A DNA stretch of 64,000 nucleotides, taken from Chloroflexota bacterium (GTDB taxonomy: Bacteria > Chloroflexota > Anaerolineae > Anaerolineales > UBA11579). The position numbers and the translations under genes were made by a program. Positions 1 through 64,000 of this stretch are shown here, one piece after another (position 1 is the stretch's first letter; each line of letters opens with the position of its first letter). The DNA is taken from assembly GCA_016191875.1 (NCBI GenBank), contig JACPVG010000009.1, forward strand, positions 20,647-84,646, read 5' to 3'. Under the pieces are notes generated by a model. That model was not told where the DNA came from. It ran no database searches and worked only from the letters and a program-made list of their open reading frames with translations.

Positions 1-2043
1 CGCCGGCTGGCTGAGCGCCACGCGCGGCTGGCGGGCGGTGAGCGCCAGCAGGGCATCGTCCAGCGCGGCGTAGCGCGCCGCCGAGGGCCCCAGACCGAAG
101 TGCAATGGCGTCTCTTCCCGGAAGTCCGGCAGGGCGGCCGGGGTAAGCGCCAGCCGCGCCGCGCTGGCGCCGGTGGTCAGGGCGGCTTCCAGCACCGGGC
201 CGACCGCCTTGTCCATATCCAGCGTGGCAGCCACCCCCCGGCTCACTGAGAGCAGGCGGTTCATCTCATCCAGGCGCGCCTTGAGGTTCACACGCATCTG
301 CTCGAACGAACGGCCCAACTGCCCCAGTTCGTCGCTGCCCTGCAGGGCCAGCGGCTGGTCCAGGTCGCCCCCGGCAATGCTGGTGGATACGCTGGCCAGC
401 TGGTTGAGCGAGCGCACGTAGCGGCGCAGCGCCAGCCAGAACAGGAAGTACACCAGCACCAGCAAGGCCAGCACGCCGCCCAGCACCGGCGCGGCGATCT
501 CCATGGCCGTCTGCTGGGCCACGCGGGCCGGCACGGCGGTCACCACCGCCCAGCCGCGCCCCGGCGTGGGGCTGGTATAGACCAGCTGGCGGGTGCCGTC
601 CAGCCCCGGCTGGGGGGCGAAGGTCGGCGTGCGGCCCACCTCGCCGGAATAGGTCGTGCCGACCAGCTGCGCCGCGGGATGGTACATGATCAACCCCTGG
701 TCGTCCACCAGCACGCCGTAGCCGCTGATCGCCTGCATGGCGTCCAGGCTGTCCAGAATCGGGTCGGTGAAAGGGTTGGTGCTCAGGCTGGTGCGGCCCA
801 ACAGCACGCCGCGCACCGCGCCGGTCTCGTCCAGCAGGCTGTGCAGGAAGGTCATGCGCCCGGCGCGGTCATCGGCGGCGGGCGGCAGGGCGTACATCTG
901 GAACTGCACTCCGGCGTAGGCCAGATCCAGGCCCAGCAGTTCCTCCGGGGTGAGCAGCAGGGCGTTGCCGGCTCGCAGCGGGAACCCGCCTGCCAGGTTG
1001 CCCGCCCGGTCCAGCACGGCCAGCTGGTCGAAGTAGGGCACCGAGCGCAGGTCTTCGGCCAGCAGGTTCTCCAGCGCCGCGCCGGCCGTCAGATACAGGC
1101 GCGGGTCGTCGGCGAGCTGGCTGATGAGCGTCTGGCCGGTTTCCAGGAAGAACGGGACAGCCTGGGCGGCGGTGTCGGCGGTGGTGCGCAGGCGCTGTTC
1201 GAGCATGGAAGCGGCGGCATTGCCCGCCACCCACCACATGCCCGCCATCAGCAGCAGGATGAAAGCCAGGGCGGCCGGCACCAGCAGGTTGAACAGGCGG
1301 GTCTGCAGGCTGCGCTCGCCCGGCGAAGGCAGCAGCGCCCCCTGCCCGCCCCAGCGGCCGGGCAGGGCAAAGGCGGCCACCTCGCCCACGAAGCCCGCCG
1401 AAACCAACTGAATCAGGCCGGCCAGGGCCAGCCAGCCCAGCCGGGCGAAGGTGTAATCCAACCGGGCAGCCAGCGTGCCGCTCACCACCAGCGGGGTGGT
1501 GAACAGCGTCAGCAGGCCATAGGCCAGGCTGAGGGCCGCGGCGGCCAGCAGCGGCCGCCGCCAGAGGCGGTAGAGCAGGGTGCGGTAGCGCTGGCGCAGG
1601 GCGGCGCTCAGCAGCACAGCCAGCAAGGCCAGGTTGAACGGGTCGAAGGCGTTATGGCCGTCGAAGCCGGCCTGGAGGAACCCCGCCAGCCCGGCCAGCC
1701 CGGCGGCCGGCAGCGGGCCGAGCAGCCCGGCCGCCAGCAGCCAGGGCATGGCGGCCAACAGCATTGCCGCCGGGCCGACCGGCGTGATGGGCTTGCCGGG
1801 CGGCGGCAGCATGCCGGCATCCGGCAGGCGCACGCCCACCGCCAGCGCGGCGGGGGGCGTAACCAGCAGCAGGACGATAAGAAGGAAGGTAAGGCGGTTT
1901 TCCCAGCGCGGGGCGTACGTGCGGAAGCGGCGCGCCAGCAGCAGTGTGAAGACCGCCAATGCGAACCAGGCCAGCCAGCCCGAAACGCCGACCGGCAGGT
2001 CGAAATAGAATGATTCTCCCAGCAAGGTCAGGATCAGAGCCAT
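1..2043 (-). CDS. Membrane sensor protein with Cache, HAMP and GAF regions (3' end outside window)
   Basis: Reading from the ATG at 2043 gives 681 codons without a stop up to the window edge, so the C-terminus is missing. The N-terminal third is hydrophobic with several membrane segments and is unusually long for a sensor. A second membrane-anchored extracellular region follows (about residues 285-505), with a Cache-like stretch containing YGVLVDDQGLIMYHP. A transmembrane helix (about 507-528) leads into a HAMP segment containing SLNQLASVSTSIAGGDL and ending near EQMRVNLKARLDEMNRLL. The last 90 residues resemble the start of a GAF domain. The missing part probably carries a histidine kinase, diguanylate cyclase or phosphatase output; this cannot be decided here. 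It is the last visible gene of the long minus-strand block. Confidence 0.8.
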   Translation of the reverse strand, partial: MALILTLLGESFYFDLPVGVSGWLAWFALAVFTLLLARRFRTYAPRWENRLTFLLIVLLLVTPPAALAVGVRLPDAGMLPPPGKPITPVGPAAMLLAAMPWLLAAGLLGPLPAAGLAGLAGFLQAGFDGHNAFDPFNLALLAVLLSAALRQRYRTLLYRLWRRPLLAAAALSLAYGLLTLFTTPLVVSGTLAARLDYTFARLGWLALAGLIQLVSAGFVGEVAAFALPGRWGGQGALLPSPGERSLQTRLFNLLVPAALAFILLLMAGMWWVAGNAAASMLEQRLRTTADTAAQAVPFFLETGQTLISQLADDPRLYLTAGAALENLLAEDLRSVPYFDQLAVLDRAGNLAGGFPLRAGNALLLTPEELLGLDLAYAGVQFQMYALPPAADDRAGRMTFLHSLLDETGAVRGVLLGRTSLSTNPFTDPILDSLDAMQAISGYGVLVDDQGLIMYHPAAQLVGTTYSGEVGRTPTFAPQPGLDGTRQLVYTSPTPGRGWAVVTAVPARVAQQTAMEIAAPVLGGVLALLVLVYFLFWLALRRYVRSLNQLASVSTSIAGGDLDQPLALQGSDELGQLGRSFEQMRVNLKARLDEMNRLLSVSRGVAATLDMDKAVGPVLEAALTTGASAARLALTPAALPDFREETPLHFGLGPSAARYAALDDALLALTARQPRVALSQPA

Positions 2044-2122
2044 TATGGATAGACCTGCTGAGGCGGCCGCTCACGCCCGGCCGCCGCTTTCGCCTCGATG
2101 AAACGATTATACAACAGGCCGG

Positions 2123-2845
2123 TCAGAGAACGCCCGTCTCGCGCCGCGCCGCCATCTCCTCAGCGTAGGCGCCGTGATATTCGGGCGGCAGCAGTTCGGC
2201 GATGCGCAGCATCACCTCGTCGGCGTTGCGCTGGCGGGCGCGGCGGCGCTCGTCGCCCTTGCCGGTCACCGGCGGCAGGGTGAAGGCCGGGCCAATGCGC
2301 AGCTGGATGCGCGGGCGCGGCAGGCGCCGGCTGAACGCCTGTTTGAGAATTTCGTCGCTGGTGCCGCTGAAGGCCGCCGGAAGGATGGGCACCTCCCCGG
2401 CTCTGTCCAGGATATAGGCCACGCCGGGCAGAGCGCGGCGCATGCCGGGCGAATGCGAGCGCCCGCCCTCCGGCGAGATCATCAGCGGGTAGCCCGCCGC
2501 CAGCGCGGCCTGGATGCGGTCCATCACCAGCCGGTCGTATTCGCCGCGCTTGATGGGAATCGCTCCGTAAAACGTCACCAGGAGGCCCTGGCCGCTGCGT
2601 TCCCACACGTCTGCGCCGGCCACCGCTTCCAGAAAGACCGGCCAGAAGGCCAGCAGCAGCGGCGGCTCCAGCACCGAGATGTGGTTGTAGGCCACCACAT
2701 ACGGCCCGTGGGCGGGCACGTTTTCGCGGCCGGACACCTGCGTTCGGAAGACAATGCGGATGATGGGGTAGAAAATGAGATACAACAGGGCGCGGCGTGC
2801 CCGCATCCACAAGGTAACGCGGTAGGGGCGGGCGTTATCCGGCAT
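2123..2845 (-). CDS. 1-acylglycerol-3-phosphate acyltransferase-like protein (PlsC/LPLAT family)
   Basis: 240 residues. Likely transfers an acyl chain to lysophosphatidate or a related lipid at the inner membrane face. The catalytic motif appears as NHISVLE, in the place of the usual NHxxxxD, so Glu replaces Asp. The second motif is SPEGGRSHSPG, matching the EGTRS block, and IPIKRGE is the middle motif. A hydrophobic segment near residue 15 (ALLYLIFYPIIRIVF) would anchor it. The frame stays open upstream to 2926, but that extension lies inside cmk and is Arg/Trp rich. I place the start at the ATG at 2845, which overlaps the cmk stop by 11 bases and suggests translational coupling. The cmk-plsC order is common in bacteria. 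Confidence 0.85.
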   Translation of the reverse strand: MPDNARPYRVTLWMRARRALLYLIFYPIIRIVFRTQVSGRENVPAHGPYVVAYNHISVLEPPLLLAFWPVFLEAVAGADVWERSGQGLLVTFYGAIPIKRGEYDRLVMDRIQAALAAGYPLMISPEGGRSHSPGMRRALPGVAYILDRAGEVPILPAAFSGTSDEILKQAFSRRLPRPRIQLRIGPAFTLPPVTGKGDERRRARQRNADEVMLRIAELLPPEYHGAYAEEMAARRETGVL

Positions 2846-3527
2846 CCTGGCGCGCCTCCACCAGGGCCAGCATCTCTGCGAACACCTCGTCGGCGTTCTT
2901 GCCGTCCGAATCGACAATGACGGCATCCTCGGCCGGGCGCAGCGGAGCGAGGTCGCGCGAGGCGTCCAGACGGTCGCGCTGGCGAATCGAATCCAGCAGA
3001 CGCTCGAACTCCTCGGGTTTGCCGCTGCGCCGGCGTTCCTCGAAGCGCCGCCGGGCGCGTTCCGCCACGGAGGCGTCCAGGTAGATCTTCAGGTCGGCTT
3101 CCGGCAGCACCACCGTGCCGATGTCGCGCCCGACCATCACCACCCGGCCGCGCAGGCCGATGCGGCGCTGCGGCCCGGTGAGCGCCTGGCGCACGCCGGG
3201 GTAGGCCGCTACGATCGAGACACTGGCATCCACCTGCGGCTGACGGATCTCCCAGGTGCAGTCGCGCCCATCAATGAGCACATCCGCCTGGCGGCCATCC
3301 GTCTGTGAAGCGGGCTGCACGTCGATGTCGAGTCCCTCGGCGACGCGCGTGCACAGCGCCTCATCGCCGGCATCGCCGCCCTGGGCCAGCACGGCATAGG
3401 TCACAGCGCGGTACATGACGCCGGTGTCGAAGAACAGGTAGTCGAGTGCATCGGCCAGGCGCTTGGCAAGCGTGGATTTCCCGGAAGCGGCCGGGCCGTC
3501 GATGGCGATGCTGTTGAGAAGCGGCAA
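2835..3527 (-). CDS. cmk: Cytidylate kinase
   Basis: 230 residues, the usual length. Phosphorylates CMP and dCMP with ATP in the cytoplasm, feeding CTP and dCTP pools. The P-loop GPAASGKSTLAKRLA is at residues 12-26, followed by the family block FFDTGVMYRAVTY. GRDIGTVVLPEADLKIYLDA is the conserved GRDIGT region and ERARRR the lid. It sits 21 bases after the upstream glycosyltransferase stop and overlaps the acyltransferase downstream, so all three are probably on one transcript. Confidence 0.95.
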   Translation of the reverse strand: MPLLNSIAIDGPAASGKSTLAKRLADALDYLFFDTGVMYRAVTYAVLAQGGDAGDEALCTRVAEGLDIDVQPASQTDGRQADVLIDGRDCTWEIRQPQVDASVSIVAAYPGVRQALTGPQRRIGLRGRVVMVGRDIGTVVLPEADLKIYLDASVAERARRRFEERRRSGKPEEFERLLDSIRQRDRLDASRDLAPLRPAEDAVIVDSDGKNADEVFAEMLALVEARQDAG

Positions 3528-3548
3528 GGGGTTCTCCGGCCTGGGCGT

Positions 3549-5312
3549 CTAAGGCTCGGCCGGCGCGCCCTCTTCGGGCGGGGCCTCGCCTTCCGGGAGC
3601 GCGTCGTCCGGCAACCGCTCTTCGAGCGGCTGATCGGGGATGCCGCCAGGGAACAGGTCGGCCCGCCCCCAGACGAGCACGGTGGTGGAAACCGCCGGGG
3701 CCTGGCGGAAAAGCAGCCATGAGATCAGGTTGGGCGGCAGGGCGCCCTCCCAGGCCGGCTGCCAGCCGACGGCGAACGACTGGCCGCGGTAGCCCAGGGC
3801 GGTCAGCAGGTCGATGGCGGCCGGGTCGGTCACCAGGGCCGGGCGGCTCTCGGCGGCCGACACCTGGCTGGCGAAGACCAGGTTGGGCATGTCGCGCAGT
3901 TCCCAGGCGACGGCGTCTGAACCGGTCTGCACGGTCACATCCAGCGAGGTGCGCTCGCCCAGCCGGAACTCGGAGAGGTCGCCGACGGTGGCGGCCGCCA
4001 GATCAGCCAGGCCCGGCGCGGGGCCGCTCCACCAGAGTTCCGCTGCGGTGGTCTCGCGGCGGAAGGCGGCGCTGAACAGGCCGCTGATGGTGAAGAACAG
4101 CAGGAACAGGCTCACGCCCCACAGCGCGCCGCGCCCGGCTTCGGCGAAACTCCAGCCGATGCCCACCAGGAGCGTGGAGATGACCGCCAGGGCCAGCACG
4201 ACGATGGAGAGCGACAGCCCCCGCCGAATCTCTTCCAGGTTTTCGGGCGAGATGAAGCCAAGCGAAGCCAGGCTGAACCATATATAGGTGAAGAAGACGA
4301 GCAACAGGGCGGCTTCAAGCCACACTACCTGGCGGTCTTCTTCAGGGCCGGGGCGCAGGGCAGGCGCAAGCGCGCCCGCCGCCAGCCCCCACAGCGGCAC
4401 CAGCGCCCAGACCAGGTCGGCCGCCTGGCGGGCGGGAGAAAGCAACGCCAGGGCCAGGGCCGCCAGCAGCCACCACCCCAGGAAACGCGAGTGGGCAGCG
4501 GGCTGGCGCACGGCCCGGGCCAGGCCGATGACCCCGAACAGCAGGGCAAACGGCTGGTAGGCCGCCAGCGCAAAAAACAGCCGCCCGGCCGGGACGCCCG
4601 AAGGCGTGACCCAGCCCAGGAAATAAGCCGGCAGGCTGGCCCCGAAGGCGCCCAACCCGGCGGGGACCTGCAGGAACAGCGTCCCGGCCAGCAGCAGCGT
4701 ACCGCCGCCGAACAGTGCCGCCCGGCGCAGGTCGCCGACCGGCAGGCGCAGCGGCTGGCGGCGCAGGGCGGCATCCGCAAGGGCCGCCAGGAGCAGCACC
4801 ACCAGTCCGTGCCAGAGGGCCGGGCCGGAGAGCAGCCCCAGCGCCAGCAGCACGCCAGCCACCGCCGGGGCGTTCAACAGCCAGGCCGAGAAACCCAGGG
4901 TCAGGAACGCCAGGGCGGGCATCGGGCCGCCGGCCTGGCGCGACACCGCCACCAGGCCGGGGTCGAGCGCCAGCCCGAAGGCCAGCGCCAGGGCCGGGAT
5001 GCGCCCGAGGCGTTCGCGCCAGAGGAAGGGAGCAGCCACCAGCGCCGCCCCGGCCAGCGCCGGGAGCAGGCGCGCCAGCTGGTCGCCGCTGCCCAGCCAG
5101 CGGAACAGGAAACCGGTCAGAATGACATAGAGCGGCTGCGGGCCGAATTCGGCGGCCTGGCCGTCCGCCAGGCGGTGAGCCTGCAGGGCCCAGTGGGCCT
5201 CGTTCTCGGCCAGCGGAATGGCATCCAGCGCGCCCAGGCGCAGGGCCAGCGCCAGCCCGAAGGCCAGCAGGTGCAGGGCGTGTTCGAAGGTGAAGGTCCG
5301 GTTGGCGCTCAT
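3549..5312 (-). CDS. Polytopic membrane glycosyltransferase, GT-C/PMT-like
   Basis: 587 residues, mostly hydrophobic, with about 10-12 predicted membrane segments. An acidic motif, AENEAHW near residues 35-41, lies in the first loop where GT-C enzymes (ArnT/PMT type) carry their catalytic Asp/Glu. Such enzymes use lipid-phosphate-linked sugars on the outer membrane face. After the last membrane segment there is a soluble region of about 140 residues and a Pro/Glu-rich tail ending EEGAPAEP. The stop is TAG. Downstream of the two DUF2298 genes and 21 bases from cmk. Substrate unknown. A glycan polymerase or other GT-C role is possible. Confidence 0.7.
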   Translation of the reverse strand: MSANRTFTFEHALHLLAFGLALALRLGALDAIPLAENEAHWALQAHRLADGQAAEFGPQPLYVILTGFLFRWLGSGDQLARLLPALAGAALVAAPFLWRERLGRIPALALAFGLALDPGLVAVSRQAGGPMPALAFLTLGFSAWLLNAPAVAGVLLALGLLSGPALWHGLVVLLLAALADAALRRQPLRLPVGDLRRAALFGGGTLLLAGTLFLQVPAGLGAFGASLPAYFLGWVTPSGVPAGRLFFALAAYQPFALLFGVIGLARAVRQPAAHSRFLGWWLLAALALALLSPARQAADLVWALVPLWGLAAGALAPALRPGPEEDRQVVWLEAALLLVFFTYIWFSLASLGFISPENLEEIRRGLSLSIVVLALAVISTLLVGIGWSFAEAGRGALWGVSLFLLFFTISGLFSAAFRRETTAAELWWSGPAPGLADLAAATVGDLSEFRLGERTSLDVTVQTGSDAVAWELRDMPNLVFASQVSAAESRPALVTDPAAIDLLTALGYRGQSFAVGWQPAWEGALPPNLISWLLFRQAPAVSTTVLVWGRADLFPGGIPDQPLEERLPDDALPEGEAPPEEGAPAEP

Positions 5313-5346
5313 TGACGGCTATTATATCGTCCCGAAGTCGGCGGAG

Positions 5347-7812
5347 TCATTCTGAGGTGAGGTCTTCCGGGACGCCGTAGATGGTGACGTCACCCTGCTG
5401 GAATAGGATTGGCAGGTAAAGGGCAAATTTCTGCTCGTCCACCGCGTAGGTGCTGCGCTCCAGTATGCCAACGTAGATGAAGCGGACGCCATAGGTTTCC
5501 AAGATCAGGCGGGCCTCATCCCAACTGGGCGTGGAATACAGCCGCTCGATGTCGGCCTGGCGGTTGCCCATCTCCGCGCCGCCGCCGCGCCATTGGCTTT
5601 CGTGGCCGGGCCAGCCCAGCAGGGCGGGCTGGCCGCTGTGGGCGGAGATGCGGGCGTACTGCGTATACGAGCCGCCCACCGCCTCCACCAGCGTGCCCAG
5701 CGGCTGGTCCCACAGCCAGGCCACCGCGGCGTGGTCGTCGGTCGAGAGGTAGGCGAAGTGGGCGGTGCCATCCAGGCTCAACCGCCGCCCGGCCTGCTCG
5801 AATTCCCGCAGGCGCGTGGAGAGGCCATAGGCCGGATACGTCAGACCAATGGCCAGCACGAGCACCAGCACACCGGCGAAGGCCAGCCGCGCCCCGCGGC
5901 GTGGGGCGCTCAGGAGCACAGCCGCGCCGTAGGCGGCTGCCACGCTCCATACCAGCCAGGCCTGGATGAAGAACTTGAAGACTGTGTTCATGCGATGGCC
6001 GAACTGGTCGCGCAGGTAGACGAATTCGGGCGCCAGCACCAGCAGCGCGCCAAACAGCGCCAACCCCAGGGCAAAGGCGTGGCCCGGATTCTCTCCCGCG
6101 CTGGCGGCTTTGCGCGGCCACAACCCGGCCAGCGCCAGCCCGGCCAGCAGCGCCAGCGTCAGCCAGCCGCCGGCGTAGGCCAGCCGCCGCTCCAGCCCGG
6201 CCCGCACCAGGCTGTCGAAATCCGGCGCGCCGGTCAGCCCGGCCAGCAGGTCGGCCGCGCCGGGGTTGCCGGTGACCGCCGGTAGGGCCAGGGCCATGGC
6301 CAGGGCAAGAAGCATGGAAGCCGCCCACAGCCCGGCCACCAGTGCCAGGCCGCTGAAGACGCCCACCAGGAGACCCTTCAGCCCGGCGCGCTGGGCCGTC
6401 ACGTACAGGAGGAAGACCAGCAGCGCCACGAACAGAGTGCCGAACATGACCCACAGATGCGCGCCGCGGGTCGGGTTCAAGATATTGGGCAGGATACCGC
6501 CCGCCTGGGATGAGAAACTGAGGTGGAAGGGCAGGTACAGGATGACGGCCAGCACGCCCACAGCCAACAGCGCCTGGAAGCCCTCCCACAGGCGCGCCTC
6601 CGCCCAGCCCTGTTCGCCGGCCTGTACATAGACATAGACAAGCGTAAAGAATCCGAGGTAGATGGGAAAATCCCAGATATTCAGGAAGGCCAGCCCGCCC
6701 AGCAGCAGCGCGCCGAACCACAGCGTCGTGCGGTCGAACGCCAGCCGCCAGGGGCCGAAGCGGGTTTCGCCGCGCCCGCCGCCCAGGAAGTAGTTGAGGC
6801 CGAACGCCAGCGCCAGCATGACGAATGGCATCGCCAGCACGTGCGGGTGCAGGTCGGCCAGATAAAGCGAGAAGAACGGAAACTCGTCGATGACTTCGAC
6901 TTCCGCGCCGAGGAAATTGCGGTCGTTGACCACCCGCGAAGCCCGCCACCACCACCAGTTGCGGGTCGGGCCGGTCGGGTCGTTGAGCGAAGGCGCCACG
7001 TACAGGTCTTTGATGTCCAGCCAGGTCCAGAAACGCGAGACCAGCTCGCCCTCCTCATTGAAGCGCCAGAACGCGCCGCGGGCGTGGAACATTTCCAGCA
7101 GACCCTCGACATTGCTGACCACAAAGGCGAACAACGGGGCGAGGGCGGCCAGCCACAGGCTCTGGCCCTCGTGCTTACCACGCCAGGCCGCCAGCAGGTC
7201 GGCCACCAATCCGTACGCCCCGGCAGCGGCCATGGCGAACACGCTGGCGATCATCAGGTTGAAGGCCAGCCCGGCGGGCACGGCCGCCAGGCGCGCCAGC
7301 ATGGCCGTCAGCACATAGCCGAAGTAATAGTACGAAATCGCATAACCGGAAAGCCAGGGGTCGTGGGGCGGCAGGGTGGGCGAGCGCAGGGCGGAATTGA
7401 TGAAAGCCAGTTCCATCGGCTTCTCGGTGTAGGTCACGTCCGGGTAGAGCGCCCGCAGCAGGCTGACGACGATGAACGCCAGCAGGAACACCAGTTCCAC
7501 GGCCGCCACCAGGCGGGCGTTCTCCTTCAGCCAGGCGCGGGTCGCGCCCGGTTCATCCCGGCGCTGCCGCCACCAGGCCAGGCCCAGCACCACGGCCAGC
7601 GCCAGCCATTCACCGCCCAGGTCGTTGCCCAGGATGCCCAGCGATCCCAGGATCCAGAAGGCAAATCCCCACAGCAGCAGGCCCAGCGGCCGGGCGAAGG
7701 CCACGCCGCGCCCCGGCAGGGCGCCCAGCAGGCGGAAGGTGAGCGGGTAGACCCACCAGCCGACGGCGCTCAACACCAGCAGCCAGCGCAGGGCGGCAAA
7801 CACTTCCAGCAT
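5347..7812 (-). CDS. DUF2298 (Chlor_Arch_YYY) polytopic membrane protein
   Basis: 821 residues with many membrane helices. The family hallmark is clear: EKPMELAF (from about 130), then PPHDPWLSGY and SYYYFGYV with the three tyrosines at about 161-163. DUF2298 proteins are known mostly from Chloroflexota and Archaea, often near PMT-like proteins, and are thought to act in surface glycan or lipid-linked sugar handling; none that I know of has an assigned reaction. This copy is paralogous to the C-terminal part of the gene immediately upstream, with the same order of blocks (EKPM, PPxDPW, YYY, FPFFSLYLADLHPHV against FPWFTLIYADLHAHL). It lies 84 bases after that gene. Confidence 0.85.
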   Translation of the reverse strand: MLEVFAALRWLLVLSAVGWWVYPLTFRLLGALPGRGVAFARPLGLLLWGFAFWILGSLGILGNDLGGEWLALAVVLGLAWWRQRRDEPGATRAWLKENARLVAAVELVFLLAFIVVSLLRALYPDVTYTEKPMELAFINSALRSPTLPPHDPWLSGYAISYYYFGYVLTAMLARLAAVPAGLAFNLMIASVFAMAAAGAYGLVADLLAAWRGKHEGQSLWLAALAPLFAFVVSNVEGLLEMFHARGAFWRFNEEGELVSRFWTWLDIKDLYVAPSLNDPTGPTRNWWWWRASRVVNDRNFLGAEVEVIDEFPFFSLYLADLHPHVLAMPFVMLALAFGLNYFLGGGRGETRFGPWRLAFDRTTLWFGALLLGGLAFLNIWDFPIYLGFFTLVYVYVQAGEQGWAEARLWEGFQALLAVGVLAVILYLPFHLSFSSQAGGILPNILNPTRGAHLWVMFGTLFVALLVFLLYVTAQRAGLKGLLVGVFSGLALVAGLWAASMLLALAMALALPAVTGNPGAADLLAGLTGAPDFDSLVRAGLERRLAYAGGWLTLALLAGLALAGLWPRKAASAGENPGHAFALGLALFGALLVLAPEFVYLRDQFGHRMNTVFKFFIQAWLVWSVAAAYGAAVLLSAPRRGARLAFAGVLVLVLAIGLTYPAYGLSTRLREFEQAGRRLSLDGTAHFAYLSTDDHAAVAWLWDQPLGTLVEAVGGSYTQYARISAHSGQPALLGWPGHESQWRGGGAEMGNRQADIERLYSTPSWDEARLILETYGVRFIYVGILERSTYAVDEQKFALYLPILFQQGDVTIYGVPEDLTSE

Positions 7813-7896
7813 CGCCTAAGCCGCCCCTTTCAGGTCTTTGTGCGAAGGCATTTCATATCCCTTCAGGCATCTTCTCATAGCGGTCCCATGGGCGGC

Positions 7897-10800
7897 TCAG
7901 CCTCCCGGCCCGTCGATGACTTCGTAGATGGTCATCGAACCGGCGCGGAACACCGAACGCCACAGCACGCCGTCCTGCTCCTCGAACTTGAGCAGGCCGA
8001 ACAGGTCGTAGGTGGCCCGTTCGAGTTCGCCCAGGATGATGTAGCGGACGTTGTATTTCGCGATGAACTCGCGGGCATATGCCAGGTCGCGGCCGGAATA
8101 GAACTGCTCGATCTCGGCGGCGCGCGCCTCTGCCACGCCGGGCGGCCCGGCGACGCGCTGTTGCATCTGGTGCCACTGCCAGCCCAGCACGGCCGGCAGG
8201 CCGGTATAGATGGCGATGCGGCTGCCCCAGCGGTACTCTCCCGCCAGTTTGGCTTCCACGATGGCCGGCGAACCATCCACGTTCTGTTGCAGCCAGAGGA
8301 TGGCGGCGTGGTCCTGGTCGAGGTGCAGTTCCGTGTCGCGCTCGCCATAGGTCGCCAGCGGCATGTAATCCATGCCGTCCAGCGTGAGCGGCGCGCCGGG
8401 GGTGTAGCGGTCGAGCACCTTGCCGGTCGTGCCCATCAGGGTGAACAGGGCCGCGCCCACGGCCAGGGCCGCCAGCCCGCCCTGCCAGGCGCGCCGCCAG
8501 TTGGGCAGCCAGCCGCTCACGGCTTCGGCCGTCCAGCCCAGGGCGGCCGAAGCCGCCGTCCCGAACAGCACCCAGACCTGCAAATAGAACTTGAAGACCG
8601 TGTTCATGCGGGCGATGTCGCCGGAAAGCACGATGACCTCGACCATCATGGTCAGGAACAGGCCGGTGCCGAACACGAACAGGACCAGGCGCTTGGAATC
8701 CGGTTGGCCGGGGCGCAGGAGCAGGGCCGTGGCCCACAGCGCCAGCGGAATCGCAAGCCAGTGGATGCGCACGCCGCGGGCGTGCAGCAGCACAAGCGCC
8801 AGCCCGGCCAGGAATCCCAGCAAGCCGAACAGGCCGGTGTAGGGCTCCAACTTGCGCAGGGCCGACAGCGGCGTGCTGGCGAGCCATTCGCGCGTCTCCC
8901 AGGCCAGCCAGGCGATGATGGCGAACAGGAACAGGCCCCAGTGCGCCAGGTAGGCGCTCAGCGGGGTCTTGTTGCCCGGCCAGGACATCACATCGGTATA
9001 GCCCTGGGCGTACCAGTCGCCGAAGGGCTTGAAGAGCAGGAAGGCCAGCCCGACCAGAGTCGCAACGGCCAGGGCAGCCAGCCCCAGCCGGAGGATGGCG
9101 GGAGAAACGTAGGCATCCAGGCGGGTCGGGCGGGGTTCGGCGTAGCGCGCCACGGCGTAGAACAGCACAATGGCCGCCAGCGCCAGGTAGGTGGGCAGGT
9201 CCCAGGTGTTGATCGGCCGCAGCGCGCCGATGGCCATGCCGCCCAGCAGCAGGCCCAGCAGCGGCTGGCTCAGATGCATCCCGCGCCAGGCCTTGCCGAG
9301 CAGGGCCGCCAGGGCAAAGCCGAGCGCCAGCAGCGTGACCGGCAGGGCGATCAGATGGGCGTGCAGGTCGGCGTAAATCAGCGTGAACCAGGGGAACTCG
9401 GTGATGGGCACGGTGTCGTTGGGCGAGGGGATGATGCGGCTGGGGTTCCAATACCAGTCGCCCCGGCCGTAGGGCAGGCTCGCGCCGTTGAACAGGCTTT
9501 CCATCAGGCCGCGCCCGGCCCAGGCCCACTGCACCCAGAACGGCGCGGCCGGGTCGTAGACCCCCAGCGAGCCAACCCGCGCCAGACCGATGAAGATCAT
9601 CTGCACCGTGCCCAGGTTGCCCAGGAACACCACGCCCAGTACCGCCGCCAGGCCAACCCAGTAGGGCGAGAAGCGGCGTTCGCCCTCGCCGTTGGAGGCC
9701 GTATACAGGTTCCAGGCGACCGAGAACACGCCCAGGGCCAGCAGGCCCGCCAGGGTGGGGATGACGAGGTTGTAGGCCAGTGAGGGCACGATGCCGAGTA
9801 GTTTGACCAGCACGCCGACGTACACGAAGCCCCAGTAGTAGTAATTGATGTAGCCGCCCGCGAACCAGGGGTCGTAGGGCGGGAAGGTCGTGCTCTTGAG
9901 GATGGCGTTGAAATAAGCGAAGTCCATCGGCTTTTCGCCGCCCTTGGCCGGGTGCCACAGTTCCGGGTTGCCCAGCCGCACCAGCAGCATCGCCAGGAAC
10001 GCGCCCAGGAACAGCGCCTCGACCCGCAGGAAATAGCCGCGCCGGCCGCGCCATTCGGCAGCCAGTTCGGCGCGCTGGCGCCAGGCCAGCCCGCCGCTCA
10101 GCGCGGCCAGCCCCAGCAGCACGAGCAGGATAAAGCCACGCGTGGCGCTGATGCCCAGCGAACCGCCCAGCCAGGTGAAGTAGGCCAGTAACAGCATCCC
10201 GAAGCCGCGCGCCAGCGGGTAGCCCTTGTCCGGCAGGCCGGGCAGCGCCCAGCGCACAATGGGGTAGGCCAGCAGGCCGAGGGCCAGCACCGCCAGATAC
10301 CACAGCCCGACGGTGAGCGGCTGCCAGAGGTTCATCAGGCCGGCGCGGTTGTAGAGCGCGCGCCATGTGCCGCCCACCTGCTGGCGCGCCAGGCGGTCGG
10401 CGGGTAGCAGCAGCGTGGGCGTTTCGCCGGTCTCGCGCCCGGCCTGCTTGGGGCTGACGTGCCGCACCTGGCTGAGGTCCACGGCATCGAATATGGCCGC
10501 GGCCGCGGCGGTGGAGTAGCCCGGGCTTTTCTTGAAGATGAAGACTTTGGGGTGGTCGTAGACCGTGAAGGCCTCTTCAGCGGGCTGGTCGTTGATCTCC
10601 AGCGGGCCGAGCGTGGGGTTGCTCTGGAACACCTGCACCAGGTCGAAGCCCAGCCGCCCGGAGAACATGCCCGGCTGGGCGATGTTGTAGCACTGCTCGA
10701 TGCTCAGGTCGTCCGGGCAGCCAACCAGGGCGCGGTAATAGGCGATGTTGAGCGGGAAGCGCTCCGGGATGCGCGGCGTGCTGCCCCACTGGCGGCTGGA

Positions 10801-13131
10801 CGAGATGATGATGTAGTCGGCCCGGTCGAGCGTATCCAGCAGGTACTGGCGGAATTCGGGGCTGCTGGTGGCGTACAGGTCCAGGTTAAGTTCCGGCTGA
10901 TAGATGCCGCCGAAGCCGTCGTAGCCGTCGGCGCGCAGCGGCAGGCCGTCGTCCCAGTTGGTCTCGTTGGCAATGGCCGTGCCCAGCAGGGTGACCGCCC
11001 CGCCCTCGGTGAGGTTCTCCAGTTTCAGATACAGCGTTTGCTGGAGCGTGACGCCCACGGGCTGGTCGAACACGAACACCCTGTCCGCGTCCTGCCGTTC
11101 GCGCATATCCAGCGTGACCTCGGCGGCCGCCAGCACGCGGGTATGCTCCGGATTGGCGCTCAGGGTGAGCCGCAGCACCTGCTCGCCAGGCGGTTCCGCC
11201 GGGGGAATGGCGAACAGCCCGAACAATTCGGCGATGGTGGCTTCCTGGTCCACCTGGAAATCGGCGATGTACGGTTCGCCCTCATAGAGAGTGGCGCCCC
11301 CGCCCTCCATGGCCAGCACCACTTGGCCGCCGCCGGCCAGCAGGCGCACCTGCGGGTTGTAAAGTTCGGCCGGCCCCTGGCCGGGAGCCAGTTCGATTTG
11401 CAGCCGGTAGGTGCGCCCCGGGAGGAGCAACACCGGCACATCGGGGGTAAGCACATGCTCGGCGTTCTTCACGCCCTCGCCTTCGGGGAATTCGACCGCA
11501 GTGGCGGCGCTGTAGAGCGGGGCGAACAGGTCCTCGCGGTCGAAGATCAACACCACCAGGGCACGCTGCTCGGGCGGGGTCAGGGCGTATTTCAGCCGCA
11601 CCTCGCCAATCGTGCCGGTGGCGCGGGCGGTGAACTGCATCTGGTACGGCGAAGCCGGGGTGACGGAATAATCGTAGGGGAAGGAGAGCGGCTGGTTCGT
11701 GCCGCCGGAGGGGTTCTCGATGGATACGGTGAGCGGGCCGGGGATGTTCTGGTAGATCCAACGCGTGGCAGCCACGCGCGTCACCGGTTGCTGGTAGATG
11801 GCGACGAAAGCAAAGGCCCACACGGCCGTGAGCGCCAGGGTGGCCGCGCCCAGCAGCCCGGACGCGGCCGGCAGGGCTTTGCGCCAGCCGCCCTCGGCCT
11901 GCGCCGCCTGTGCGCGCGCCCAGTCCCACAGCGCCACGACCGCGAACCCGGCCAGCACGGTGAAAGCCGGGTAGGACGGCAGTTGGTAGCGCATGGTGGG
12001 GTTGAACTTGAGCGACTCCTGGACGAACCACAGCGCCGCCCAGCCGAGCAGCACGGCATGGCGCGTCCACTCGCCGCGCAGGCTGCGCCAGGCGGCGGCG
12101 AAGAACCCGCCGAAGGCCATCAGGGCCATCGGCAGGCCCATGCCCCACAGGATCACGTTCTGGGCCGAGAACCACAGCGGCCGGCGCGCCCACTGGATGC
12201 TGGGCGGCCAATCCACGTCGCCGGTCTGCTGGGCGAGCAGGCTGCGCAGGGTGTCCACCCAGCCGGCGCTGAGCGAGAAATTGAAGAAGGAAGGCCCATT
12301 GAAGGCGTAGGGCTGGAAGATGCGAAAGACGACCACGCTCAGCAGCGCCGCGGCGGTGACGTATGCTGCCGCGCTCCACTGGGTCTTCTGGCGCTCCTCC
12401 GGCGTCATGCGCGCCATGCGCACGCCCACCGCCAGCGGCAGCATCAGGCACACCACGGCGGCGTTGACCTTGGAGGCCACTGCCATACCCAGGGCGGCCC
12501 CGAACAGCAGGAACGGCCCGATCTGGAAATCGCGCAGGCGGTCGTTGCCCTCGGCATCCCGGCGGTGCAGCGGTTCGGTGGAGATGAAGGCCGCCGTGGT
12601 CACTGCCAGGAAGGTGAAGAAGTTCAGGAAGTTGTCCACGGTGAAGAAATGCGACTGCTGGATCTGCACCACCGTGAACGTGGAGAACGCCGCGGCGACC
12701 ACCGCCGCCCGGCGGCCGTACAGCCGTTCGGCCAGCAGGAACACCAGGAAGACGACGCCCAGGTCCATCAGCGCCGAGAGCACACGCCCCACCAGGTTGA
12801 TGTCTCCCCAGCCGGTGCGGCCCAGCCACTCGCCGATGTAGCGGGTGAGGAAAATGGGCAGCGTGCCGTAAACGTAGAAACCGAAGTCCCTGTTGCCGGG
12901 GTTGAGCGGCGAAGTGGCGGTATCGAAGTATTCGCCCAGCCCGGCGGCCGGTTCGATGCGCGTCTCGACCATCGTCAAGAAACGCTCGTCCGGGTGCAGG
13001 CTCTGGTCTTCGTCCCAATCCAGGCCCACCAGCCGCAGCCAGGAGCCAACCGCCAGCAGGACGGCCAGCAGCAGGTAGGGCAGGGCGCGGCGCAGGGTCT
13101 TGTTGCGAACGTATGGAGCGTCGGTCGTCAT
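7897..13131 (-). CDS. Giant membrane fusion: GT-C/PMT-like glycosyltransferase plus DUF2298
   Basis: 1744 residues in one frame. The N-terminal part (about 1-930) is a PMT-like membrane protein with the loop motif DEDQSLHPDERF at about 38-49 and IYQNIPG before a large soluble beta-rich region (about 450-900). The C-terminal part (about 930-1744) is a complete DUF2298 module: GGEKPMDFAYFNA, FPPYDPWFAGGYINYYYWG with the tyrosine triplet near 1093, and FPWFTLIYADLHAHL. Two systems usually found as neighbours are thus joined, implying coupled function. The start at 13131 lies three bases after the stop of the upstream gene. No frameshift is visible at the joint near residue 930. Acceptor and donor are unknown. 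Confidence 0.8.
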   Translation of the reverse strand: MTTDAPYVRNKTLRRALPYLLLAVLLAVGSWLRLVGLDWDEDQSLHPDERFLTMVETRIEPAAGLGEYFDTATSPLNPGNRDFGFYVYGTLPIFLTRYIGEWLGRTGWGDINLVGRVLSALMDLGVVFLVFLLAERLYGRRAAVVAAAFSTFTVVQIQQSHFFTVDNFLNFFTFLAVTTAAFISTEPLHRRDAEGNDRLRDFQIGPFLLFGAALGMAVASKVNAAVVCLMLPLAVGVRMARMTPEERQKTQWSAAAYVTAAALLSVVVFRIFQPYAFNGPSFFNFSLSAGWVDTLRSLLAQQTGDVDWPPSIQWARRPLWFSAQNVILWGMGLPMALMAFGGFFAAAWRSLRGEWTRHAVLLGWAALWFVQESLKFNPTMRYQLPSYPAFTVLAGFAVVALWDWARAQAAQAEGGWRKALPAASGLLGAATLALTAVWAFAFVAIYQQPVTRVAATRWIYQNIPGPLTVSIENPSGGTNQPLSFPYDYSVTPASPYQMQFTARATGTIGEVRLKYALTPPEQRALVVLIFDREDLFAPLYSAATAVEFPEGEGVKNAEHVLTPDVPVLLLPGRTYRLQIELAPGQGPAELYNPQVRLLAGGGQVVLAMEGGGATLYEGEPYIADFQVDQEATIAELFGLFAIPPAEPPGEQVLRLTLSANPEHTRVLAAAEVTLDMRERQDADRVFVFDQPVGVTLQQTLYLKLENLTEGGAVTLLGTAIANETNWDDGLPLRADGYDGFGGIYQPELNLDLYATSSPEFRQYLLDTLDRADYIIISSSRQWGSTPRIPERFPLNIAYYRALVGCPDDLSIEQCYNIAQPGMFSGRLGFDLVQVFQSNPTLGPLEINDQPAEEAFTVYDHPKVFIFKKSPGYSTAAAAAIFDAVDLSQVRHVSPKQAGRETGETPTLLLPADRLARQQVGGTWRALYNRAGLMNLWQPLTVGLWYLAVLALGLLAYPIVRWALPGLPDKGYPLARGFGMLLLAYFTWLGGSLGISATRGFILLVLLGLAALSGGLAWRQRAELAAEWRGRRGYFLRVEALFLGAFLAMLLVRLGNPELWHPAKGGEKPMDFAYFNAILKSTTFPPYDPWFAGGYINYYYWGFVYVGVLVKLLGIVPSLAYNLVIPTLAGLLALGVFSVAWNLYTASNGEGERRFSPYWVGLAAVLGVVFLGNLGTVQMIFIGLARVGSLGVYDPAAPFWVQWAWAGRGLMESLFNGASLPYGRGDWYWNPSRIIPSPNDTVPITEFPWFTLIYADLHAHLIALPVTLLALGFALAALLGKAWRGMHLSQPLLGLLLGGMAIGALRPINTWDLPTYLALAAIVLFYAVARYAEPRPTRLDAYVSPAILRLGLAALAVATLVGLAFLLFKPFGDWYAQGYTDVMSWPGNKTPLSAYLAHWGLFLFAIIAWLAWETREWLASTPLSALRKLEPYTGLFGLLGFLAGLALVLLHARGVRIHWLAIPLALWATALLLRPGQPDSKRLVLFVFGTGLFLTMMVEVIVLSGDIARMNTVFKFYLQVWVLFGTAASAALGWTAEAVSGWLPNWRRAWQGGLAALAVGAALFTLMGTTGKVLDRYTPGAPLTLDGMDYMPLATYGERDTELHLDQDHAAILWLQQNVDGSPAIVEAKLAGEYRWGSRIAIYTGLPAVLGWQWHQMQQRVAGPPGVAEARAAEIEQFYSGRDLAYAREFIAKYNVRYIILGELERATYDLFGLLKFEEQDGVLWRSVFRAGSMTIYEVIDGPGG

Positions 13132-13134
13132 CGG

Positions 13135-15549
13135 TCACTGGCCCGCCGGGACAAGGAAGATGTAGAACTCCTTGAACGGCACTTCGGATTCGTAGAGGGA
13201 ATAGGAGGCCTGGGGATAGAGTTCACGCAGGCGCGCCAGGCCGTCCTGGTCATCGTATTTCACCAGAAACAGTTTCGCGCCCGGCAGGCCGGCCATTTCG
13301 GCGGCCTGTTCGGGGGAGATGGCCGTGTCGCGGCCGGGCTGGCCGGAGGCAAAGCCCACCAGGCGGGTATCCACCCAGTGCGGGAAGGCCAGCACCCAGG
13401 CCTGCTCGGCCGGCACGCCCGCCTCGATGTAGGTGCGCATCACCCGCCCCATCTCGGTCGTATTCCAGGAACGGCCCTGATACTGCGCGTTGTACTGCTC
13501 GAAGACCAGATTGTAGTTGTTCAGTCCGGCCATGGCGATGAGCAGCGCCCCCAGCGCCGTTGCGACCGCCCGGCCGCGGCGCGTCCCCAGCCTTTCAATG
13601 ACCGCCGCAAGGAAGCCTTCCAGCGCCAGGGCGACGATGATGAAGACAACCACCGCCGCGCCGCTGGCCCGGTTGGGGGCCGGGTTTTCGTCCGGGAAAG
13701 CCAGCACCAGAATCGAGGGCAGCATCAACACCGGCACGGCGACCAGCAGGAACAGGTCCTGCCAGTGGCGTTTTTGCAGGTAGCGCACGAAGAGCAGCGC
13801 CGCGCCCAGGACGAACAGCGCCGCCGAGACGATATCCAGGGCCGGGCGCAGCGGGATGGAAACCGGCCAGATGTTGCCCGCCGACCAGTTGAACATCTTG
13901 AGCGCGTTCCACAGGTTGCTGAAGAACAGGCCGATGGCCGGGCCGGGCAGTTCGCGTTCCAGACTGCTCATGCGGGTGAGGGTGCGGTAATTGAACGCCG
14001 CCGGGTCTTCGAGCGCGAAGCGCGCCAGCGGGATGAAGACGATGAAGGACACCAACGCCAGCAGCGCCAGATGCACCAGCGCCTGGCGGCGGTTGCCGTG
14101 GGATTGTTTGTGCAGGATGTAGAGCAACACTGCGGCCGCCACGGCGATCGGCAGGGCGCGGATGGGGGTGTAGCCGTGCAGGCCGATGCCAAGGAACACC
14201 CCGGCCAGGATGAAATCGTTGCGCGCTCGCAGGCGAATGCCGCGCACCAGGTAGTAGAGCACCGGCGCGACGAAGGCCGGGTACAGGATGAAGCGCAGGG
14301 CCACCCGCGCCTGGACGTTGATCCAGTACGACATGCCGGACAGGAAGACCGCCAGCAGGCCGACGCGTTTGCCGCCCACCTCCTTGCCCAGCAGGTACAC
14401 ATAGATGAGCGAAAGGAAACCCAGCCCGGCCGTGCCGATCTTCATGCTGAGAAAGGAAACGCCGGTCTTGAACACCCGGACGGTGGCGGCGATCAGGTAG
14501 AACTGGAGCGGCTCGCGGCCGGTATTGCGCGGGAAGAAGATGCGCGTCTGGCCGTTCAGCACGTCCATAACGTCGAGCAATTTCTCGGCCTGGTCGCTGA
14601 ACATATCCGCCGGGACGGAGTCCAGCCGGTAAAAGCGGAAAAAGGCCGCCGTCAGGAAGGCCAGCGCCAGCAGCAACCCGAAGCGCGTGATGTGTACGCC
14701 CCAATACGGGCGCGCCAGGAAGGCGCGGGCGCGCCGCCACCAGGCCGGTTCGTGCAGGCGGAAGGCCAGCAGCGTGAAGAGCACGCCCAGGGCCGCCTGG
14801 CGCAGGGCCGCGCCCAGCGTATCCAGCGCCGCCAGGGCGCTCAGAAAGATGAGCGCGGCCGTGCCGAGGAGCAGATACGCGAAGATCTCGTTGCGGGAAA
14901 GGGGCGTCCCGGGTTCGCGCTTCGGCCACCAGCGCCGGGGCGCGTTCGGGTCGCGCAGCCAGAAGGCCCATACGGCAAAGGCCAGCCCCAGCGCCCACAG
15001 GGCCACGTTCTCCGGGGTGAACTGGTTGACGCCCAACGCCCAGAACGCCAGGCCGCTGAGCACGGCCGCCAGGATGAGCGGGATAGTGCGCACAGTGAGC
15101 GGGTCGGGCGGGGTTTCCGGGGCGGTTTCGGCCGGTTCGGCCAGCCGCCACGCCTTGCGGAAATAGGCCCACACCGCCAACCCGACGGCCACCGCCAGGA
15201 ACAGCGCGCCGGGCATGCCGCTGCGCGGCTCCTGGTTGAAGGCCGCCTGGGCCGCCAGCCCCAGCCCGATGGCCGCCAGTCCCAGCCAGGGGAACGGGCC
15301 GGACGGTTCTTGTTCCAGCTCGGCCGCGACGGCCTCGGGTTGAGCCGCGACGGTTTGGACCGCGGCAGCCTTGCGGCCGCGTGGTTTTGGGACGGCCACA
15401 ACCTCTTCCGCCGCAGCCTTGCGGCGCGGCGCGGGCGGTTCAGGTTCGGCCGGGATGGCGGGCGGGGCCTCGCGGCGCACCAACGCCTTGAGGTAATCCA
15501 GCACACTGGGTTCGGGCGGGGGCGTCGGTTCGGCTTTCTTACGCGGCAT
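13135..15549 (-). CDS. PMT/ArnT-like membrane glycosyltransferase with charged Ala/Pro-rich N-terminal tail
   Basis: 804 residues. The first about 100 residues are a low-complexity tail rich in Ala, Pro, Lys and Glu (for example RRKAAAEEVVAVPKPRGRK), probably cytoplasmic. They are followed by membrane segments and, near residue 316, the acidic loop SDQAEKLLD, which matches the position of catalytic acids in GT39/GT83 enzymes. The later block FPRNTGREPLQFYLIA also fits this superfamily. First of four consecutive membrane genes on this strand. Could be related to the archaeal/chloroflexal Agl23-type proteins that co-occur with YYY proteins; a profile search would be needed to choose. Confidence 0.75.
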   Translation of the reverse strand: MPRKKAEPTPPPEPSVLDYLKALVRREAPPAIPAEPEPPAPRRKAAAEEVVAVPKPRGRKAAAVQTVAAQPEAVAAELEQEPSGPFPWLGLAAIGLGLAAQAAFNQEPRSGMPGALFLAVAVGLAVWAYFRKAWRLAEPAETAPETPPDPLTVRTIPLILAAVLSGLAFWALGVNQFTPENVALWALGLAFAVWAFWLRDPNAPRRWWPKREPGTPLSRNEIFAYLLLGTAALIFLSALAALDTLGAALRQAALGVLFTLLAFRLHEPAWWRRARAFLARPYWGVHITRFGLLLALAFLTAAFFRFYRLDSVPADMFSDQAEKLLDVMDVLNGQTRIFFPRNTGREPLQFYLIAATVRVFKTGVSFLSMKIGTAGLGFLSLIYVYLLGKEVGGKRVGLLAVFLSGMSYWINVQARVALRFILYPAFVAPVLYYLVRGIRLRARNDFILAGVFLGIGLHGYTPIRALPIAVAAAVLLYILHKQSHGNRRQALVHLALLALVSFIVFIPLARFALEDPAAFNYRTLTRMSSLERELPGPAIGLFFSNLWNALKMFNWSAGNIWPVSIPLRPALDIVSAALFVLGAALLFVRYLQKRHWQDLFLLVAVPVLMLPSILVLAFPDENPAPNRASGAAVVVFIIVALALEGFLAAVIERLGTRRGRAVATALGALLIAMAGLNNYNLVFEQYNAQYQGRSWNTTEMGRVMRTYIEAGVPAEQAWVLAFPHWVDTRLVGFASGQPGRDTAISPEQAAEMAGLPGAKLFLVKYDDQDGLARLRELYPQASYSLYESEVPFKEFYIFLVPAGQ

Positions 15550-15603
15550 GATGGCATCTACTCCGGGATTAATCTGTGCAATCTTACTCTATCGGCCAAC
15601 TGC

Positions 15604-15655
15604 GGGCAAGCGAGAAGGCAGCAGGCAGCAGGAAGTCGTATCAGGTATCACGCCT
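15604..15655. repeat. Short intergenic microrepeats (GCAGGCA and TATCAGG units)
   Basis: The spacer before the membrane glycosyltransferase holds AGGCAGCAGGCAGCAGG followed by TATCAGGTATCA. The second unit runs into the preceding methyltransferase gene: on the minus strand it reads GATACCTGATAC and supplies that gene's TGA stop. The same TATCAGG unit recurs at about 22282-22296. Confidence 0.6.
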
Positions 15656-16468
15656 CCGCCGCGCTACGTAAAACGAATACGTGCCATCGTCCCGCCGTTC
15701 GTTGGTGGCGTAAGGCTTCAGGAAAGCGGCGGCAAGGGCCAGATTCCAGCGCGCCGGGACGAGAATCCAGCGGCCCAGAAGCCTACGCGCCACCCAGGCG
15801 GGCAGGCCGAAGTAATGCCCCCATTCCAGGACGTGCAGCGCCGCCGGGCGGAAATAATGCCAGGTTTCGACGATCTCAAACCCGGCCGCGTCCAGCCGGG
15901 CGCGCCACTCCTCCGGCCCCAGCATGTGGTGGTGGCGGCTGATGCGCCGGAACAGGCCGGCATACCAACCCGCCAGCCGCCGCAGACCGGTCTTGCGCAG
16001 GATGGCGGGCAAATGCAGGCCGCCCATCCATTGATGGTTCGGCGAACAGAACACGAACAGCGCGCCCGGCCTGAGGATGCGGGCGGTCTCTTTGAGCACC
16101 TCGTCCAGGTGCGGGATGTGTTCGAGCACCGAGTTGCTGACCGCGCTGGCAAAGTGCCCATCCGGGAACGGCGCGGCGGCGGCATCTGCCTGCACCAGAT
16201 TCCGGTAGATGGGGTACTGGCGCGCCTCGCGAATCGGCCCGGCCCAGGGGTCCAGCCCAACGGCGATGGGCGGCAGCGGCGCAATGCTGGCGAAATGGCC
16301 GTCGCCGCAGCCCAGGTCGTAGACCGGCTGAGCCAGTTGAATCTGTTCATAAAAGGAAGCTTCAACCGCCCGCAGCAGGGAGCGGAAATACGGCAGCGCC
16401 TTGAGGTTGGCCCACAGGTAGCGGTCGGTCGGAGTGGATTGGGTCATGAGCTGGTTGGCCGCCTGCAA
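15641..16468 (-). CDS. Class I SAM-dependent methyltransferase
   Basis: 275 residues. The SAM-binding motif I is VYDLGCGDGHFASI (about residues 48-61), motif II IAVGLDPWAG, and the post-I region ends with SNSVLEHIPHLDEVL, typical of the Methyltransf_11 fold. The hydrophobic C-terminal half includes LGRWILVPARWNLALAAAF, which may touch the membrane. An internal ATG at 16447 is an alternative start. It lies 9 bases after the GT4 glycosyltransferase, so a role in modifying a glycan or lipid carrier is plausible, but the acceptor is unknown. The stop codon is contributed by the TATCAGG microrepeat. Confidence 0.8.
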   Translation of the reverse strand: MQAANQLMTQSTPTDRYLWANLKALPYFRSLLRAVEASFYEQIQLAQPVYDLGCGDGHFASIAPLPPIAVGLDPWAGPIREARQYPIYRNLVQADAAAAPFPDGHFASAVSNSVLEHIPHLDEVLKETARILRPGALFVFCSPNHQWMGGLHLPAILRKTGLRRLAGWYAGLFRRISRHHHMLGPEEWRARLDAAGFEIVETWHYFRPAALHVLEWGHYFGLPAWVARRLLGRWILVPARWNLALAAAFLKPYATNERRDDGTYSFYVARRRRDT

Positions 16469-16477
16469 CCCGGCGGG

Positions 16478-17641
16478 TTAAAGTCCGCTGTCCGATTGGG
16501 TCATTCCTGCGATCACCGCTTCGTACTCTCCGGCGATGGTCTCCGGCGAAAAACGCCGGGCGATGCCGGCCACGTCGCCGATGAACTTCTCGCGTTCGCT
16601 CAACACCTCCAGCACGGCGGCCGCCAGTGCGGCCGGGTCGCCGGGCGTGAAGGTGCGGCCCATGCCGGTGGTGAGCGCCGGCTGGCGCATCCCCGGCCGG
16701 TCGGAGGCGGCCACCGGCGTGCCGCAGGTCATCGCCTCGACCTGGACGATGCCGAACGATTCGGTGCTGTTGGTGCTCGGCACGACCACCACAGCGCACA
16801 GGTGGAAGAAGGCCGCCAGGTCGTCGTCCGGAATCAGGCCGAGGAATTTCCACTTTTCGCCCAGTTCGGCGATCATCGGCGCCAGCATGGCGGCGTAGGC
16901 CTCCTCGCCCATCACGCCTTCGTGTTGCCCGGCATACACGACGCGCGCCTGCGGCATGTTCTCCAGAATCAGGGGCATGGCGCGCACCAGCGTTTCGGCG
17001 CCCTTCTCGGCCGCCAGCCGCGCCACCATGCCGATGACGCGTTCGCCCTCCGCCACGCCCAGCCGGGCGCGCAGGCTGGCCACCGCCCCGGCATCCACCT
17101 GCGGCAGTGTGACCGGCGGGGGGATGCCGTGCACCTTGCCGATGTACTGGCGCAGGAATGGCGAGGCTTCCGCGTAGTCGAGCGTATTCGTCACGATGGC
17201 ATTCGCCGCGCGGGCGGCGATATGGTTGGCGACGTCTGAGGCCAGGTTTGCCAGCCGGTTGACCAGCCCGCCGGGCAGCAACAGGTCGCAGTGGTAGGTG
17301 AGCAGCACCGGCCGGCCCATCAGCCGCGCCAGCAGGGCGATGGGCGCGGCGTCCAGTTGCGGCACATGCAGATTCACCAGGTCGGCCTTGCGGATCTCCT
17401 GCCAGGCGCGGAAGGGGATGGACGGCATGATGACGCCCTTGCTGATGCGGAAAGCCACCGGCAGGCGCACCACCCTTACGCCGTTGACCATCTCCTCACG
17501 CGGCAGCGACGTATCGAACTGGCTGGTGAGCACCGTGACGCTGTGGCCGCGCCGCGCCCAGGCGCGCGCCAGCCGCTCTGTGTAGATGGTCAGCCCGGAG
17601 TAGTGCGGGCGGTAGTAGGTCAGGGCGATGAGGATGTTCAC
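16478..17641 (-). CDS. Family 4 glycosyltransferase
   Basis: About 387 residues from a GTG at 17641. GT4 enzymes transfer a nucleotide-activated sugar with retention of configuration at the cytoplasmic membrane face. Evidence: N-terminal NILIALTYYRPHYSGLTIYTERLARAW, the GMVARLAAEKGAETLVRAM hinge and ESFGIVQVEAMTCGTPV with the E-x7-E motif. The frame is open to an ATG at 17752, but the extra 37 residues are unlike the family, so I prefer the GTG giving VNILIALTYY. No clear Shine-Dalgarno precedes either. Located between a methyltransferase and an AglD-like membrane protein. Confidence 0.85.
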   Translation of the reverse strand: MNILIALTYYRPHYSGLTIYTERLARAWARRGHSVTVLTSQFDTSLPREEMVNGVRVVRLPVAFRISKGVIMPSIPFRAWQEIRKADLVNLHVPQLDAAPIALLARLMGRPVLLTYHCDLLLPGGLVNRLANLASDVANHIAARAANAIVTNTLDYAEASPFLRQYIGKVHGIPPPVTLPQVDAGAVASLRARLGVAEGERVIGMVARLAAEKGAETLVRAMPLILENMPQARVVYAGQHEGVMGEEAYAAMLAPMIAELGEKWKFLGLIPDDDLAAFFHLCAVVVVPSTNSTESFGIVQVEAMTCGTPVAASDRPGMRQPALTTGMGRTFTPGDPAALAAAVLEVLSEREKFIGDVAGIARRFSPETIAGEYEAVIAGMTQSDSGL

Positions 17642-17744
17642 GGGGAATCCGTCGAAGGACAAGCGGGATTGAGGTCGGGAGTGGTCTGGTTCATTGGTAC
17701 GGGATTTCGAACATTGTGAGCAGTATTCGCGTTCGGTAACCGCG

Positions 17745-17815
17745 GCGCTCAATTGCCAATTACCATTTACCCATTACATCTTACCCATTACATCTTCTTG
17801 ATCAGCGAACATCTG
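17745..17815. repeat. AT-rich tandem microrepeat spacer
   Basis: Contains two copies of CCCATTACATCTT in tandem, after CAATTGCCAATTACCATTTA. Similar but not identical TACC/GGTAAT units occur at 34262-34300 and 63160-63175. The segment lies between two minus-strand genes and is much richer in AT than its surroundings. Confidence 0.6.
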
Positions 17816-17816
17816 C

Positions 17817-18833
17817 TCACAATTCACGTTCTTTCCGCTTCGTGATCTGACGGTACAGCCCGCCCAGGCTCTGCCCGTCCCGGCTCAGGCCGTAGGCGCC
17901 CAGCGTGATGGTGATGACCAGATACAGCACGTGGGCGCTGATGGCGAAAGCCAGCGCCACCGCCGCCTCCACGCCGAACAGGCTGAGCGCCCCCACCAGC
18001 GCCGCCTCGAACACGCCTATATAGCCGGGCGAGGAAGGCAGCGCCACGCCCAGGGCTGAGGCCCCGACCACGAACCCGGCCATGACCGGGCTGACCGGGC
18101 CGACGAAGCCCCACAACAGCGCGCCATACCAGCCGACGTTGAACGCCCACGCCAGCAGCAGCAGGCCCAGGACGAGGAAGAAGCGACGCGCTTCGGTGAG
18201 GACAGCCAGCCCGTCCAGGAAGGCGGCCAGTTTCGGCAGACCCCAGGCGGACAGGCGCGGCCAGCGGCCTGCCAGGCGGCCGAACAGGCCGAGCGTGCCC
18301 GGCCGGTTGCGGGCCATGGCGAACAAAACGAGGAAACCGGCGGCCATCACGGCGGCGGCCGCCAGCGCGGCCGTGCGCGCATTCTCCGCGCCCAACACGA
18401 ACGGCAGAGTCCCAAGCAGCAGACCGGCCATGATGCCGACGTCGAAGATGCGCTCGACAATGATCGTCGAAAGCACCTCCCAGAAGGGCAGGTTCTGCGC
18501 CCGGCCCATCAACAGCGCCCGGCCAAACTCGCCCAGCCGGAACGGCAGGACGTTGTTGAGCAGGTAGCCTTCGTTGAGCACCCAGAAGGCGCGCCGGAAC
18601 CCGGCCTTTTCCTGCAGGAGGATGCGCCACGAAAGCGAGCGCGCCGCCAGCGTGCCGAAGAACAGGACGAAAGCCAGAGCAAAACCGCGCCAGTCCGACT
18701 GGCGCAGGGCGGCCAGGAACGCCGGCAGGTCGATGAAATAGAACAGGGCCGCCAGCGCCGCCAGGCTGACGAGGATACCCGGCAGGGCGCGCCGCAGCCC
18801 GCCCTGGGACGGCAGGGCGGCAGCCTCACTCAT
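17817..18833 (-). CDS. Lysylphosphatidylglycerol synthase transmembrane region-type protein (AglD/MprF flippase-like, UPF0104)
   Basis: 338 residues with about eight membrane helices. The family signature is present: [20 protein letters not shown] (near residue 94) and [16 protein letters not shown], plus [14 protein letters not shown] near residue 265. Relatives include the membrane part of MprF and archaeal AglD, linked to lipid or lipid-linked sugar transfer across the membrane. There is no catalytic LPG synthase domain, so lysine transfer is not expected. The start overlaps the lepA stop by 8 bases. The block of glycosyltransferases that follows supports a glycolipid role, by inference. 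Confidence 0.8.
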
Positions 18834-20628
18834 CCGACAGCCTCAGCACCGCCAGGAAGGCTTCCTGCGGAATCTCGACGCTGCCGATCATCTTCATGCG
18901 CTTCTTGCCCTTCTTCTGCTTTTCGAGCAGTTTCTTCTTGCGGGTGATGTCGCCGCCGTAACACTTGGCCAGCACGTCCTTGCGCACGGCCTTGACGTTG
19001 GCGCGCGAGATGATGCGCCCGCTGGCGCTGGCCTGAATCGGCACCACGAACAACTGGCGCGGGATGAGGTCTTTCAGCTTGGACACCAGCGCCTGGCCCT
19101 TGTGGAAGGCGTGATCCTTATGGACGATGGCCGCCAGGGCATCCACCGGCTCATTGTTGACCAGCACCTCCAGTTTGGTGAGGTCCTCAGCGCGGTATTC
19201 CTTGAAGTGGTAGTCCATCGAGGCGTAGCCTTTTGTGCGCGACTTGAGCCCGTCGAAAAAGTCGATGATGAGTTCCGAGAGCGGAATTTCATAGTTCAAC
19301 TGGACGCGGTTGTGGGAGGGGTACTCTTCGTTCAGGTAGATGCCGCGCCGCTTGGTGGCAAGTTCCATCACCGGGCCGTAGAACTCGGTGGGCGTGTAGA
19401 TCTGCAGGGTCATCCACGGCTCGCGGATCTCCTGGATGTCGCCCTCATCCGGCAGTTTGGCGGGCGACTCAATCGTGATGGTCTTGCCATCTTTCATCAG
19501 CACTTCGTATTCCACCGAGGGCGCGGTGACGATGATATCCAGGTCGTATTCGCGTTCCAGGCGTTCCTGGATGATCTCCATGTGGAACATGCCCAGGAAG
19601 CCGCAGCGAAAGCCGAAGTTGAGCGCCTGCGACGTCTCTGGCTGGTAGACCAGCGAGGCGTCGTTCAGTTGCAGTTTTTCGAGCGCGTCCTTCAGTTCGC
19701 CGTATTCCTCGCCTTCCACCGGGTAGATGCCGGCGAACACCATCGGCTTGGGCTCGCGGTAGCCCGGCAGGGCATGCGGCAGGTCTTTGGCCTTATGGGT
19801 GATGGTGTCGCCCACCCGGCTTTCGGCCACGGTCTTCAAACCGGTGGCGATGTAGCCCACTTCGCCGGATTTCAACTCAGCCGCCGGGCGCATGTCGGGC
19901 GCAAAGGTACCGATCTCGACCGGCTTGAAGGTGATGTGGGTGGCGATGTGGTGGAGTTCATCGGTGTGCCGCAGGCCGCCATCGACGACGCGCACATAGG
20001 CGACCACGCCTTTGTAGGAGTCGTAATGTGAGTCAAAGACCAGCGCCCGCAGGGGGGCGTTTTCGTCGCCGGCGGGCGGCGGGACGCGGGCGATGACCGC
20101 TTCCAATACTTCAGCCACGCCGGTGCCTTCCTTGGCCGAAATCTGCAGAACAGTGGCCGCGTCCACGCCGATGAGCGCGGCGATCTCCTCGGCCACTTCG
20201 TCCGGGCGGGCGGCGGGCAGGTCGATCTTGTTGACGACCGGAATGATCTCCAGGTCGGCTTCGAGGGCGAGGTACAGGTTGGCGAGCGTCTGGGCTTCGA
20301 GGCCCTGGCTGGCGTCCACCACCAGCACCGCGCCTTCGCAGGCCATCAGGGCGCGGCTGACTTCGTAGCCGAAGTCTACGTGGCCGGGGGTGTCGATCAG
20401 GTTGAGTTCATAGACGCGGCCATCGGAGGCCGTGTGGGCCATGCGCACCGCCGAGGCTTTGATGGTGACGCCCTTCTCGCGTTCGAGGTCCATCGTGTCG
20501 AGCACCTGGGCCTGCATATCCCGGTCCGAGATGGTGCCGGTGAGCTGCAACATGCGGTCGGCCAGGGTGCTTTTGCCGTGGTCGATGTGGGCGATGATGC
20601 AGAAGTTGCGGATATGTTCCTGTGACAT
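18826..20628 (-). CDS. lepA: Elongation factor 4 (LepA)
   Basis: 600 residues, the standard length. A ribosome-associated GTPase that acts on elongation-stalled or initiating ribosomes. G1 is AHIDHGKST (residues 13-21), G3 is [16 protein letters not shown]4 is NKIDLP, and the LepA-specific C-terminal domain is intact ([40 protein letters not shown]). Starts MSQEHIRNF at 20628, followed upstream by a short spacer before the FRG gene. It leads the minus-strand block. Confidence 0.97.
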
Positions 20629-20657
20629 GGCGGAGGGTAGTATACCAGCGGTGCTAT

Positions 20658-21440
20658 CTAATGCCGGTCTGACAATTCCTTTGCAAGTCCATCCAAGTCC
20701 GGAAATGCAGTTGAGTGATTGACCCCTAGCATGTGTAGGTCTGCTTTGAGTTTTCCTCTTTGATCTGGGGAGATAGTAAACTTTCGAAGAAGATAGCCCG
20801 GGATGATTTCTTTCATACTTCTATGATCAGCCCCGTGCACAGTGAAAGCACTTCTTTGTGCGCTCATACGTGGGTGAATAAAGGTTGCAGGCACCGCAAC
20901 TGGATATTCCAGACCGTTCTCATCCGGCTCCCATGCAGCTCTGATGTTTGCCTCTCCGATGTTTATGGAGTCCTTCGGTCTGACCCACGTTAACGGAAAA
21001 GCAGGATCGCCAGCAAACTGTGGTCTTATTTCATCAGGGAGATGCAGCTGATTGAGTTCATGTGGATTCAGCATCCAAACAACAGAGTGTTCTTCTTTAA
21101 GAGCAAAGTAGAGAGCAAGTAGAGCGCTTTCCGTCCAATCCAGCAATCGAGTGGGTAACCCCACATGTTGCGCTAGAAACAACCACTTGTCGATTTCAGA
21201 GCGGTCGGGTGTAGGTAGATACGAGAATGATGACGCTCTGATTCGAAACGTCTGAAGAAGCCTGTTTTCGTTGTGGAGAGTGCCGTCTTCCCTCTGCCTG
21301 AACAATCTTGGAAGCAATGGAGTATCGCTTTCTGGCTCACCTCTAAACCAAGGAGTGGCGGCCGTGCCCCATTGACTAACGTTTTCGCGGATGTGCGATA
21401 TATAGAGTTCCACACTGCTGATTGGAAGTTCAATAATCAT
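20658..21440 (-). CDS. FRG-domain protein
   Basis: 260 residues from the ATG at 21440, preceded by the Shine-Dalgarno GGAGGAA, which decides this start over the in-frame ATG at 21470. The FRG signature is clear: [20 protein letters not shown] near residues 31-50 and [20 protein letters not shown] near residues 88-107. The biochemical function of FRG proteins is not settled; they often occur as isolated accessory or defence-associated genes. This gene is visibly poorer in GC than all its neighbours (for example ATTATTGAACTTCC near the start), which points to horizontal acquisition. It is squeezed between tlyA and lepA. Confidence 0.85.
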
Positions 21441-21466
21441 TTCTTCCTCCACTGTACCCAAATTGA

Positions 21467-22258
21467 TCATGCATCCGGCGAGAAAACCGTACTCAGCATT
21501 TCAGACACGGATTTGCTATCACACTTCGTTCCCAAGCTCATCCAACAGAGATACTCCACATTTCCTTTTGGCCCCAGCACGGGCGATTGGATGAGGCCCA
21601 GCAGGGCATAGCCTTGCGCTTCGGCGAAGGCGAGTACCTCCTCCAACACTCGCCGGTGTACCTCGGGGTCGCGGATGACGCCCTTGCCGCGGGCGGTCTC
21701 CTTCCGCCCGGCCTCGAACTGCGGCTTGACCAGCGCGGTCATCTGCCCACCGAGTTCGCCGTACCAACCTTTCAGGACCGGCAGCAGGGTCTTGAGCGAG
21801 ATGAAGGACGCATCGACGCTGATGAACGCGACCGGCTCGGGCAGTTTTTCGATGTGGCGGGCGTTCTGGCCTTCCATCACCACCACGCGGGAGTCCTGGC
21901 GTATCTTCCAATGCAGGATACCCTGCCCCACGTCGATGGCATACACCTTCGCCGCGCCGTTTTGCAGCAGGCAGTCGGTGAACCCGCCGGTGGACGCGCC
22001 CACGTCCGCGCAGACCAGACCGTGCACCTCCAGCCCGAAGGCAGCGAACGCGGCTTCCAGTTTCTCCCCGCCGCGCGAGACGTACTTCGGCCCCCCGACG
22101 ACTTCAAGAACGACACTCGCAGTAAAGGAATCGCTGGGCTTGCTCACCAGCTGGCCGTCGGCGCGCACCTGCCCGGCCATCACCAACCGCTGGGCCAGGC
22201 TGCGGCTTTCGGCCAGCCCGCGCGCCACCAGCAGGAGATCGACGCGCTGTTTCTTCAT
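21467..22258 (-). CDS. tlyA: TlyA family rRNA (cytidine-2'-O)-methyltransferase
   Basis: 263 residues. An N-terminal S4 RNA-binding domain (QRVDLLLVARGLAESRS, from residue 4) is followed by an FtsJ-like methyltransferase with YVSRGGEKLEAAF, CADVGASTGGFTDCLL and ISVDASFISLKTLLP. The family normally ends a few residues after the PxxGPKGNxEFL block. Here that block reads SPVLGPKGNVEYL and is followed by about 25 unrelated residues (CWMSLGTKCDSKSVSEM and on) encoded in AT-rich DNA continuous with the FRG segment. The catalytic core is intact, so activity is likely. Acts on 23S and/or 16S rRNA. Confidence 0.92.
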   Translation of the reverse strand: MKKQRVDLLLVARGLAESRSLAQRLVMAGQVRADGQLVSKPSDSFTASVVLEVVGGPKYVSRGGEKLEAAFAAFGLEVHGLVCADVGASTGGFTDCLLQNGAAKVYAIDVGQGILHWKIRQDSRVVVMEGQNARHIEKLPEPVAFISVDASFISLKTLLPVLKGWYGELGGQMTALVKPQFEAGRKETARGKGVIRDPEVHRRVLEEVLAFAEAQGYALLGLIQSPVLGPKGNVEYLCWMSLGTKCDSKSVSEMLSTVFSPDA

Positions 22259-22434
22259 GGCGGAGAGTATAAAGGGAAACGGTATCAGGTATCAGGTTCT
22301 TCAAGATTGTCAATTCGCCTCGCGCACCCGTCAAGCCCCTCTCCCTGATTACCTTATTCCTGATCAACTGATTCCATTTTTCCATGTTTCCCTGTTTCCG
22401 TGTCTACCTATGTCCATGCACCCCCTTCTCAATG

Positions 22435-22440
22435 TATACT
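22435..22440 (+). promoter_or_regulatory. Candidate -10 box for the prenyltransferase-mevalonate operon
   Basis: TATACT ends only 7 bases before the ATG at 22448, so transcription would begin at or next to the start codon and the message would be leaderless. The -35 region is weak (TGTCCA near 22411). The preceding spacer 22259-22434 contains TATCAGG microrepeats and T/C-rich sequence but no gene that I can support. Confidence 0.45.
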
Positions 22441-22447
22441 ACCGACC

Positions 22448-23314
22448 ATGTTTCCCGCCCTCCTCCGCGCCATGCGCCCCAAACAGTGGGCCAAGAACAT
22501 CCTGCTGTTCGCCGCGCTGGTGTTCGACCGGCAATTGACCAACCTGCCCGCCTTGCTGGATACCCTGGCCGGGTTTGCGCTCTTCTGCCTGACCGCCAGC
22601 GCGGTCTATCTCGTCAACGACCTGCACGACCTGGAGGCCGACCGCCAGCACCCCACGAAGCGCAACCGGCCCATTGCCAGTGGCGCGCTGCCGCCGCGCA
22701 TCGCCTGGGCGGCGGTGGCCGTCCTGGTGTTGGTCATCGTCCCGCTCGGCTGGCGTCTGTCGCCCGCTTTCCTGGCGATGCTGACCGCCTACTTCACGCT
22801 CAACGTCCTGTATTCGGTCTGGCTCAAGCACGAACCCATCATCGATGTGCTGGTGTTGGCGTCGTTCTACATCCTGCGGGTGGGCGCGGGCGTGGTGCTC
22901 ATCCGGGTCGAGCGCTTTTCGCCCTGGCTGTACGTCGCCATGCTGTTCCTGGCGCTGTTCCTGGGCATCGGCAAGCGCCGCGCCGAACTGATCTCCCTGC
23001 AAGCCAATGGCGGCGGGCGCAAGGTGCTGCAATTCTATTCCCAGCACTTCCTTGACCAGCTGCTCATCATCGTGTTGACCATCGCTGTGATGACCTACAG
23101 TCTTTACACCTTCACCGCGCCCAACCTGCCGGAGAACCACGCCATGATGCTCACCATCCCATTCGTCATCTATGGCATCTTCCGTTATCTGTGGCTGGTG
23201 CAGGTAGGCGGCCACGGCGAGGCCCCGGAAGACCTGCTCTTCAGCGACCGGCCGCTGCAGGTGGATCTGGCGCTGTGGGCGGCGGCGGTGTTTGTCATCT
23301 TCTACCTGTCCTGA
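22448..23314 (+). CDS. UbiA-family prenyltransferase, decaprenyl-phosphate phosphoribosyltransferase-like
   Basis: 288 residues, about eight membrane helices. The first motif NDLHDLEADRQHP is the UbiA NDxxDxxxD Mg-diphosphate site, followed by TKRNRPIASG. The N-terminal MRPKQWAKNILLFAALVFD and LGIGKRRAELISL match the branch that attaches 5-phosphoribose 1-diphosphate to a polyprenyl phosphate. I chose the ATG at 22448 because the open extension to 22400 crosses the promoter and is unlike the family. First gene of an operon with mevalonate kinase (12-base gap) and isopentenyl phosphate kinase, so carrier-lipid synthesis and loading are linked. Other UbiA substrates cannot be excluded. Confidence 0.8.
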   Translation: MFPALLRAMRPKQWAKNILLFAALVFDRQLTNLPALLDTLAGFALFCLTASAVYLVNDLHDLEADRQHPTKRNRPIASGALPPRIAWAAVAVLVLVIVPLGWRLSPAFLAMLTAYFTLNVLYSVWLKHEPIIDVLVLASFYILRVGAGVVLIRVERFSPWLYVAMLFLALFLGIGKRRAELISLQANGGGRKVLQFYSQHFLDQLLIIVLTIAVMTYSLYTFTAPNLPENHAMMLTIPFVIYGIFRYLWLVQVGGHGEAPEDLLFSDRPLQVDLALWAAAVFVIFYLS

Positions 23315-23326
23315 TAGTCGCCGCGC

Positions 23327-24274
23327 ATGCCCAACTTCACCGCCACCGCCCCCGGTAAGGTCATCCTCTTCGGCGAGCACGCCGTGGTGTACGGCCAGCC
23401 GGCCATCGCCGTGCCGGTGACCCAGGTGCAGGCGCGCGCCACCGTCGCGCCGGGCATCGGCCTGCCGAGCGGGACGATCCAGGTGCAGGCCCCGGAGATC
23501 GCCCTGGACAGCCCGCTGCGCGCGCTGCCGCTCGACCACGCCATCAAACAGGCCATCGACCTGACGCTGGCGGCGGTGGGCGTGGCGCAGCCGCCGGCTT
23601 TCAAGCTCAAGATCACCAGCACAATTCCGCTGGCCGCCGGCCTGGGGTCGGGCGCGGCCGTCAGTGTGGCAGCCGTTCGGGCGGTTTCGGCCTTCCTCGG
23701 CCATCCGCTGGCGGACGAGCAGGTCAACGCCATCGCCTTCGAGATCGAGAAGATCCATCACGGCACGCCCTCCGGCATCGACAACACGGTTGTTACCTAT
23801 GCCCAACCCGTCTACTTCGTCAAGGGCCAGCCGATAGAGACCTTCGTCATCCACACCCCGTTTACCCTCGTGATTGGCGACACCGGCGTGGCCTCGCCCA
23901 CCGGCATCGCCGTCAGGGATGTGCGCAAAGCCTGGGAAGCCGACAAGGGCGGCTACGAGGGTCTGTTTGACGAGTGCGGGCGGATTGCCAGCGCGGCCCG
24001 CCGCGCCATCGAAAGCGGCGAAGCCGGCGCGCTCGGCCCGCTCATGGACGAAAACCATACCCTCCTGCAAGCGATGGGTGTGTCCTCCCCGGAACTTGAC
24101 CGGCTGGTGCAGGCGGCGCGTGCGGCGGGCGCCGCCGGAGCCAAACTCTCCGGCGGCGGGCGCGGCGGCAACATGATCGCCCTGGCGCGCGAGGTCGACC
24201 CGGACCGGTTGGCGAACGCGCTGATGGAGGCGGGCGCGACGAACACGGTGGTAACAACTGTGGGGCACAGATAA
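23327..24274 (+). CDS. mvk: Mevalonate kinase (GHMP family)
   Basis: 315 residues. Phosphorylates mevalonate to 5-phosphomevalonate with ATP in the cytoplasm. The diagnostic N-terminal motif is PGKVILFGEHAVVYGQPAIA (9-28), the ATP loop is PLAAGLGSGAAVSVAA (from 101), HGTPSGIDNTV carries the catalytic Asp region, and the C-terminal GHMP motif is KLSGGGRGGNMIAL. The mevalonate pathway is uncommon in bacteria but known in some Chloroflexota. Its TAA stop overlaps the next ATG by one base (TAATG), so translation of the two kinases is coupled. Confidence 0.93.
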   Translation: MPNFTATAPGKVILFGEHAVVYGQPAIAVPVTQVQARATVAPGIGLPSGTIQVQAPEIALDSPLRALPLDHAIKQAIDLTLAAVGVAQPPAFKLKITSTIPLAAGLGSGAAVSVAAVRAVSAFLGHPLADEQVNAIAFEIEKIHHGTPSGIDNTVVTYAQPVYFVKGQPIETFVIHTPFTLVIGDTGVASPTGIAVRDVRKAWEADKGGYEGLFDECGRIASAARRAIESGEAGALGPLMDENHTLLQAMGVSSPELDRLVQAARAAGAAGAKLSGGGRGGNMIALAREVDPDRLANALMEAGATNTVVTTVGHR

Positions 24275-25068
24275 TGAATCTGCAATTCCTGAAACTGGGC
24301 GGGTCGTTGATCACCGACAAGGGAGGGACCTCAGTCGCGCGACGCGCTGTCATCGAGAGACTTGCGGGAGAAATCGCTTCAGCGCGTGAACTGAAACCCT
24401 CCGACGCATTGGTGCTCGGGCATGGAAGCGGGTCGTTCGGCCATGCCCCGGCGCGGCAATACAATACGCGCCAGGGAGTGCAAGAGGAAGAGCAATGGGC
24501 GGGCTTTGCCGAAGTGTGGTATCAGGCCAGCGCGCTCAACCGCATCGTCATCGAAGCCCTGCACGCCGCCGGTCTGCCCGCCCTGGCGTTTCCGCTCTCA
24601 GGGGCCGTCGTCGCACACGATGGGCAGATCGCGGAATGGGACATCCGCCCGATTGAACTGGCCCTCGAACACGGCCTGCTGCCGGTGGTTTACGGCGACG
24701 TGGCTTTCGACAACGTGCGCGGCGGCACGATTCTGAGCACCGAGGACATCTTCGATTTCCTCGCCCCGCGCCTGCGCCCCGTCCGCATCCTGCAGGCCGG
24801 GTTGGACCCGGTGTGGGCCGACTATCCGGCCAACACCCGCGTGGCGGCACGCATCACCCCGGCTACTCTGAAGAATGTGGAGGCCGCGCTCGGCGGTTCT
24901 GCCGCCGCCGCCGACGTGACCGGCGGCATGGCCGCCAAAGTGCGCCAGACCCTGGCGCAGGTGCAGGCCCTCCCCGGCTGTGAGGGGCTGATCTTTTCGG
25001 GGACGGAAGCGGGCGCGGTGCGCGCCGCCCTGCTGGGCGAGAACCCCGGCACATGCCTTTCCGCGTAA
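24274..25068 (+). CDS. ipk: Isopentenyl phosphate kinase
   Basis: 264 residues, amino acid kinase fold. Converts isopentenyl phosphate to isopentenyl diphosphate. The start FLKLGGSLITDKGG is the nucleotide-binding loop, and LGHGSGSFGH (48-57) holds the histidine that distinguishes this family from other amino acid kinases. GGTILSTEDIFDFLA and DVTGGMAAKVRQTL are later family blocks. In Archaea and some Chloroflexota this enzyme follows a phosphomevalonate decarboxylase, giving the alternative mevalonate route. No decarboxylase lies in the window. Directly coupled to the mevalonate kinase start. Confidence 0.92.
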   Translation: MNLQFLKLGGSLITDKGGTSVARRAVIERLAGEIASARELKPSDALVLGHGSGSFGHAPARQYNTRQGVQEEEQWAGFAEVWYQASALNRIVIEALHAAGLPALAFPLSGAVVAHDGQIAEWDIRPIELALEHGLLPVVYGDVAFDNVRGGTILSTEDIFDFLAPRLRPVRILQAGLDPVWADYPANTRVAARITPATLKNVEAALGGSAAAADVTGGMAAKVRQTLAQVQALPGCEGLIFSGTEAGAVRAALLGENPGTCLSA

Positions 25069-25085
25069 TCCGTCCCTGTTTTCGC

Positions 25086-25091
25086 TATAAT
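25086..25091 (+). promoter_or_regulatory. Candidate -10 box (TATAAT) for dgt
   Basis: TATAAT sits in the gap after the ipk stop, about 100 bases before the dgt start. I see no good -35 at the usual spacing. Confidence 0.4.
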
Positions 25092-25192
25092 ACAGACGGC
25101 TCCGCTGATCCAATTCATGTGTGTTAATCAATGGTCAGCAAACTATTCAACCTCGCCATTCAAACCGCCCCCTCCCCGGAAAGAAGTCCCCG

Positions 25193-26347
25193 ATGATTGC
25201 GACCCGCGAAAAGCTGGAAAAACACGAAGACCAGAGCCTCGCCCCCTACGGCCTGCGCAGCAAGGACAGCAAAGGCCGCCAGTACCCCGACCACGAGCCG
25301 GACTACCGCACCGCCTTCCAGCGCGACCGCGACCGCATCCTGCACACCACCGCCTTCCGCCGCCTGGAATACAAGACCCAGGTCTTCATCAATTATGAGG
25401 GCGATTACTTCCGCACCCGCCTGACCCACTCGCTGGAAGTGGCCCAGATCGGCCGCACGCTCGCCAAGGCGCTGGGGGCCAATGAAGATCTGGTCGAGGC
25501 CATCTGCCTGGCGCACGACCTGGGCCACCCGCCCTTCGGCCATTCCGGCGAGGTCGTGCTCAACCGCCTGATGAAGGACCACGGCGGCTTCGACCACAAC
25601 AAGCAGTCCTTCCGCATCGTCACCCAACTGGAACAACGCTACCCGGACTTCCCCGGCCTCAACCTCACTTGGGAAGTGCGCGAAGGCATCGTCAAGCACG
25701 AGACCGAGTACGACGTCTCCGACGCCCAGGACTTCAACCCCGACCTGCGCGGCCACCTGGAGGCCCAGCTGGCGAACGTGGCCGACGAACTGGCCTATTC
25801 CGCCCACGACCTGGACGACGGCCTGCGCTCCGGCATGATCAACCCCGCCATGCTCTCCGGCATCGAACTGTGGGAAGTGCTGGTGGAGCGGCTGGGCCTG
25901 GCCGGCGCGCTGACGCTCAGCGACCTCCAGCGCCACCAGCTGATCCGCGAACTGATCGGGCTGCTGGTGACGGACGCCGTCCAGAGCGCCGACCGCCGCA
26001 TCAAAGAGGCCAAAGCCCGTTCGGTGGAGGACCTTCAGCGGCTCGACCACAACGTCACCGGCTACAGTGAAGACATGCACCGCCGCAACCGCGAACTCAA
26101 GGACTTCCTCTACGCCAAGCTCTACCGCCACTACCGGGTGGTGCGCATGGCGGTCAAGGCCGAACGCATCCTCGCCGACCTGTTCAGCGCCTACCGCGCC
26201 GAGCCGGATATGCTGCCGGATTCGTTCCGGGAGTTGATCGAGCCGCGCGGCCTGGAGCGCACCATCTGCGATTACCTGGCCGGGATGACCGACCGCTACG
26301 CCCTGCAGGAATACGAGCGCCTGTTCGACCCCTACACCAAACCCTGA
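25193..26347 (+). CDS. dgt: Deoxyguanosinetriphosphate triphosphohydrolase-like protein
   Basis: 384 residues. An HD-domain enzyme that would hydrolyse a dNTP to deoxynucleoside and triphosphate. The HD residues lie in TRLTHSLEVAQIGRTLA and CLAHDLGHPPFGHSGE. RTAFQRDRDRILHTTAFRRL is the conserved N-terminal block. The start at 25193 follows GGAAAG and begins MIATREKLE; the frame is open upstream to 25121 but lacks family similarity there. Stand-alone after its own promoter. Confidence 0.92.
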   Translation: MIATREKLEKHEDQSLAPYGLRSKDSKGRQYPDHEPDYRTAFQRDRDRILHTTAFRRLEYKTQVFINYEGDYFRTRLTHSLEVAQIGRTLAKALGANEDLVEAICLAHDLGHPPFGHSGEVVLNRLMKDHGGFDHNKQSFRIVTQLEQRYPDFPGLNLTWEVREGIVKHETEYDVSDAQDFNPDLRGHLEAQLANVADELAYSAHDLDDGLRSGMINPAMLSGIELWEVLVERLGLAGALTLSDLQRHQLIRELIGLLVTDAVQSADRRIKEAKARSVEDLQRLDHNVTGYSEDMHRRNRELKDFLYAKLYRHYRVVRMAVKAERILADLFSAYRAEPDMLPDSFRELIEPRGLERTICDYLAGMTDRYALQEYERLFDPYTKP

Positions 26348-26371
26348 CCGCCGGCCGGGCGGCGCCTGCCC

Positions 26372-26400
26372 TTGCCAAGCGGTTTCAAACGATATATCAT
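26372..26400 (+). promoter_or_regulatory. Promoter of greA (TTGCCA, 17-base spacer, TATCAT)
   Basis: TTGCCA at 26372-26377 and TATCAT at 26395-26400 are separated by 17 bases. Transcription from about 26407 gives a leader of about 120 bases before greA. Confidence 0.6.
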
Positions 26401-26429
26401 AGGCATACCTTACCCAAGCCGTTACAGGA

Positions 26430-26484
26430 CCTCCCGCGGGTTCGCTTGCGCAAGACCGATTCTGGCGATCCATCCTGCGGGAGG
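26430..26484 (+). other. Inverted repeat in the greA leader
   Basis: CCTCCCGC at 26430 pairs with GCGGGAGG at 26477-26484, enclosing a smaller GCTTGCGCAAG element. It could fold in the untranslated leader and affect expression. I do not recognise a known riboswitch. Confidence 0.4.
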
Positions 26485-26525
26485 TTGGCATCCCGGCCTG
26501 CGGCGCAGGAACAAGGGCAACGACC

Positions 26526-26999
26526 ATGAGCCGAAACGACCAGATGTACCTGACCCCCGAGCGCGCCGAGGAAATGCGCGTCGAACTGGCCGACATGAAG
26601 GGCCGCCAGCGAGATCAACTCTCGGAACGGCTGCGCTTTGCCATTTCCCAGGGCGACCTGAGCGAGAACGCCGACTACCATAAGGCCAAGGAAGACCAGG
26701 CGTTCCTCGAAGGCAAGATTCAGGAATACGAGATGATTCTCAGCGAAGCCGTGCTGATTGACGGCAGCAGCCGGCGGCCGGGCCTCGTGGATATCGGCTC
26801 GCACATCACCATCAAAGAAGGCGACTACCCGGAAGAGACCTACCACCTGGTGGGCGCGGTGGAAGCCAACCCGCGCGAGGGCAAGATCTCTAACGAATCG
26901 CCGATGGGCCGGGCGCTGATGGGCCACAAAGCCGGCGATACGGTGGAATATGAAAGCCCCGGCGGCAAAATGAAGGTGAAAATCCTAAAGGTTGAGTGA
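26526..26999 (+). CDS. greA: Transcription elongation factor GreA
   Basis: 157 residues, standard length. Stimulates RNA cleavage by backtracked RNA polymerase. The coiled-coil tip is present as GDLSENADYHKAKEDQAFLE with the acidic D and E, and the C-terminal FKBP-like domain ends in ESPGGKMKVKILKVE. Followed at once by an intrinsic terminator, and preceded by its own promoter and a 120-base leader. Confidence 0.96.
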   Translation: MSRNDQMYLTPERAEEMRVELADMKGRQRDQLSERLRFAISQGDLSENADYHKAKEDQAFLEGKIQEYEMILSEAVLIDGSSRRPGLVDIGSHITIKEGDYPEETYHLVGAVEANPREGKISNESPMGRALMGHKAGDTVEYESPGGKMKVKILKVE

Positions 27000-27005
27000 A
27001 CACAG

Positions 27006-27031
27006 ACGCCCTCCGGTTGGAGGGCGTTTTT
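27006..27031 (+). terminator. Intrinsic terminator after greA
   Basis: ACGCCCTCC (27006-27014) and GGAGGGCGT (27019-27027) form a perfect 9-bp stem with a GGTT loop, followed by TTTTT. Confidence 0.9.
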
Positions 27032-27056
27032 GATTCTTGTCAGACAGGCATGCCGC

Positions 27057-27524
27057 TTACACCGCCCGCGGCACCCGGCCCACCAGTTGCAGCATCCAGC
27101 ACATCGTTCTGTGGAACGGGTCGGCGTCCAGGAACATCATCGGGCAACCGCCGGGGATGACTCCCACGCCGTGGGCGCGCAGGTGCTCGACCGCCTCTTC
27201 TGAAACGCTGTCGCCGAACGAGCGGTGCATCCACACCCACTTCACGCCGCTCTCGGCGCAGTCGCGCGCCACCTGCGCGCTGGCCTCCGGCGTGGTCACC
27301 AGCATGGCCGCGCCCACCCCACCGGGGATATCCCTTACGCTGGGGTAGCAGGCCGCCCCTTCCACCTCCGTCGCGGCCGGGTTCACCGGGAACACCTCGT
27401 AGCCGTTGTCTTTGAACTTCTTATAGATGGCGTTGGCGGTTTCGGCCGGGTTGCGGGAGACCCCCACCACGGCCACGCGTTTTTCTTCCAGGAACCGGCC
27501 AGCGGCCGTTCGTAAATCGGTCAT
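27057..27524 (-). CDS. CoA-binding domain protein (YccU-like)
   Basis: 155 residues. A Rossmann-type CoA-binding fold (PF13380-like): RVAVVGVSRNPAETANAIY near residue 14, GYEVFPVNPAATEVEG, AMLVTTPEASAQVARDCAE, KWVWMHRSFGDSVSE and VIPGGCPMMF. The start at 27524 is chosen because AAAGGA lies at good distance upstream; an in-frame ATG at 27539 overlaps that site. The physiological role of these small CoA-binding proteins is not established. Convergent with greA across the terminator. Confidence 0.88.
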   Translation of the reverse strand: MTDLRTAAGRFLEEKRVAVVGVSRNPAETANAIYKKFKDNGYEVFPVNPAATEVEGAACYPSVRDIPGGVGAAMLVTTPEASAQVARDCAESGVKWVWMHRSFGDSVSEEAVEHLRAHGVGVIPGGCPMMFLDADPFHRTMCWMLQLVGRVPRAV

Positions 27525-27643
27525 GTGACATCCTTTCAAGAGTGGTATCGAGCCCGATTTTCAATCCTGCGGCGCAATCGCCGAATGGTCAAATGCCCTC
27601 ACTTGGCCGGGGCAAACGGCCCGAATGAGCCGGGGACAGCAAA

Positions 27644-27667
27644 CAGGGGCGGCGCGCGCCGCCCCTG
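27644..27667. repeat. 24-base perfect GC palindrome
   Basis: CAGGGGCGGCGC pairs exactly with GCGCCGCCCCTG. On the minus strand it is followed by TTTG, so it may serve as a weak terminator for the degenerate gene at 27692-27846. Confidence 0.6.
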
Positions 27668-27691
27668 CGCGGGAACAGGGCCTTGTGCCGG

Positions 27692-27846
27692 TCAGGGCGT
27701 TTGCAGGATGACCACCTGCCGGCTGGCGCTGGAGGCAGCGCTCCCGCTGGCGGTCCACAGGTAGCCGCTCAACTGGATGTTCCCCGCGCCACCGCCAGCA
27801 AAGACAGAACGGCAATACCTGTGATAAACAGCCTTGGCGCGCGCAT
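27692..27846 (-). pseudogene. Remnant of a small secreted protein gene, frameshifted
   Basis: The ATG at 27846 follows a strong Shine-Dalgarno (GGGAGGAAGG) and encodes a signal-peptide-like start, MRAPRLFITGIAVLSLLAV, but the frame stops at 27769 after 25 codons. The next frame continues as NIQLSGYLWTASGSAASS and ends VVILQTP at 27692. The total is 155 bases, not a multiple of three, so one indel would join the parts. Either a decayed gene or a sequence error. No family recognised. Confidence 0.4.
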
Positions 27847-28075
27847 GAAGGTTCCTTCCTCCCGGCAGGCCAGGCTTGCGGCTGGCGCGTTTATTATGAG
27901 GCGGAATTGGGCCGGCGCGCTAGAACTGTTGCGTGACAGACGCAAAACTGCCTATTCGGACAGATGTCCTCGGATATTCAGGACACATGCACCCCTAAAA
28001 CCTGCCAAAACCTGTATGGGGAATTCCAGGGTTTCCCACTAAGATTACGGCATATTCTGATCCTTGGAGCGACCC

Positions 28076-28213
28076 ATGAGCACCGGAACTGGAAACCGCC
28101 GTTATCCCGCTCTCTACGAAAAACTTGTGCCGGCCGCCATCGGCCTGCTGGCAGTCATCATCCTCGCCATGATCGTCCTGACCGTTCTGGTCGCACTCGG
28201 CCTGGCGGGCTGA
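28076..28213 (+). CDS. Small single-pass membrane protein
   Basis: 45 residues: a polar N-terminus (MSTGTGNRRYPALYEKL) and one long membrane helix (from VPAAIGLLAVIILAMIV to the end). GGAG lies upstream of the ATG. It ends 19 bases before the next membrane gene, which has its own strong AGGAGA, so the two look like a small operon. No family assigned. The 229-base gap before it (27847-28075) has a short GTCCT/AGGAC inverted repeat near 27968-27986 and no other gene. Confidence 0.6.
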   Translation: MSTGTGNRRYPALYEKLVPAAIGLLAVIILAMIVLTVLVALGLAG

Positions 28214-28232
28214 ACCAACACAGGAGAAGACC

Positions 28233-28949
28233 ATGACCTTTATCAACACCGTCCTGCCCTTCCTCTCGGCCCTCATCAGCGCGGCCTTCGCTTTCTTTGT
28301 GTTGCGGCGCTACGCTGAGCGCAAAGGCGAACACCTGCTGTTCTAGGGCATCGGCATGAGCATGTACGCCATCGGCGGTTTCGCTGAAGGCTATTTCGGC
28401 GCGTTCGGCTGGAACCCGCTGATCTACCGGCTGTGGTACCTGTTCGGGGCCATCCTGGTGGCCGCCTGGCTCGGCCAGGGCACGGTTTACCTGCTGGCGA
28501 ACAAAAAGTGGGCGAATGCCATGATGGTCCTGCTGGTGCTTGGCTCGCTGTGGGGCGCAACCAGGGTGTTCAGCGCCCAGCTCGACCCCAGCCTGCTCAC
28601 GACCAGCGTGCACACCGGCAGCGAGTTGAGCGGCCATGCCATCGTCACCCCCGGCGTGCGCAGTCTGACCCCGTTGTTCAACCTGTATGGCACCGTCACG
28701 CTGGTGGGCGGGGCGGTCTACAGCGCCTGGATCTTCTTCCGCAAGCGCATCCTGCTGCACCGCACGCTGGGCAATATCCTGATTGCCGCCGGCGCGCTGG
28801 CTCCGGCTTTTGGCGGGGTGTTCAGCCGCTTCGGCATCTCCGGTGCGCTGTACATTGGCGAACTCATTGGCGCGGCGCTCATGTTCGCCGGTTTCCTGCG
28901 GGCTACCACACCTATGGCTGAGAAGGCTGCCCAGCCCGCCACAGCCTGA
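28233..28949 (+). pseudogene. Polytopic membrane protein interrupted by an in-frame amber codon
   Basis: The ATG at 28233 follows AGGAGA and opens a frame of 239 codons that is broken only by TAG at 28344-28346 (codon 38). Before the stop: a membrane helix, then RYAERKGEHLLF. After it the frame continues directly as GIGMSMYAIGGFAEGYFG with four to six more helices to the true stop at 28949. A Trp codon (TGG) at the site would restore the gene with one base change. The part from Met 28356 could be made separately but would lack the first helix. Options are a recent nonsense mutation, a sequencing error, or readthrough. Function unknown. Confidence 0.7.
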
Positions 28950-28985
28950 ACAAACCAATCCAACCCCTTTCCCTTCTTTCCCAAA

Positions 28986-29018
28986 CAAAAACGCCCTGCT
29001 TCCTGCAGGGCGTTTTTG
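28986..29018. terminator. Bidirectional terminator between convergent genes
   Basis: CAAAAACGCCCTGC and GCAGGGCGTTTTTG form a 14-bp stem with a TTCCT loop. A run of T follows on the plus strand and a run of A precedes, so it can end transcripts from both sides. Confidence 0.9.
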
Positions 29019-29034
29019 TTTTCTCGCTATCGGG

Positions 29035-30192
29035 TCATTTCTGCCAGATGGCCAGTTCCAGCGTCAGGCGGTCGAAGAAGCTGTTGGCGGGCAGTGCGCC
29101 CTCGCCGTAGGCCATATCCACCACCCGCGCCACCATCTGGAGCGTCTCGGTCTCCAGCACGGCTTCCGCGCCGGGGCGGGCCAGCACCGGCTCGCCCTTG
29201 GCCGAAAGGCGCTCGCGGCCGGCGTCGTCATTGTAGACGTGGTTGCTCATGATGACTTTCGTGATGGTCTGGATGTCGTTTTTGTCGAACAGCCAGATCT
29301 CGAAGGCCGTCACGCGTTTGGGCTCGCCCACGCCGATGGTATCGGCGACGCCCACGCCGCATTCGCCCAGAAACTCGCCGGCTACGGCATCGATGCTGAA
29401 CGAGTCGTCGAAGAGATCGTCGCCGATCAGGTAGGTGGTCATATATTGCGCCACCGGGGCAGTCTGACCCAGGGCGGTGAAGTCGGTCTTTTCCGCCGCC
29501 TGGCTGTAGCGGCTGGCGGCCTGGGCGGCGGTTTGCGGCGCGCTCGACCGCCCACCCCGGCCGCGGCTGCGGAAATACAGGAAGAGCAGCACCCCGCCGA
29601 GGATCAGCGTGGCGAAGAAGCAGACTGCGAACAGCGCCAGGGTGTTGCTGCCCGCCGCGGGAGCGTCGGGGACGGTTTGCCCGGTGGCCGGGTCGGTGGC
29701 GATTGGCGCGACCACCACGCCGCCCTGGTTCTGCAATTGCCGCAGCAGCAGGATGGCCTCCTGGTTCTGCGCGCCGGGGCTGGCCTCCACCGTGGCGAGG
29801 GCCGAGGGCGCAGTTTCGCCCAGAGACTCAAAGCGGCCCTGGAACCTATCCAGTTCGGGCCGCAGCGCATACGAGTCGATGGTCATGCGCAGCCAGTCTT
29901 CGCGCAGGTCGGCGCGCAGGTGAGTGATATCTGCGTCGTACCATTGCACCGGCCAGAGCTGCCAGGCGAACAACAGCCCAAACGCCAGCCCCAGTATTCC
30001 GCCTAATACCAGCATCGCGATGGGATTGCCGGTGAGGGCTCCCAGGTTAATGCTCGGCAGGCCGCCCCCCCTGCGGCGGCTGCGGCGCTCTTCGGAGCGG
30101 TCGCCGCCGGAATCGTCCAGACCGGCGAACTCATCGCTCTGGGGTTCGTCGAAAGCGTTGTCGTCGAAATCGAAGTCGTCGTTCAGGTTCAT
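29035..30192 (-). CDS. Conserved single-pass membrane protein of unknown function
   Basis: 385 residues. I start at the ATG at 30192, preceded by GCAGGAGT, not at the in-frame ATG 45 codons earlier. The N-terminus is acidic and disordered (MNLNDDFDFDDNAFDEPQSD), then basic, then a helix near residues 59-78 (MLVLGGILGLAFGLLFAWQL). A second helix lies near residues 200-220 (ALFAVCFFATLILGGVLLFL). The remaining half is soluble and contains YLIGDDLFDDSFSIDAVAGE and VTAFEIWLFDKNDIQT. No known domain recognised. Separated from topA by a terminator. Confidence 0.75.
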   Translation of the reverse strand: MNLNDDFDFDDNAFDEPQSDEFAGLDDSGGDRSEERRSRRRGGGLPSINLGALTGNPIAMLVLGGILGLAFGLLFAWQLWPVQWYDADITHLRADLREDWLRMTIDSYALRPELDRFQGRFESLGETAPSALATVEASPGAQNQEAILLLRQLQNQGGVVVAPIATDPATGQTVPDAPAAGSNTLALFAVCFFATLILGGVLLFLYFRSRGRGGRSSAPQTAAQAASRYSQAAEKTDFTALGQTAPVAQYMTTYLIGDDLFDDSFSIDAVAGEFLGECGVGVADTIGVGEPKRVTAFEIWLFDKNDIQTITKVIMSNHVYNDDAGRERLSAKGEPVLARPGAEAVLETETLQMVARVVDMAYGEGALPANSFFDRLTLELAIWQK

Positions 30193-30311
30193 GCCATACT
30201 CCTGCGGCCGCCCTTCCTGCGCGTGCCGAAGGGTGAATGTATTGTAGACCAGCCGGAACAAAACCGCAACCAGATTGATTAAGCGATGCAATTCCCTTGC
30301 CAACCCCGGCA

Positions 30312-30338
30312 GAAAAAGAGCGCCCACGCGGGCGCTCT
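30312..30338 (-). terminator. Intrinsic terminator after topA
   Basis: GAGCGCCC and GGGCGCTC pair around an ACGC loop. Read on the minus strand, the stem is followed by TTTTT. It lies 21 bases after the topA stop. Confidence 0.88.
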
Positions 30339-30358
30339 CCTGTTCACTTCCGGGCTAC

Positions 30359-32701
30359 TTACGCCTCAGTCTCATCTTCCTGCGGCTCCGGCAGTACTTC
30401 ATCCAGGGGATACTGGTTGCCGCAGTTGAGGCACAATGCGTGGTTCTTGTTGGCGACCACCAGCGTGCCTTTGCAATTCGGGCAGGGCGTCGGGATGGGT
30501 TTCTTCCAGGAGGTGAAATCGCATTCCGGGTAGCGCGAGCAGCCGTAGAACACCCGGCCCTTGCGCGAGCGCCGTTCGACAACGTCACCCTCGCCGCAGG
30601 TCGGGCAGGTCATACCGATCTTCTCCAGCCAGGGTTCGGTGTGGCGGCATTCCGGGAAGTTGTCGCACGAAATGAACTTGCCAAAACGACCCCAGCGAAT
30701 CATCAGCTGGCCCTTCCCGCAGGTGGGGCAGGTGCGGCCGATGTACTCCGGTTCGGCTTTCACCTCCGGCATCTCGCGCTCGGCCTTCTCCACCTGGATG
30801 GCGAAAGGCGTGTAGAACTCGCGCACTGCCCCCACCCATTCCCGTTTCCCGTCGGCGATGCGGTCCAGGTCGTCTTCCATCTTGGCGGTGAAGCCGATGT
30901 CCACCACGTCAGCGAAGTGTTCGGTCAGCAGGTCGGTGACCGTGATGCCGGTTTCGGTTGGAGTCAGGCGGCGCCCCTCACGGAAGACGTAGCCGCGCGC
31001 CTGCAGGGTGCTGAGCGTGGGCGCGTAGGTGGAGGGCCGGCCGATGCCGTATTCCTCCAGCGCCTTCACCAGCGTGGCTTCGGAGTAGCGCGGCGGCGGC
31101 TGGGTGAAGTGCTGTTCCGGGAACAGCCCGCGCAGGTCCTGGGGTTTGCCTTCTTCCAGGTCGGGCGGGATCTTGGTGTCCTCGTCGCCTTCGGCCACGT
31201 CGAATTCGCCGCGGGCCTCTTCGTAAACCGCCAGGTAACCGGGGAACCGCAAAGTGGAACCGGAGGCGCGCAACCCGTACAGGCGCGCCGCGCTGCGGCC
31301 GTCGATATCCACCGTGAGGGTGTCGTAGAGCGCGTTGGTCATCTGCGAAGCCAGGAAACGTTTCCAGATCAACTGGTACAGCCGCAACTGGTCACGCGTC
31401 AGGTAGTCGGCCACGTCCTTAGGCTTGCGCAGCACCGAGGTGGGCCGGATGGCCTCGTGGGCCTCCTGGGCGCCCTTGGCGCGCGTGCGGTACAGCGGTG
31501 GCTCGTCGGGCAGGAATTCCTGGCCGTGAACGGCCGCGATGTATTCGCGGGCTTCCTGCTGGGCGATGGCCGAAACGTTGGTCGAGTCGGTGCGCATGTA
31601 GGTGATCAGGCCCACGGTCTCCGAGTCGCCGTTCCCAAGGTCGATGCCTTCGTACAACTGCTGGGCGATGGCCATGGTGCGCTTGGCGGTGTAGGAAAGC
31701 CGGCGCGAGGCTTCCTGTTGCAGGGTGCTGGTGGTGAAGGGCGCCAACGGGCGGCGCTGGCGTGTGCCGCGTTTGATGCTGGCGATGGTATAGACCGCCC
31801 CTTCCATATCAGCAGCAATCGGGCGCACGGCGGCCTCGTCGGGCAGGGCCGGGTCCTGGCCGTCCACCTTGACCAGACGGGCGCGGTAGGTGTTCGCGCT
31901 GCTCTGCTGCTGGAGTTCGGCCTCGATGGTCCAGTACTCGACCGCCACGAAGTTCTCGATCTCGCGCTCGCGTTCGACGATCAGGCGCAGGGCCACGGAC
32001 TGCACGCGGCCGGCGCTCAGGCGGTTGCGCACCTTGCGCCACAGGATCGGGCTGAGGCTGTAGCCCACCAGGCGGTCCAGCACACGCCGCGCCTGCTGGG
32101 CATCCACCAAGTTCATGTCGATGGCGCGCGGGTGGGAAAAAGCCTCCTGGATGGCGGGCTTGGTGATCTCGTGGAAGACCACGCGTTTGGCGCGCTCCGG
32201 TTCGATCTCGGCGGCTTCCATCAGGTGCCAGGCGATGGCCTCGCCTTCGCGGTCCAGGTCGGTAGCGAGGTAGATGTTTTCCGCCCGGCTGGCGAGTTTC
32301 TTCAGTTCCTTGATGACCGGACGCTTTTCGTTGGGCACCCGGTACTTGGGCGCGAAGTCGTTGTCCACATCCACCGAGAGCTGTGAGCGCAGCAGGTCGC
32401 GCACGTGGCCCACCGAGGCTTCCACGCGATAGTCGCCGCCCAGATAGCGCCCAATGGTGCGCGCCTTGGCCGGCGATTCGACGATGACCAGGTTGCCTTT
32501 GCGCACAGCCGGGGCGCTGGCGCGTTTGGCGCTGGGTGGGGCTTGCAGCCCCTCATGCGCCGGGGTGCGCCCCATGCGGAACAGGGTCGTGCCGCACACC
32601 GGGCAGGTGCCGCGCGTGCCGGGCGCCCCCGTGGTCGTGAATTCAGCCCGGGGGTCCTGCATCTCTCGTTTGGTCTTGCACTTTACGCAATAAGCTTCCA
32701 T
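30359..32701 (-). CDS. topA: DNA topoisomerase I with an extra N-terminal DUF5679 zinc domain
   Basis: 780 residues. Type IA enzyme that relaxes negative supercoils. Residues 1-45 are a DUF5679-like zinc module with CVKC (5-8) and CPVC (33-36), followed by a basic linker. The TOPRIM domain then starts at NLVIVESPAKA (70), with DLDREGE at 148-154. The active-site tyrosine is in GLITYMRTDST (Tyr368). The C-terminus carries three zinc ribbons (CPTCGKGQLM, CPTCGEGDVV, CPNCKGTLVV). Usual TopA proteins begin directly at TOPRIM, so the N-terminal module is an addition, and it is nearly identical to the free protein encoded at 32846-33028. AAGGAA precedes the ATG. The start is supported by the shared MEAYC beginning of both proteins. 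Confidence 0.96.
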   Translation of the reverse strand: MEAYCVKCKTKREMQDPRAEFTTTGAPGTRGTCPVCGTTLFRMGRTPAHEGLQAPPSAKRASAPAVRKGNLVIVESPAKARTIGRYLGGDYRVEASVGHVRDLLRSQLSVDVDNDFAPKYRVPNEKRPVIKELKKLASRAENIYLATDLDREGEAIAWHLMEAAEIEPERAKRVVFHEITKPAIQEAFSHPRAIDMNLVDAQQARRVLDRLVGYSLSPILWRKVRNRLSAGRVQSVALRLIVEREREIENFVAVEYWTIEAELQQQSSANTYRARLVKVDGQDPALPDEAAVRPIAADMEGAVYTIASIKRGTRQRRPLAPFTTSTLQQEASRRLSYTAKRTMAIAQQLYEGIDLGNGDSETVGLITYMRTDSTNVSAIAQQEAREYIAAVHGQEFLPDEPPLYRTRAKGAQEAHEAIRPTSVLRKPKDVADYLTRDQLRLYQLIWKRFLASQMTNALYDTLTVDIDGRSAARLYGLRASGSTLRFPGYLAVYEEARGEFDVAEGDEDTKIPPDLEEGKPQDLRGLFPEQHFTQPPPRYSEATLVKALEEYGIGRPSTYAPTLSTLQARGYVFREGRRLTPTETGITVTDLLTEHFADVVDIGFTAKMEDDLDRIADGKREWVGAVREFYTPFAIQVEKAEREMPEVKAEPEYIGRTCPTCGKGQLMIRWGRFGKFISCDNFPECRHTEPWLEKIGMTCPTCGEGDVVERRSRKGRVFYGCSRYPECDFTSWKKPIPTPCPNCKGTLVVANKNHALCLNCGNQYPLDEVLPEPQEDETEA

Positions 32702-32751
32702 GCGGTTTCCTTGATGTGCCTCTTAGCCCATTAATTCATTGCGGCAATGTT

Positions 32752-32836
32752 TCGCCTGGGCGTTTGGCCCAGGCGAGGCGTTGCCCAACGAACCATCCGG
32801 CCGGACGGCCACACTGACCGTCCGGCCGGACGATAG
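32752..32836. repeat. GC-rich palindromes between topA and the DUF5679 gene
   Basis: Holds CGCCTGGGC/GCCCAGGCG (about 32752-32776), which on the minus strand could end the DUF5679 transcript, and two inverted copies of TCCGGCCGGACGG (about 32800-32835). These palindromes fill the 144-base spacer. Confidence 0.55.
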
Positions 32837-32845
32837 GCGCGGGTG

Positions 32846-33028
32846 TTATCCGCCGCTCTTGGCGGGCGGGGTCATGCCGGCGTGGGCCGGGGTACTTCCC
32901 ATGCGGAACAGGGTCGTGCCGCACACCGGGCAGGTGCCGCGGGTGGCCGCCGCGCCTTTGGAGGTGAATTCCGGCTTGGGGTCTTTCATCTCGCGTTTGG
33001 TCTTGCACTTCATGCAATAGGCTTCCAT
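32846..33028 (-). CDS. DUF5679 family small zinc protein
   Basis: 60 residues. Starts MEAYCMKCKTKREMKDP and has CMKC and CPVC pairs, then LFRMGSTPAHAGM. This is the stand-alone form of the domain fused to TopA just downstream; the first 47 residues differ at only about ten positions. AGGAGGAAG lies upstream of the ATG, a strong site. Function of DUF5679 is unknown; the four cysteines suggest a structural zinc site and perhaps nucleic-acid or protein binding. Confidence 0.9.
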   Translation of the reverse strand: MEAYCMKCKTKREMKDPKPEFTSKGAAATRGTCPVCGTTLFRMGSTPAHAGMTPPAKSGG

Positions 33029-33134
33029 AGATTTTCTTCCTCCTGCGTAGTGGGGTGATCTGCCGAAGCAACCGCGGCGGCAGGGTGCCAGAACGGCCAA
33101 TGGCCCTGCCAGCCGCAGCAGAGGTAACGAAGTA

Positions 33135-34226
33135 TCATAGCAGATTATTCCGGTTCGCCTGTTTGAGCAATTCCACCACCTTGCGCACATCCTGGGCCTG
33201 CTCTTTATGGCACACCAGCAGGACATCGCCGGTATCCACGATGACGAGGTCGCGCACGCCGATGGTGACCACCGTGCGGCCGGAACTGCCATTGGCAATG
33301 ACCAGCGAACCCTGCGAGTCGATGTTGATGTGGTCGTCGCAGTGGATGATGTTCCCGGCCGCGTCCGGCGCGATGACGTCGAACAGCGCGTTCCACGAGC
33401 CGATGTCGTTCCAACCCAGGCCGCTGGCCGGGATGACCGCCACGCGCTCGGCGCCTTCCATCACTCCGAAATCGATCGAAATCGAGTCGCGGGCCGGGAT
33501 GCCATCCCAGGCGGCTTTCAGGGCTTCCGCTCCCCCGCCCGGCGGGATGACTTGAAGCTGGCGGTAGAGGTCAGGCATCTGGCGTTCGAACTCGCCCAAC
33601 ACGCGTTCGACCTTCCAGATGAACATGCCGGAGTTCCAGGCGTGATCGTTATCCGCCAGGAACTTCCTGGCTGTTTCCAGGTCGGGTTTCTCTTTGAACG
33701 AGCGGGCTTCGAACACCTCCAGGCCGGCGCGCTCGCCGAGCGACGCGCCCTGTTCGATGTAGCCGAAGCCGGTGGCGGGGTAGGTGGGCGCGATGCCCAG
33801 CGTGACGAGGTGGCCTTCCTCGGCCGCGGCCTGCGCCGCCCGCAGGGTCTGCAGGAAGACCGGGATGTTCTCGATGTAGTGGTCGGCGGTCAGCATCGCC
33901 ATCACAGCCTGCGGGTCGCGCTGCTGCAGCGTCAGCGCCGCCAGGCCCACCGCCGGGGCGTTGTTGCGCGAGTAGGGTTCGATGATGAAATTCTCTCCCG
34001 GCAGGTCCGGACACTGGAACCGAATAGCTTCAGCCTGGTCGGCGCCGGTGGAAACCAGGATGCGCTCCGGCGGGAACAAGCCTGCCAGGCGCTCCACGGA
34101 GAGCTGCATCAGCGTTTGGTCGCCCACCAGCGACAGCATTTGCTTGGGGCGGCTGCGCCGCGAGAGCGGCCACAGCCGCGTGCCGCCTCCCCCGGCCATG
34201 ATGACAGCGTAAAAATGCTCAGACAT
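33135..34226 (-). CDS. manC: Mannose-1-phosphate guanylyltransferase
   Basis: 363 residues, matching the short ManC form without the isomerase domain. Makes GDP-mannose from mannose 1-phosphate and GTP, the donor for surface mannans and other sugars. Signature AVIMAGGGGTRLWPLSRRSR at residues 7-26, then LAALTLQQRDPQAVMAMLTADHYI and FKEKPDLETARKFL. FGVMEGAERVAVIPA and LGWNDIGSWNAL complete the family pattern. It would supply the glycosyltransferases encoded at 3549-17641. Own spacer on both sides. Confidence 0.93.
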   Translation of the reverse strand: MSEHFYAVIMAGGGGTRLWPLSRRSRPKQMLSLVGDQTLMQLSVERLAGLFPPERILVSTGADQAEAIRFQCPDLPGENFIIEPYSRNNAPAVGLAALTLQQRDPQAVMAMLTADHYIENIPVFLQTLRAAQAAAEEGHLVTLGIAPTYPATGFGYIEQGASLGERAGLEVFEARSFKEKPDLETARKFLADNDHAWNSGMFIWKVERVLGEFERQMPDLYRQLQVIPPGGGAEALKAAWDGIPARDSISIDFGVMEGAERVAVIPASGLGWNDIGSWNALFDVIAPDAAGNIIHCDDHINIDSQGSLVIANGSSGRTVVTIGVRDLVIVDTGDVLLVCHKEQAQDVRKVVELLKQANRNNLL

Positions 34227-34261
34227 ACCTTTCCTTCGTCCATAAGCGGCGGCGTTGGCCG

Positions 34262-34300
34262 CCGGTAAGTGGTAATTGGTAATCGGTAATCCTCAATTGC
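34262..34300. repeat. GGTAAT microrepeat spacer
   Basis: GGTAAGTGGTAATTGGTAAT and a further CGGTAAT: four successive imperfect 8-base units. Sits between dprA and manC, near the manC start. Confidence 0.65.
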
Positions 34301-34321
34301 GCAAGGGCCGGCGCGGGTCCG

Positions 34322-35464
34322 TCAATCTTCTTCATCCACCAGATAGCGGGCCTGAGCCTCGCGCACGGCCACATAGTGCATGCCGCCCACCTGGCGCACG
34401 AGACCCTTCAGTTCCATCAGGGCCAGCGTGGCGGAGACCTTTTCGATGGGCAGCCCGGCCTGCAGGCCGAGTTCGTCCATATGCACCGGCTCGGCCCCCA
34501 GCAGGGCGAACAGGCTGGCTTCTACGGCGTCGGCGGGCAGGACGCTGCGCGCCGCCATGTGCTCGGTGGCCAGGGTAAGGTTGAGCGACTCCAGCAGATC
34601 TTCCGGCCGGGTGAACGGTTGGGCGCCCTGGCGCAGCAAATGGTTGGCGCCTTCGCTCTGCGGGGCGTAGATGTTACCCGGCACGGCGAAGACCTCGCGC
34701 CCCTGGTCGGCGGCGAATTGGGCGGTGATGAGCGCGCCGCTCTTCAGGCCTGCCTCGGCCACCACCACCGCCAGAGACAGCCCGGCGATGATGCGGTTAC
34801 GGGGCGGGAAGTTGACCGCTTCCGGCTGGGTGCCGAGTGGGTAATCGCTCAACAGCGCGCCGTTTTCCATCATATCGGCCGCCAGTTTCCGGTTTTCGGG
34901 CGGGTACACCTGGTCCGCCCCGCTGCCCAGCACGGCCAGACTGCGGCCGCCGGCCTTGAGCGCCGCCGCATGGGCGATGGAATCGATGCCGCGCGCCAGG
35001 CCGCTCACCACCGTGACCCCGTTATGCGCCAGGAAAGCGGCGGTCTCTTCGGCCACCTGGCGGCCATAGGCCGTCACCCGCCGGGTGCCCACGATGGCGA
35101 CCGCCCACTCATCCCGCTCGGCCAGCGCCCCGCGCACGTACAGCACCGGCGGGGGTTGGTCGATCTCTCTCAGACGGCGCGGGTAGCCGGGGTCGTCCCA
35201 GGTGAGCAGCCGGACGCCGTGCCGGTCCAGTTCCGCCCACAGGCTGTGCGGGTCAACATCCGCCCGCAGTTTGGTAAGGTTCTGGACGGCCCGTTCCGGC
35301 AGGCCTGAAGCGCGCAGGGCCGCGGGAGCGGCCTCCCAAGCCGCCTGGGCTGAACCGAAATGCGCCAGCAGCGAGCGGAAGCGCACCGCGCCCACGCCTT
35401 TGACGCTGTTCAGCGCGAGCCAATACATGCGTTCCTGCTCAGATGGGCTGTTCACCGCCTGCAC
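34322..35464 (-). CDS. dprA: DNA processing protein DprA
   Basis: Up to 380 residues. Loads RecA on incoming single-stranded DNA during transformation. The Rossmann core shows VAIVGTRRVTAYGRQVAEET, VVSGLARGIDSIAHAAAL and LAVLGSGADQVYPPENRKLA. A winged-helix domain (VHMDELGLQAGLPIEKVSAT) closes the protein. The outermost start is a GTG at 35464; an ATG at 35428 preceded by AGGAAC is equally likely and gives MYWLALNSVKGVG. Together with the ComEA-like lipoprotein at 40748 it suggests natural competence. Confidence 0.93.
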   Translation of the reverse strand: MQAVNSPSEQERMYWLALNSVKGVGAVRFRSLLAHFGSAQAAWEAAPAALRASGLPERAVQNLTKLRADVDPHSLWAELDRHGVRLLTWDDPGYPRRLREIDQPPPVLYVRGALAERDEWAVAIVGTRRVTAYGRQVAEETAAFLAHNGVTVVSGLARGIDSIAHAAALKAGGRSLAVLGSGADQVYPPENRKLAADMMENGALLSDYPLGTQPEAVNFPPRNRIIAGLSLAVVVAEAGLKSGALITAQFAADQGREVFAVPGNIYAPQSEGANHLLRQGAQPFTRPEDLLESLNLTLATEHMAARSVLPADAVEASLFALLGAEPVHMDELGLQAGLPIEKVSATLALMELKGLVRQVGGMHYVAVREAQARYLVDEED

Positions 35465-35517
35465 GGCGCTACGCTCCCGTCACACCTGCACACCCCGTTG
35501 TTGCTCCTACTTTAAGG

Positions 35518-35540
35518 AAGAAAGCCTCGATTAGCGAGGC
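35518..35540 (-). terminator. Possible terminator after the P-loop kinase gene
   Basis: GCCTCG (35524) pairs with CGAGGC (35535-35540). On the minus strand it is followed by TTTCTTCC. Stem of 6 bp, so moderate support. Confidence 0.5.
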
Positions 35541-35591
35541 GGGCGTAGATTACCACACGCCGGAAACGCATGTCAAGGGAAATGCGCGCGC

Positions 35592-36155
35592 TTATGTGGG
35601 CAACCCCAGCGATTTCAACCAGGCCTGGGCCTTGCGCGGATCGTCGAATCGCACGAAACGGATATGGGCGTTGGCCGGGTCCTGCTCCAGTTCGGTAAAC
35701 TGCGCGCGGCGGCGGGCATAGGTGTTCCACGACCAGCGGATAACGGAATCTTTGGAGAACAGAGCGTTGGTCAGGCTCTCGCGGTTGCCCTGCCACAGTT
35801 CCACGCCACCCAGAGATCGTTGGAAGGTACGGGATGCCACGCGCCACATCACGAACCAGCGCGGATAATCCAGGAAGATGGTGGTGTTCAAACGCGGCCA
35901 ATACAGATGCCGCGCTCGGGTGTAATTGCCATCGACTACCCAACCCTCTCCAGCCGTAGCTTCGGTTATACGCGTGAAGAAGACTTCATCCGGCGTTTCT
36001 GTCCAGTTTGGCCCCCAAAACAGCGAGTCCAATTCAACATGTCGAAAGTTAAGGATACGCGCCAGGTCACCGGCAAAGGTGGTCTTGCCGGAGCCGGATG
36101 TGCCCCTGACGTTAATGCAGGTGCCAAGTTTGATGCGGGAGGGAAAGTCGCTCAT
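35592..36155 (-). CDS. P-loop kinase-like protein (adenylate kinase/FlaR type)
   Basis: 187 residues. The Walker A loop is NVRGTSGSGKTTFAGDLA at about 15-32, followed by FRHVELDSLFWGPNW, a nucleotide or small-substrate binding region typical of topology-modulation (FlaR-like) kinases. GEGWVVDGNY and IFLDYPRWF are the core strands, and a cluster of arginines around YARRRAQF may form the lid. Substrate unknown. Confidence 0.75.
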   Translation of the reverse strand: MSDFPSRIKLGTCINVRGTSGSGKTTFAGDLARILNFRHVELDSLFWGPNWTETPDEVFFTRITEATAGEGWVVDGNYTRARHLYWPRLNTTIFLDYPRWFVMWRVASRTFQRSLGGVELWQGNRESLTNALFSKDSVIRWSWNTYARRRAQFTELEQDPANAHIRFVRFDDPRKAQAWLKSLGLPT

Positions 36156-36196
36156 CTGGAATGCAGGTGTTCAACGTTTTCGATGACCCGAGCGGT

Positions 36197-36997
36197 TCAC
36201 CCGCGGCTTGCCTTTTGCAGTCCGGCCTGCAACGCCAGGTTTCCGGCAGTGAACCCGGCCAGCAATACAAACCACAGGATATCGCTAACCTCTGCCAGTG
36301 AGAACAGGCTGGGGTGGATGATGGAGGCCACCAGCGCCGCACCGGTGAAGGCCCATAGCGAGGGTACGAGAATACGGATGCCGCTCCACGTACGAGCATG
36401 CCCGTAGAGGATACAGCTCAGCCCGTAGGCCAGCAACGGCCCGGCATACACCTGCGCCAGCAGCGGGCTGACCGGCCACGGCCAGACGGTGACCATAAAG
36501 GCAGGCGCGAGCAACAGAGCCAGCGATAGCAGGACGACTAACGCACCTTGCACCTTCAGGAAGTTATACGCCCAGGGCGCCACTTCAGGACCGGGGAATT
36601 CATCTTTGAGAACGCGCGGTTGTTTCCAGAATAACCACAGGCCCAGCAATGGATAGATGATGTAGGACGCAAACCAAATCTGGTCGGGAAGACGGCTCAG
36701 GTCAAAGACCGAAAAATTCAATGCCGAGACCAGAAACAGCAAGCCGGTGAATACTGCCACCAGCAACACGCCCCAGCGCGCTTCAATCAAATAACGGGCG
36801 CGCATGGAGTTAAACATGAACACCGTCCCAAACAGGTAAATCGCTCCGATGAAACGGGCGTGGAGCGGCGGGATTTCCGTCCAGGGCAACACAACCGCCA
36901 ACCATGATGGCGAGAGTAGTCCTGCCACCGCCACCAGCAGAGCAGCCGCGCAAATGACGCCAAAGTACAACTGATACGTTCGTGACACTCTTTCCAT
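36197..36997 (-). CDS. Polytopic membrane protein of unknown function
   Basis: 266 residues with about eight membrane helices (for example LYFGVICAAALLVAVAGLL and LLVAVFTGLLFLVSALNF). Begins MERVSRTYQ; GAGGGA lies just upstream. No domain recognised. The coding style is slightly lower in GC than the neighbours. It lies downstream of the leuS terminator and 41 bases before the P-loop gene. Confidence 0.7.
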   Translation of the reverse strand: MERVSRTYQLYFGVICAAALLVAVAGLLSPSWLAVVLPWTEIPPLHARFIGAIYLFGTVFMFNSMRARYLIEARWGVLLVAVFTGLLFLVSALNFSVFDLSRLPDQIWFASYIIYPLLGLWLFWKQPRVLKDEFPGPEVAPWAYNFLKVQGALVVLLSLALLLAPAFMVTVWPWPVSPLLAQVYAGPLLAYGLSCILYGHARTWSGIRILVPSLWAFTGAALVASIIHPSLFSLAEVSDILWFVLLAGFTAGNLALQAGLQKASRG

Positions 36998-37112
36998 GAG
37001 TCCCTCCTAGGGAACATTGGCCCGCGGGGTTTTATTAACCCGTGCGAGTCGCGAGAGGTAAAGCCGGATGGCTGATTATACAATCGCTGGCAACGCCGTT
37101 CGAGACAAACAA

Positions 37113-37157
37113 GAAACCCGATTTCGGGACACAAGTGTCCTTAAGAAATCGGGTTTC
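37113..37157 (-). terminator. Terminator after leuS
   Basis: GAAACCCGATTTC and GAAATCGGGTTTC form a 13-bp stem with an inner GACAC/GTGTC hairpin. It lies 24 bases after the leuS stop. Confidence 0.75.
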
Positions 37158-37180
37158 TAATATTGCCGGCCCTTCCCAGC

Positions 37181-39649
37181 TTACACGACGATATTCACCA
37201 GCGCGCCGCCGGCCACAATGACCTTCTTTGGCTCTTTACCCTCCAGGAACTTCTGCACGGTCTCGCTCGCCAGCGCAGCCGCCTTCAGGTCTTCTTCGCT
37301 CGTGCCCGCAGCCACCATCAGCTTGTCGCGCAGTTTGCCATTCACCTGCACCACCAGTTCAATTTCATCAACTTTGGCGGCTTCTTCGTCCACCTTCGGC
37401 CACTGTGAGGTGTGAATCGAATACGGCTTGCCGATGCGCCCCCACAGTTCCTCGGCGATGTGCGGCGCAGCCGGGGCCATCATCTGCAGAAAGATCTCCT
37501 GCGCCTCGCGCCACTGGGTGGTGCCGTACGCGCCCTCTTCCTTGAACCGGTACAGGTCGTTGGTCAGTTCCATCAGGCTGCTGATGATGGTGTTGAACTC
37601 GAACTGCTCGTAGTCGCGCGTCACCTGCTTCAGCGTCTGGTGCACGCGGCGGCGCACGTCCTTCAGCATCGCCATCTGCACCGTATTGCCGGGCCCGCCG
37701 GGCTCGGTGAACAGCGCCCATACCCGCCGCAGCCAGCGGCTGGGGCCTTCGATGCCCTGGCTGCTCCACGGCCCGCCCACGTTCCAGCGGGTGAAGAACA
37801 TCAGGTAGGCGCGCACCGCGTCCGCGCCGTACTGCGCCACCAGTTCATCCGGCGAGACCACGTTGCCCTTGGATTTGGACATCTTGGCGCTATCCTCGCC
37901 CAGTACGCTGCCCTGGTTGCGCAGTTGCAGCATGGGTTCCGGCCCTTCGGCGATGCCCATATCCCGCAGCGCCTTGTGGAAGAAGCGCGTGTAGATCAGG
38001 TGCATGGTGGCATGCTCGATGCCGCCGGTGTAAGTATCCACCGGCATCCAGTAGTTGTATTCCTTCATGTCCACCGGCCCTTCAGCGTACTGCGGGCTCA
38101 GGTAGCGCAGATGGTACCACGACGAGCACATGAACGTGTCCATCGTGTCGGTATCGCGCTCGGCCGGTTCGTCGCACACCGGGCAGGGTACGGTTTTCCA
38201 GGTGGCGTGCAGTTTCAGCGGACTTTCGCCGGTCGGCTTCCATTCGATGTCATCCGGCAGCAGCACCGGCAACTGGTCTTCCGGCACGGCGACGATGCCG
38301 CAGGTCTTGCAGTGGATCATCGGGATGGGCGCGCCCCAGTAGCGCTGGCGGGAGATCAGCCAATCGCGCAGCCGGTAGTTCACCGATGCCTCGCCAAATT
38401 TCTGCTTTTCCAGCCACTCGGTGACGGCTTTGATGGCCGGGTTGGCGCCCCCCTTAGCCTCGGTGGCGGGCGTGCCGTCGAACGGGCCGCTGTTGACCAT
38501 CACGCCTTCGTGCGGCCAGGCGGCCTCCAGGTCTGCGCCCTCCCATGCCTCACCCTCGGGGCGGATGACGACCCGCACCTCCAGGCCGTACTTGCGGGCG
38601 AACTCGAAGTCGCGTTGGTCGTGGGCTGGCACGGCCATGATGGCGCCGGTGCCATAGGTCAGCAGCACGTAGTCGGCGATCCACACCGGGATGCGCTCGC
38701 CGTTGACCGGGTTGACGGCATAGCCGCCGGTGAACACGCCGGTCTTCTCTTTGTCTGTGGCTTCGCGCTCGATGTCGCTCTGGCGCGTGGCGGCGAACTT
38801 GTATTCCTCGACCGCGGCGCGTTGTTCTTCGGTGGTGATCTTCTCGACCAGCGGATGCTCGGGGGCCAGCACCATGAAGGTTGCGCCCCACAGCGTATCC
38901 GGCCGGGTGGTGAACACCCCGATGGAATCGCCGCCTTCGGTCTTGAAGAACACCCGCGCCCCTTCCGAGCGCCCGATCCAATTCGTTTGCAGGGTCTGGA
39001 CGCGCTCCGGCCAGTCGATGCCCTCAAAATACAGCAATTCCTCGGCGTAGTCGGTGATCTTGAAGAACCACTGCTCCAGTTCCTTCTTGATCACCGGCGT
39101 GCCGCAGCGCTCGCACACGCGGTCCTCCCCCACCACCTGCTCGCGCGCCAGGGTGGTGTTGTCGGTCGGGCACCAGTCCACAGCGGCGCGCTTGCGGTAG
39201 GCCATGCCGTGCTTGAACAGTTGCAGGAAGAACCATTGCGTCCACTTGTAGTATTCCGGGTCGGCCGAGACGGCCTCGCGCCGCCAGTCGAACATCGCGC
39301 CCATGGTTTTCATCTGGGCGCGCATGTTCTCAATGTTCCTGTAGGTCCACTCCTTGGGGTGGATGTTGCGCTTGATGGCGGCGTTCTCGGCCGGCAGGCC
39401 GAAGGCGTCAAAGCCCATCGGGAACAGCACATTGTAGCCCTGCATGCGCTTGAAGCGGGCGCGGGCGTCGGAGGGCGTCATGGCGAACCAGTGGCCCATG
39501 TGCAGGTCGCCGCTGGGATAGGGCAGCATCGTCAGCGCATAGAACTTGGGGCGGCTTTCATCGATATCGGCATGGTACAGCCCATCGGCTTCCCATTTGG
39601 CCTGCCACTTGGGTTCGATCTCGCCGGGGTGGTAGTGATTGTCGGTCAT
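37181..39649 (-). CDS. leuS: Leucyl-tRNA synthetase
   Basis: 822 residues, standard bacterial length. Charges tRNA-Leu. The HIGH motif appears as HMGHWFA (near residue 56) and the KMSKS loop as KMSKSKGNVVS (near 590). The editing domain is intact around YGTGAIMAVPAHDQRDFEFA, which includes the conserved threonine and aspartate region. The C-terminal anticodon-binding domain ends KKVIVAGGALVNIVV. Transcription is controlled by the leucine T-box upstream. Confidence 0.97.
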   Translation of the reverse strand: MTDNHYHPGEIEPKWQAKWEADGLYHADIDESRPKFYALTMLPYPSGDLHMGHWFAMTPSDARARFKRMQGYNVLFPMGFDAFGLPAENAAIKRNIHPKEWTYRNIENMRAQMKTMGAMFDWRREAVSADPEYYKWTQWFFLQLFKHGMAYRKRAAVDWCPTDNTTLAREQVVGEDRVCERCGTPVIKKELEQWFFKITDYAEELLYFEGIDWPERVQTLQTNWIGRSEGARVFFKTEGGDSIGVFTTRPDTLWGATFMVLAPEHPLVEKITTEEQRAAVEEYKFAATRQSDIEREATDKEKTGVFTGGYAVNPVNGERIPVWIADYVLLTYGTGAIMAVPAHDQRDFEFARKYGLEVRVVIRPEGEAWEGADLEAAWPHEGVMVNSGPFDGTPATEAKGGANPAIKAVTEWLEKQKFGEASVNYRLRDWLISRQRYWGAPIPMIHCKTCGIVAVPEDQLPVLLPDDIEWKPTGESPLKLHATWKTVPCPVCDEPAERDTDTMDTFMCSSWYHLRYLSPQYAEGPVDMKEYNYWMPVDTYTGGIEHATMHLIYTRFFHKALRDMGIAEGPEPMLQLRNQGSVLGEDSAKMSKSKGNVVSPDELVAQYGADAVRAYLMFFTRWNVGGPWSSQGIEGPSRWLRRVWALFTEPGGPGNTVQMAMLKDVRRRVHQTLKQVTRDYEQFEFNTIISSLMELTNDLYRFKEEGAYGTTQWREAQEIFLQMMAPAAPHIAEELWGRIGKPYSIHTSQWPKVDEEAAKVDEIELVVQVNGKLRDKLMVAAGTSEEDLKAAALASETVQKFLEGKEPKKVIVAGGALVNIVV

Positions 39650-39677
39650 AGCATCTTCTCCTTGAAGAGCCGTGGAA

Positions 39678-39803
39678 CTAAGAGGTCAAGGTCAACGAGT
39701 TGCTGAGGCAACGTGGTACGGGGGAAACACGGAGGCGCGCGGGAGCCTGCCCGCGGAGGAAAGAGCGGGCCACAGGTATTCCGGATTTCTTCTTCGCTTC
39801 CAT
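39678..39803 (-). other. 41-codon open frame between the T-box and leuS
   Basis: ATG at 39803 preceded by AGGAGG with a 6-base spacer, starting MEAKKKSGIPVARSF and ending SNSLTLTS, 28 bases before leuS. It lies downstream of the T-box terminator so would be made with leuS. The strong ribosome site is the only evidence for translation. The rest of the leader shows no other feature. Confidence 0.3.
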
Positions 39804-39872
39804 TCCAGCCTCCTGATTGGGTTCAACGAAGCAGTCCGCTGAACTCGCACCTCGTTGCCTCATTGACACGAT

Positions 39873-40174
39873 TAAAACAAACGTCCCTGATGAAATCAGG
39901 GACGAAAGGGGCGCTTCCGCGGTACCACCCTGGTTGCCGGTGCGAGGACCGGCCAACTCAGTTACGCGTTATCGGGCGTTCCCGCCGCTCACTAGTGTTG
40001 TTTCGCGAGCAGGGTCGTGCCCCGGTTACCGGGGCGGGCAGGCGAGTTCGGCCTTGTGCGGTCTGCGGACGCCTGCCGGGCTTGCACCCTTGGCGAACGC
40101 CTCCGGCGTTCGCTTAGAATTGGGCTTTGCCCAACTCCGCCCGGCTCTCTGGCAGATGGCCTACTACTCCTGCC
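39873..40174 (-). promoter_or_regulatory. Leucine T-box riboswitch controlling leuS
   Basis: All key parts are visible on the minus strand. Stem I: GGCAGG, AGTAGTA, GGCC on the 5' side opposite GGCC, GAACTCG, CCTGCC on the 3' side (40174 to 40037). This gives the AGTA/GAA loop E motif and the specifier CTC (leucine) at 40044-40046. The AGAGAG bulge is at 40145-40150 and the apical GGGTGCAA at 40082-40089. The T-box sequence GGGTGGTACCGCG is at 39918-39930. The terminator is GTCCCTGAT/ATCAGGGAC (39883-39903) with a T-rich tail to 39873. Uncharged tRNA-Leu should favour the antiterminator and leuS expression. Two extra hairpins are inserted in the apical loop. Confidence 0.95.
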
Positions 40175-40246
40175 GACCAGTTGCTATTCGTTTGTACTGA
40201 GTTGCCTGCGGCAACTGCGAGTCAAATTGCCTTCGGCTATTTGACC
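40091..40246. repeat. Cluster of short hairpins, three with a GCCTNCGGC core
   Basis: Three hairpins share the core GCCTNCGGC: GCGAACGCC/GGCGTTCGC (40093-40113), AGTTGCC/GGCAACT (about 40200-40216) and GTCAAATTGCC/GGCTATTTGAC (about 40221-40245). On the plus strand each core would fold as a UNCG-type tetraloop. A fourth hairpin with a TTT loop (GAATTGGGC/GCCCAACTC) is at 40117-40137. The first and fourth lie inside the T-box Stem I apex. The segment between tRNA-Ala and the riboswitch holds no gene. Confidence 0.65.
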
Positions 40247-40248
40247 AG

Positions 40249-40321
40249 TGGACCCAGAGGGATTCGAACCCTCGACCTTCTCAATGCCATTGAGACGCGC
40301 TCCCAACTGCGCTATGGGCCC
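40249..40321 (-). tRNA. tRNA-Ala (anticodon GGC)
   Basis: On the minus strand the acceptor GGGCCCA pairs with TGGGTCC, with discriminator A. The D arm is GCGC-AGTTGGGA-GCGC, the anticodon arm TCTCA-ATGGCAT-TGAGA gives GGC, and the T arm is GAGGG-TTCGAAT-CCCTC. 73 bases; CCA not encoded. Confidence 0.96.
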
Positions 40322-40411
40322 GTACATTCCTCGCTGCGCTCGGAATGACTTGGAGTTTCCGACTTCGTCGCAAACTCCAGCCGGTGATCTTAAACCTACC
40401 GCCTGGTACAG

Positions 40412-40484
40412 TGGACCTGGCGGGATTCGAACCCGCGACCTCTTCAGTGCGATTGAAGCGCGCTCCCAACTGCGCTACAGGCCC
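40412..40484 (-). tRNA. tRNA-Ala (anticodon CGC)
   Basis: Acceptor GGGCCTG/CAGGTCC with discriminator A; anticodon arm CTTCA-ATCGCAC-TGAAG gives CGC; T arm GCGGG-TTCGAAT-CCCGC. Nearly identical body to the GGC isoacceptor downstream, so the two arose by duplication. The spacer between them contains CATTCC/GGAATG and TGGAGTTT/AAACTCCA hairpins. Confidence 0.96.
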
Positions 40485-40573
40485 GGGTCCTGGTCAGGGA
40501 TGGATTGTACCTGAACGCACAGAGAGTGTCAAGCAACGTTGTGCGCGCGGGCAGGGCTTTCTCAAAGTCGCGG

Positions 40574-40618
40574 GTAGGGACAGGTTTAAGGATGCGAAGC
40601 ATCCCAACCTGTCCCTAC
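40574..40618. repeat. Intergenic palindrome, GTAGGGACAGGTT family
   Basis: Outer arms GTAGGGACAGGTT and AACCTGTCCCTAC surround an inner GGATGC-GAA-GCATCC hairpin. The outer arms recur at 55887-55914 and the inner part (AGGTTTAAGGATGC) recurs on the other strand at 42944-42992. The 263-base gap from 40485 to 40747 has no other feature. Confidence 0.75.
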
Positions 40619-40747
40619 GCCATTTACGTTCCCGGCCTTCCTGACCAATGAAAACCCCCAAAATCTTGCTGTTTTGAGCCAACGCAGCACAAAGAGATTC
40701 TCTTGTCAATCGACTTTGAGAAGGCCATATGCGCGCGGGTTCGGCGA

Positions 40748-41677
40748 CTAATCAAACACCACCAGCCCGCGCCACTGCGCCAGCGTCGCCTCGCTCACGC
40801 CCGGCACGGCCAGCAGGTCGGCCCAGGCCCTGAACGGCCCGTTCGCCGCGCGGTGCTCCACGATGGCCTCCGCCAGGACAGGCCCCACACCCGGAAGGGC
40901 TTGCAGTTGCGCGGCGTCGGCCGTGTTGATGTGCACCAGTTCCACCCGCCCTTCGGCCTTCTCCGGAACGTGCAGTTGCCCGCCGCCCTCGGCCGGGGCG
41001 TTCAGATCAATGCTGGTCAGGTCGGCGTTGGCGGTCGCGCCGCCGGCCGCCTCCAGCACATCGGCCAGCGTGCTGCCCGCCGCGACCTGCACCGTAGAAT
41101 CCGGCTGGGCCACCGCGCCGGTCACGTACAGGCTGAGCGAACCGAACAGCGGCAACGGCGTGGGCGATTCGTGGGGCGCGGTTGTGGTGGGCGTTTGCGT
41201 CCACAGGAGTTCGGGGATCAGCGTGGGAGCCTGAACCGGCGTGGCGGTCGGTGCCCACTCCACGGCGCTGTCGAGTGGGATGGCAAGCAGGTCGCCCAGG
41301 TAAAGGGTCAATCCGGCCGCCGAATCCGGCACGGTGAACAGCAGTTTGCCGTCGATGAGCGTGGATGTACGGTCGAGGTCGCCGCCCTCATAACCCAGCG
41401 CCCACTCGCCGTTCGCCAGGTTCGTGCTATTCCCCATCCTGCCCGCGCTGGGGATGTCGCCGCCGCGCACTTCGACCTCGACCAGCACAATATCGAAGCC
41501 CGGGTTGGCGGTCATGGCCTGGTCGATCGCCTGGATCTCATAGCGGTCGGTGCGCTCGATGCGCGTAACCCGCACCTGGCCGTCTTCCACATCGACAAAT
41601 GAATCCAGGCCGGGCACGCCCCCGCCGCAGGCGGCCAGCAAGGCCGCAAGAACGCCAGTGACAAGAGCCTTTCGCAT
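40748..41677 (-). CDS. ComEA-like lipoprotein with SLBB and helix-hairpin-helix domains
   Basis: 309 residues. The signal peptide ends in the lipobox LLAAC (residues 13-17), so it should be anchored to the membrane. A beta-rich domain (about 25-135) resembles DUF4352-type extracellular modules. After a Thr/Pro linker comes an SLBB-like domain (SLYVTGAVAQPDSTVQVAAG) and the ComEA double helix-hairpin-helix (VHINTADAAQLQALPGVGPV, then DLLAVPGVSEATLAQWRGL). ComEA binds incoming DNA. The extra domain and lipid anchor replace the usual single membrane helix. With dprA nearby, DNA uptake is the best guess. Confidence 0.85.
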   Translation of the reverse strand: MRKALVTGVLAALLAACGGGVPGLDSFVDVEDGQVRVTRIERTDRYEIQAIDQAMTANPGFDIVLVEVEVRGGDIPSAGRMGNSTNLANGEWALGYEGGDLDRTSTLIDGKLLFTVPDSAAGLTLYLGDLLAIPLDSAVEWAPTATPVQAPTLIPELLWTQTPTTTAPHESPTPLPLFGSLSLYVTGAVAQPDSTVQVAAGSTLADVLEAAGGATANADLTSIDLNAPAEGGGQLHVPEKAEGRVELVHINTADAAQLQALPGVGPVLAEAIVEHRAANGPFRAWADLLAVPGVSEATLAQWRGLVVFD

Positions 41678-41746
41678 GGGTCGGTCCTCCTACAAAACAG
41701 ATTGCCGGAATTCTATCACCGCGCATCCGGTGGCCCCAATCAGCGA

Positions 41747-41752
41747 TACAAT
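41747..41752 (+). promoter_or_regulatory. Candidate -10 box (TACAAT)
   Basis: TACAAT lies 35 bases before the ATG at 41788. The same hexamer precedes other plus-strand genes (49058, about 59220), so it may be a usual -10 form here. Confidence 0.35.
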
Positions 41753-41787
41753 AGGCGCAGCATTGGCCTCAAGCAAGGAGCAAGTCT

Positions 41788-42933
41788 ATGGCGCACAAGG
41801 GCTACCTGATCGTCGCCGACATCACCGGCTATACTGCCTATCTGAGCACGTCGGAACTCGACCATGCCCAGGAAATCCTGGAAAGCCTGATCAACACGAT
41901 TCTTAAACGCATTCACCCGCCGATGATCCTCTCGCGCACCGAGGGCGACGCGGTCTTCGCCTACACCCTGGACGATTCGTTCCTGCAGGGGCAGACCATG
42001 CTGGAGGCCCTGGAGCAGATCTACTGCTCGTTCGCCACCGAACTGGAGCAAAACCGCATCAACACCACCTGCGACTGCCAGGCCTGCCGCAACATGCCCA
42101 ACCTCGACCTCAAGCTGGTCATCCACTTCGGCGAGTTCGGCCTGCAGAAGCTTGGCAACCACACCGAACTCATTGGCAGCGACGTGAACCTCACCCACCG
42201 TTTGCTGAAGAATCACGTTATCGAGCAAACCGGCATCGCGGCCTACGCCTTCATTTCCGAGGCCGCCATCCGCGCCATGGGGCTGGAGGAATACGCCGCC
42301 CAGATGGTCAGGCACGCCGAGACCTACGACCACCTCGGCACGGTGCATGGCTATGTCTACGACCTGAAAGGCGTCTACGAGCGCGACCGCCAGAAACGGC
42401 GGCTGACCATCGGGCCGGAACAGGCTGACATCACCCACAGCATCACCCTGCCCATCCCGCCGGCTCTGGTCTGGGACTACATCAACGAGCCTGAATTCCG
42501 CTCGCGCTTCCGCTTCTCCGAGTCCAGCCAGGTCTCCGGCCGCCAGAAAGGCCGCATGGCGGAAGGCGCCACCTATCATTGTGTGCATGGTGACTTGTTG
42601 TTCTATGAAAAGATCGTCGACTGGCAGCCCTTTGAGTATGTGACCATCGAAGGCAGCCACCGCACCTCCGGGATGGACGTGGTCTACTATTTCACCATCT
42701 ACCTCGAGCCGATCGAGGAAGGCACGCGGCTCACCGTACACCTCACACCCACCCGCGCCCGACGCGCCGCGTTCGCCCCGCTGGCGGCGCTGCTCTGGCG
42801 TACACGCCTGCGGCCGAATTTCCAGCACAGCGTGAGCGGCTCCTACGATTACCTCCAGAAGTTGATCGCCGAGGAGCAAAACAGCGGCCGTTTGAAGATG
42901 CGCGCCATCGCCGCGCAGGCCGTGCCCGCCTGA
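41788..42933 (+). CDS. DUF2652 (nucleotide-cyclase-like) plus SRPBCC-domain protein
   Basis: 381 residues. The N-terminal part matches DUF2652: GYLIVADITGYTAYLSTSEL, SRTEGDAVFAY and DVNLTHRLLKNHVI, the pattern of a class III cyclase fold. The second aspartate of a true cyclase appears in the EGDAVF block, but cyclase activity has not been shown for this family as far as I know. A cysteine cluster CDCQACRNMP sits between. The C-terminal part (from about 215) is an SRPBCC/START-like ligand pocket (ITLPIPPALVWDYINEPEF, TYHCVHGDLLFYEKIVDWQP). Single gene with its own promoter. Confidence 0.82.
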   Translation: MAHKGYLIVADITGYTAYLSTSELDHAQEILESLINTILKRIHPPMILSRTEGDAVFAYTLDDSFLQGQTMLEALEQIYCSFATELEQNRINTTCDCQACRNMPNLDLKLVIHFGEFGLQKLGNHTELIGSDVNLTHRLLKNHVIEQTGIAAYAFISEAAIRAMGLEEYAAQMVRHAETYDHLGTVHGYVYDLKGVYERDRQKRRLTIGPEQADITHSITLPIPPALVWDYINEPEFRSRFRFSESSQVSGRQKGRMAEGATYHCVHGDLLFYEKIVDWQPFEYVTIEGSHRTSGMDVVYYFTIYLEPIEEGTRLTVHLTPTRARRAAFAPLAALLWRTRLRPNFQHSVSGSYDYLQKLIAEEQNSGRLKMRAIAAQAVPA

Positions 42934-42943
42934 TTCGGTTTCA

Positions 42944-42992
42944 AGCCTTGCAAAGATTCGGATGCTTTGCATCCTTAAACCTCCGCAAGGCT
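42944..42992. repeat. Intergenic palindrome with GGATGC/GCATCC core
   Basis: Outer arms AGCCTTGC (42944) and GCAAGGCT (42985-42992), inner GGATGC-TTT-GCATCC (42960-42974). The reverse strand shares AGGTTTAAGGATGC with the element at 40574. Lies just after the preceding stop. Confidence 0.7.
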
Positions 42993-43038
42993 GACAGGTA
43001 AGCAAGTAAGAATGGATGCTTCCCCCCTCGGAGGACCG

Positions 43039-43491
43039 ATGAAACCTGCCATCCTCGCCGGCGCGCTGGCCGCTCTCGTCACCGGCATCATCATCACCGC
43101 TCAGGCGGCCCTGCTGGCGCGCAGCGGCGGCACGCTGGGCGCGGCCCGCACCGGTCTGTTCACCTATCTGCTGGGCGGCGCGGCCGCCGCCGCGATCCTG
43201 GCAATCCTCACCCTGCGGCCCGACCGGCCCGTCGCCCCCACGCCAGGCCAGATTCTGGTCGTGGCCGTCGCCGGGTTGATGGGCGTGGCCATCCTCACCG
43301 GCATCGCCTTCTCCGGCCAGCGCGTTGGCGTGGGCGCGGCCCTGGGGGCCATGCTGCTCGGCCAGATGGCCGCCGCCATCCTGGTGGATGCTTTCGGCTG
43401 GGGCGGCGCGGCCATCCCGGTGACCCTGCCGCGCCTGGCGGGCCTGGCAGCGCTGGCCGCCGGGGTGTGGCTGCTCCTGCCGCGCGGTTGA
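43039..43491 (+). CDS. DMT-type membrane protein (YdcZ family)
   Basis: 150 residues. Five hydrophobic helices. The start MKPAILAGALAALVTGIII and QAALLARSGGTLGAARTGLF match the DMT_YdcZ half-transporter pattern. I use the ATG at 43039 because GGAGG lies 6 bases upstream; an in-frame ATG at 43012 precedes that site. Half-size DMT proteins usually dimerise. Substrate unknown. Confidence 0.75.
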   Translation: MKPAILAGALAALVTGIIITAQAALLARSGGTLGAARTGLFTYLLGGAAAAAILAILTLRPDRPVAPTPGQILVVAVAGLMGVAILTGIAFSGQRVGVGAALGAMLLGQMAAAILVDAFGWGGAAIPVTLPRLAGLAALAAGVWLLLPRG

Positions 43492-43507
43492 CCGCACCCG
43501 TGTTCTA

Positions 43508-44176
43508 ATGGAGACCATGAGCGAACAGGAAACCCCCGAGATCCCTGCCCCGCCCACGCGCGTGCAGGTGGCCATCAAACGACTGGAAGACTGGCTGGTG
43601 TGGGTCATCATCACCGGCATCGCCTGGATCGCCGGGCTGGTGCTGGCCGTGGCCCTGCTGGAGACCGCCCTGAGCGCCCTGCCCGCCGCGCTGAGCCTGC
43701 CCCTGGCGCGCCTTCTGGGCGGCGCGCTGCTGGGCCTGGTGCAATGGGCCTACCTGCTGCGCGGCCGCGCCAAACTGCTGCGTTTTCTGGCCGCCAGCGC
43801 CCTGGCCTGGCCGCTGGCCCTGCTGGCCTACGACCTGATCCTGGGCGCCAGCCAGAGCCCGCTGCTGGCGGGGCTGGGCGGGCTGGCAGGCGGCGCAGTG
43901 ATGGGCGCGGTGCAGATGTGGGCGATTCTGGAAGCCGATGAAAAGCGCATCTGGCTGGCGAGCAGCGTGCCCGGCTGGGTGGCGGCGCTGGCGCTCGGCC
44001 GCCAGGCGGTATTCGACGAAGTAGCCCCGCTCGCCAACACCTGGCAGTACAGCCTGCCGCTCGGCATCGGCTGGGTGTTCCTGGCAATGTTGGCGGTGGT
44101 CGCCATCGTGCTGGTGTTCCCGCGGCAGAAGCTTTCTGGCAAGGACATGAAACTGCCGATGTGGCCGAAGAGATAG
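43508..44176 (+). CDS. Polytopic membrane protein of unknown function
   Basis: 222 residues, six to seven hydrophobic helices after a polar N-terminus METMSEQETPEIPAPPTRV. An ATG at 43517 is an alternative start. Gly/Ala-rich repeats such as GGLAGGAVMGAVQMWAIL suggest tight helix packing. Located 16 bases after the DMT gene and perhaps co-transcribed. The TAG stop is formed at the edge of a GATAGCAG microrepeat. Confidence 0.65.
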   Translation: METMSEQETPEIPAPPTRVQVAIKRLEDWLVWVIITGIAWIAGLVLAVALLETALSALPAALSLPLARLLGGALLGLVQWAYLLRGRAKLLRFLAASALAWPLALLAYDLILGASQSPLLAGLGGLAGGAVMGAVQMWAILEADEKRIWLASSVPGWVAALALGRQAVFDEVAPLANTWQYSLPLGIGWVFLAMLAVVAIVLVFPRQKLSGKDMKLPMWPKR

Positions 44177-44235
44177 CAGGCAGCAGATAGCAGATAGCCG
44201 GTAGTAGACAGTAGGTAGTAGTCAGTCTGTGACTA
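44174..44235. repeat. GATAGCA and GTAGTA microrepeats
   Basis: TAGCAGGCAGCAGATAGCAG continues into GATAGCC, GTAGTAGACAGTAGGTAGTA and GTCAGTC units. The first TAG is the stop of the gene before. Related units occur at 49015-49040. Confidence 0.7.
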
Positions 44236-44258
44236 CTCGACCTCAAGACTTCCAGACC

Positions 44259-44759
44259 TCAAGACACCCAGACTACCGCGCCGGCGATGAGCGCGGCCAG
44301 GAACAAGAGCACGAACAGCCCGCGCACGTGCGCCCGCAGGTGGAACCTGTAGTCCTTGTACCCGGCGAAGCCCTCCGTGCCCGGATACACCACCCACTTG
44401 GGGGTGATGGTGTTGAGAATCAGCCAGTCAAGGATCAGCAGGTCTGCCAGGAAGGGGACGAACAGCACCAGATAGGTGTGGGCGAAGACCGCCCCAAACG
44501 CTGCCCCACTCTGTTGTGCAAATGTATAGGCCGACCAGCCGGGCAGAATGAGCATCAAAGCCAACAATGGCAGGCCGACCCATATGGCCTTGCGTTTTTC
44601 TTCTTCCGTGCGGGGCGGCACGGCCGCCAGGATATCCGCAGGGACATTTTTCTTCGATAGGAACAGGCGCGGGCTGGTCAGTCCAATCCCGAGGAAGATG
44701 AGCATGAGCAGAGCGCTCAAGACGCCGCCATCCAACAAAATCTTGTTGAAGTCCAACAT
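44259..44759 (-). CDS. Small polytopic membrane protein
   Basis: 166 residues with four helices. Begins MLDFNKILLDGGVLSALLML; between helices 1 and 2 is the charged loop VPPRTEEEKRKAIW. DWLILNTITPKWVVYPGTEG is a conserved-looking loop. The region upstream (44760-44820) is AT-rich. Family not recognised, function unknown. Confidence 0.7.
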   Translation of the reverse strand: MLDFNKILLDGGVLSALLMLIFLGIGLTSPRLFLSKKNVPADILAAVPPRTEEEKRKAIWVGLPLLALMLILPGWSAYTFAQQSGAAFGAVFAHTYLVLFVPFLADLLILDWLILNTITPKWVVYPGTEGFAGYKDYRFHLRAHVRGLFVLLFLAALIAGAVVWVS

Positions 44760-44820
44760 TTCGCTGCTCCTGAATTTAGGAATAACTAATTTTATATTTA
44801 GTTTTGTTGTACGTCAAGCG

Positions 44821-45447
44821 TCATCTGGGGTCCGGGTAGGTCATCTCCCCCGCTTCGATTCGCACCGCCAGCCAGTTTTCGGGTGGGGCCAGCGGGCAGT
44901 GCCAGCGGTAGTGGTAGGCGCATGAGGGGTTGTAGGCATAGTTGAAATCCAACACCAGTCTGTCCCCCGCCTGTCCCAGGTCGGCGGACTTGATGCTATC
45001 CAGCAGGTAGCGCCCGCCGCCGTAGGTTTCGCCACTCTGGTTCGTGTCGTCACGGAACGGCAGGAACAACCCACCGCCGTAGCCCAGCACCCAGTACACC
45101 GCCAGGCTGGCGGCCTGCCCGGCGACCTCGAAATGGACGCGCCCGAACCGTTGCATCCGGAACGTGCCATCATCCTGAAGCGGCAGTTCGAAGGCCTCCG
45201 GCTGCACGGCGCGGTCGAGTTCGCACTCGAAGCGCAGGGCGGGGTTGTAGCCGAAGTAGCGCAGGCCGGGAAAGATGGCGCGCTGCTCCGCATCCAGCGC
45301 CGATTGCGGATGCGAGCCGATCAGTTCGTCGCGCCGGCGGCGGAACTCCGCCAGCCGTTCGGCGGGCGGGAGACCGCTGGCACGCAGCCAGGCGTACAGG
45401 TCAGCCACGCCGCGGCGGTAATCCAGCAGGGTGAAATAGTCGTCCAT
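44821..45447 (-). CDS. DUF1684 family protein
   Basis: 208 residues. The DUF1684 signature is strong: LPFRDDTNQSGETYGGGRYL and LDFNYAYNPSCAYHYRWHCP, then PPENWLAVRIEAGEM. Family members are cytoplasmic or secreted beta-rich proteins without a known reaction. No signal peptide here. Upstream neighbour is the kinase gene, same strand, 26 bases apart. Confidence 0.88.
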   Translation of the reverse strand: MDDYFTLLDYRRGVADLYAWLRASGLPPAERLAEFRRRRDELIGSHPQSALDAEQRAIFPGLRYFGYNPALRFECELDRAVQPEAFELPLQDDGTFRMQRFGRVHFEVAGQAASLAVYWVLGYGGGLFLPFRDDTNQSGETYGGGRYLLDSIKSADLGQAGDRLVLDFNYAYNPSCAYHYRWHCPLAPPENWLAVRIEAGEMTYPDPR

Positions 45448-45473
45448 CGCGGTTGAGAAGCGAAGAGAGCAGG

Positions 45474-47423
45474 CTACCCCAGCGCGTCCACGAAAGCGCC
45501 CGCAGAGTCGAACCGCCCGGCGGGGTCCTTGGCCATCGCCTTGAGGATCGCCAGCGCCGCCCCGGCCGGGATGGCCGGGTTCTCGTCGCGCGGGTCCGGC
45601 GGCGGCTGTTGCAAGTGCATGAACATCACCTGCGCCGCGCTGCCCTTGAACGGCCGCGTCCCGGTAAGCATCTCGTAGACCACCACCGCCAGGGCGTAGA
45701 TATCGGCGCGCTGGTCGACCGTGGTGGCTTCTTTGATCTGCTCGGGGGCCATGTAGTCAATCGTGCCGACCACGCCGGTGCCGGTGAGCATGGTCTGCGA
45801 CTCCTTTACTTTGGCCACGCCGAAATCCATCAGCACGGCGTCCAACGCGCCGCTGGCCTGTTTGCGCAGCATGATATTGCCGGGCTTGACATCCCGGTGG
45901 ATGAACCCGGCGGCGTGGGCATGATCCAGGGCTTCGGCCACCTGGCGGAGAATGATGAGCGCCACCTCCAGCGGCAAGGGCCCGCGCGATTTGAGGAACG
46001 CCCCCAGGTGCTGGCCTTCGATGTACTCCATCGCCATGTAGGCCGTGCCCTGCTCCTCGCCGTAGTCGAACATGCGCACGATGTGCGGGTGCGCCAGGCT
46101 CAGGGTCAGCTTGGCCTCACGGCTGAAGCGGGCGTAGAACTCGCGGTCTTCGGCCACGCCGCCCGGCAGGATCTTGATGGCGGCGGTCTTTCCGCCACCG
46201 GCGGCGCGGTAGACCTCGCCCATGCCGCCTTTGCCCAGCAGATCCTGCACGGTGTATTCGCCCAGCGTCAGGCCGCTGTACATGCCGGGGTTCTTCAGGT
46301 CAAGCGGCTTCTGGCTGGCGCGCAGGTCGAGCAGGTTGAAGCGCAGGTGGTAGAAGCGGCGGTCGATGAGTTCGCGCGCCTGGCGGTGAACGGGGTTGTA
46401 GAGCAGTCCGGCGGCAAGGGCCGACGCCGCCACGGCAATCGTGCCCTGCTGGCCGCCCAGCAGCATCTCCAGCAGCGCGCGCAGACCGAAGAAGGCCGCC
46501 GCAAATGGTACGGCCAGCATGAGCGTCATCAGGCCCAGCACCAGGGAACGGTTAATGGTGACGTCGATATCCCACAGGCGGTAACGCAAAATGGAGAACA
46601 CGATGGTGGTCGGGAAGATGAACAACGCCAGTTGTTCGGCCACGCGCAGGCCCTCCAGCAGGAAGTAATTCCCGGCGCTGCGCGGCCCGAAGACCTGGAA
46701 TACGATGACGGTGAAGATGTAGGTCGCCACGACCGGCACGGTGATGAGCAGGCCGATGAGCAGCCATTTCACCTGCTGGCGCTGGGCGGGCGTGCTGAAG
46801 CGCCGGTAGCGGTAGGCCTGCATCCCGAAGCCGATGACCATCAACAGCACCACGATGCCGACCTCCACCGCCCCCTGCCCGGCCCCGTTCACATAGATGT
46901 TGGCCCAGATGATGAAGCGGAAGAAGAACAGCGGCAACACGAACCAGCGCGTCCAGCGCGGTACGAACTCCCCCGATGGGAAGATGTAGAAGAACACCAC
47001 CTGGCTGGTTTCGCCGGCGGCGATGAAGAACACCGCCAGCCACAGCCAGGCGCCCTCGGCATAGGTGGAGTTGGCATAGATGAACGCCGTGAGCATCATC
47101 ATCATGCCCACGTACAGCGCCAGCCAGTCATCGCTGCGCCGGAAGAACAGCAGCAAGGCGATGGAGGAGAACACCGTCAGCGAGAGCAGGTCCAGCCCGA
47201 CTTTGTAGTAGGCGTGGAAGTTCTGCGGCAGGCCCAGCCGGGCGAACATCGCCAGGATGTCTTCGGCCACGCGCCCGCCGCTGGCGAGGTTCTCAGGGAT
47301 GCCCGCCACCACCAGCCCCCACATCCCGGCAAACGCCAGCAGCCAGCCGGCCCGAATCAGGCCCAGGGCGCGGGGCGGCAGGTGCGTGAGGGTTGTCGGC
47401 GAGGTGCTGGGGGCGGTGGTCAT
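45474..47423 (-). CDS. Membrane Ser/Thr protein kinase with N-terminal multi-helix sensor region
   Basis: 649 residues from the ATG at 47423; an in-frame ATG at 47480 would overlap the upstream lipoprotein gene. The first about 330 residues hold roughly nine helices and the block YRLWDIDVTINRSLVLGL with ARELIDRRFY, which I know from sensor histidine kinases, not from Ser/Thr kinases. The Hanks kinase follows (about 385-640): GKGGMGEVYRA glycine loop, AAIKIL lysine, HRDVKPGNIML catalytic loop, DFGVAKV and GTIDYMAPEQI. Substrates unknown. The swap of output domain is notable. Confidence 0.9.
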   Translation of the reverse strand: MTTAPSTSPTTLTHLPPRALGLIRAGWLLAFAGMWGLVVAGIPENLASGGRVAEDILAMFARLGLPQNFHAYYKVGLDLLSLTVFSSIALLLFFRRSDDWLALYVGMMMMLTAFIYANSTYAEGAWLWLAVFFIAAGETSQVVFFYIFPSGEFVPRWTRWFVLPLFFFRFIIWANIYVNGAGQGAVEVGIVVLLMVIGFGMQAYRYRRFSTPAQRQQVKWLLIGLLITVPVVATYIFTVIVFQVFGPRSAGNYFLLEGLRVAEQLALFIFPTTIVFSILRYRLWDIDVTINRSLVLGLMTLMLAVPFAAAFFGLRALLEMLLGGQQGTIAVAASALAAGLLYNPVHRQARELIDRRFYHLRFNLLDLRASQKPLDLKNPGMYSGLTLGEYTVQDLLGKGGMGEVYRAAGGGKTAAIKILPGGVAEDREFYARFSREAKLTLSLAHPHIVRMFDYGEEQGTAYMAMEYIEGQHLGAFLKSRGPLPLEVALIILRQVAEALDHAHAAGFIHRDVKPGNIMLRKQASGALDAVLMDFGVAKVKESQTMLTGTGVVGTIDYMAPEQIKEATTVDQRADIYALAVVVYEMLTGTRPFKGSAAQVMFMHLQQPPPDPRDENPAIPAGAALAILKAMAKDPAGRFDSAGAFVDALG

Positions 47424-47430
47424 TAAGGCA

Positions 47431-47817
47431 TCAGTTGTTGCGCGTGGCGCTGAAGGTCCCGGTCTGGTCGTTCTGGTCATCCACCCAGGTGCCGGTCAGG
47501 GTGTCGGCATCGCCGAAGGCCCCCTGCCAGTTCAGGTAGCCGGAGAGCTGCAGGGTCGAGCCGCCCACGGCATACTCGCCGCTGTACTCAATGGCGTAGA
47601 TATTGATCTGAGTGTACGTCCCGCTGGATGCCGAACCGCTGAAGGTGATCGTCCCGGCGTCCCACTGGTTGCCGTCCGCGGCGTACATTTCGTAGGCCCA
47701 CTCGCCGGTGATGTCGAAAGCCGGGGCGTCGGCGGGCACGGCCGGGGCGCCTGCCGCCCCGCCTCCGCAGGCGGCGAGCAACAGGGCAAGCGCGGCCAAG
47801 AGCGCTATCCGTTTCAT
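47431..47817 (-). CDS. Small lipoprotein
   Basis: 128 residues. Signal peptide MKRIALLAALALLLAACGGG with lipobox LAAC. The mature part is a compact beta-rich domain (FDITGEWAYEMYAADGNQW, TLTGTWVDDQNDQTGTFSA), perhaps lipocalin-like. GGAG precedes the ATG. Seven bases before the kinase start, so it may be the surface partner of the kinase sensor region; this is inference. Confidence 0.8.
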   Translation of the reverse strand: MKRIALLAALALLLAACGGGAAGAPAVPADAPAFDITGEWAYEMYAADGNQWDAGTITFSGSASSGTYTQINIYAIEYSGEYAVGGSTLQLSGYLNWQGAFGDADTLTGTWVDDQNDQTGTFSATRNN

Positions 47818-47876
47818 GAGATCTCCTCGATTCCAGTTGTGTACTAGAATTATCCCACATACATCTGGAGGTGAAA

Positions 47877-48194
47877 ATGGACGTGTTCGAACTGGCCGAA
47901 CTGGAAGCCGCCCACGCCGCCGCCGGGCGGCTCTATCACGAGTTTTTGCGCCACCCCAGCTTGAGCATGGGCCTGTATGTGCTGCCCGCCGGGGGCGAGG
48001 ACCCGCAAAGCCCGCACACTGAAGACGAGGTGTACTACGTGCTTTCCGGCCGGGCGCAGATTCGCGTTGGCGAGGAAGACCGCCCGGTGCAATCCGGAAA
48101 CATCGTTTTCGTGGAAAAGCACATCCCGCACCGTTTCCACAGCATCCAGGCCGAACTGCGCCTGCTGGTGTTTTTCGCCCCGGCCGAAACCTGA
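47877..48194 (+). CDS. Cupin-domain protein
   Basis: 105 residues. Single conserved cupin barrel: motif 1 SPHTEDEVYYVLSGRAQIRV and motif 2 VFVEKHIPHRFHSI supply the metal-binding His and Glu residues. CTGGAGG lies at proper distance before the ATG at 47877; the GTG at 47871 overlaps it. Reaction unknown. Confidence 0.85.
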   Translation: MDVFELAELEAAHAAAGRLYHEFLRHPSLSMGLYVLPAGGEDPQSPHTEDEVYYVLSGRAQIRVGEEDRPVQSGNIVFVEKHIPHRFHSIQAELRLLVFFAPAET

Positions 48195-48231
48195 GCGCGG
48201 CCATGCCAACCCGGTGACCTTCCCAGCCATC

Positions 48232-49035
48232 ATGCATCCCACCCAACTCCACGACAGGGCCCGCATCGAAGCCTTCCTGCTGCGCCGCCCGGAACTGAAC
48301 TTCTACCACCTCGGCGACCTGGACGATTTCTTCTGGCCCTATACCCAGTGGCTGGCGCTGGAAGAGTCCGGGGGAATCCAGGCGATCGCCCTCGTCTACA
48401 GCGGCGGCGACCCGCCCGTCCTGCTCGCCATCGAGAACAACAACCAACGGGAGATGCTCGCCCTGCTGGAAGCCAGCCTGCCCCTGCTGCCGGCCCGCAT
48501 CTACGCCCACCTCAGCCCCGGTCTGGATACGGCGCTGGCCGGGCGCTACCGGATGGAAAGCCACGGCGAATACCGCAAGATGGCCCTGCGCCATCCGGCG
48601 CGGCTGGTGGAGATCGACACTTCGATCGTCCAACCGCTCGCTCCCGCCCATCTGAACGAACTGCGCACCCTGTACGCCGCCGCCTACCCCGGCAACTGGT
48701 TCGACCCGCGCATGCTGGAGACCGGGCAGTACGTGGGCGTGCGCGGCGCGGATGGCGGGCTGGCGGCGGTGGCGGGCATCCATGTCTATTCGCCGGTTTA
48801 CCGGGTCGCCGGGCTGGGCAACATCACCACCCACCCGGCCCAGCGTGGCCGCGGCCTGGGAGCGCAGGTGACCGCCGGGCTGTGCAAGCGGTTGCTTCAA
48901 ACCGTTGACCACATTGGCCTCAACGTGCGGGCTGACAACGCCGCCGCCCTGCGCGCCTACCAGAAGTGCGGTTTCGAGGTGGTAGGGACATATTACGAAG
49001 CGATGCTCAGTCAGCAGACAGCAGATAGCAGATAG
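48232..49035 (+). CDS. GNAT family N-acetyltransferase
   Basis: 267 residues. The N-terminal half (RRPELNFYHLGDLDDFFWPY) is a degenerate GNAT-like half found in two-domain members. The C-terminal half has the acetyl-CoA loop NITTHPAQRGRGLGAQVTAG and NVRADNAAALRAYQKCGFEV. Acceptor unknown. The final residues QTADSR and the TAG stop are encoded by the GCAGATA microrepeat, so the end of this protein has been rewritten. Confidence 0.85.
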   Translation: MHPTQLHDRARIEAFLLRRPELNFYHLGDLDDFFWPYTQWLALEESGGIQAIALVYSGGDPPVLLAIENNNQREMLALLEASLPLLPARIYAHLSPGLDTALAGRYRMESHGEYRKMALRHPARLVEIDTSIVQPLAPAHLNELRTLYAAAYPGNWFDPRMLETGQYVGVRGADGGLAAVAGIHVYSPVYRVAGLGNITTHPAQRGRGLGAQVTAGLCKRLLQTVDHIGLNVRADNAAALRAYQKCGFEVVGTYYEAMLSQQTADSR

Positions 49036-49115
49036 CCGATAGCGGTCAGCGTTGGTTTACAATCACGCCAGGTATTTGGGGTCGCAGGCTGTCCGCCCCC
49101 TGCTGTCTGCTTCCT
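49015..49115. repeat. GCAGATA microrepeats and inverted partner
   Basis: CAGACAGCAGATAGCAGATA overlaps the end of the GNAT gene. About 70 bases on, CTGCTGTCTGCTTCCTGCTA is an inverted counterpart, just before the next gene. A TACAAT -10 candidate (49058) lies between. Confidence 0.65.
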
Positions 49116-49118
49116 GCT

Positions 49119-50198
49119 ATGTTGACTTCCTACTTCGCCACCCCCGCCCACCAGGCCGAACGTCGCAGCCTGCCGCTGCTGCGCGCCCTGGCTGAACGCT
49201 ACGCCGGTGAACGCCCGTTTGAAGGGCTGGCGGTGGTGATGGGCCACCTGCTGGTGCGCAATACCTTGGTGGTGGCCGAGGCCGTCCTGGCGGGCGGCGC
49301 GGAGTTGATTCTGGCCGAAGGCCACGCCAGCCCGGCCGCCGCGCCGGTCATCGCCGAACTGAAAGCGCACGGCGTGGCGGTGCTGCCCAACGCCGAAGCC
49401 GTGACGCGCGGCGAACTCTACGTGGACGTATCCTGCATCCTCGGCAGACTGCGCCTTCCCACCGGCGCGGCCGAAGTCACCCGCACCGGCGTGCTTCACT
49501 ACCAGGCGCTGAACTGCCCGGTCGTCAGCGCCGACGACTGCAAAGCGAAGCGCATCGAAGGTTTTTACGGCACCGGCGATGGCTTCCTGCGCGCCTGGCG
49601 GCAATTGCGCCCGCACGACCCGCCGGAGGGCAAGCGCGTGGTGCAGTTCGGTTACGGCAAGATCGGCCGCGGCGTGGCCCATCGTTGCCGCGCCGCCGGG
49701 CTGGACGTGACCGTGGCCGACGTGAGCGTCGAAGCGCGCGCCCGCGCCGCAGGAGACGGCTTTGACGTGCTGGCGGCCGAAGCCACGCCGGAATTGCAGG
49801 CCGCGCTGAAGTCGGCCGGGGTTATCATCAGCGTCACCAGCATCCCGGGCGTGCTGAGCCGCGGGGCCATCCCGCCCGATTGGCTGCGGGCCGGCGGCGC
49901 AACGCTGGTGAACCTGGGCGCCGAAGACGAATACGGCCCGGCGTTCGAGGATGCGGAGATTCTCGGCGGGCGCGGCCTGCCGCTCAACTTTCACCTCGCC
50001 AACCCCACCCTGAACCGCTATGTGGATGCACCCCTGGCCGCCCACGTGCTGGCCCTGGAGGCGCTGGTCGCCGGCGGCCACTCTCCGGGCATCCACCCCC
50101 TGCCGGAGGCGATGGACCGCTGGCTGGTGACCGAGTGGCGCAACGCCTGGCCGGAAGAAGACCTGGCGGGCATCGGGGAAGAGTTGGGATTGGCCTGA
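49119..50198 (+). CDS. S-adenosylhomocysteine hydrolase-like NAD-binding protein
   Basis: 359 residues, shorter than true SAH hydrolases (about 420-480). The NAD-binding core is clear: KRVVQFGYGKIGRGVAHRC with GYGxxGxG, and VISVTSIPGVLSRG. The N-terminal part has MGHLLVRNTLVVAEAVLAGG and SADDCKAKRIEGFYGTGDGF, the latter recalling the substrate region of the family. Missing C-terminal segments suggest another substrate than SAH. Single gene after a candidate TACAAT promoter. Confidence 0.78.
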   Translation: MLTSYFATPAHQAERRSLPLLRALAERYAGERPFEGLAVVMGHLLVRNTLVVAEAVLAGGAELILAEGHASPAAAPVIAELKAHGVAVLPNAEAVTRGELYVDVSCILGRLRLPTGAAEVTRTGVLHYQALNCPVVSADDCKAKRIEGFYGTGDGFLRAWRQLRPHDPPEGKRVVQFGYGKIGRGVAHRCRAAGLDVTVADVSVEARARAAGDGFDVLAAEATPELQAALKSAGVIISVTSIPGVLSRGAIPPDWLRAGGATLVNLGAEDEYGPAFEDAEILGGRGLPLNFHLANPTLNRYVDAPLAAHVLALEALVAGGHSPGIHPLPEAMDRWLVTEWRNAWPEEDLAGIGEELGLA

Positions 50199-50214
50199 GA
50201 AGTGGAGGTGCAAG

Positions 50215-50334
50215 ATGAGCAAAGAACGCAGCCCTGGCTGGCGGCCTTTACGCGTTCGTGGCCCTTATGTGGCGGGTGCCGGACCGGCGCTTCGAGCGCA
50301 CCGGATACCCGGTTTTATCGAATACAATGGGTGA
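50215..50334 (+). other. Short open frame or gene remnant
   Basis: ATG at 50215 preceded by GGAGG encodes 39 residues (MSKERSPGWRPLRVRG and on). Another frame over the same bases reads LAGGLYAFVALMWRVPD, which looks like a membrane helix, so this may be a frameshifted remnant of a short membrane protein. No family. Confidence 0.25.
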
Positions 50335-50350
50335 CGGAGAAGGAGCAATC

Positions 50351-51181
50351 ATGCGAATCGCCCACCTAACCAGCGGGATTGTTTTGGCCGCCCTGCTGCT
50401 CTCGGCCTGCGGCGGGCAGGCGCCTGCCCTCACCGCTACACCCACCGCCGCGCCCAGCGCCACCATCCCGGCGGCCTCGCCCACACCCGTCTCACCCAGC
50501 GCCACGCCTACAGCCACCGAAACGCCTTCCGAGACCCCCAGACCATCCAGCACGCCGCGTCCGACTCTGGACGCCAGCCTGGCCGGTCTGACCCTGCCGC
50601 CGGCGGTGGAGCAGTTTCTCGACAGCGTCGTGCTCACTCGCTTCGAGTCGTTCGACACCACCCGTGATTCGTCCGAGATGTTCAGCGGCAACCTGGAAAC
50701 GCTCGGGGCCAGCCTGGCCTACTCGCGCCAGAACAACCCGCCGGAACCCGGCCTGCCGGGCCGCCAACAATTGCCTGCCGGGCAGGGCCTGCTGTTCCTT
50801 TTCAACTACGAATCCGGGGCACGCTTCACTATCACCTACCGGCACAACCGCAGCAGCGAGCCGGAGGGCGCCCGGCTGGGCCTGTCCTTCAGCCGCAACA
50901 CCGTCACATTCTCAGCCGCCCTGGGAGACTACGATTATTCCGACCAATTGGTGGGCAATCTCAACATCCTGCCTGACCACTGGTACTACATGCTTCTGGC
51001 GGTCGGCGCCGACGGCAAGGGCATCGCCCTGGTGTGGGACTTTGAGGATCCGGGGCGCGCCGCTCGCACCACCTTCATCTTCGATCCGCCCGGCGAGGGC
51101 TGGAACCTGAATGTGGATGTCACCCGCGGCAACGTACTCTTCGACAACTACGCCGAGTTCACCTTCACCACTGTAAAGTAA
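50351..51181 (+). CDS. Secreted lipoprotein of unknown function
   Basis: 276 residues. AAGGAG before the ATG at 50351; in-frame upstream ATGs lack such a site. Signal peptide MRIAHLTSGIVLAALLLSAC with a lipobox cysteine at 20, a 60-residue Thr/Pro/Ser linker, then a beta-rich domain ending FDNYAEFTFTTVK. The domain shape (FNYESGARFTITYRHN, DHWYYMLLAVGADGKG) recalls concanavalin-like carbohydrate-binding folds, but no motif is decisive. Confidence 0.75.
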   Translation: MRIAHLTSGIVLAALLLSACGGQAPALTATPTAAPSATIPAASPTPVSPSATPTATETPSETPRPSSTPRPTLDASLAGLTLPPAVEQFLDSVVLTRFESFDTTRDSSEMFSGNLETLGASLAYSRQNNPPEPGLPGRQQLPAGQGLLFLFNYESGARFTITYRHNRSSEPEGARLGLSFSRNTVTFSAALGDYDYSDQLVGNLNILPDHWYYMLLAVGADGKGIALVWDFEDPGRAARTTFIFDPPGEGWNLNVDVTRGNVLFDNYAEFTFTTVK

Positions 51182-51208
51182 ACGCCGGGGGGGGTCACCG
51201 GTTAAATC

Positions 51209-51243
51209 AACCTCCCGGAGGCTTGAAGCCTCCGGGAGGTTTT
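51209..51243. terminator. Bidirectional terminator between lipoprotein gene and dnaK
   Basis: AACCTCCCGGAGGCT and AGCCTCCGGGAGGTT form a perfect 15-bp stem with a TGA loop, with TTTT on the plus side. Convergent genes on both sides. Confidence 0.8.
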
Positions 51244-51281
51244 CGGTAGTTGGCCGAAAGGTTCTTGGAAGGTTTGCAGGC

Positions 51282-53207
51282 TTACGCCTCGCGGAATTCG
51301 CCTTCGACCACTTCGCCTTCGTCGTCCGGCGAATGGCCGTTGCCGTTCTGCCCGCGGGTGCCATAGTTCGGGAAGTCCGAACCCGGCGCGCCAGCCGCCT
51401 GCCCCTGCTGGGCGTACAACTGCTGGCTGAGGGCATGGAAGGCGTTTTGCAGCGCCTCGGTCTCACGCTGGATGCGGCCTTTGTCGTCGCTTCCGAGCGC
51501 GGCGCGCAGGTCATTGATCTGGCTTTCGATCTTCGCCCGCTCATCCGCGGCCACCTTGTCGCCCAGTTCCTTGAGCGTCTTCTCGGTCTGGTAGGCCAGG
51601 CTGTCACCGGTGTTGCGCGCCTCGATGAGTTCACGGCGCTGCTTGTCTTCGGAGGCGTGCGCCTCGGCTTCCTTCACCATGCGCTCGACGTCGCGCTCGT
51701 TGAGGTTGGTCGAGGCAGTGATGGTGATTTTTTGCTCTTTGCCGGTGGCCTTGTCCTTCGCCGCCACGTTGAGGATGCCGTTGGCGTCGATATCAAACGT
51801 CACTTCGACCTGCGGCACGCCGCGCGGCGCGGGTGGGATGCCCTCCAGCCGGAAGTGGCCGAGGCTCATGTTGTCGCCAGCCTGGGCGCGCTCGCCCTGC
51901 AGGATGTGGATATCCACCGCGGTCTGGCTGTCTTCGGCGGTGGAGTACACCTCGGTCTTGCGCACCGGGATGGTCGTGTTGCGTTCGATCATCTTGGTCA
52001 TCACGCCGCCCAGCGTTTCCACGCCCAGCGAAAGCGGGGTCACGTCCAGCAGCAGGATGTCCTTGACATCGCCGCCCAGCACGCCGCCCTGGATGGCCGC
52101 GCCGACGGCGACGACTTCATCCGGGTTCACGCCCTTGTGGGGCTGCTTGCCGGTCATCTTTTCCACCAGTTCCTGCACCATCGGCATGCGCGTCGAGCCG
52201 CCCACCAGCACCACCTCGTGCAGGTCGCCGGCGGTGAGGCCGGCATCCTTCAGCGCGGCATCGAACGGGCCTTTGACGCGGTTGAGCAGATGCGCCGTCA
52301 GTTGCTCAAATTTGCTGCGGCTGAGTTTCTGCTGCAGGTGCTTGGGGCCGTTGGCGTCGGCGGTGATGTAGGGCAGGTTGATCTCGGTCTCCATCACGCT
52401 GGAGAGTTCGATCTTGGCCTTCTCGGCCGCTTCGCGCAGGCGTTGCAGCGCCTGGCGGTCGGCGCGGATGTCGATGCCCTGCTGGGCCTTGAATTCGTCG
52501 GCCAGCCAGTTCACCACGGCCTCGTCCCAGTCGTCGCCGCCGAGATGCGTGTCGCCGTTGGTGGATTTAACTTCAATCACGCCTTCGCCGACTTCCAGCA
52601 CCGAGACATCGAACGTGCCGCCGCCTAGGTCGAAGACCAGGATGGTCTCGTTGGTCTTCTTGTCCAGCCCGTAAGCCAGCGCCGCCGCGGTGGGTTCGTT
52701 GATGATGCGCAGCACGTCAAGGCCGGCGATCTTGCCGGCGTCCTTGGTGGCCTGGCGCTGGCTGTCGTTGAAGTAAGCCGGCACGGTGATGACCGCCTTC
52801 TCAACCTTCTCACCGAGGTAGGCCTCAGCGTCGGTCTTCAGTTTGGCCAGCACCATGGCGCTGATCTCCTGCGGGGCGTATTCCTTGCCGGTCTGCGGCA
52901 CTTTGATGCGCACATCGTTGCTGGGGCCTGCCTTGACTTCGAACGGCACCATCTTGCGCTCGGTTTCCACTTCACCGTAGTGGCGGCCGATGAAACGCTT
53001 GACCGAGTACAGCGTGTTTTCGGGGTTGATGACCGCCTGGCGCTTGGCAGTCTGGCCGACCAGGCGCTCACCGTTCTTGTTGAAGGCTACCACGGAGGGC
53101 AGCAGGCGCGAACCTTCAGCAGTGGTGATGACGGTCGGTTCGCCGCCTTCGATAACGGCCACCACGCTGTTGGTGGTGCCGAGGTCAATGCCTATGATCT
53201 TGGACAT
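51282..53207 (-). CDS. dnaK: Chaperone protein DnaK
   Basis: 641 residues, standard length. Hsp70 with ATPase motifs [25 protein letters not shown] and [13 protein letters not shown], the linker [14 protein letters not shown] and the substrate domain. The acidic tail ends [17 protein letters not shown] lies at good distance before the ATG at 53207; the frame remains open far upstream but without similarity. No grpE or dnaJ lies beside it, and I see no CIRCE operator in the upstream spacer. Confidence 0.97.
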
Positions 53208-53329
53208 CTTTCTTACTCCTTCATTAACGCTACGTTGCGTCCCTGTACGGGATACACCCCAAGAATACTCAGCCAGCATAGGAGGGCCGTAAGAAGAACG
53301 TTGGAGGAAGATAAGAGGAGGGACTGTAC

Positions 53330-53335
53330 TATAAT
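53330..53335 (+). promoter_or_regulatory. Candidate -10 box (TATAAT) for rnd
   Basis: TATAAT ends 11 bases before the rnd ATG, so the leader would be only a few bases long. No clear -35. Confidence 0.45.
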
Positions 53336-53346
53336 TCCGCCCACCT

Positions 53347-54489
53347 ATGCCCGCCCTGCCGCCGCCGAACCTCATTACCACCCCCGACGAACTCGCCCGC
53401 CTGGCGGCGGAACTGGCGCGCCAGCCCATCCTGGGCGTCGACACCGAATCGAACAGCCTGCACGCCTTCCGCGAGCGCGTCTGCCTGGTGCAGATCGCCA
53501 CACCCAGGGCCGACATGCTCATCGACGCGCTGGCCGTCCGGGACCTCAGCGCCCTGGCCCCGGTCTTCGCTTCCCCGGACATCGAAAAGATCTTCCACGC
53601 CGCCGAGTACGACCTGCTGACCCTCAAACGGGATTTTGGCTTCACCTTCGCCAACCTGTTCGATACCATGCTGGCGGCCCGCATCCTCGGCCGGCCGAAG
53701 ATCGGCCTCGGCGACCTGCTGGCCGAGGAGTTCGATGTGACACAGAGTAAGAAATACCAGCGCGCCGACTGGGGCCTGCGCCCGCTTCCGCCCGAGGCGT
53801 TGGAATACGCCCAGACGGACATTCATTACCTCATCAGCCTGCGCGGCCGCCTGAAGCCGCAGCTGGAGGCCGCCGGGCGCTGGCCGCTGGCCGCCGAGGA
53901 TTTCCTGCGCATGGCAATGGCGAACGGCGACGCCCCCGGCTCGCCGGAGGTCAACATCTGGCGCATCACCGGCGTGCGCGACCTCAGCCCGCAGCAATGC
54001 GCCATCCTCCAGCGCCTGGCCGAATACCGCTACCAGCGCGCCGAACAGGTGGACCTGCCGCTCTTCAAAGTCATCGGCGACAAGACTCTCATCGCCATCG
54101 CCCAGACCGAACCGGCCAGCGAAAGCGACCTCAAACGCATCCCCGGCATGAGCGCCAGCCAGGTGCGCCGCCACGGGCGCGGCCTGCTGCGCGCCGTGCG
54201 CCAGGGGCAGGAGGATTCGGCCCTCTACCCGCCCCGCCGCCCGCCCTACGATGAAGCCTTCCAAAACCGGTTGGAAGCGCTGCGCCTGTGGCGCAAGACG
54301 CGCGCCCGCGCGCTGGAAGTCGAAAGCGATATCATCCTGCCGCGTGACGTGTTGGAAGCCATCGCCCGCCGGAACCCCGCCGGGCGCGCCGACCTGGAAG
54401 AGCCGATGGCAACCCTGCCCTGGCGGCTGGAGCAGTTTGGCGCCGAAATTCTCGCCAGCATCGCCGAAGCACGAAAGGAGAGCGCATGA
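53347..54489 (+). CDS. rnd: Ribonuclease D
   Basis: 380 residues. 3'-5' exoribonuclease for tRNA and small RNA maturation. DEDDy residues: VDTES (D and E, near 35), [10 protein letters not shown] (D) and [12 protein letters not shown] (D and Y). An HRDC domain follows ([36 protein letters not shown] block). The C-terminus has a second helical region as in full-length RNase D. Its stop overlaps the next gene by 4 bases (ATGA). Confidence 0.92.
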
Positions 54490-55889
54490 GAATCCACTTC
54501 TGGGGCGCAGCGCAAACCGTGACCGGCTCCGCCCATTACCTGGAGATCAACGGCAAGGTGTTGCTCCTGGATTGCGGACTGTTCCAGGGCCGCCGGGCGG
54601 ATACGTACAAGATCAACTCCGAATTCCGCTTTCCTCCGCACAAGATCGACGCCGTCGTCGCCTCGCATGCCCACATCGACCACATCGGCAACTTGCCCAA
54701 CCTGGTGCGCAGCGGCTTCGCGGGCCGCATCCACACCCACGCCGCCACCGCCCACCTGGCCGAGGTGATGCTGGCCGATTCAGGCCATATTCAGGAATAC
54801 GACGCCCAGTTCGTCAACCGGAAGCGCGCCCGCAACGGCCAGCCGCCGGTGGAGCCGCTCTACACCGAAGAGGACGCCCGCAACACCGTGCCGCACTTCC
54901 AGGAGCAGGCGCTTGACCGGCCCTTTGAGCCGATACCGGGCGTGCGCGTCAGGCTGGTGGAGGCCGGTCACATCCTCGGTTCCACCGCCATGCACATCGA
55001 GATCCAAGAGCGCGGCAAGACCCACAAACTGTGGTTCAGCGGAGACATCGGCCGGGTGGACCTGCCCATCATCAACGATCCGGTGCGGCCATCCGACGCC
55101 GCGCACATGATCATGGAATGCACCTACGGCGACCGGCCGCACGACCCGCCTGACGTGGCTCGCGAAGAACTGGCCCGCCTGCTCAACCGCAGCCTGCAAC
55201 GCGGCGGCAAGGTCCTCATACCTTCTTTTGCCGTCGGCCGCACGCAGGAACTGGTCTATGCCATCCACCGCCTGATGGACAGCAGCGACCTGCCGAAAGT
55301 GCCGGTCTTCGTAGACAGCCCGCTGGCCGTCAGCGTCACCGACATTTTCAAGAAACATCCGGACTGCTTCGATGAAGAGGCCCGCGCCATGCTCACCGAC
55401 GACCGCCACCGCTCGGCGCTCGGCTTCGACAGCCTCACCTACGTTCGCAGCGTGGAGGAGAGCAAGGCGCTCAACGACCGCCGCGACCCGATGATCATCA
55501 TCGCCGCCAGCGGGATGATGGAGGCCGGGCGCATCCTGCACCACCTGCGCAACAACATCCACGACGCCAACAGCACGGTGCTGATCGTGTCCTGGATGGC
55601 CCCGCACACCCTCGGCCGCCGCCTGCTGGATGGCGAGCCGAAGGTGCGCATCTTCGGCGAAGAATTCAAGGTCAACATCGCAGTCCAGAAGGTGCGCGGC
55701 TTTTCCGCCCACGCCGGGCAGAATTCCCTGCGCGACTATGCCCTGGCGCTGAACAGCCAGTTGAAGGGCCTCTACCTGGTCCACGGCGAGCAAAGCGGCG
55801 CGGACGGTCTGACCGCCGCTCTGGCTGCGCGCGGCTTTAACACCGGCATCATCCAGTACCCACCGCGCGGCCACACAGTGGAATTATAG
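54486..55889 (+). CDS. Beta-CASP metallo-beta-lactamase fold hydrolase (RNA-processing type)
   Basis: 467 residues. Zinc site SHAHIDHIGNLP near 60-71, then EAGHILGSTAMHIEI and FSGDIGRVDLPI. The beta-CASP part has VPVFVDSPLAVSVTDIF, IIIAASGMMEAGRILHHL and VRGFSAHAGQ. Such proteins (YsnA/CPSF-like) act as RNA endonucleases or exonucleases. Coupling to RNase D by the ATGA overlap supports RNA processing. The TAG stop is the first triplet of the intergenic palindrome at 55887. Confidence 0.9.
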   Translation: MRIHFWGAAQTVTGSAHYLEINGKVLLLDCGLFQGRRADTYKINSEFRFPPHKIDAVVASHAHIDHIGNLPNLVRSGFAGRIHTHAATAHLAEVMLADSGHIQEYDAQFVNRKRARNGQPPVEPLYTEEDARNTVPHFQEQALDRPFEPIPGVRVRLVEAGHILGSTAMHIEIQERGKTHKLWFSGDIGRVDLPIINDPVRPSDAAHMIMECTYGDRPHDPPDVAREELARLLNRSLQRGGKVLIPSFAVGRTQELVYAIHRLMDSSDLPKVPVFVDSPLAVSVTDIFKKHPDCFDEEARAMLTDDRHRSALGFDSLTYVRSVEESKALNDRRDPMIIIAASGMMEAGRILHHLRNNIHDANSTVLIVSWMAPHTLGRRLLDGEPKVRIFGEEFKVNIAVQKVRGFSAHAGQNSLRDYALALNSQLKGLYLVHGEQSGADGLTAALAARGFNTGIIQYPPRGHTVEL

Positions 55890-55914
55890 GGACAGGTTTA
55901 TAAACCTGTCCCTA
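55887..55914. repeat. TAGGGACAGGTTT palindrome overlapping a stop codon
   Basis: TAGGGACAGGTTTA pairs exactly with TAAACCTGTCCCTA. It shares arms with the element at 40574-40618. The first three bases are the stop of the gene before. Confidence 0.75.
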
Positions 55915-55921
55915 CTCGCGT

Positions 55922-55927
55922 TATAAT
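55922..55927 (+). promoter_or_regulatory. Candidate -10 box (TATAAT) for tRNA-Ser
   Basis: TATAAT lies 12 bases before the tRNA 5' end. Confidence 0.55.
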
Positions 55928-55939
55928 TCGCTTTCGCCC

Positions 55940-56032
<93 letters not shown>

Positions 56033-56190
56033 CGCTCAAGCCTGCTTGGGCGATTTTGCTATTGGGCGTTATGCTGTCCCAGTACAGACATTGAGCGTCC
56101 CTGCAAGGAGAAGCTGACCCTCAACGAAGCCGATTATTCACCTTCTCATGGCTGTGGGAAATTAAATATCCCCGTGTGAGGTTTCGCGAA

Positions 56191-56343
56191 CCTGTCATTC
56201 TGACTGAGCGAGCGCAGCGAGCGAAGAATCTGCCGGCCTGAGCGATTCTTCCCTGTGAACCGGAAGATTCTTCGCCGTCCAGCCATCGCTTCGCTACGGC
56301 TGGATGCCTCAGACCTGTCCTGAGCCGTGCGAAGGAATGACAG
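56191..56343. repeat. REP-like compound palindrome
   Basis: TGTCATTC (56193) pairs with GAATGACA near the other end. Inside are GAGCGAGCGCAGCGAGCGAAG, GAAGAATC/GATTCTTC and a GTCCAGCC/GGCTGGA hairpin. CATTCC...GGAATG with CTCGCTGCGCTC also occurs at about 40325-40347. This fills most of the 375-base gap 56030-56404, in which I see no gene. Confidence 0.65.
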
Positions 56344-56404
56344 ATCCAAAAGAACTTGCACATCAGGTTAGTAACCAAAATTCACATCGGGTAGAATTAG
56401 CAGT

Positions 56405-56758
56405 ATGACAAACGATCGAGTCTATAGATATAGCTTCGCAAGCGTCTATCCCCATTATGTTGCGAAGGCAGAGAAAAAGGGACGCACGAAAGCAGAAGTG
56501 AATGAAATCATTCACTGGTTGACAGGTTATAGTCAGAAAGAGTTGGAGGCCATACTGAAAAAAGAGACCGACCTTGAGACCTTCTATGCCGATGCTCCAG
56601 CGCCCAATCCTGCGCGGGCGTTGATCAAGGGCGTGATTTGCGGTATGCGGGTGGAAGACATCCAGGAACCAACGATGCGGGAGATTCGCTACCTGGATAA
56701 ATTAATTGACGAGTTGGCCAAGGGAAAAGCGATGGAGAAGATTCTGCGCAAGGAATAG
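56405..56758 (+). CDS. DUF2200 family protein
   Basis: 117 residues: [39 protein letters not shown] and [16 protein letters not shown] match DUF2200. Small soluble helical protein, function unknown. The DNA has visibly lower GC and uses AAA, GAA and AGT more than neighbours, so it may be acquired. Flanked by palindromic repeats on both sides. Confidence 0.9.
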
Positions 56759-56819
56759 TTCTTCAGGCGGGGTTGCAAGGATGGGAGTGGCTAAGAAAGT
56801 GGGTCTCTGGGGTTGGCAG

Positions 56820-56905
56820 CGGCAGCAGCGGGCTAAAGCCTGCTGTCAGGTAGGCACAAAGAAGGTCAGACAGTGGGCTGAAGCCCACTGTGGCCCACAG
56901 AGTTA
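56820..56905. repeat. GGGCTAAAGCC / GGGCTGAAGCCC hairpins
   Basis: AGCGGGCTAAAGCCTGCT and AGTGGGCTGAAGCCCACT lie about 45 bases apart; both are short hairpins of the same design (arms around TAAA or TGAA). Intergenic. Confidence 0.6.
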
Positions 56906-56983
56906 GCCACTCCCAGCCCCGGAGGTTCTCCAACCCGCCTGCAAAATGCACTACAATAGGGTCGCTTCTTCTTGAAGACCGCG

Positions 56984-57178
56984 ATGAAGATCAGGCAAAT
57001 CCTCGAGCAGCATATCAAGAACGGCGAGCCGATCAAACTGGAGACCCAGGGCGGGGTAGAGGGCGCGCTGTTCACCGACCGGGGCGAATTCATCCCGCTC
57101 GACGACCTGGGCTACAGCGGCGAACTGGGTTTCTTCCGCATCAGCGATTTTCCCTTCATGGAAAACGAAGCCGGCTGA
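56984..57178 (+). CDS. Small conserved-looking hypothetical protein
   Basis: 64 residues from the ATG at 56984 (MKIRQILEQHIKNGEPIKLE). A short helix then beta strands (GALFTDRGEFIPLDDLGYSG). A TTG at 56972 is a possible earlier start. Codon use fits the host and it is followed by a terminator, so it is probably real. No family recognised. Confidence 0.6.
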   Translation: MKIRQILEQHIKNGEPIKLETQGGVEGALFTDRGEFIPLDDLGYSGELGFFRISDFPFMENEAG

Positions 57179-57208
57179 CCGCGTTGCTCTTCCCCACCCT
57201 GAATCAAA

Positions 57209-57234
57209 ACGAGCCTTCCAATGCGAAGGCTCGT
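57209..57234. terminator. Bidirectional terminator
   Basis: ACGAGCCTTC and GAAGGCTCGT form a 10-bp stem with loop CAATGC, with A-rich sequence before and T/C after. Lies between convergent genes. Confidence 0.75.
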
Positions 57235-57258
57235 TCGCTTTACTGGGCTGTCCGCCGG

Positions 57259-57495
57259 TCAGACGTGCTCTGGCAGCATTTTGTCGAGGATGATCTCCAG
57301 CGCCATGGTGTGGCTGCAACGCTGGTGCACCAGGAAATATTCGCAATCGCAGTGCCATTGGCCGTCTTCGAACGAAACCGTATGCGGGTTGTTGGCTCCG
57401 TCAAAATCGACCTTGAGGGCGCGCACGTGAATCCGGTCGCGTTCTTCGGCGTACTGCTTGGCCTTCTCGTACTTGCGGATCATCCCGTTGTCCAT
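57259..57495 (-). CDS. Small SWIM-type zinc-finger protein
   Basis: 78 residues. DGQWHCDCEYFLVHQRCSHT has the CxC...CxH spacing of a SWIM zinc finger, a module for DNA, RNA or protein binding. The N-terminus MDNGMIRKYEKAKQYAEE is a charged helix, followed by two strands. GGAG lies 11 bases before the ATG. Upstream is a promoter/micro-ORF/terminator unit that may attenuate it. Confidence 0.8.
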   Translation of the reverse strand: MDNGMIRKYEKAKQYAEERDRIHVRALKVDFDGANNPHTVSFEDGQWHCDCEYFLVHQRCSHTMALEIILDKMLPEHV

Positions 57496-57526
57496 GTCCT
57501 TTGGTCTCCTTTACCGGTGGTGTAAC

Positions 57527-57661
57527 AAAAAGGCACGCGCGGGCTGCGCGTGCCTTGATTTTCAAATGAAGAACTCCGTTGATTTGGCTGCTACTCGCAT
57601 GGCGGGAGTCGCCTCCAGGGTTTGCTACGTACAGTATAGCCAGTGTCGGGCGTCGAGTCAA
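57527..57661 (-). ncRNA. Promoter, 12-codon ORF and terminator: leader/attenuator or small RNA
   Basis: Promoter TTGACT (57656-57661), 17-base spacer, TATACT (57633-57638). Transcription from about 57626 would run to a strong terminator, AAGGCACGCGC/GCGCGTGCCTT (57530-57556), followed on the minus strand by TTTTTG, an RNA of about 100 bases. It contains a tiny ORF from ATG 57600 to TGA 57562 (MRVAAKSTEFFI), preceded by TGGAGG. The terminator stands about 30 bases before the SWIM gene. Either an attenuator for that gene or a free small RNA. Confidence 0.6.
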
Positions 57662-57689
57662 CCTTCGGATTCCCTACGCCCGTCCGTCG

Positions 57690-58104
<415 letters not shown>

Positions 58105-58331
58105 ATGGCTTGAAGCGCTTGGAGTATAAACGCATCCTGTGTGGAAGGCAAGCCGCGCCTTGCCGGCGTGCGCAGAAGAAAAGCAAAAACCGTTTCGTGC
58201 AAAGCGGGTGGTAAGGATTGCCTCGCCAGGAACACAAAGAAGATCACGGCGCACCCAACTACACGGAGCGCAGTTCCCTCTAAATCCAGAGGTGTCCGTT
58301 TTCATCTGTGTCCATCTGTGTTTATCTGTGG

Positions 58332-58360
58332 TTAAAAGTTCCATCCTTCGCCTCTATAAT
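58332..58360 (+). promoter_or_regulatory. Promoter (TTAAAA, 17 bases, TATAAT), leaderless start
   Basis: TTAAAA at 58332-58337 and TATAAT at 58355-58360. The expected start of transcription coincides with the ATG at 58368. Just upstream (58290-58330) lies CATCTGTG repeated three times, an intergenic microrepeat. Confidence 0.6.
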
Positions 58361-58367
58361 GGAAGGC

Positions 58368-59105
58368 ATGTCTCAAGAGCAGGCCGCCCGCGACCTGGCC
58401 GAACTGGTCCACCTGCACCACGCCGGCTACGACGAAGATCTGCCCTACTGGCTGGCCCTGGCGCGCCGCCACGCCAACCAGGCGCTGGAACTGGGCTGCG
58501 GCAGCGGGCGCGTGCTGCTGGCGCTGGCGCGCGCCGGCATCGCGGTCTTCGGCATCGACAACGACCCTGCCGCGCTCGCCATCCTGCGCCGCGCCGCCCA
58601 ACCCGCCCGGCCGGCGCTGCTCCAGGCCGATTTCACCACCCTGCCGCTGGGCGGGCGCTTCAGCTTCATCTTCATGCCGTGCAACACCTACAGCACGCTG
58701 GACTCTGCCGCCCGCAACCGCCTGCTGGGGCGCCTGCGCGCCTGCCTTGCGCCCGGCGGGGTCTTCGCCGCCAGCCTGCCCAACCCGGCCGCTCTGGCCT
58801 CGCTGACGGAGTCCGAACCCGAAGAGGAAGAGACCTTTCTCCACCCGCGCACCGGCAACCCAGTGCAGCTCAGCAGCGGCTGGGCGCGGGCGGCAGATGA
58901 ACTGGTCATCACCTGGCATTACGACCACCTCCTGCCGGATGGCCGCGTGGAGCGCCTCACCGCCGCAGTGCGCCACCAGCCTCTGACCGCCCAACAGCTC
59001 CGCGCTGAAATGGAAGCGCACGGCTTCCGGGTCATCCTCTTCGGGGATTTCGACGGCTCAGACTACGCCCCCGATTCGCCGTATTTGATCTTCGAGGCCT
59101 CGTGA
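58368..59105 (+). CDS. Class I SAM-dependent methyltransferase
   Basis: 245 residues. Motif I ALELGCGSGRVLLALARAG, motif II AVFGIDNDPAAL, and FIFMPCNTYSTLDSAARNRL follow the Methyltransf_25 pattern. A beta insert (ELVITWHYDHLLPDGRVERL) is typical of small-molecule methyltransferases. Start at 58368 chosen because the -10 box covers the earlier in-frame ATG. Substrate unknown. The gap 59106-59341 after it holds a TACAAT -10 candidate near 59220 but no gene. Confidence 0.85.
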   Translation: MSQEQAARDLAELVHLHHAGYDEDLPYWLALARRHANQALELGCGSGRVLLALARAGIAVFGIDNDPAALAILRRAAQPARPALLQADFTTLPLGGRFSFIFMPCNTYSTLDSAARNRLLGRLRACLAPGGVFAASLPNPAALASLTESEPEEEETFLHPRTGNPVQLSSGWARAADELVITWHYDHLLPDGRVERLTAAVRHQPLTAQQLRAEMEAHGFRVILFGDFDGSDYAPDSPYLIFEAS

Positions 59106-59341
59106 GATTCTCTTTGCGCCTTTATGAGAGGACGCTATTACCACACATGGACACGGACGAAGAGAGCGTCCGACGGATGTGTTCCGCGTGATCCCATGAT
59201 CTGCGCAATCTGTGATTTGGTACAATCAGGCGAGGCGAAAGACCGGCCGGGTTGATGCCGGCCGAAAATTGACAGGCGCAAGGCAATGCCCTACACTGGG
59301 ATGAACGTGCCGGGGTCGTTGCGCGCCTGACGGCAACCACA

Positions 59342-62185
59342 ATGGCTAAAACGAAGTCCGCTACCAAAGCCTTCATTTCCTATTCCCGCAAAGATACTGA
59401 CTTCGCGCGCCGCCTGCACGCCCGCCTGGGCGAAGACGGCCTCGATCTGTGGGCGGATTGGGAGCGCATCCCGATCACCGCCAACTGGATGGCCGAGATC
59501 ACCGGCGCCATCGAGCAGGCCGACTCCTTCATCTTCATCATCAGCCCCGATTCGCTGGTCTCCGAGTACTGCATCAAAGAACTGCGGATCGCCGTCGAGA
59601 ACAACAAACGCATGGTACCGGTGCTGCACCGCATGCCGCGCCGCCCCCAGATGAAGACCCTGCCGCACGAACTCTCCGCCCACCAGTGGGTCTACATCCG
59701 CCCGGAGGACGATTTCGAGCAGTCGGTCGGCAACATGCTGGCGGCCCTCACCACCGATCTCGAGTGGGTCAAGGCCCACACCCGCCTGCAGGAGCGCGCC
59801 CTGGAATGGAACCGCAAGAGCCGCGATGTCAGTTTCCTGCTGCGCGGCTCCGACCTGGAGCAGGCCGAAGCCTGGCTGGGCAGCGCGTCCGCCGAGCGCA
59901 AGCCGTCGCCCACCCGGCTGCAAACCGAGTTCATCCTCGCCAGCCGCCAGCAGGAGACCGCCCGCCAGCGCAGCCTGTTCTTCGCCACCGCCGTGGGGCT
60001 GGCGCTCACCGCCGTGCTGGCCGTGGCGGCCCTCTTCGCCTGGCGAGAGGCCGAACAGCAGGCCCGCATCGCCCTCTCGCGCCAGTTGGCCGCCCAATCC
60101 CTCAACAATCTGGAAAGCAACCCGGCCGTCGCCATGCTCCTGAGCGTGCAGGCCTTTCAGGTGCGCGACGACCTCGAATCGCGCACCAGCCTGCTCACCG
60201 CCCTGGCCGAGAACCCCTCCCTGGTCACCTTCCTGCACGACCACGAAGCCACCGTTTTCGCCGTGGCGTACGACCCGCTCGGCCGCTGGCTGGCTTCCGG
60301 CGGCGGCAGCAACGAACTCTACCTGTGGGACCTGCAAACCCGCCGGCCCTACGCCCGCCTCGCCAGCGCCCTGGGCGGCGAGATTCGGGATATGGCCGCC
60401 AGCCCGGATGGCGCCCTGCTGGCCGTGGGCGATGCCAACGGTTTCGTGGAAGTCTGGAACCTGGATGCTCAGGAATACGTGACCAACGTCTTCGCGCACA
60501 CCGGCGGCGTGAGCCGTCTGGCCTTCACGCCCGACGGCCAGGCGCTCGTCAGCGCCGGCGCGGATGGCCGCATCCTGTTCTGGGATACCGTCGCCTACCA
60601 GCCCAGCGAAGCCGCTCAACAACATGGCGCGCCGGCGCTCGGCCTGGCCCTCAGCCCGGATGGCCGCTGGATGGCTACCGGGGCGCAGAATGGCGAACTC
60701 TTCCTGTGGGATCTGAGGACGCGCAAAGTCGTCAGCGCGCTTTCGGATCATGCCAACGAGGTTAACGTCCTGGCGTTCGCGCCGGACGGTACCCGCCTAT
60801 ACTCGGCCGGACGCGACACCTTCGTGCGCGGCTGGAGCATCCCCGCCGGCGACCTGCTCTTCAAACTGACCGGCCACCGCAGCAACGTGCGCGCGCTGGC
60901 GGTCAGCCCGGACGGCGCCTGGCTGGCGACCGGCGGCGAAGACCAGACCGCCCTCCTGTGGTCGCTGGCCGAAACGCCGCCGCGCCTGTTTAACCAGTTC
61001 TCGGCCCACACCAACTGGGTCAACGACCTGGCCTTCAGCCCGGATAGCCGCCAGCTCGCCAGCGCCAGTTTCGACACCAACATCATCCTCTGGCAAACCA
61101 CCAGCAGCGGCACCGGCCGCTACCAACGCCACACCGCCCCGGTGCGCCGGGTGGTCTTCAGGCCCACCGGCGCGCTGGTGGTATCGGGGGGTCAGGACAA
61201 CGCCATCATCTTCTGGGATCGGCTCTCAGGCACGCCGCTCCTTGCGCCCATCGATACCGGCGGCTCGGTGTTCGGCCTCGACCTTTCCGCGGATGGCAGC
61301 CGTCTGGTCACCGGCAACACCGCCGGGGCCCTGCAGGTCTGGGATGCCGCCAGCGGCGCCCGGCTGGCCGAATACGTCGAGCCCGGCGCGCAGTTCTTCA
61401 CCGTCGCCCTCAGCCCGGATGGCCGCACCGTCGCGGCCGGCGGCATTACCCCCAACAACGCCCTGCTCCTCTGGGACCTGGAGACCGGCAGCACCCGCTG
61501 GCTCTCCGGTCACGCCCAGTTCATCCGCTGGGCCGCCTTCCGCCCGGATGGCCGCCTGCTGATTACCGCCGGCTGGGATGGCAACCTCATCCTGTGGGAC
61601 GTGCAGACCGCCACAGAACTCCGCCGCTTCATCCCCCACCCGCTGGAGGAGGAACTCGACCCCGGCGAGCAGCCGACCGGCGCCAATGTGTTGTACGCCG
61701 CCTTCAGCGCCGACGGACGCTTTTTCGTCACCACCTCGTCGGACCACACAGCCCGGGTCTGGAAACTCGAAGAGGTGGTGGATAGCGTGACCAAGGCCGT
61801 CTCGATTCGCGACATCCTGCTGGTCTACACCCTCGAGGGCCACAGCGACTGGGTGCACGGCGCGGCCTTCAGCCCGGATGGCGCGCGGCTGGTCACCGTC
61901 AGCGAAGACAAGACCATCTTCATCTGGGATCTTGCGGATGGCTCGGTGGTGGCGCGCCTTACCGGTCACGAAGCCTCGGTGAATACCGTGGCGTTCAGCC
62001 CGGATGGCAAACTGATCGCCACCGGCAGTTCGGACAACGACCTCTTCCTTTGGAGCGTGGACTTCACATCTGCGCCGCAGTTGCTCTGTCTGCGCGTTAA
62101 CCGCGACTTCACCGAGACCGAGTGGACGCAGTATCTGGGCGGGGTGCTGGCCTACGAACAGACCTGCGCCGCCTACCTTCCCTGA
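59342..62185 (+). CDS. TIR domain, one membrane helix and 14 WD40 repeats
   Basis: 947 residues. TIR domain at about 8-135: AFISYSRKDTDFARRL, WADWERIPITANWM and SPDSLVSEYCIKEL, where Glu80 stands at the place of the catalytic Glu of NAD-cleaving TIR enzymes. A helical linker leads to one membrane helix (211-233, SLFFATAVGLALTAVLAVAA). From about 295 to 935 there are 14 WD units, ending in LYLWDLQ, VEVWNLD, ILFWDTV, LFLWDLR through to LFLWSVD, enough for two seven-bladed propellers. Two STAND-free parts in one protein suggest ligand sensing by the propellers and signalling by TIR. Topology predicts TIR inside and WD40 outside or the reverse. Single gene. Confidence 0.92.
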   Translation: MAKTKSATKAFISYSRKDTDFARRLHARLGEDGLDLWADWERIPITANWMAEITGAIEQADSFIFIISPDSLVSEYCIKELRIAVENNKRMVPVLHRMPRRPQMKTLPHELSAHQWVYIRPEDDFEQSVGNMLAALTTDLEWVKAHTRLQERALEWNRKSRDVSFLLRGSDLEQAEAWLGSASAERKPSPTRLQTEFILASRQQETARQRSLFFATAVGLALTAVLAVAALFAWREAEQQARIALSRQLAAQSLNNLESNPAVAMLLSVQAFQVRDDLESRTSLLTALAENPSLVTFLHDHEATVFAVAYDPLGRWLASGGGSNELYLWDLQTRRPYARLASALGGEIRDMAASPDGALLAVGDANGFVEVWNLDAQEYVTNVFAHTGGVSRLAFTPDGQALVSAGADGRILFWDTVAYQPSEAAQQHGAPALGLALSPDGRWMATGAQNGELFLWDLRTRKVVSALSDHANEVNVLAFAPDGTRLYSAGRDTFVRGWSIPAGDLLFKLTGHRSNVRALAVSPDGAWLATGGEDQTALLWSLAETPPRLFNQFSAHTNWVNDLAFSPDSRQLASASFDTNIILWQTTSSGTGRYQRHTAPVRRVVFRPTGALVVSGGQDNAIIFWDRLSGTPLLAPIDTGGSVFGLDLSADGSRLVTGNTAGALQVWDAASGARLAEYVEPGAQFFTVALSPDGRTVAAGGITPNNALLLWDLETGSTRWLSGHAQFIRWAAFRPDGRLLITAGWDGNLILWDVQTATELRRFIPHPLEEELDPGEQPTGANVLYAAFSADGRFFVTTSSDHTARVWKLEEVVDSVTKAVSIRDILLVYTLEGHSDWVHGAAFSPDGARLVTVSEDKTIFIWDLADGSVVARLTGHEASVNTVAFSPDGKLIATGSSDNDLFLWSVDFTSAPQLLCLRVNRDFTETEWTQYLGGVLAYEQTCAAYLP

Positions 62186-62263
62186 GCTCTCTGCACCCGC
62201 GCCCCCGCCCAACCGCACGCAGGTGCTTTCCGCCAGCCTCCATATCGGTCACAATCACGGGCG

Positions 62264-63142
62264 ATGGCCTCACCCGCCCGTCCGCTCTTCCAACTCTCGC
62301 GCCGCGAATTCCTGCGCCTCGGCCTGACGACCAGCCTGACCTCCCTTTTCGGCGGAGCCGCCAGCGTCGCCTATGGCTTCAACCTGGAGCCGGATTGGAT
62401 TCACGTCAATCCCATGACGCTCCGGTTGCCGCGCCTGCCGCGCGCCTTCGAGGGCCTGCGCCTGGCCCACCTCACCGACCTGCACGCCGACGACTGGATG
62501 ACCGCCGAACGGCTGGCCCACATCGTCGACCTGGTCAACGACCAGCGCCCGGATGCCGTCGTCCTCACCGGCGACTACGTCACCGGCGTACAGGCCCTCG
62601 AACAGCGCCTGGCGGAGCTCGAAACCCAGCTGGCCCGGCTGGCCGCGCCGGACGGGGTCTTCGCCGTGCTGGGCAACCACGACCACTGGACCGACGCCCG
62701 CGCCATTCGGCAGATGCTGGAAGCCGCCGGCGTGCGCGAACTGCGCAACCGCGCCCACCGCCTCGGCCGCGCCGGCCAGTCGCTCTACCTGTGCGGGGTG
62801 GATGACTACTGGGAGCGCCACGCCGACCTGGGCAAGGTGATGGAGGGCCTGCCGCCGGAAGCCTGCGCCATCCTGCTGGCCCACGAGCCGGATTTCGCCG
62901 ATGAAAGCGCCGCCGCTGGCCGGTTCGACCTCCAGCTTTCCGGCCATTCCCACGGAGGGCAGGTGGCCCTGCCGTTCGTCGGCCCCATCGTCGTGCCCAC
63001 CTACGCCGAGAAATACCCCTCCGGGCTGTACCGGGTCGGGCAGATGTGGCAGTACACCAATCGCGGCCTGGGCATGGTCGAGCCGCGCGTGCGCTTCAAC
63101 TGCCGCCCGGAGATCGCCATCCTCACCCTTCAGTCGGCCTGA
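62264..63142 (+). CDS. Metallophosphoesterase with Tat signal
   Basis: 292 residues. Twin-arginine signal SRREFLRLGL near residue 10, then a hydrophobic stretch. The calcineurin-like motifs are all present: LAHLTDLHADDW, VVLTGDYVTG, AVLGNHDHW and LSGHSHGGQVALP. The protein resembles the YkuE/YaeI group, which includes UDP-diacylglucosamine or phospholipid phosphodiesterases. Exported folded with its metals. No partner gene nearby. Confidence 0.92.
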   Translation: MASPARPLFQLSRREFLRLGLTTSLTSLFGGAASVAYGFNLEPDWIHVNPMTLRLPRLPRAFEGLRLAHLTDLHADDWMTAERLAHIVDLVNDQRPDAVVLTGDYVTGVQALEQRLAELETQLARLAAPDGVFAVLGNHDHWTDARAIRQMLEAAGVRELRNRAHRLGRAGQSLYLCGVDDYWERHADLGKVMEGLPPEACAILLAHEPDFADESAAAGRFDLQLSGHSHGGQVALPFVGPIVVPTYAEKYPSGLYRVGQMWQYTNRGLGMVEPRVRFNCRPEIAILTLQSA

Positions 63143-63266
63143 GAGCCGCCCCCCCAGTTACCCATTACCAATTACCCTTCATCAGTTCCCTTCTTCACAA
63201 ACCATTGACGCGCGCCCGTTAACCTGATAAACTCCTGCGCTGGCATCCCCGCTGGCCGCGTCTTTC

Positions 63267-63294
63267 TTGTTTCGTGGTCGCCGTCTGGTATAAT
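63267..63294 (+). promoter_or_regulatory. Promoter of the tRNA-tuf operon (TTGTTT, 16 bases, TATAAT)
   Basis: TTGTTT at 63267-63272 and TATAAT at 63289-63294. Forty bases before tRNA-Thr. The spacer from 63143 also contains TTACCCATTACCAATTACCC microrepeats. Confidence 0.65.
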
Positions 63295-63336
63295 GGCTTG
63301 CGCTTTTGCGCAGGTTTTCAATTAACAAACGAGCGC

Positions 63337-63409
63337 GCCGACGTAGCTCAGCCGGCAGAGCAACCGCCTTGTAAGCGGTAGGTCATGGGTTCGATTCCCA
63401 TCGTCGGCT
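63337..63409 (+). tRNA. tRNA-Thr (anticodon TGT)
   Basis: Acceptor GCCGACG/CGTCGGC, discriminator T. Anticodon arm ACCGC-CTTGTAA-GCGGT gives TGT. T arm ATGGG-TTCGATT-CCCAT. First of three tRNAs before tuf. Confidence 0.96.
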
Positions 63410-63483
63410 TACGTTGCAGGCTGGCAAGGCAGGCCGAAATCCCCCTCGGCCTGCCCGGCGAGCGGGCAACCGCTCCATAACCT

Positions 63484-63566
63484 GGGCAGGTACCCAAGTG
63501 GCCAAAGGGGACTGACTGTAAATCAGTTGTCGTATGACTTCGGGGGTTCGAATCCCTCCCTGCCCA
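63484..63566 (+). tRNA. tRNA-Tyr (anticodon GTA)
   Basis: Acceptor GGGCAGG/CCTGCCC, discriminator A. Anticodon arm CTGA-CTGTAAA-TCAG gives GTA, with a long variable arm (TTGTCGTATGACTTC) as in bacterial tRNA-Tyr. T arm around GGGTTCGAATCCC. Confidence 0.96.
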
Positions 63567-63616
63567 CTGGCGTTCGCTTCGGCGGGCGCCGGCGCAAATC
63601 GCGGCGCGATTTGCAC

Positions 63617-63689
63617 GCCCTCATAGCTCAGTCGGTAGAGCACGTTCTTGGTAAGAACGGGGTCATGGGTTCAAATCCCATTGAGGGCT
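63617..63689 (+). tRNA. tRNA-Thr (anticodon GGT)
   Basis: Acceptor GCCCTCA/TGAGGGC, discriminator T. Anticodon arm CGTTC-TTGGTAA-GAACG gives GGT. T arm ATGGG-TTCAAAT-CCCAT. Ends 43 bases before tuf, the classic thr-tyr-thr-tuf arrangement. Confidence 0.96.
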
Positions 63690-63732
63690 CTCGAAACGCT
63701 GAAACGGAATCGCTATTTTTAAGGAGAAGACA

Positions 63733-64000
63733 ATGGCCAAGGAAAAGTTTGATCGCAGCAAGCCGCACCTGAACGTGGGGACGATGGGGCACATCGACCA
63801 CGGGAAGACGACGTTGACGGCGGCGATCACCAAGGTGGCGGCGATGCAGGGCGGGGGCTAGTTTCGGGCCTACGACCAGATCGACAACGCCCCGGAGGAG
63901 AAAGAGCGCGGCATCACGATCAACATCTCGCACGTCGAGTACCAGACCGAGAAGCGCCACTACGCCCACGTGGACATGCCCGGCCACCGCGACTACATCA
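63733..64000 (+). pseudogene. tuf: Elongation factor Tu, 5' part, with amber codon at position 43
   Basis: AAGGAG precedes the ATG at 63733. The frame encodes [20 protein letters not shown] and the G1 motif GHIDHGKTT, then TAG at 63859-63861, then continues in the same frame with [20 protein letters not shown] and the G3 motif DMPGHRDY up to the window edge. At this place relatives carry a codon such as CAG or AAG, so one base change explains the stop. An essential gene should not be broken unless a second tuf exists, the base is an error, or the stop is read through. The first about 40 codons use GGG and ACG more than neighbouring genes. Confidence 0.85.

Follow-up and report, generated by a model that had tools for sequence, protein, structure and literature searches.

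In heterocystous cyanobacteria, palindromic repeats are found in RNase P RNA. The leuS leader described here is like that case in that a repeat occupies a peripheral loop of a functional RNA, but here a riboswitch serves as host, with the repeat at its ligand-contacting apex. With the long Stem I T-boxes (Rfam RF00230) the leader shares a specifier, a double T-loop apex, a distal helix, a UGGN bulge and an antiterminator/terminator switch; it departs from them in an apical linker of 52 nt with two hairpins instead of 5 to 9 nt, and in a score below the curated Rfam cut-off, a property common to the leaders of the sister species (G001) and the congener (G002) of the genome under study (G000). 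As described in the accessible text of PMC7583486 and PMC4919913, the T-loops AGAGA and UGxRA of a T-box interlock and stack laterally against the tRNA elbow to form the elbow-docking platform, and disruption of this platform lowers affinity by up to 60-fold. The accessible part of the 2020 review also records insertions in every T-box domain, with structure and function unknown (PMC7583486). A literature search covering few subscription journals returned no account of a T-box apex containing a dispersed repeat, and the words "insertion" and "apical" are absent from the accessible part of the TBDB paper (PMC7778990).

The repeat itself has counterparts among small dispersed elements. Like REPs and their dimers (GTAG and CGTC families; accessible text of PMC3733652), it consists of short palindromes with compensatory arms in dispersed copies; among REPs dimers likewise occur, and loops are short in many families. 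In contrast to REPs, its copies have no GTAG or CGTC tag at either end (copies inspected by eye), a search of G000 (∼91% complete) for a cognate RAYT transposase found no REP-flanked RAYT gene, and one copy lies inside a regulatory RNA. Because neither tag nor transposase was found, we do not class the repeat as a REP. It is also comparable to MITEs and to the pneumococcal BOX and SPRITE elements (accessible text of PMC10969869) in being a small, non-coding, dispersed element that folds in RNA. However, its ends mirror each other over at most two bases, without the matching terminal inverted repeats of a MITE, and no target duplication is visible at the one filled/empty site compared, that of the leuS leaders.

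Anatomy of the leuS leader

The window, by which we mean the whole stretch of 64,000 nucleotides analyzed, derives from an uncultured bacterium of Anaerolineales type and contains leuS and its leader on the minus strand (Table 1). Read 5' to 3' on that strand, the order is tRNA-Ala(CGC) (40484-40411), tRNA-Ala(GGC) (40321-40248), a double hairpin (∼40245-40199) and Stem I, the base strand of which runs GGCAGG (40174-40169), AGTAGTA (40168-40162) and GGCC (40161-40158). The first-pass annotation had called a complete riboswitch with specifier CTC, and we found every element it named at the position given. Its account of a GCCGGGC/GCCCGGC helix around 57 nt with two strong hairpins was reproduced in both positions and pairing: the 7-bp distal helix encloses the 52-nt linker plus TGCAA (40086-40082). 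It had also held that the apical motif survives the insert, and both the AGAGA and the TGCAA T-loops are indeed in place; the hairpins do not substitute for a missing apex structure, as the standard motif is present.

Table 1. Coordinates of the leuS gene, its T-box leader and associated repeats in the window
Feature	Position	Strand	Basis
leuS, leucyl-tRNA synthetase, 822 aa	37181..39649	(-)	ORF; relatives at E ≤ 1e-50 in 57/61 genomes searched, own genome counted
leuS T-box leader, Stem I to terminator	39874..40174	(-)	RF00230 for the part after Stem I; Stem I by comparison with relatives
T-loop 1, AGAGA (AG bulge)	40146..40150	(-)	sequence; consensus AGAGA in accessible text of PMC7583486
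Distal helix, 5' strand GCCGGGC	40139..40145	(-)	sequence and folding
Distal helix, 3' strand GCCCGGC	40075..40081	(-)	sequence and folding
T-loop 2, TGCAA (UGxRA)	40082..40086	(-)	sequence; consensus in accessible text of PMC7583486
Hairpin B, GAGTTGGGC AAA GCCCAATTC	40117..40137	(-)	9 pairs, one G-U
Hairpin A, GCGAACGCC GGA GGCGTTCGC	40093..40113	(-)	9 Watson-Crick pairs, 3-nt loop
Specifier CTC (Leu)	40044..40046	(-)	within GAACTC, position as in relatives
T-box AGGGTGGTACCGCGG	39917..39931	(-)	sequence
T-box bulge UGGU, complementary to ACCA	39924..39927	(-)	sequence
Intrinsic terminator hairpin and T-run	39874..39904	(-)	sequence, folding
47-bp dispersed double-hairpin repeat	40092..40138	(+), reverse orientation relative to T-box RNA	R1 match; same arrangement elsewhere in genome
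Second double hairpin, repeat-like in general form, between tRNA-Ala and Stem I	40199..40245	(-)	sequence

The genome encodes a tRNA-Leu(GAG) with the 3' end ...CGCACCA, which fits both the CTC specifier and the UGGU bulge of the leader. The AGGG and GUCCC strands of the antiterminator are paired in the Rfam alignment. With a leucine specifier and its cognate tRNA, both T-loops and the distal helix, the UGGU bulge and a competing terminator all present, the leader is a T-box by all anatomical features tested and a predicted leucine-tRNA sensor.

Folding assigns both apical hairpins a pairing probability of 0.98 to 1.0, in the Stem I fragment (40190-40020) and in the full leader. Compared with their shuffles, the fragment lies 3.75 SD lower in folding energy (none of 200 equals it) and the full leader 4.2 SD lower (none of 100). 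The distal helix is predicted less firmly, with a pairing probability of 0.78 to 0.79 for the fragment that drops to 0.53 when the full leader is folded. For the TCTGC/GCAGA helix, which lies below the AG bulge, the value is 0.13 to 0.14 in Stem I of G000. Among 37 parsed leuS Stem I sequences, 29 pair the whole 4-bp helix next to the specifier loop, using 13 different sequence combinations, and 31 contain an exact complement of 5 nt or more for the helix below the AG bulge (a count without a chance control); the Stem I core is thus supported by comparison. The Rfam match covers the part after Stem I alone (40029-39895; 45.5 bits, E = 7e-9) and falls short of the curated cut-off of 93 bits. 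We considered whether the insert hides Stem I from Rfam and rejected this, because the hairpin-free G002 leader scores as low (50.0 bits); G001 is likewise below the cut-off. With E up to 1, RF00230 matches G000 at seven places, the leuS leader counted.

A side hairpin on the 3' strand of the Stem I hinge, placed between the distal arm and the specifier loop, is frequent by eye in leuS T-boxes of the order (examples are L009, L010, L021, L026, L033 and L035); it is present in G001 and G002 and absent in G000.

A dispersed repeat in the Stem I apex

The first-pass annotation described two extra hairpins at the apex. The enlargement holds, but the hairpins are not two independent parts of the riboswitch: together they make up a single copy of a double-hairpin repeat that is dispersed in the genome. 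R1, a covariance model trained on seven other G000 copies with the T-box copy excluded, locates the latter at 40092-40140 (55.7 bits, E = 1.3e-13), and no further non-overlapping match in the window rises above 10.6 bits. R1 was searched in 61 genomes with 99 candidates scored per genome and strict filters, and the copy numbers are accordingly lower bounds. At least eight further full-length copies were detected in G000, scoring 60 to 77.5 bits; seven of these had served to train R1. With the T-box copy counted, at least nine reach 55 bits or more. Three pairs of copies have similar flanks, so the nine represent about six contexts rather than nine independent jumps. Copies above 28 bits occur in six of the 61 genomes, all of one family (G000, G001, G002, G004, G006 and G008), with best scores of 39 to 66 bits in the five other than G000; eight more genomes, three from other families, gave matches of 23 to 27 bits at best, with E up to 0.01.

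Pattern searches point the same way. The hairpin A pattern GCGAACGCCNNNGGCGTTCGC, allowing up to three mismatches, has 13 sites in G000 against six for the reversed control, and at three of the 13 a second hairpin follows after 2 to 3 nt in T-box order, the gap in the T-box being 3 nt. The hairpin B pattern GAGTTGGN{3,9}CCAACTC has nine other sites in G000, the T-box copy not among them, and none in the reversed control. In the alignment of seven copies, 97.0% of cells pair, a value as high in 0 of 500 shuffles, and three hairpin A pairs change on both sides, a number as high in 42 of 500. The T-box copy has a single mismatch to a degenerate 47-letter consensus that was written after the copies were seen, and shares 34 to 38 of 47 letters with five single copies. 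At this one position the T-box sense strand forms a G-U, and the RNA thus stays paired. As the same pair of hairpins recurs elsewhere with its order unchanged and its spacing nearly so, and as R1 matches the T-box copy, comparison of the copies identifies the two apical hairpins as one dispersed element of the same genome.

The copies at L151, L153, L126 and L191 are nested within other dispersed palindromes of the GTCACCCTGAGCGAA...GCGAAGGGTC type. Such nesting had suggested that the repeat targets hairpin tips; this idea was discarded, as the 25-nt flanks of 25 copies (T-box included) had a mean duplex energy of -10.0 kcal/mol versus -11.2 kcal/mol when swapped. The sole Y1_Tnp match in G000 (L160 280-1887; C15:67928-68284) lies at the end of a 535-aa ORF; by eye, the start of this ORF, with its Y1 transposase-like domain, resembles a response regulator.

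In the double hairpin at 40199..40245, R1 gave no match at E up to 1; its counterparts in G001 and G002 score 25.6 and 19.5 bits. All three congeners have a double hairpin between tRNA-Ala(GGC) and Stem I (L009 970-1020 and L038 2929-2980, besides that in the window), with stem sequences greatly diverged and pairing kept.

Age of the insertion and enlarged apices in the order

The apical linker, measured from distal helix to T-loop 2, is 5 to 9 nt long in 40 of 43 readable leuS T-boxes, which agrees with the earlier statement that the spacer is usually short. The three exceptions are G000 (52 nt), G001 (27 nt) and G045, from another family (21 nt). Of 57 genomes in which leuS was matched, all but seven contributed to a set of 50 upstream regions, and these supplied the 43 T-boxes (38 parsed, five by eye); not among the 43 are L016, L131, L132, L135 and L136, which have no T-box motif, and L022 and L138, which are cut by contig ends. 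The comparison with relatives that the first-pass annotation had proposed thus places the long apex as a non-ancestral feature, with 40 of 43 leaders lacking it. The other six T-boxes of G000 have ordinary apices of 5 to 10 nt (L001 and L004 by eye). At 80 named loci, 48 upstream regions were examined, of which 19 contain a T-box motif and none an enlarged apex by eye; among the 19, a 50-nt value for L059 spans two AGCGAG motifs, and L078 is without an apex motif.

The aligned leaders share one insertion point: G002 reads GGGAGG-AATGG, G001 GGGTGG-[one hairpin]-AGGAG and G000 GGGCGG-[two hairpins]-AAGGG. The G002 leader is identical to that of JANJTX010000169.1 (Anaerolineales bacterium RX2_metabat.bin.65; L038). 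LeuS identity is 91.7% between G000 and G001, and 87.1 and 86.5% between these and G002, and the higher mutual value makes G000 and G001 sisters. The G001 hairpin is similar to hairpin A and sits at the same point; taken alone against R1 it scores 9.6 bits (E = 0.34, not significant), and its homology rests on the alignment at that point. Judged from these alignments, the insertion is young and confined to one genus, and the simplest history would be a single insertion predating the divergence of G000 and G001, with hairpin B lost afterwards in G001.

To survey enlarged apices, the pattern CAGMGAGNNGGG N{14,44} TGNRAGCC was run against 400 genomes of the order, giving 48 matches in 46 genomes, all of which were checked for a downstream T-box motif (30 plus 17 loci, and the G045 match, L147). 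Nine genomes have true T-boxes with an enlarged apex (G001, G045, G144, G378, G362, G071, G124, G136 and G148); eight of these are additional to the G000/G001 pair and fall in four other families. G047, G154 and G156 were rejected as ordinary apices matched long, and G110 as a T-box-like string without a distal helix. With N{45,75}, all 36 matches (35 genomes) were checked and G000 is the sole true long apex, G017 and G019 again being ordinary apices matched long. For a denominator, N{3,13} gave 78 unchecked matches in 58 of 101 genomes of the order (reversed control, two); the same 101 contain three enlarged apices (G000, G045 and G071). The distal helix and TGNRA are present in ten of ten enlarged-apex genomes, a retention that is partly built in, and a count that is a lower bound, because the pattern demands AGMGAG, an NNGGG helix start and TGNRAGCC.

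Hairpins are predicted in the enlarged apices of G001, G045, G071, G136, G148 and G144, and weakly in that of G362; the G124 apex string equals that of G148, and the G378 hairpin is found in the centroid fold and absent from the minimum-energy fold. Specifiers read by eye are for leucine in G045, G144, G378 and G362, the last upstream of a LeuS-like start, and the T-boxes of G071, G124, G136 and G148 precede a TrpE-like start (by eye, in three of the four). The G144 hairpin has one other match in its genome at up to two mismatches, against six for the reversed control. It is therefore not dispersed there, and for G144 the notion that apical hairpins elsewhere are dispersed repeats too was dropped; hairpins of differing origin evidently enter this spot. 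The apical linker looks like a tolerant spot for inserts.

Function of the leader and alternative accounts

We consider it probable that the tip of this T-box Stem I holds a 47-bp dispersed repeat of the same genome as an outward-pointing appendage, on a riboswitch that likely works. The repeat occupies the apical linker, with the distal helix on one side and the first base of T-loop 2 on the other, outside both pentanucleotides. In comparison with the aligned G001 and G002 leaders, nothing is missing from the T-loops, the pairing of the distal helix, the specifier, the T-box bulge or the terminator. The repeat would have entered the common ancestor of G000 and G001 and folded on itself into two short hairpins, leaving the double T-loop on the tRNA elbow undisturbed, and uncharged tRNA-Leu(GAG) would still trigger antitermination. 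It may have been retained because few sites in Stem I besides the apical linker would accept self-folding cargo without harm. Since two self-closing hairpins need not touch the platform, the leader is predicted most likely still to sense tRNA-Leu(GAG). The intact T-loops and distal helix, together with other hairpins at the same point in other families (from a survey limited to T-boxes with the motif), point to tolerance. The expectation of the first-pass annotation that an insertion at the apex should disturb or reshape recognition has so far gained no support.

The same evidence bears on whether recognition was lost or reshaped. A large insert at the recognition apex, in a leader in which the distal helix is weakly predicted at full length, could have disabled elbow docking and left a decaying leader or a plain attenuator; with all of the elements just listed preserved in comparison with both congeners, we regard this as very unlikely. 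An adaptive insert, whose extra arms would touch the tRNA, perhaps at the long variable arm of tRNA-Leu, or adjust how fast the RNA folds, is rather unlikely. That four families (G000/G001, G045, G144 and G378/G362) have enlarged apices in leucine-specifier T-boxes would be in keeping with it, as would the lone consensus departure, which leaves a G-U and keeps the RNA paired, and the suggestion in the accessible text of a review that unexplained T-box insertions may touch other tRNA surfaces (PMC7583486). However, the insert is a generic repeat, the added hairpins vary in sequence among lineages and are absent from 40 of 43 leuS T-boxes, while by eye the hairpin of G071, G124, G136 and G148 sits in a T-box before a TrpE-like start. 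The tRNA read by such T-boxes has no long variable arm. We similarly think it unlikely that the repeat has become a new riboswitch arm, with the apical linker an expansion-segment site that repeatedly gains self-folding inserts and the double hairpin a second grip on tRNA-Leu in this genus.

Two other origins for the hairpins were weighed against insertion of a dispersed element. The three congeners have exactly zero (G002), one (G001) and two (G000) hairpins at one point, as expected had two separate hairpins been gained stepwise. Yet both hairpins co-occur at nearly the same spacing at other G000 loci, and insertion of the pair, with hairpin B later lost from G001, calls for no coincidence; with the pair found elsewhere as a unit, stepwise gain was dropped as the leading reading and now seems improbable. 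Template switching at replication has been proposed as an origin of new RNA stems (accessible text of PMC8794818), and formation in place would suit the near-perfect arms and 3-nt loops. The same double hairpin elsewhere in G000 disfavors it at the leuS locus, where we judge it highly improbable; it may hold for the G144 apical hairpin, which has no other close copy in its genome. Insertion of the dispersed repeat, by comparison, gives this T-box insertion a traceable origin, a young age, an empty-site relative and a half-sized intermediate. The congeners form a natural series for asking how much cargo the tRNA-elbow platform tolerates, and whether riboswitches grow by accretion like ribosomal RNA.

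Other leuS leaders depart from the common form in different ways. The Stem I of G008 (L011) is shortened, spanning 77 nt in the excerpt compared as against at least 97 nt in the others, with both T-loops kept. A tRNA-Ala(GGC) gene often lies just upstream of the leuS T-box in Anaerolineales relatives. In Halonatronum saccharophilum (NZ_KI912091.1; L078 3450-3870), a tRNA-Ala(GGC) gene (3636-3711) lies inside the leuS T-box leader itself, flanked on one side by a very short Stem I that lacks the double T-loop apex and on the other by the antiterminator.
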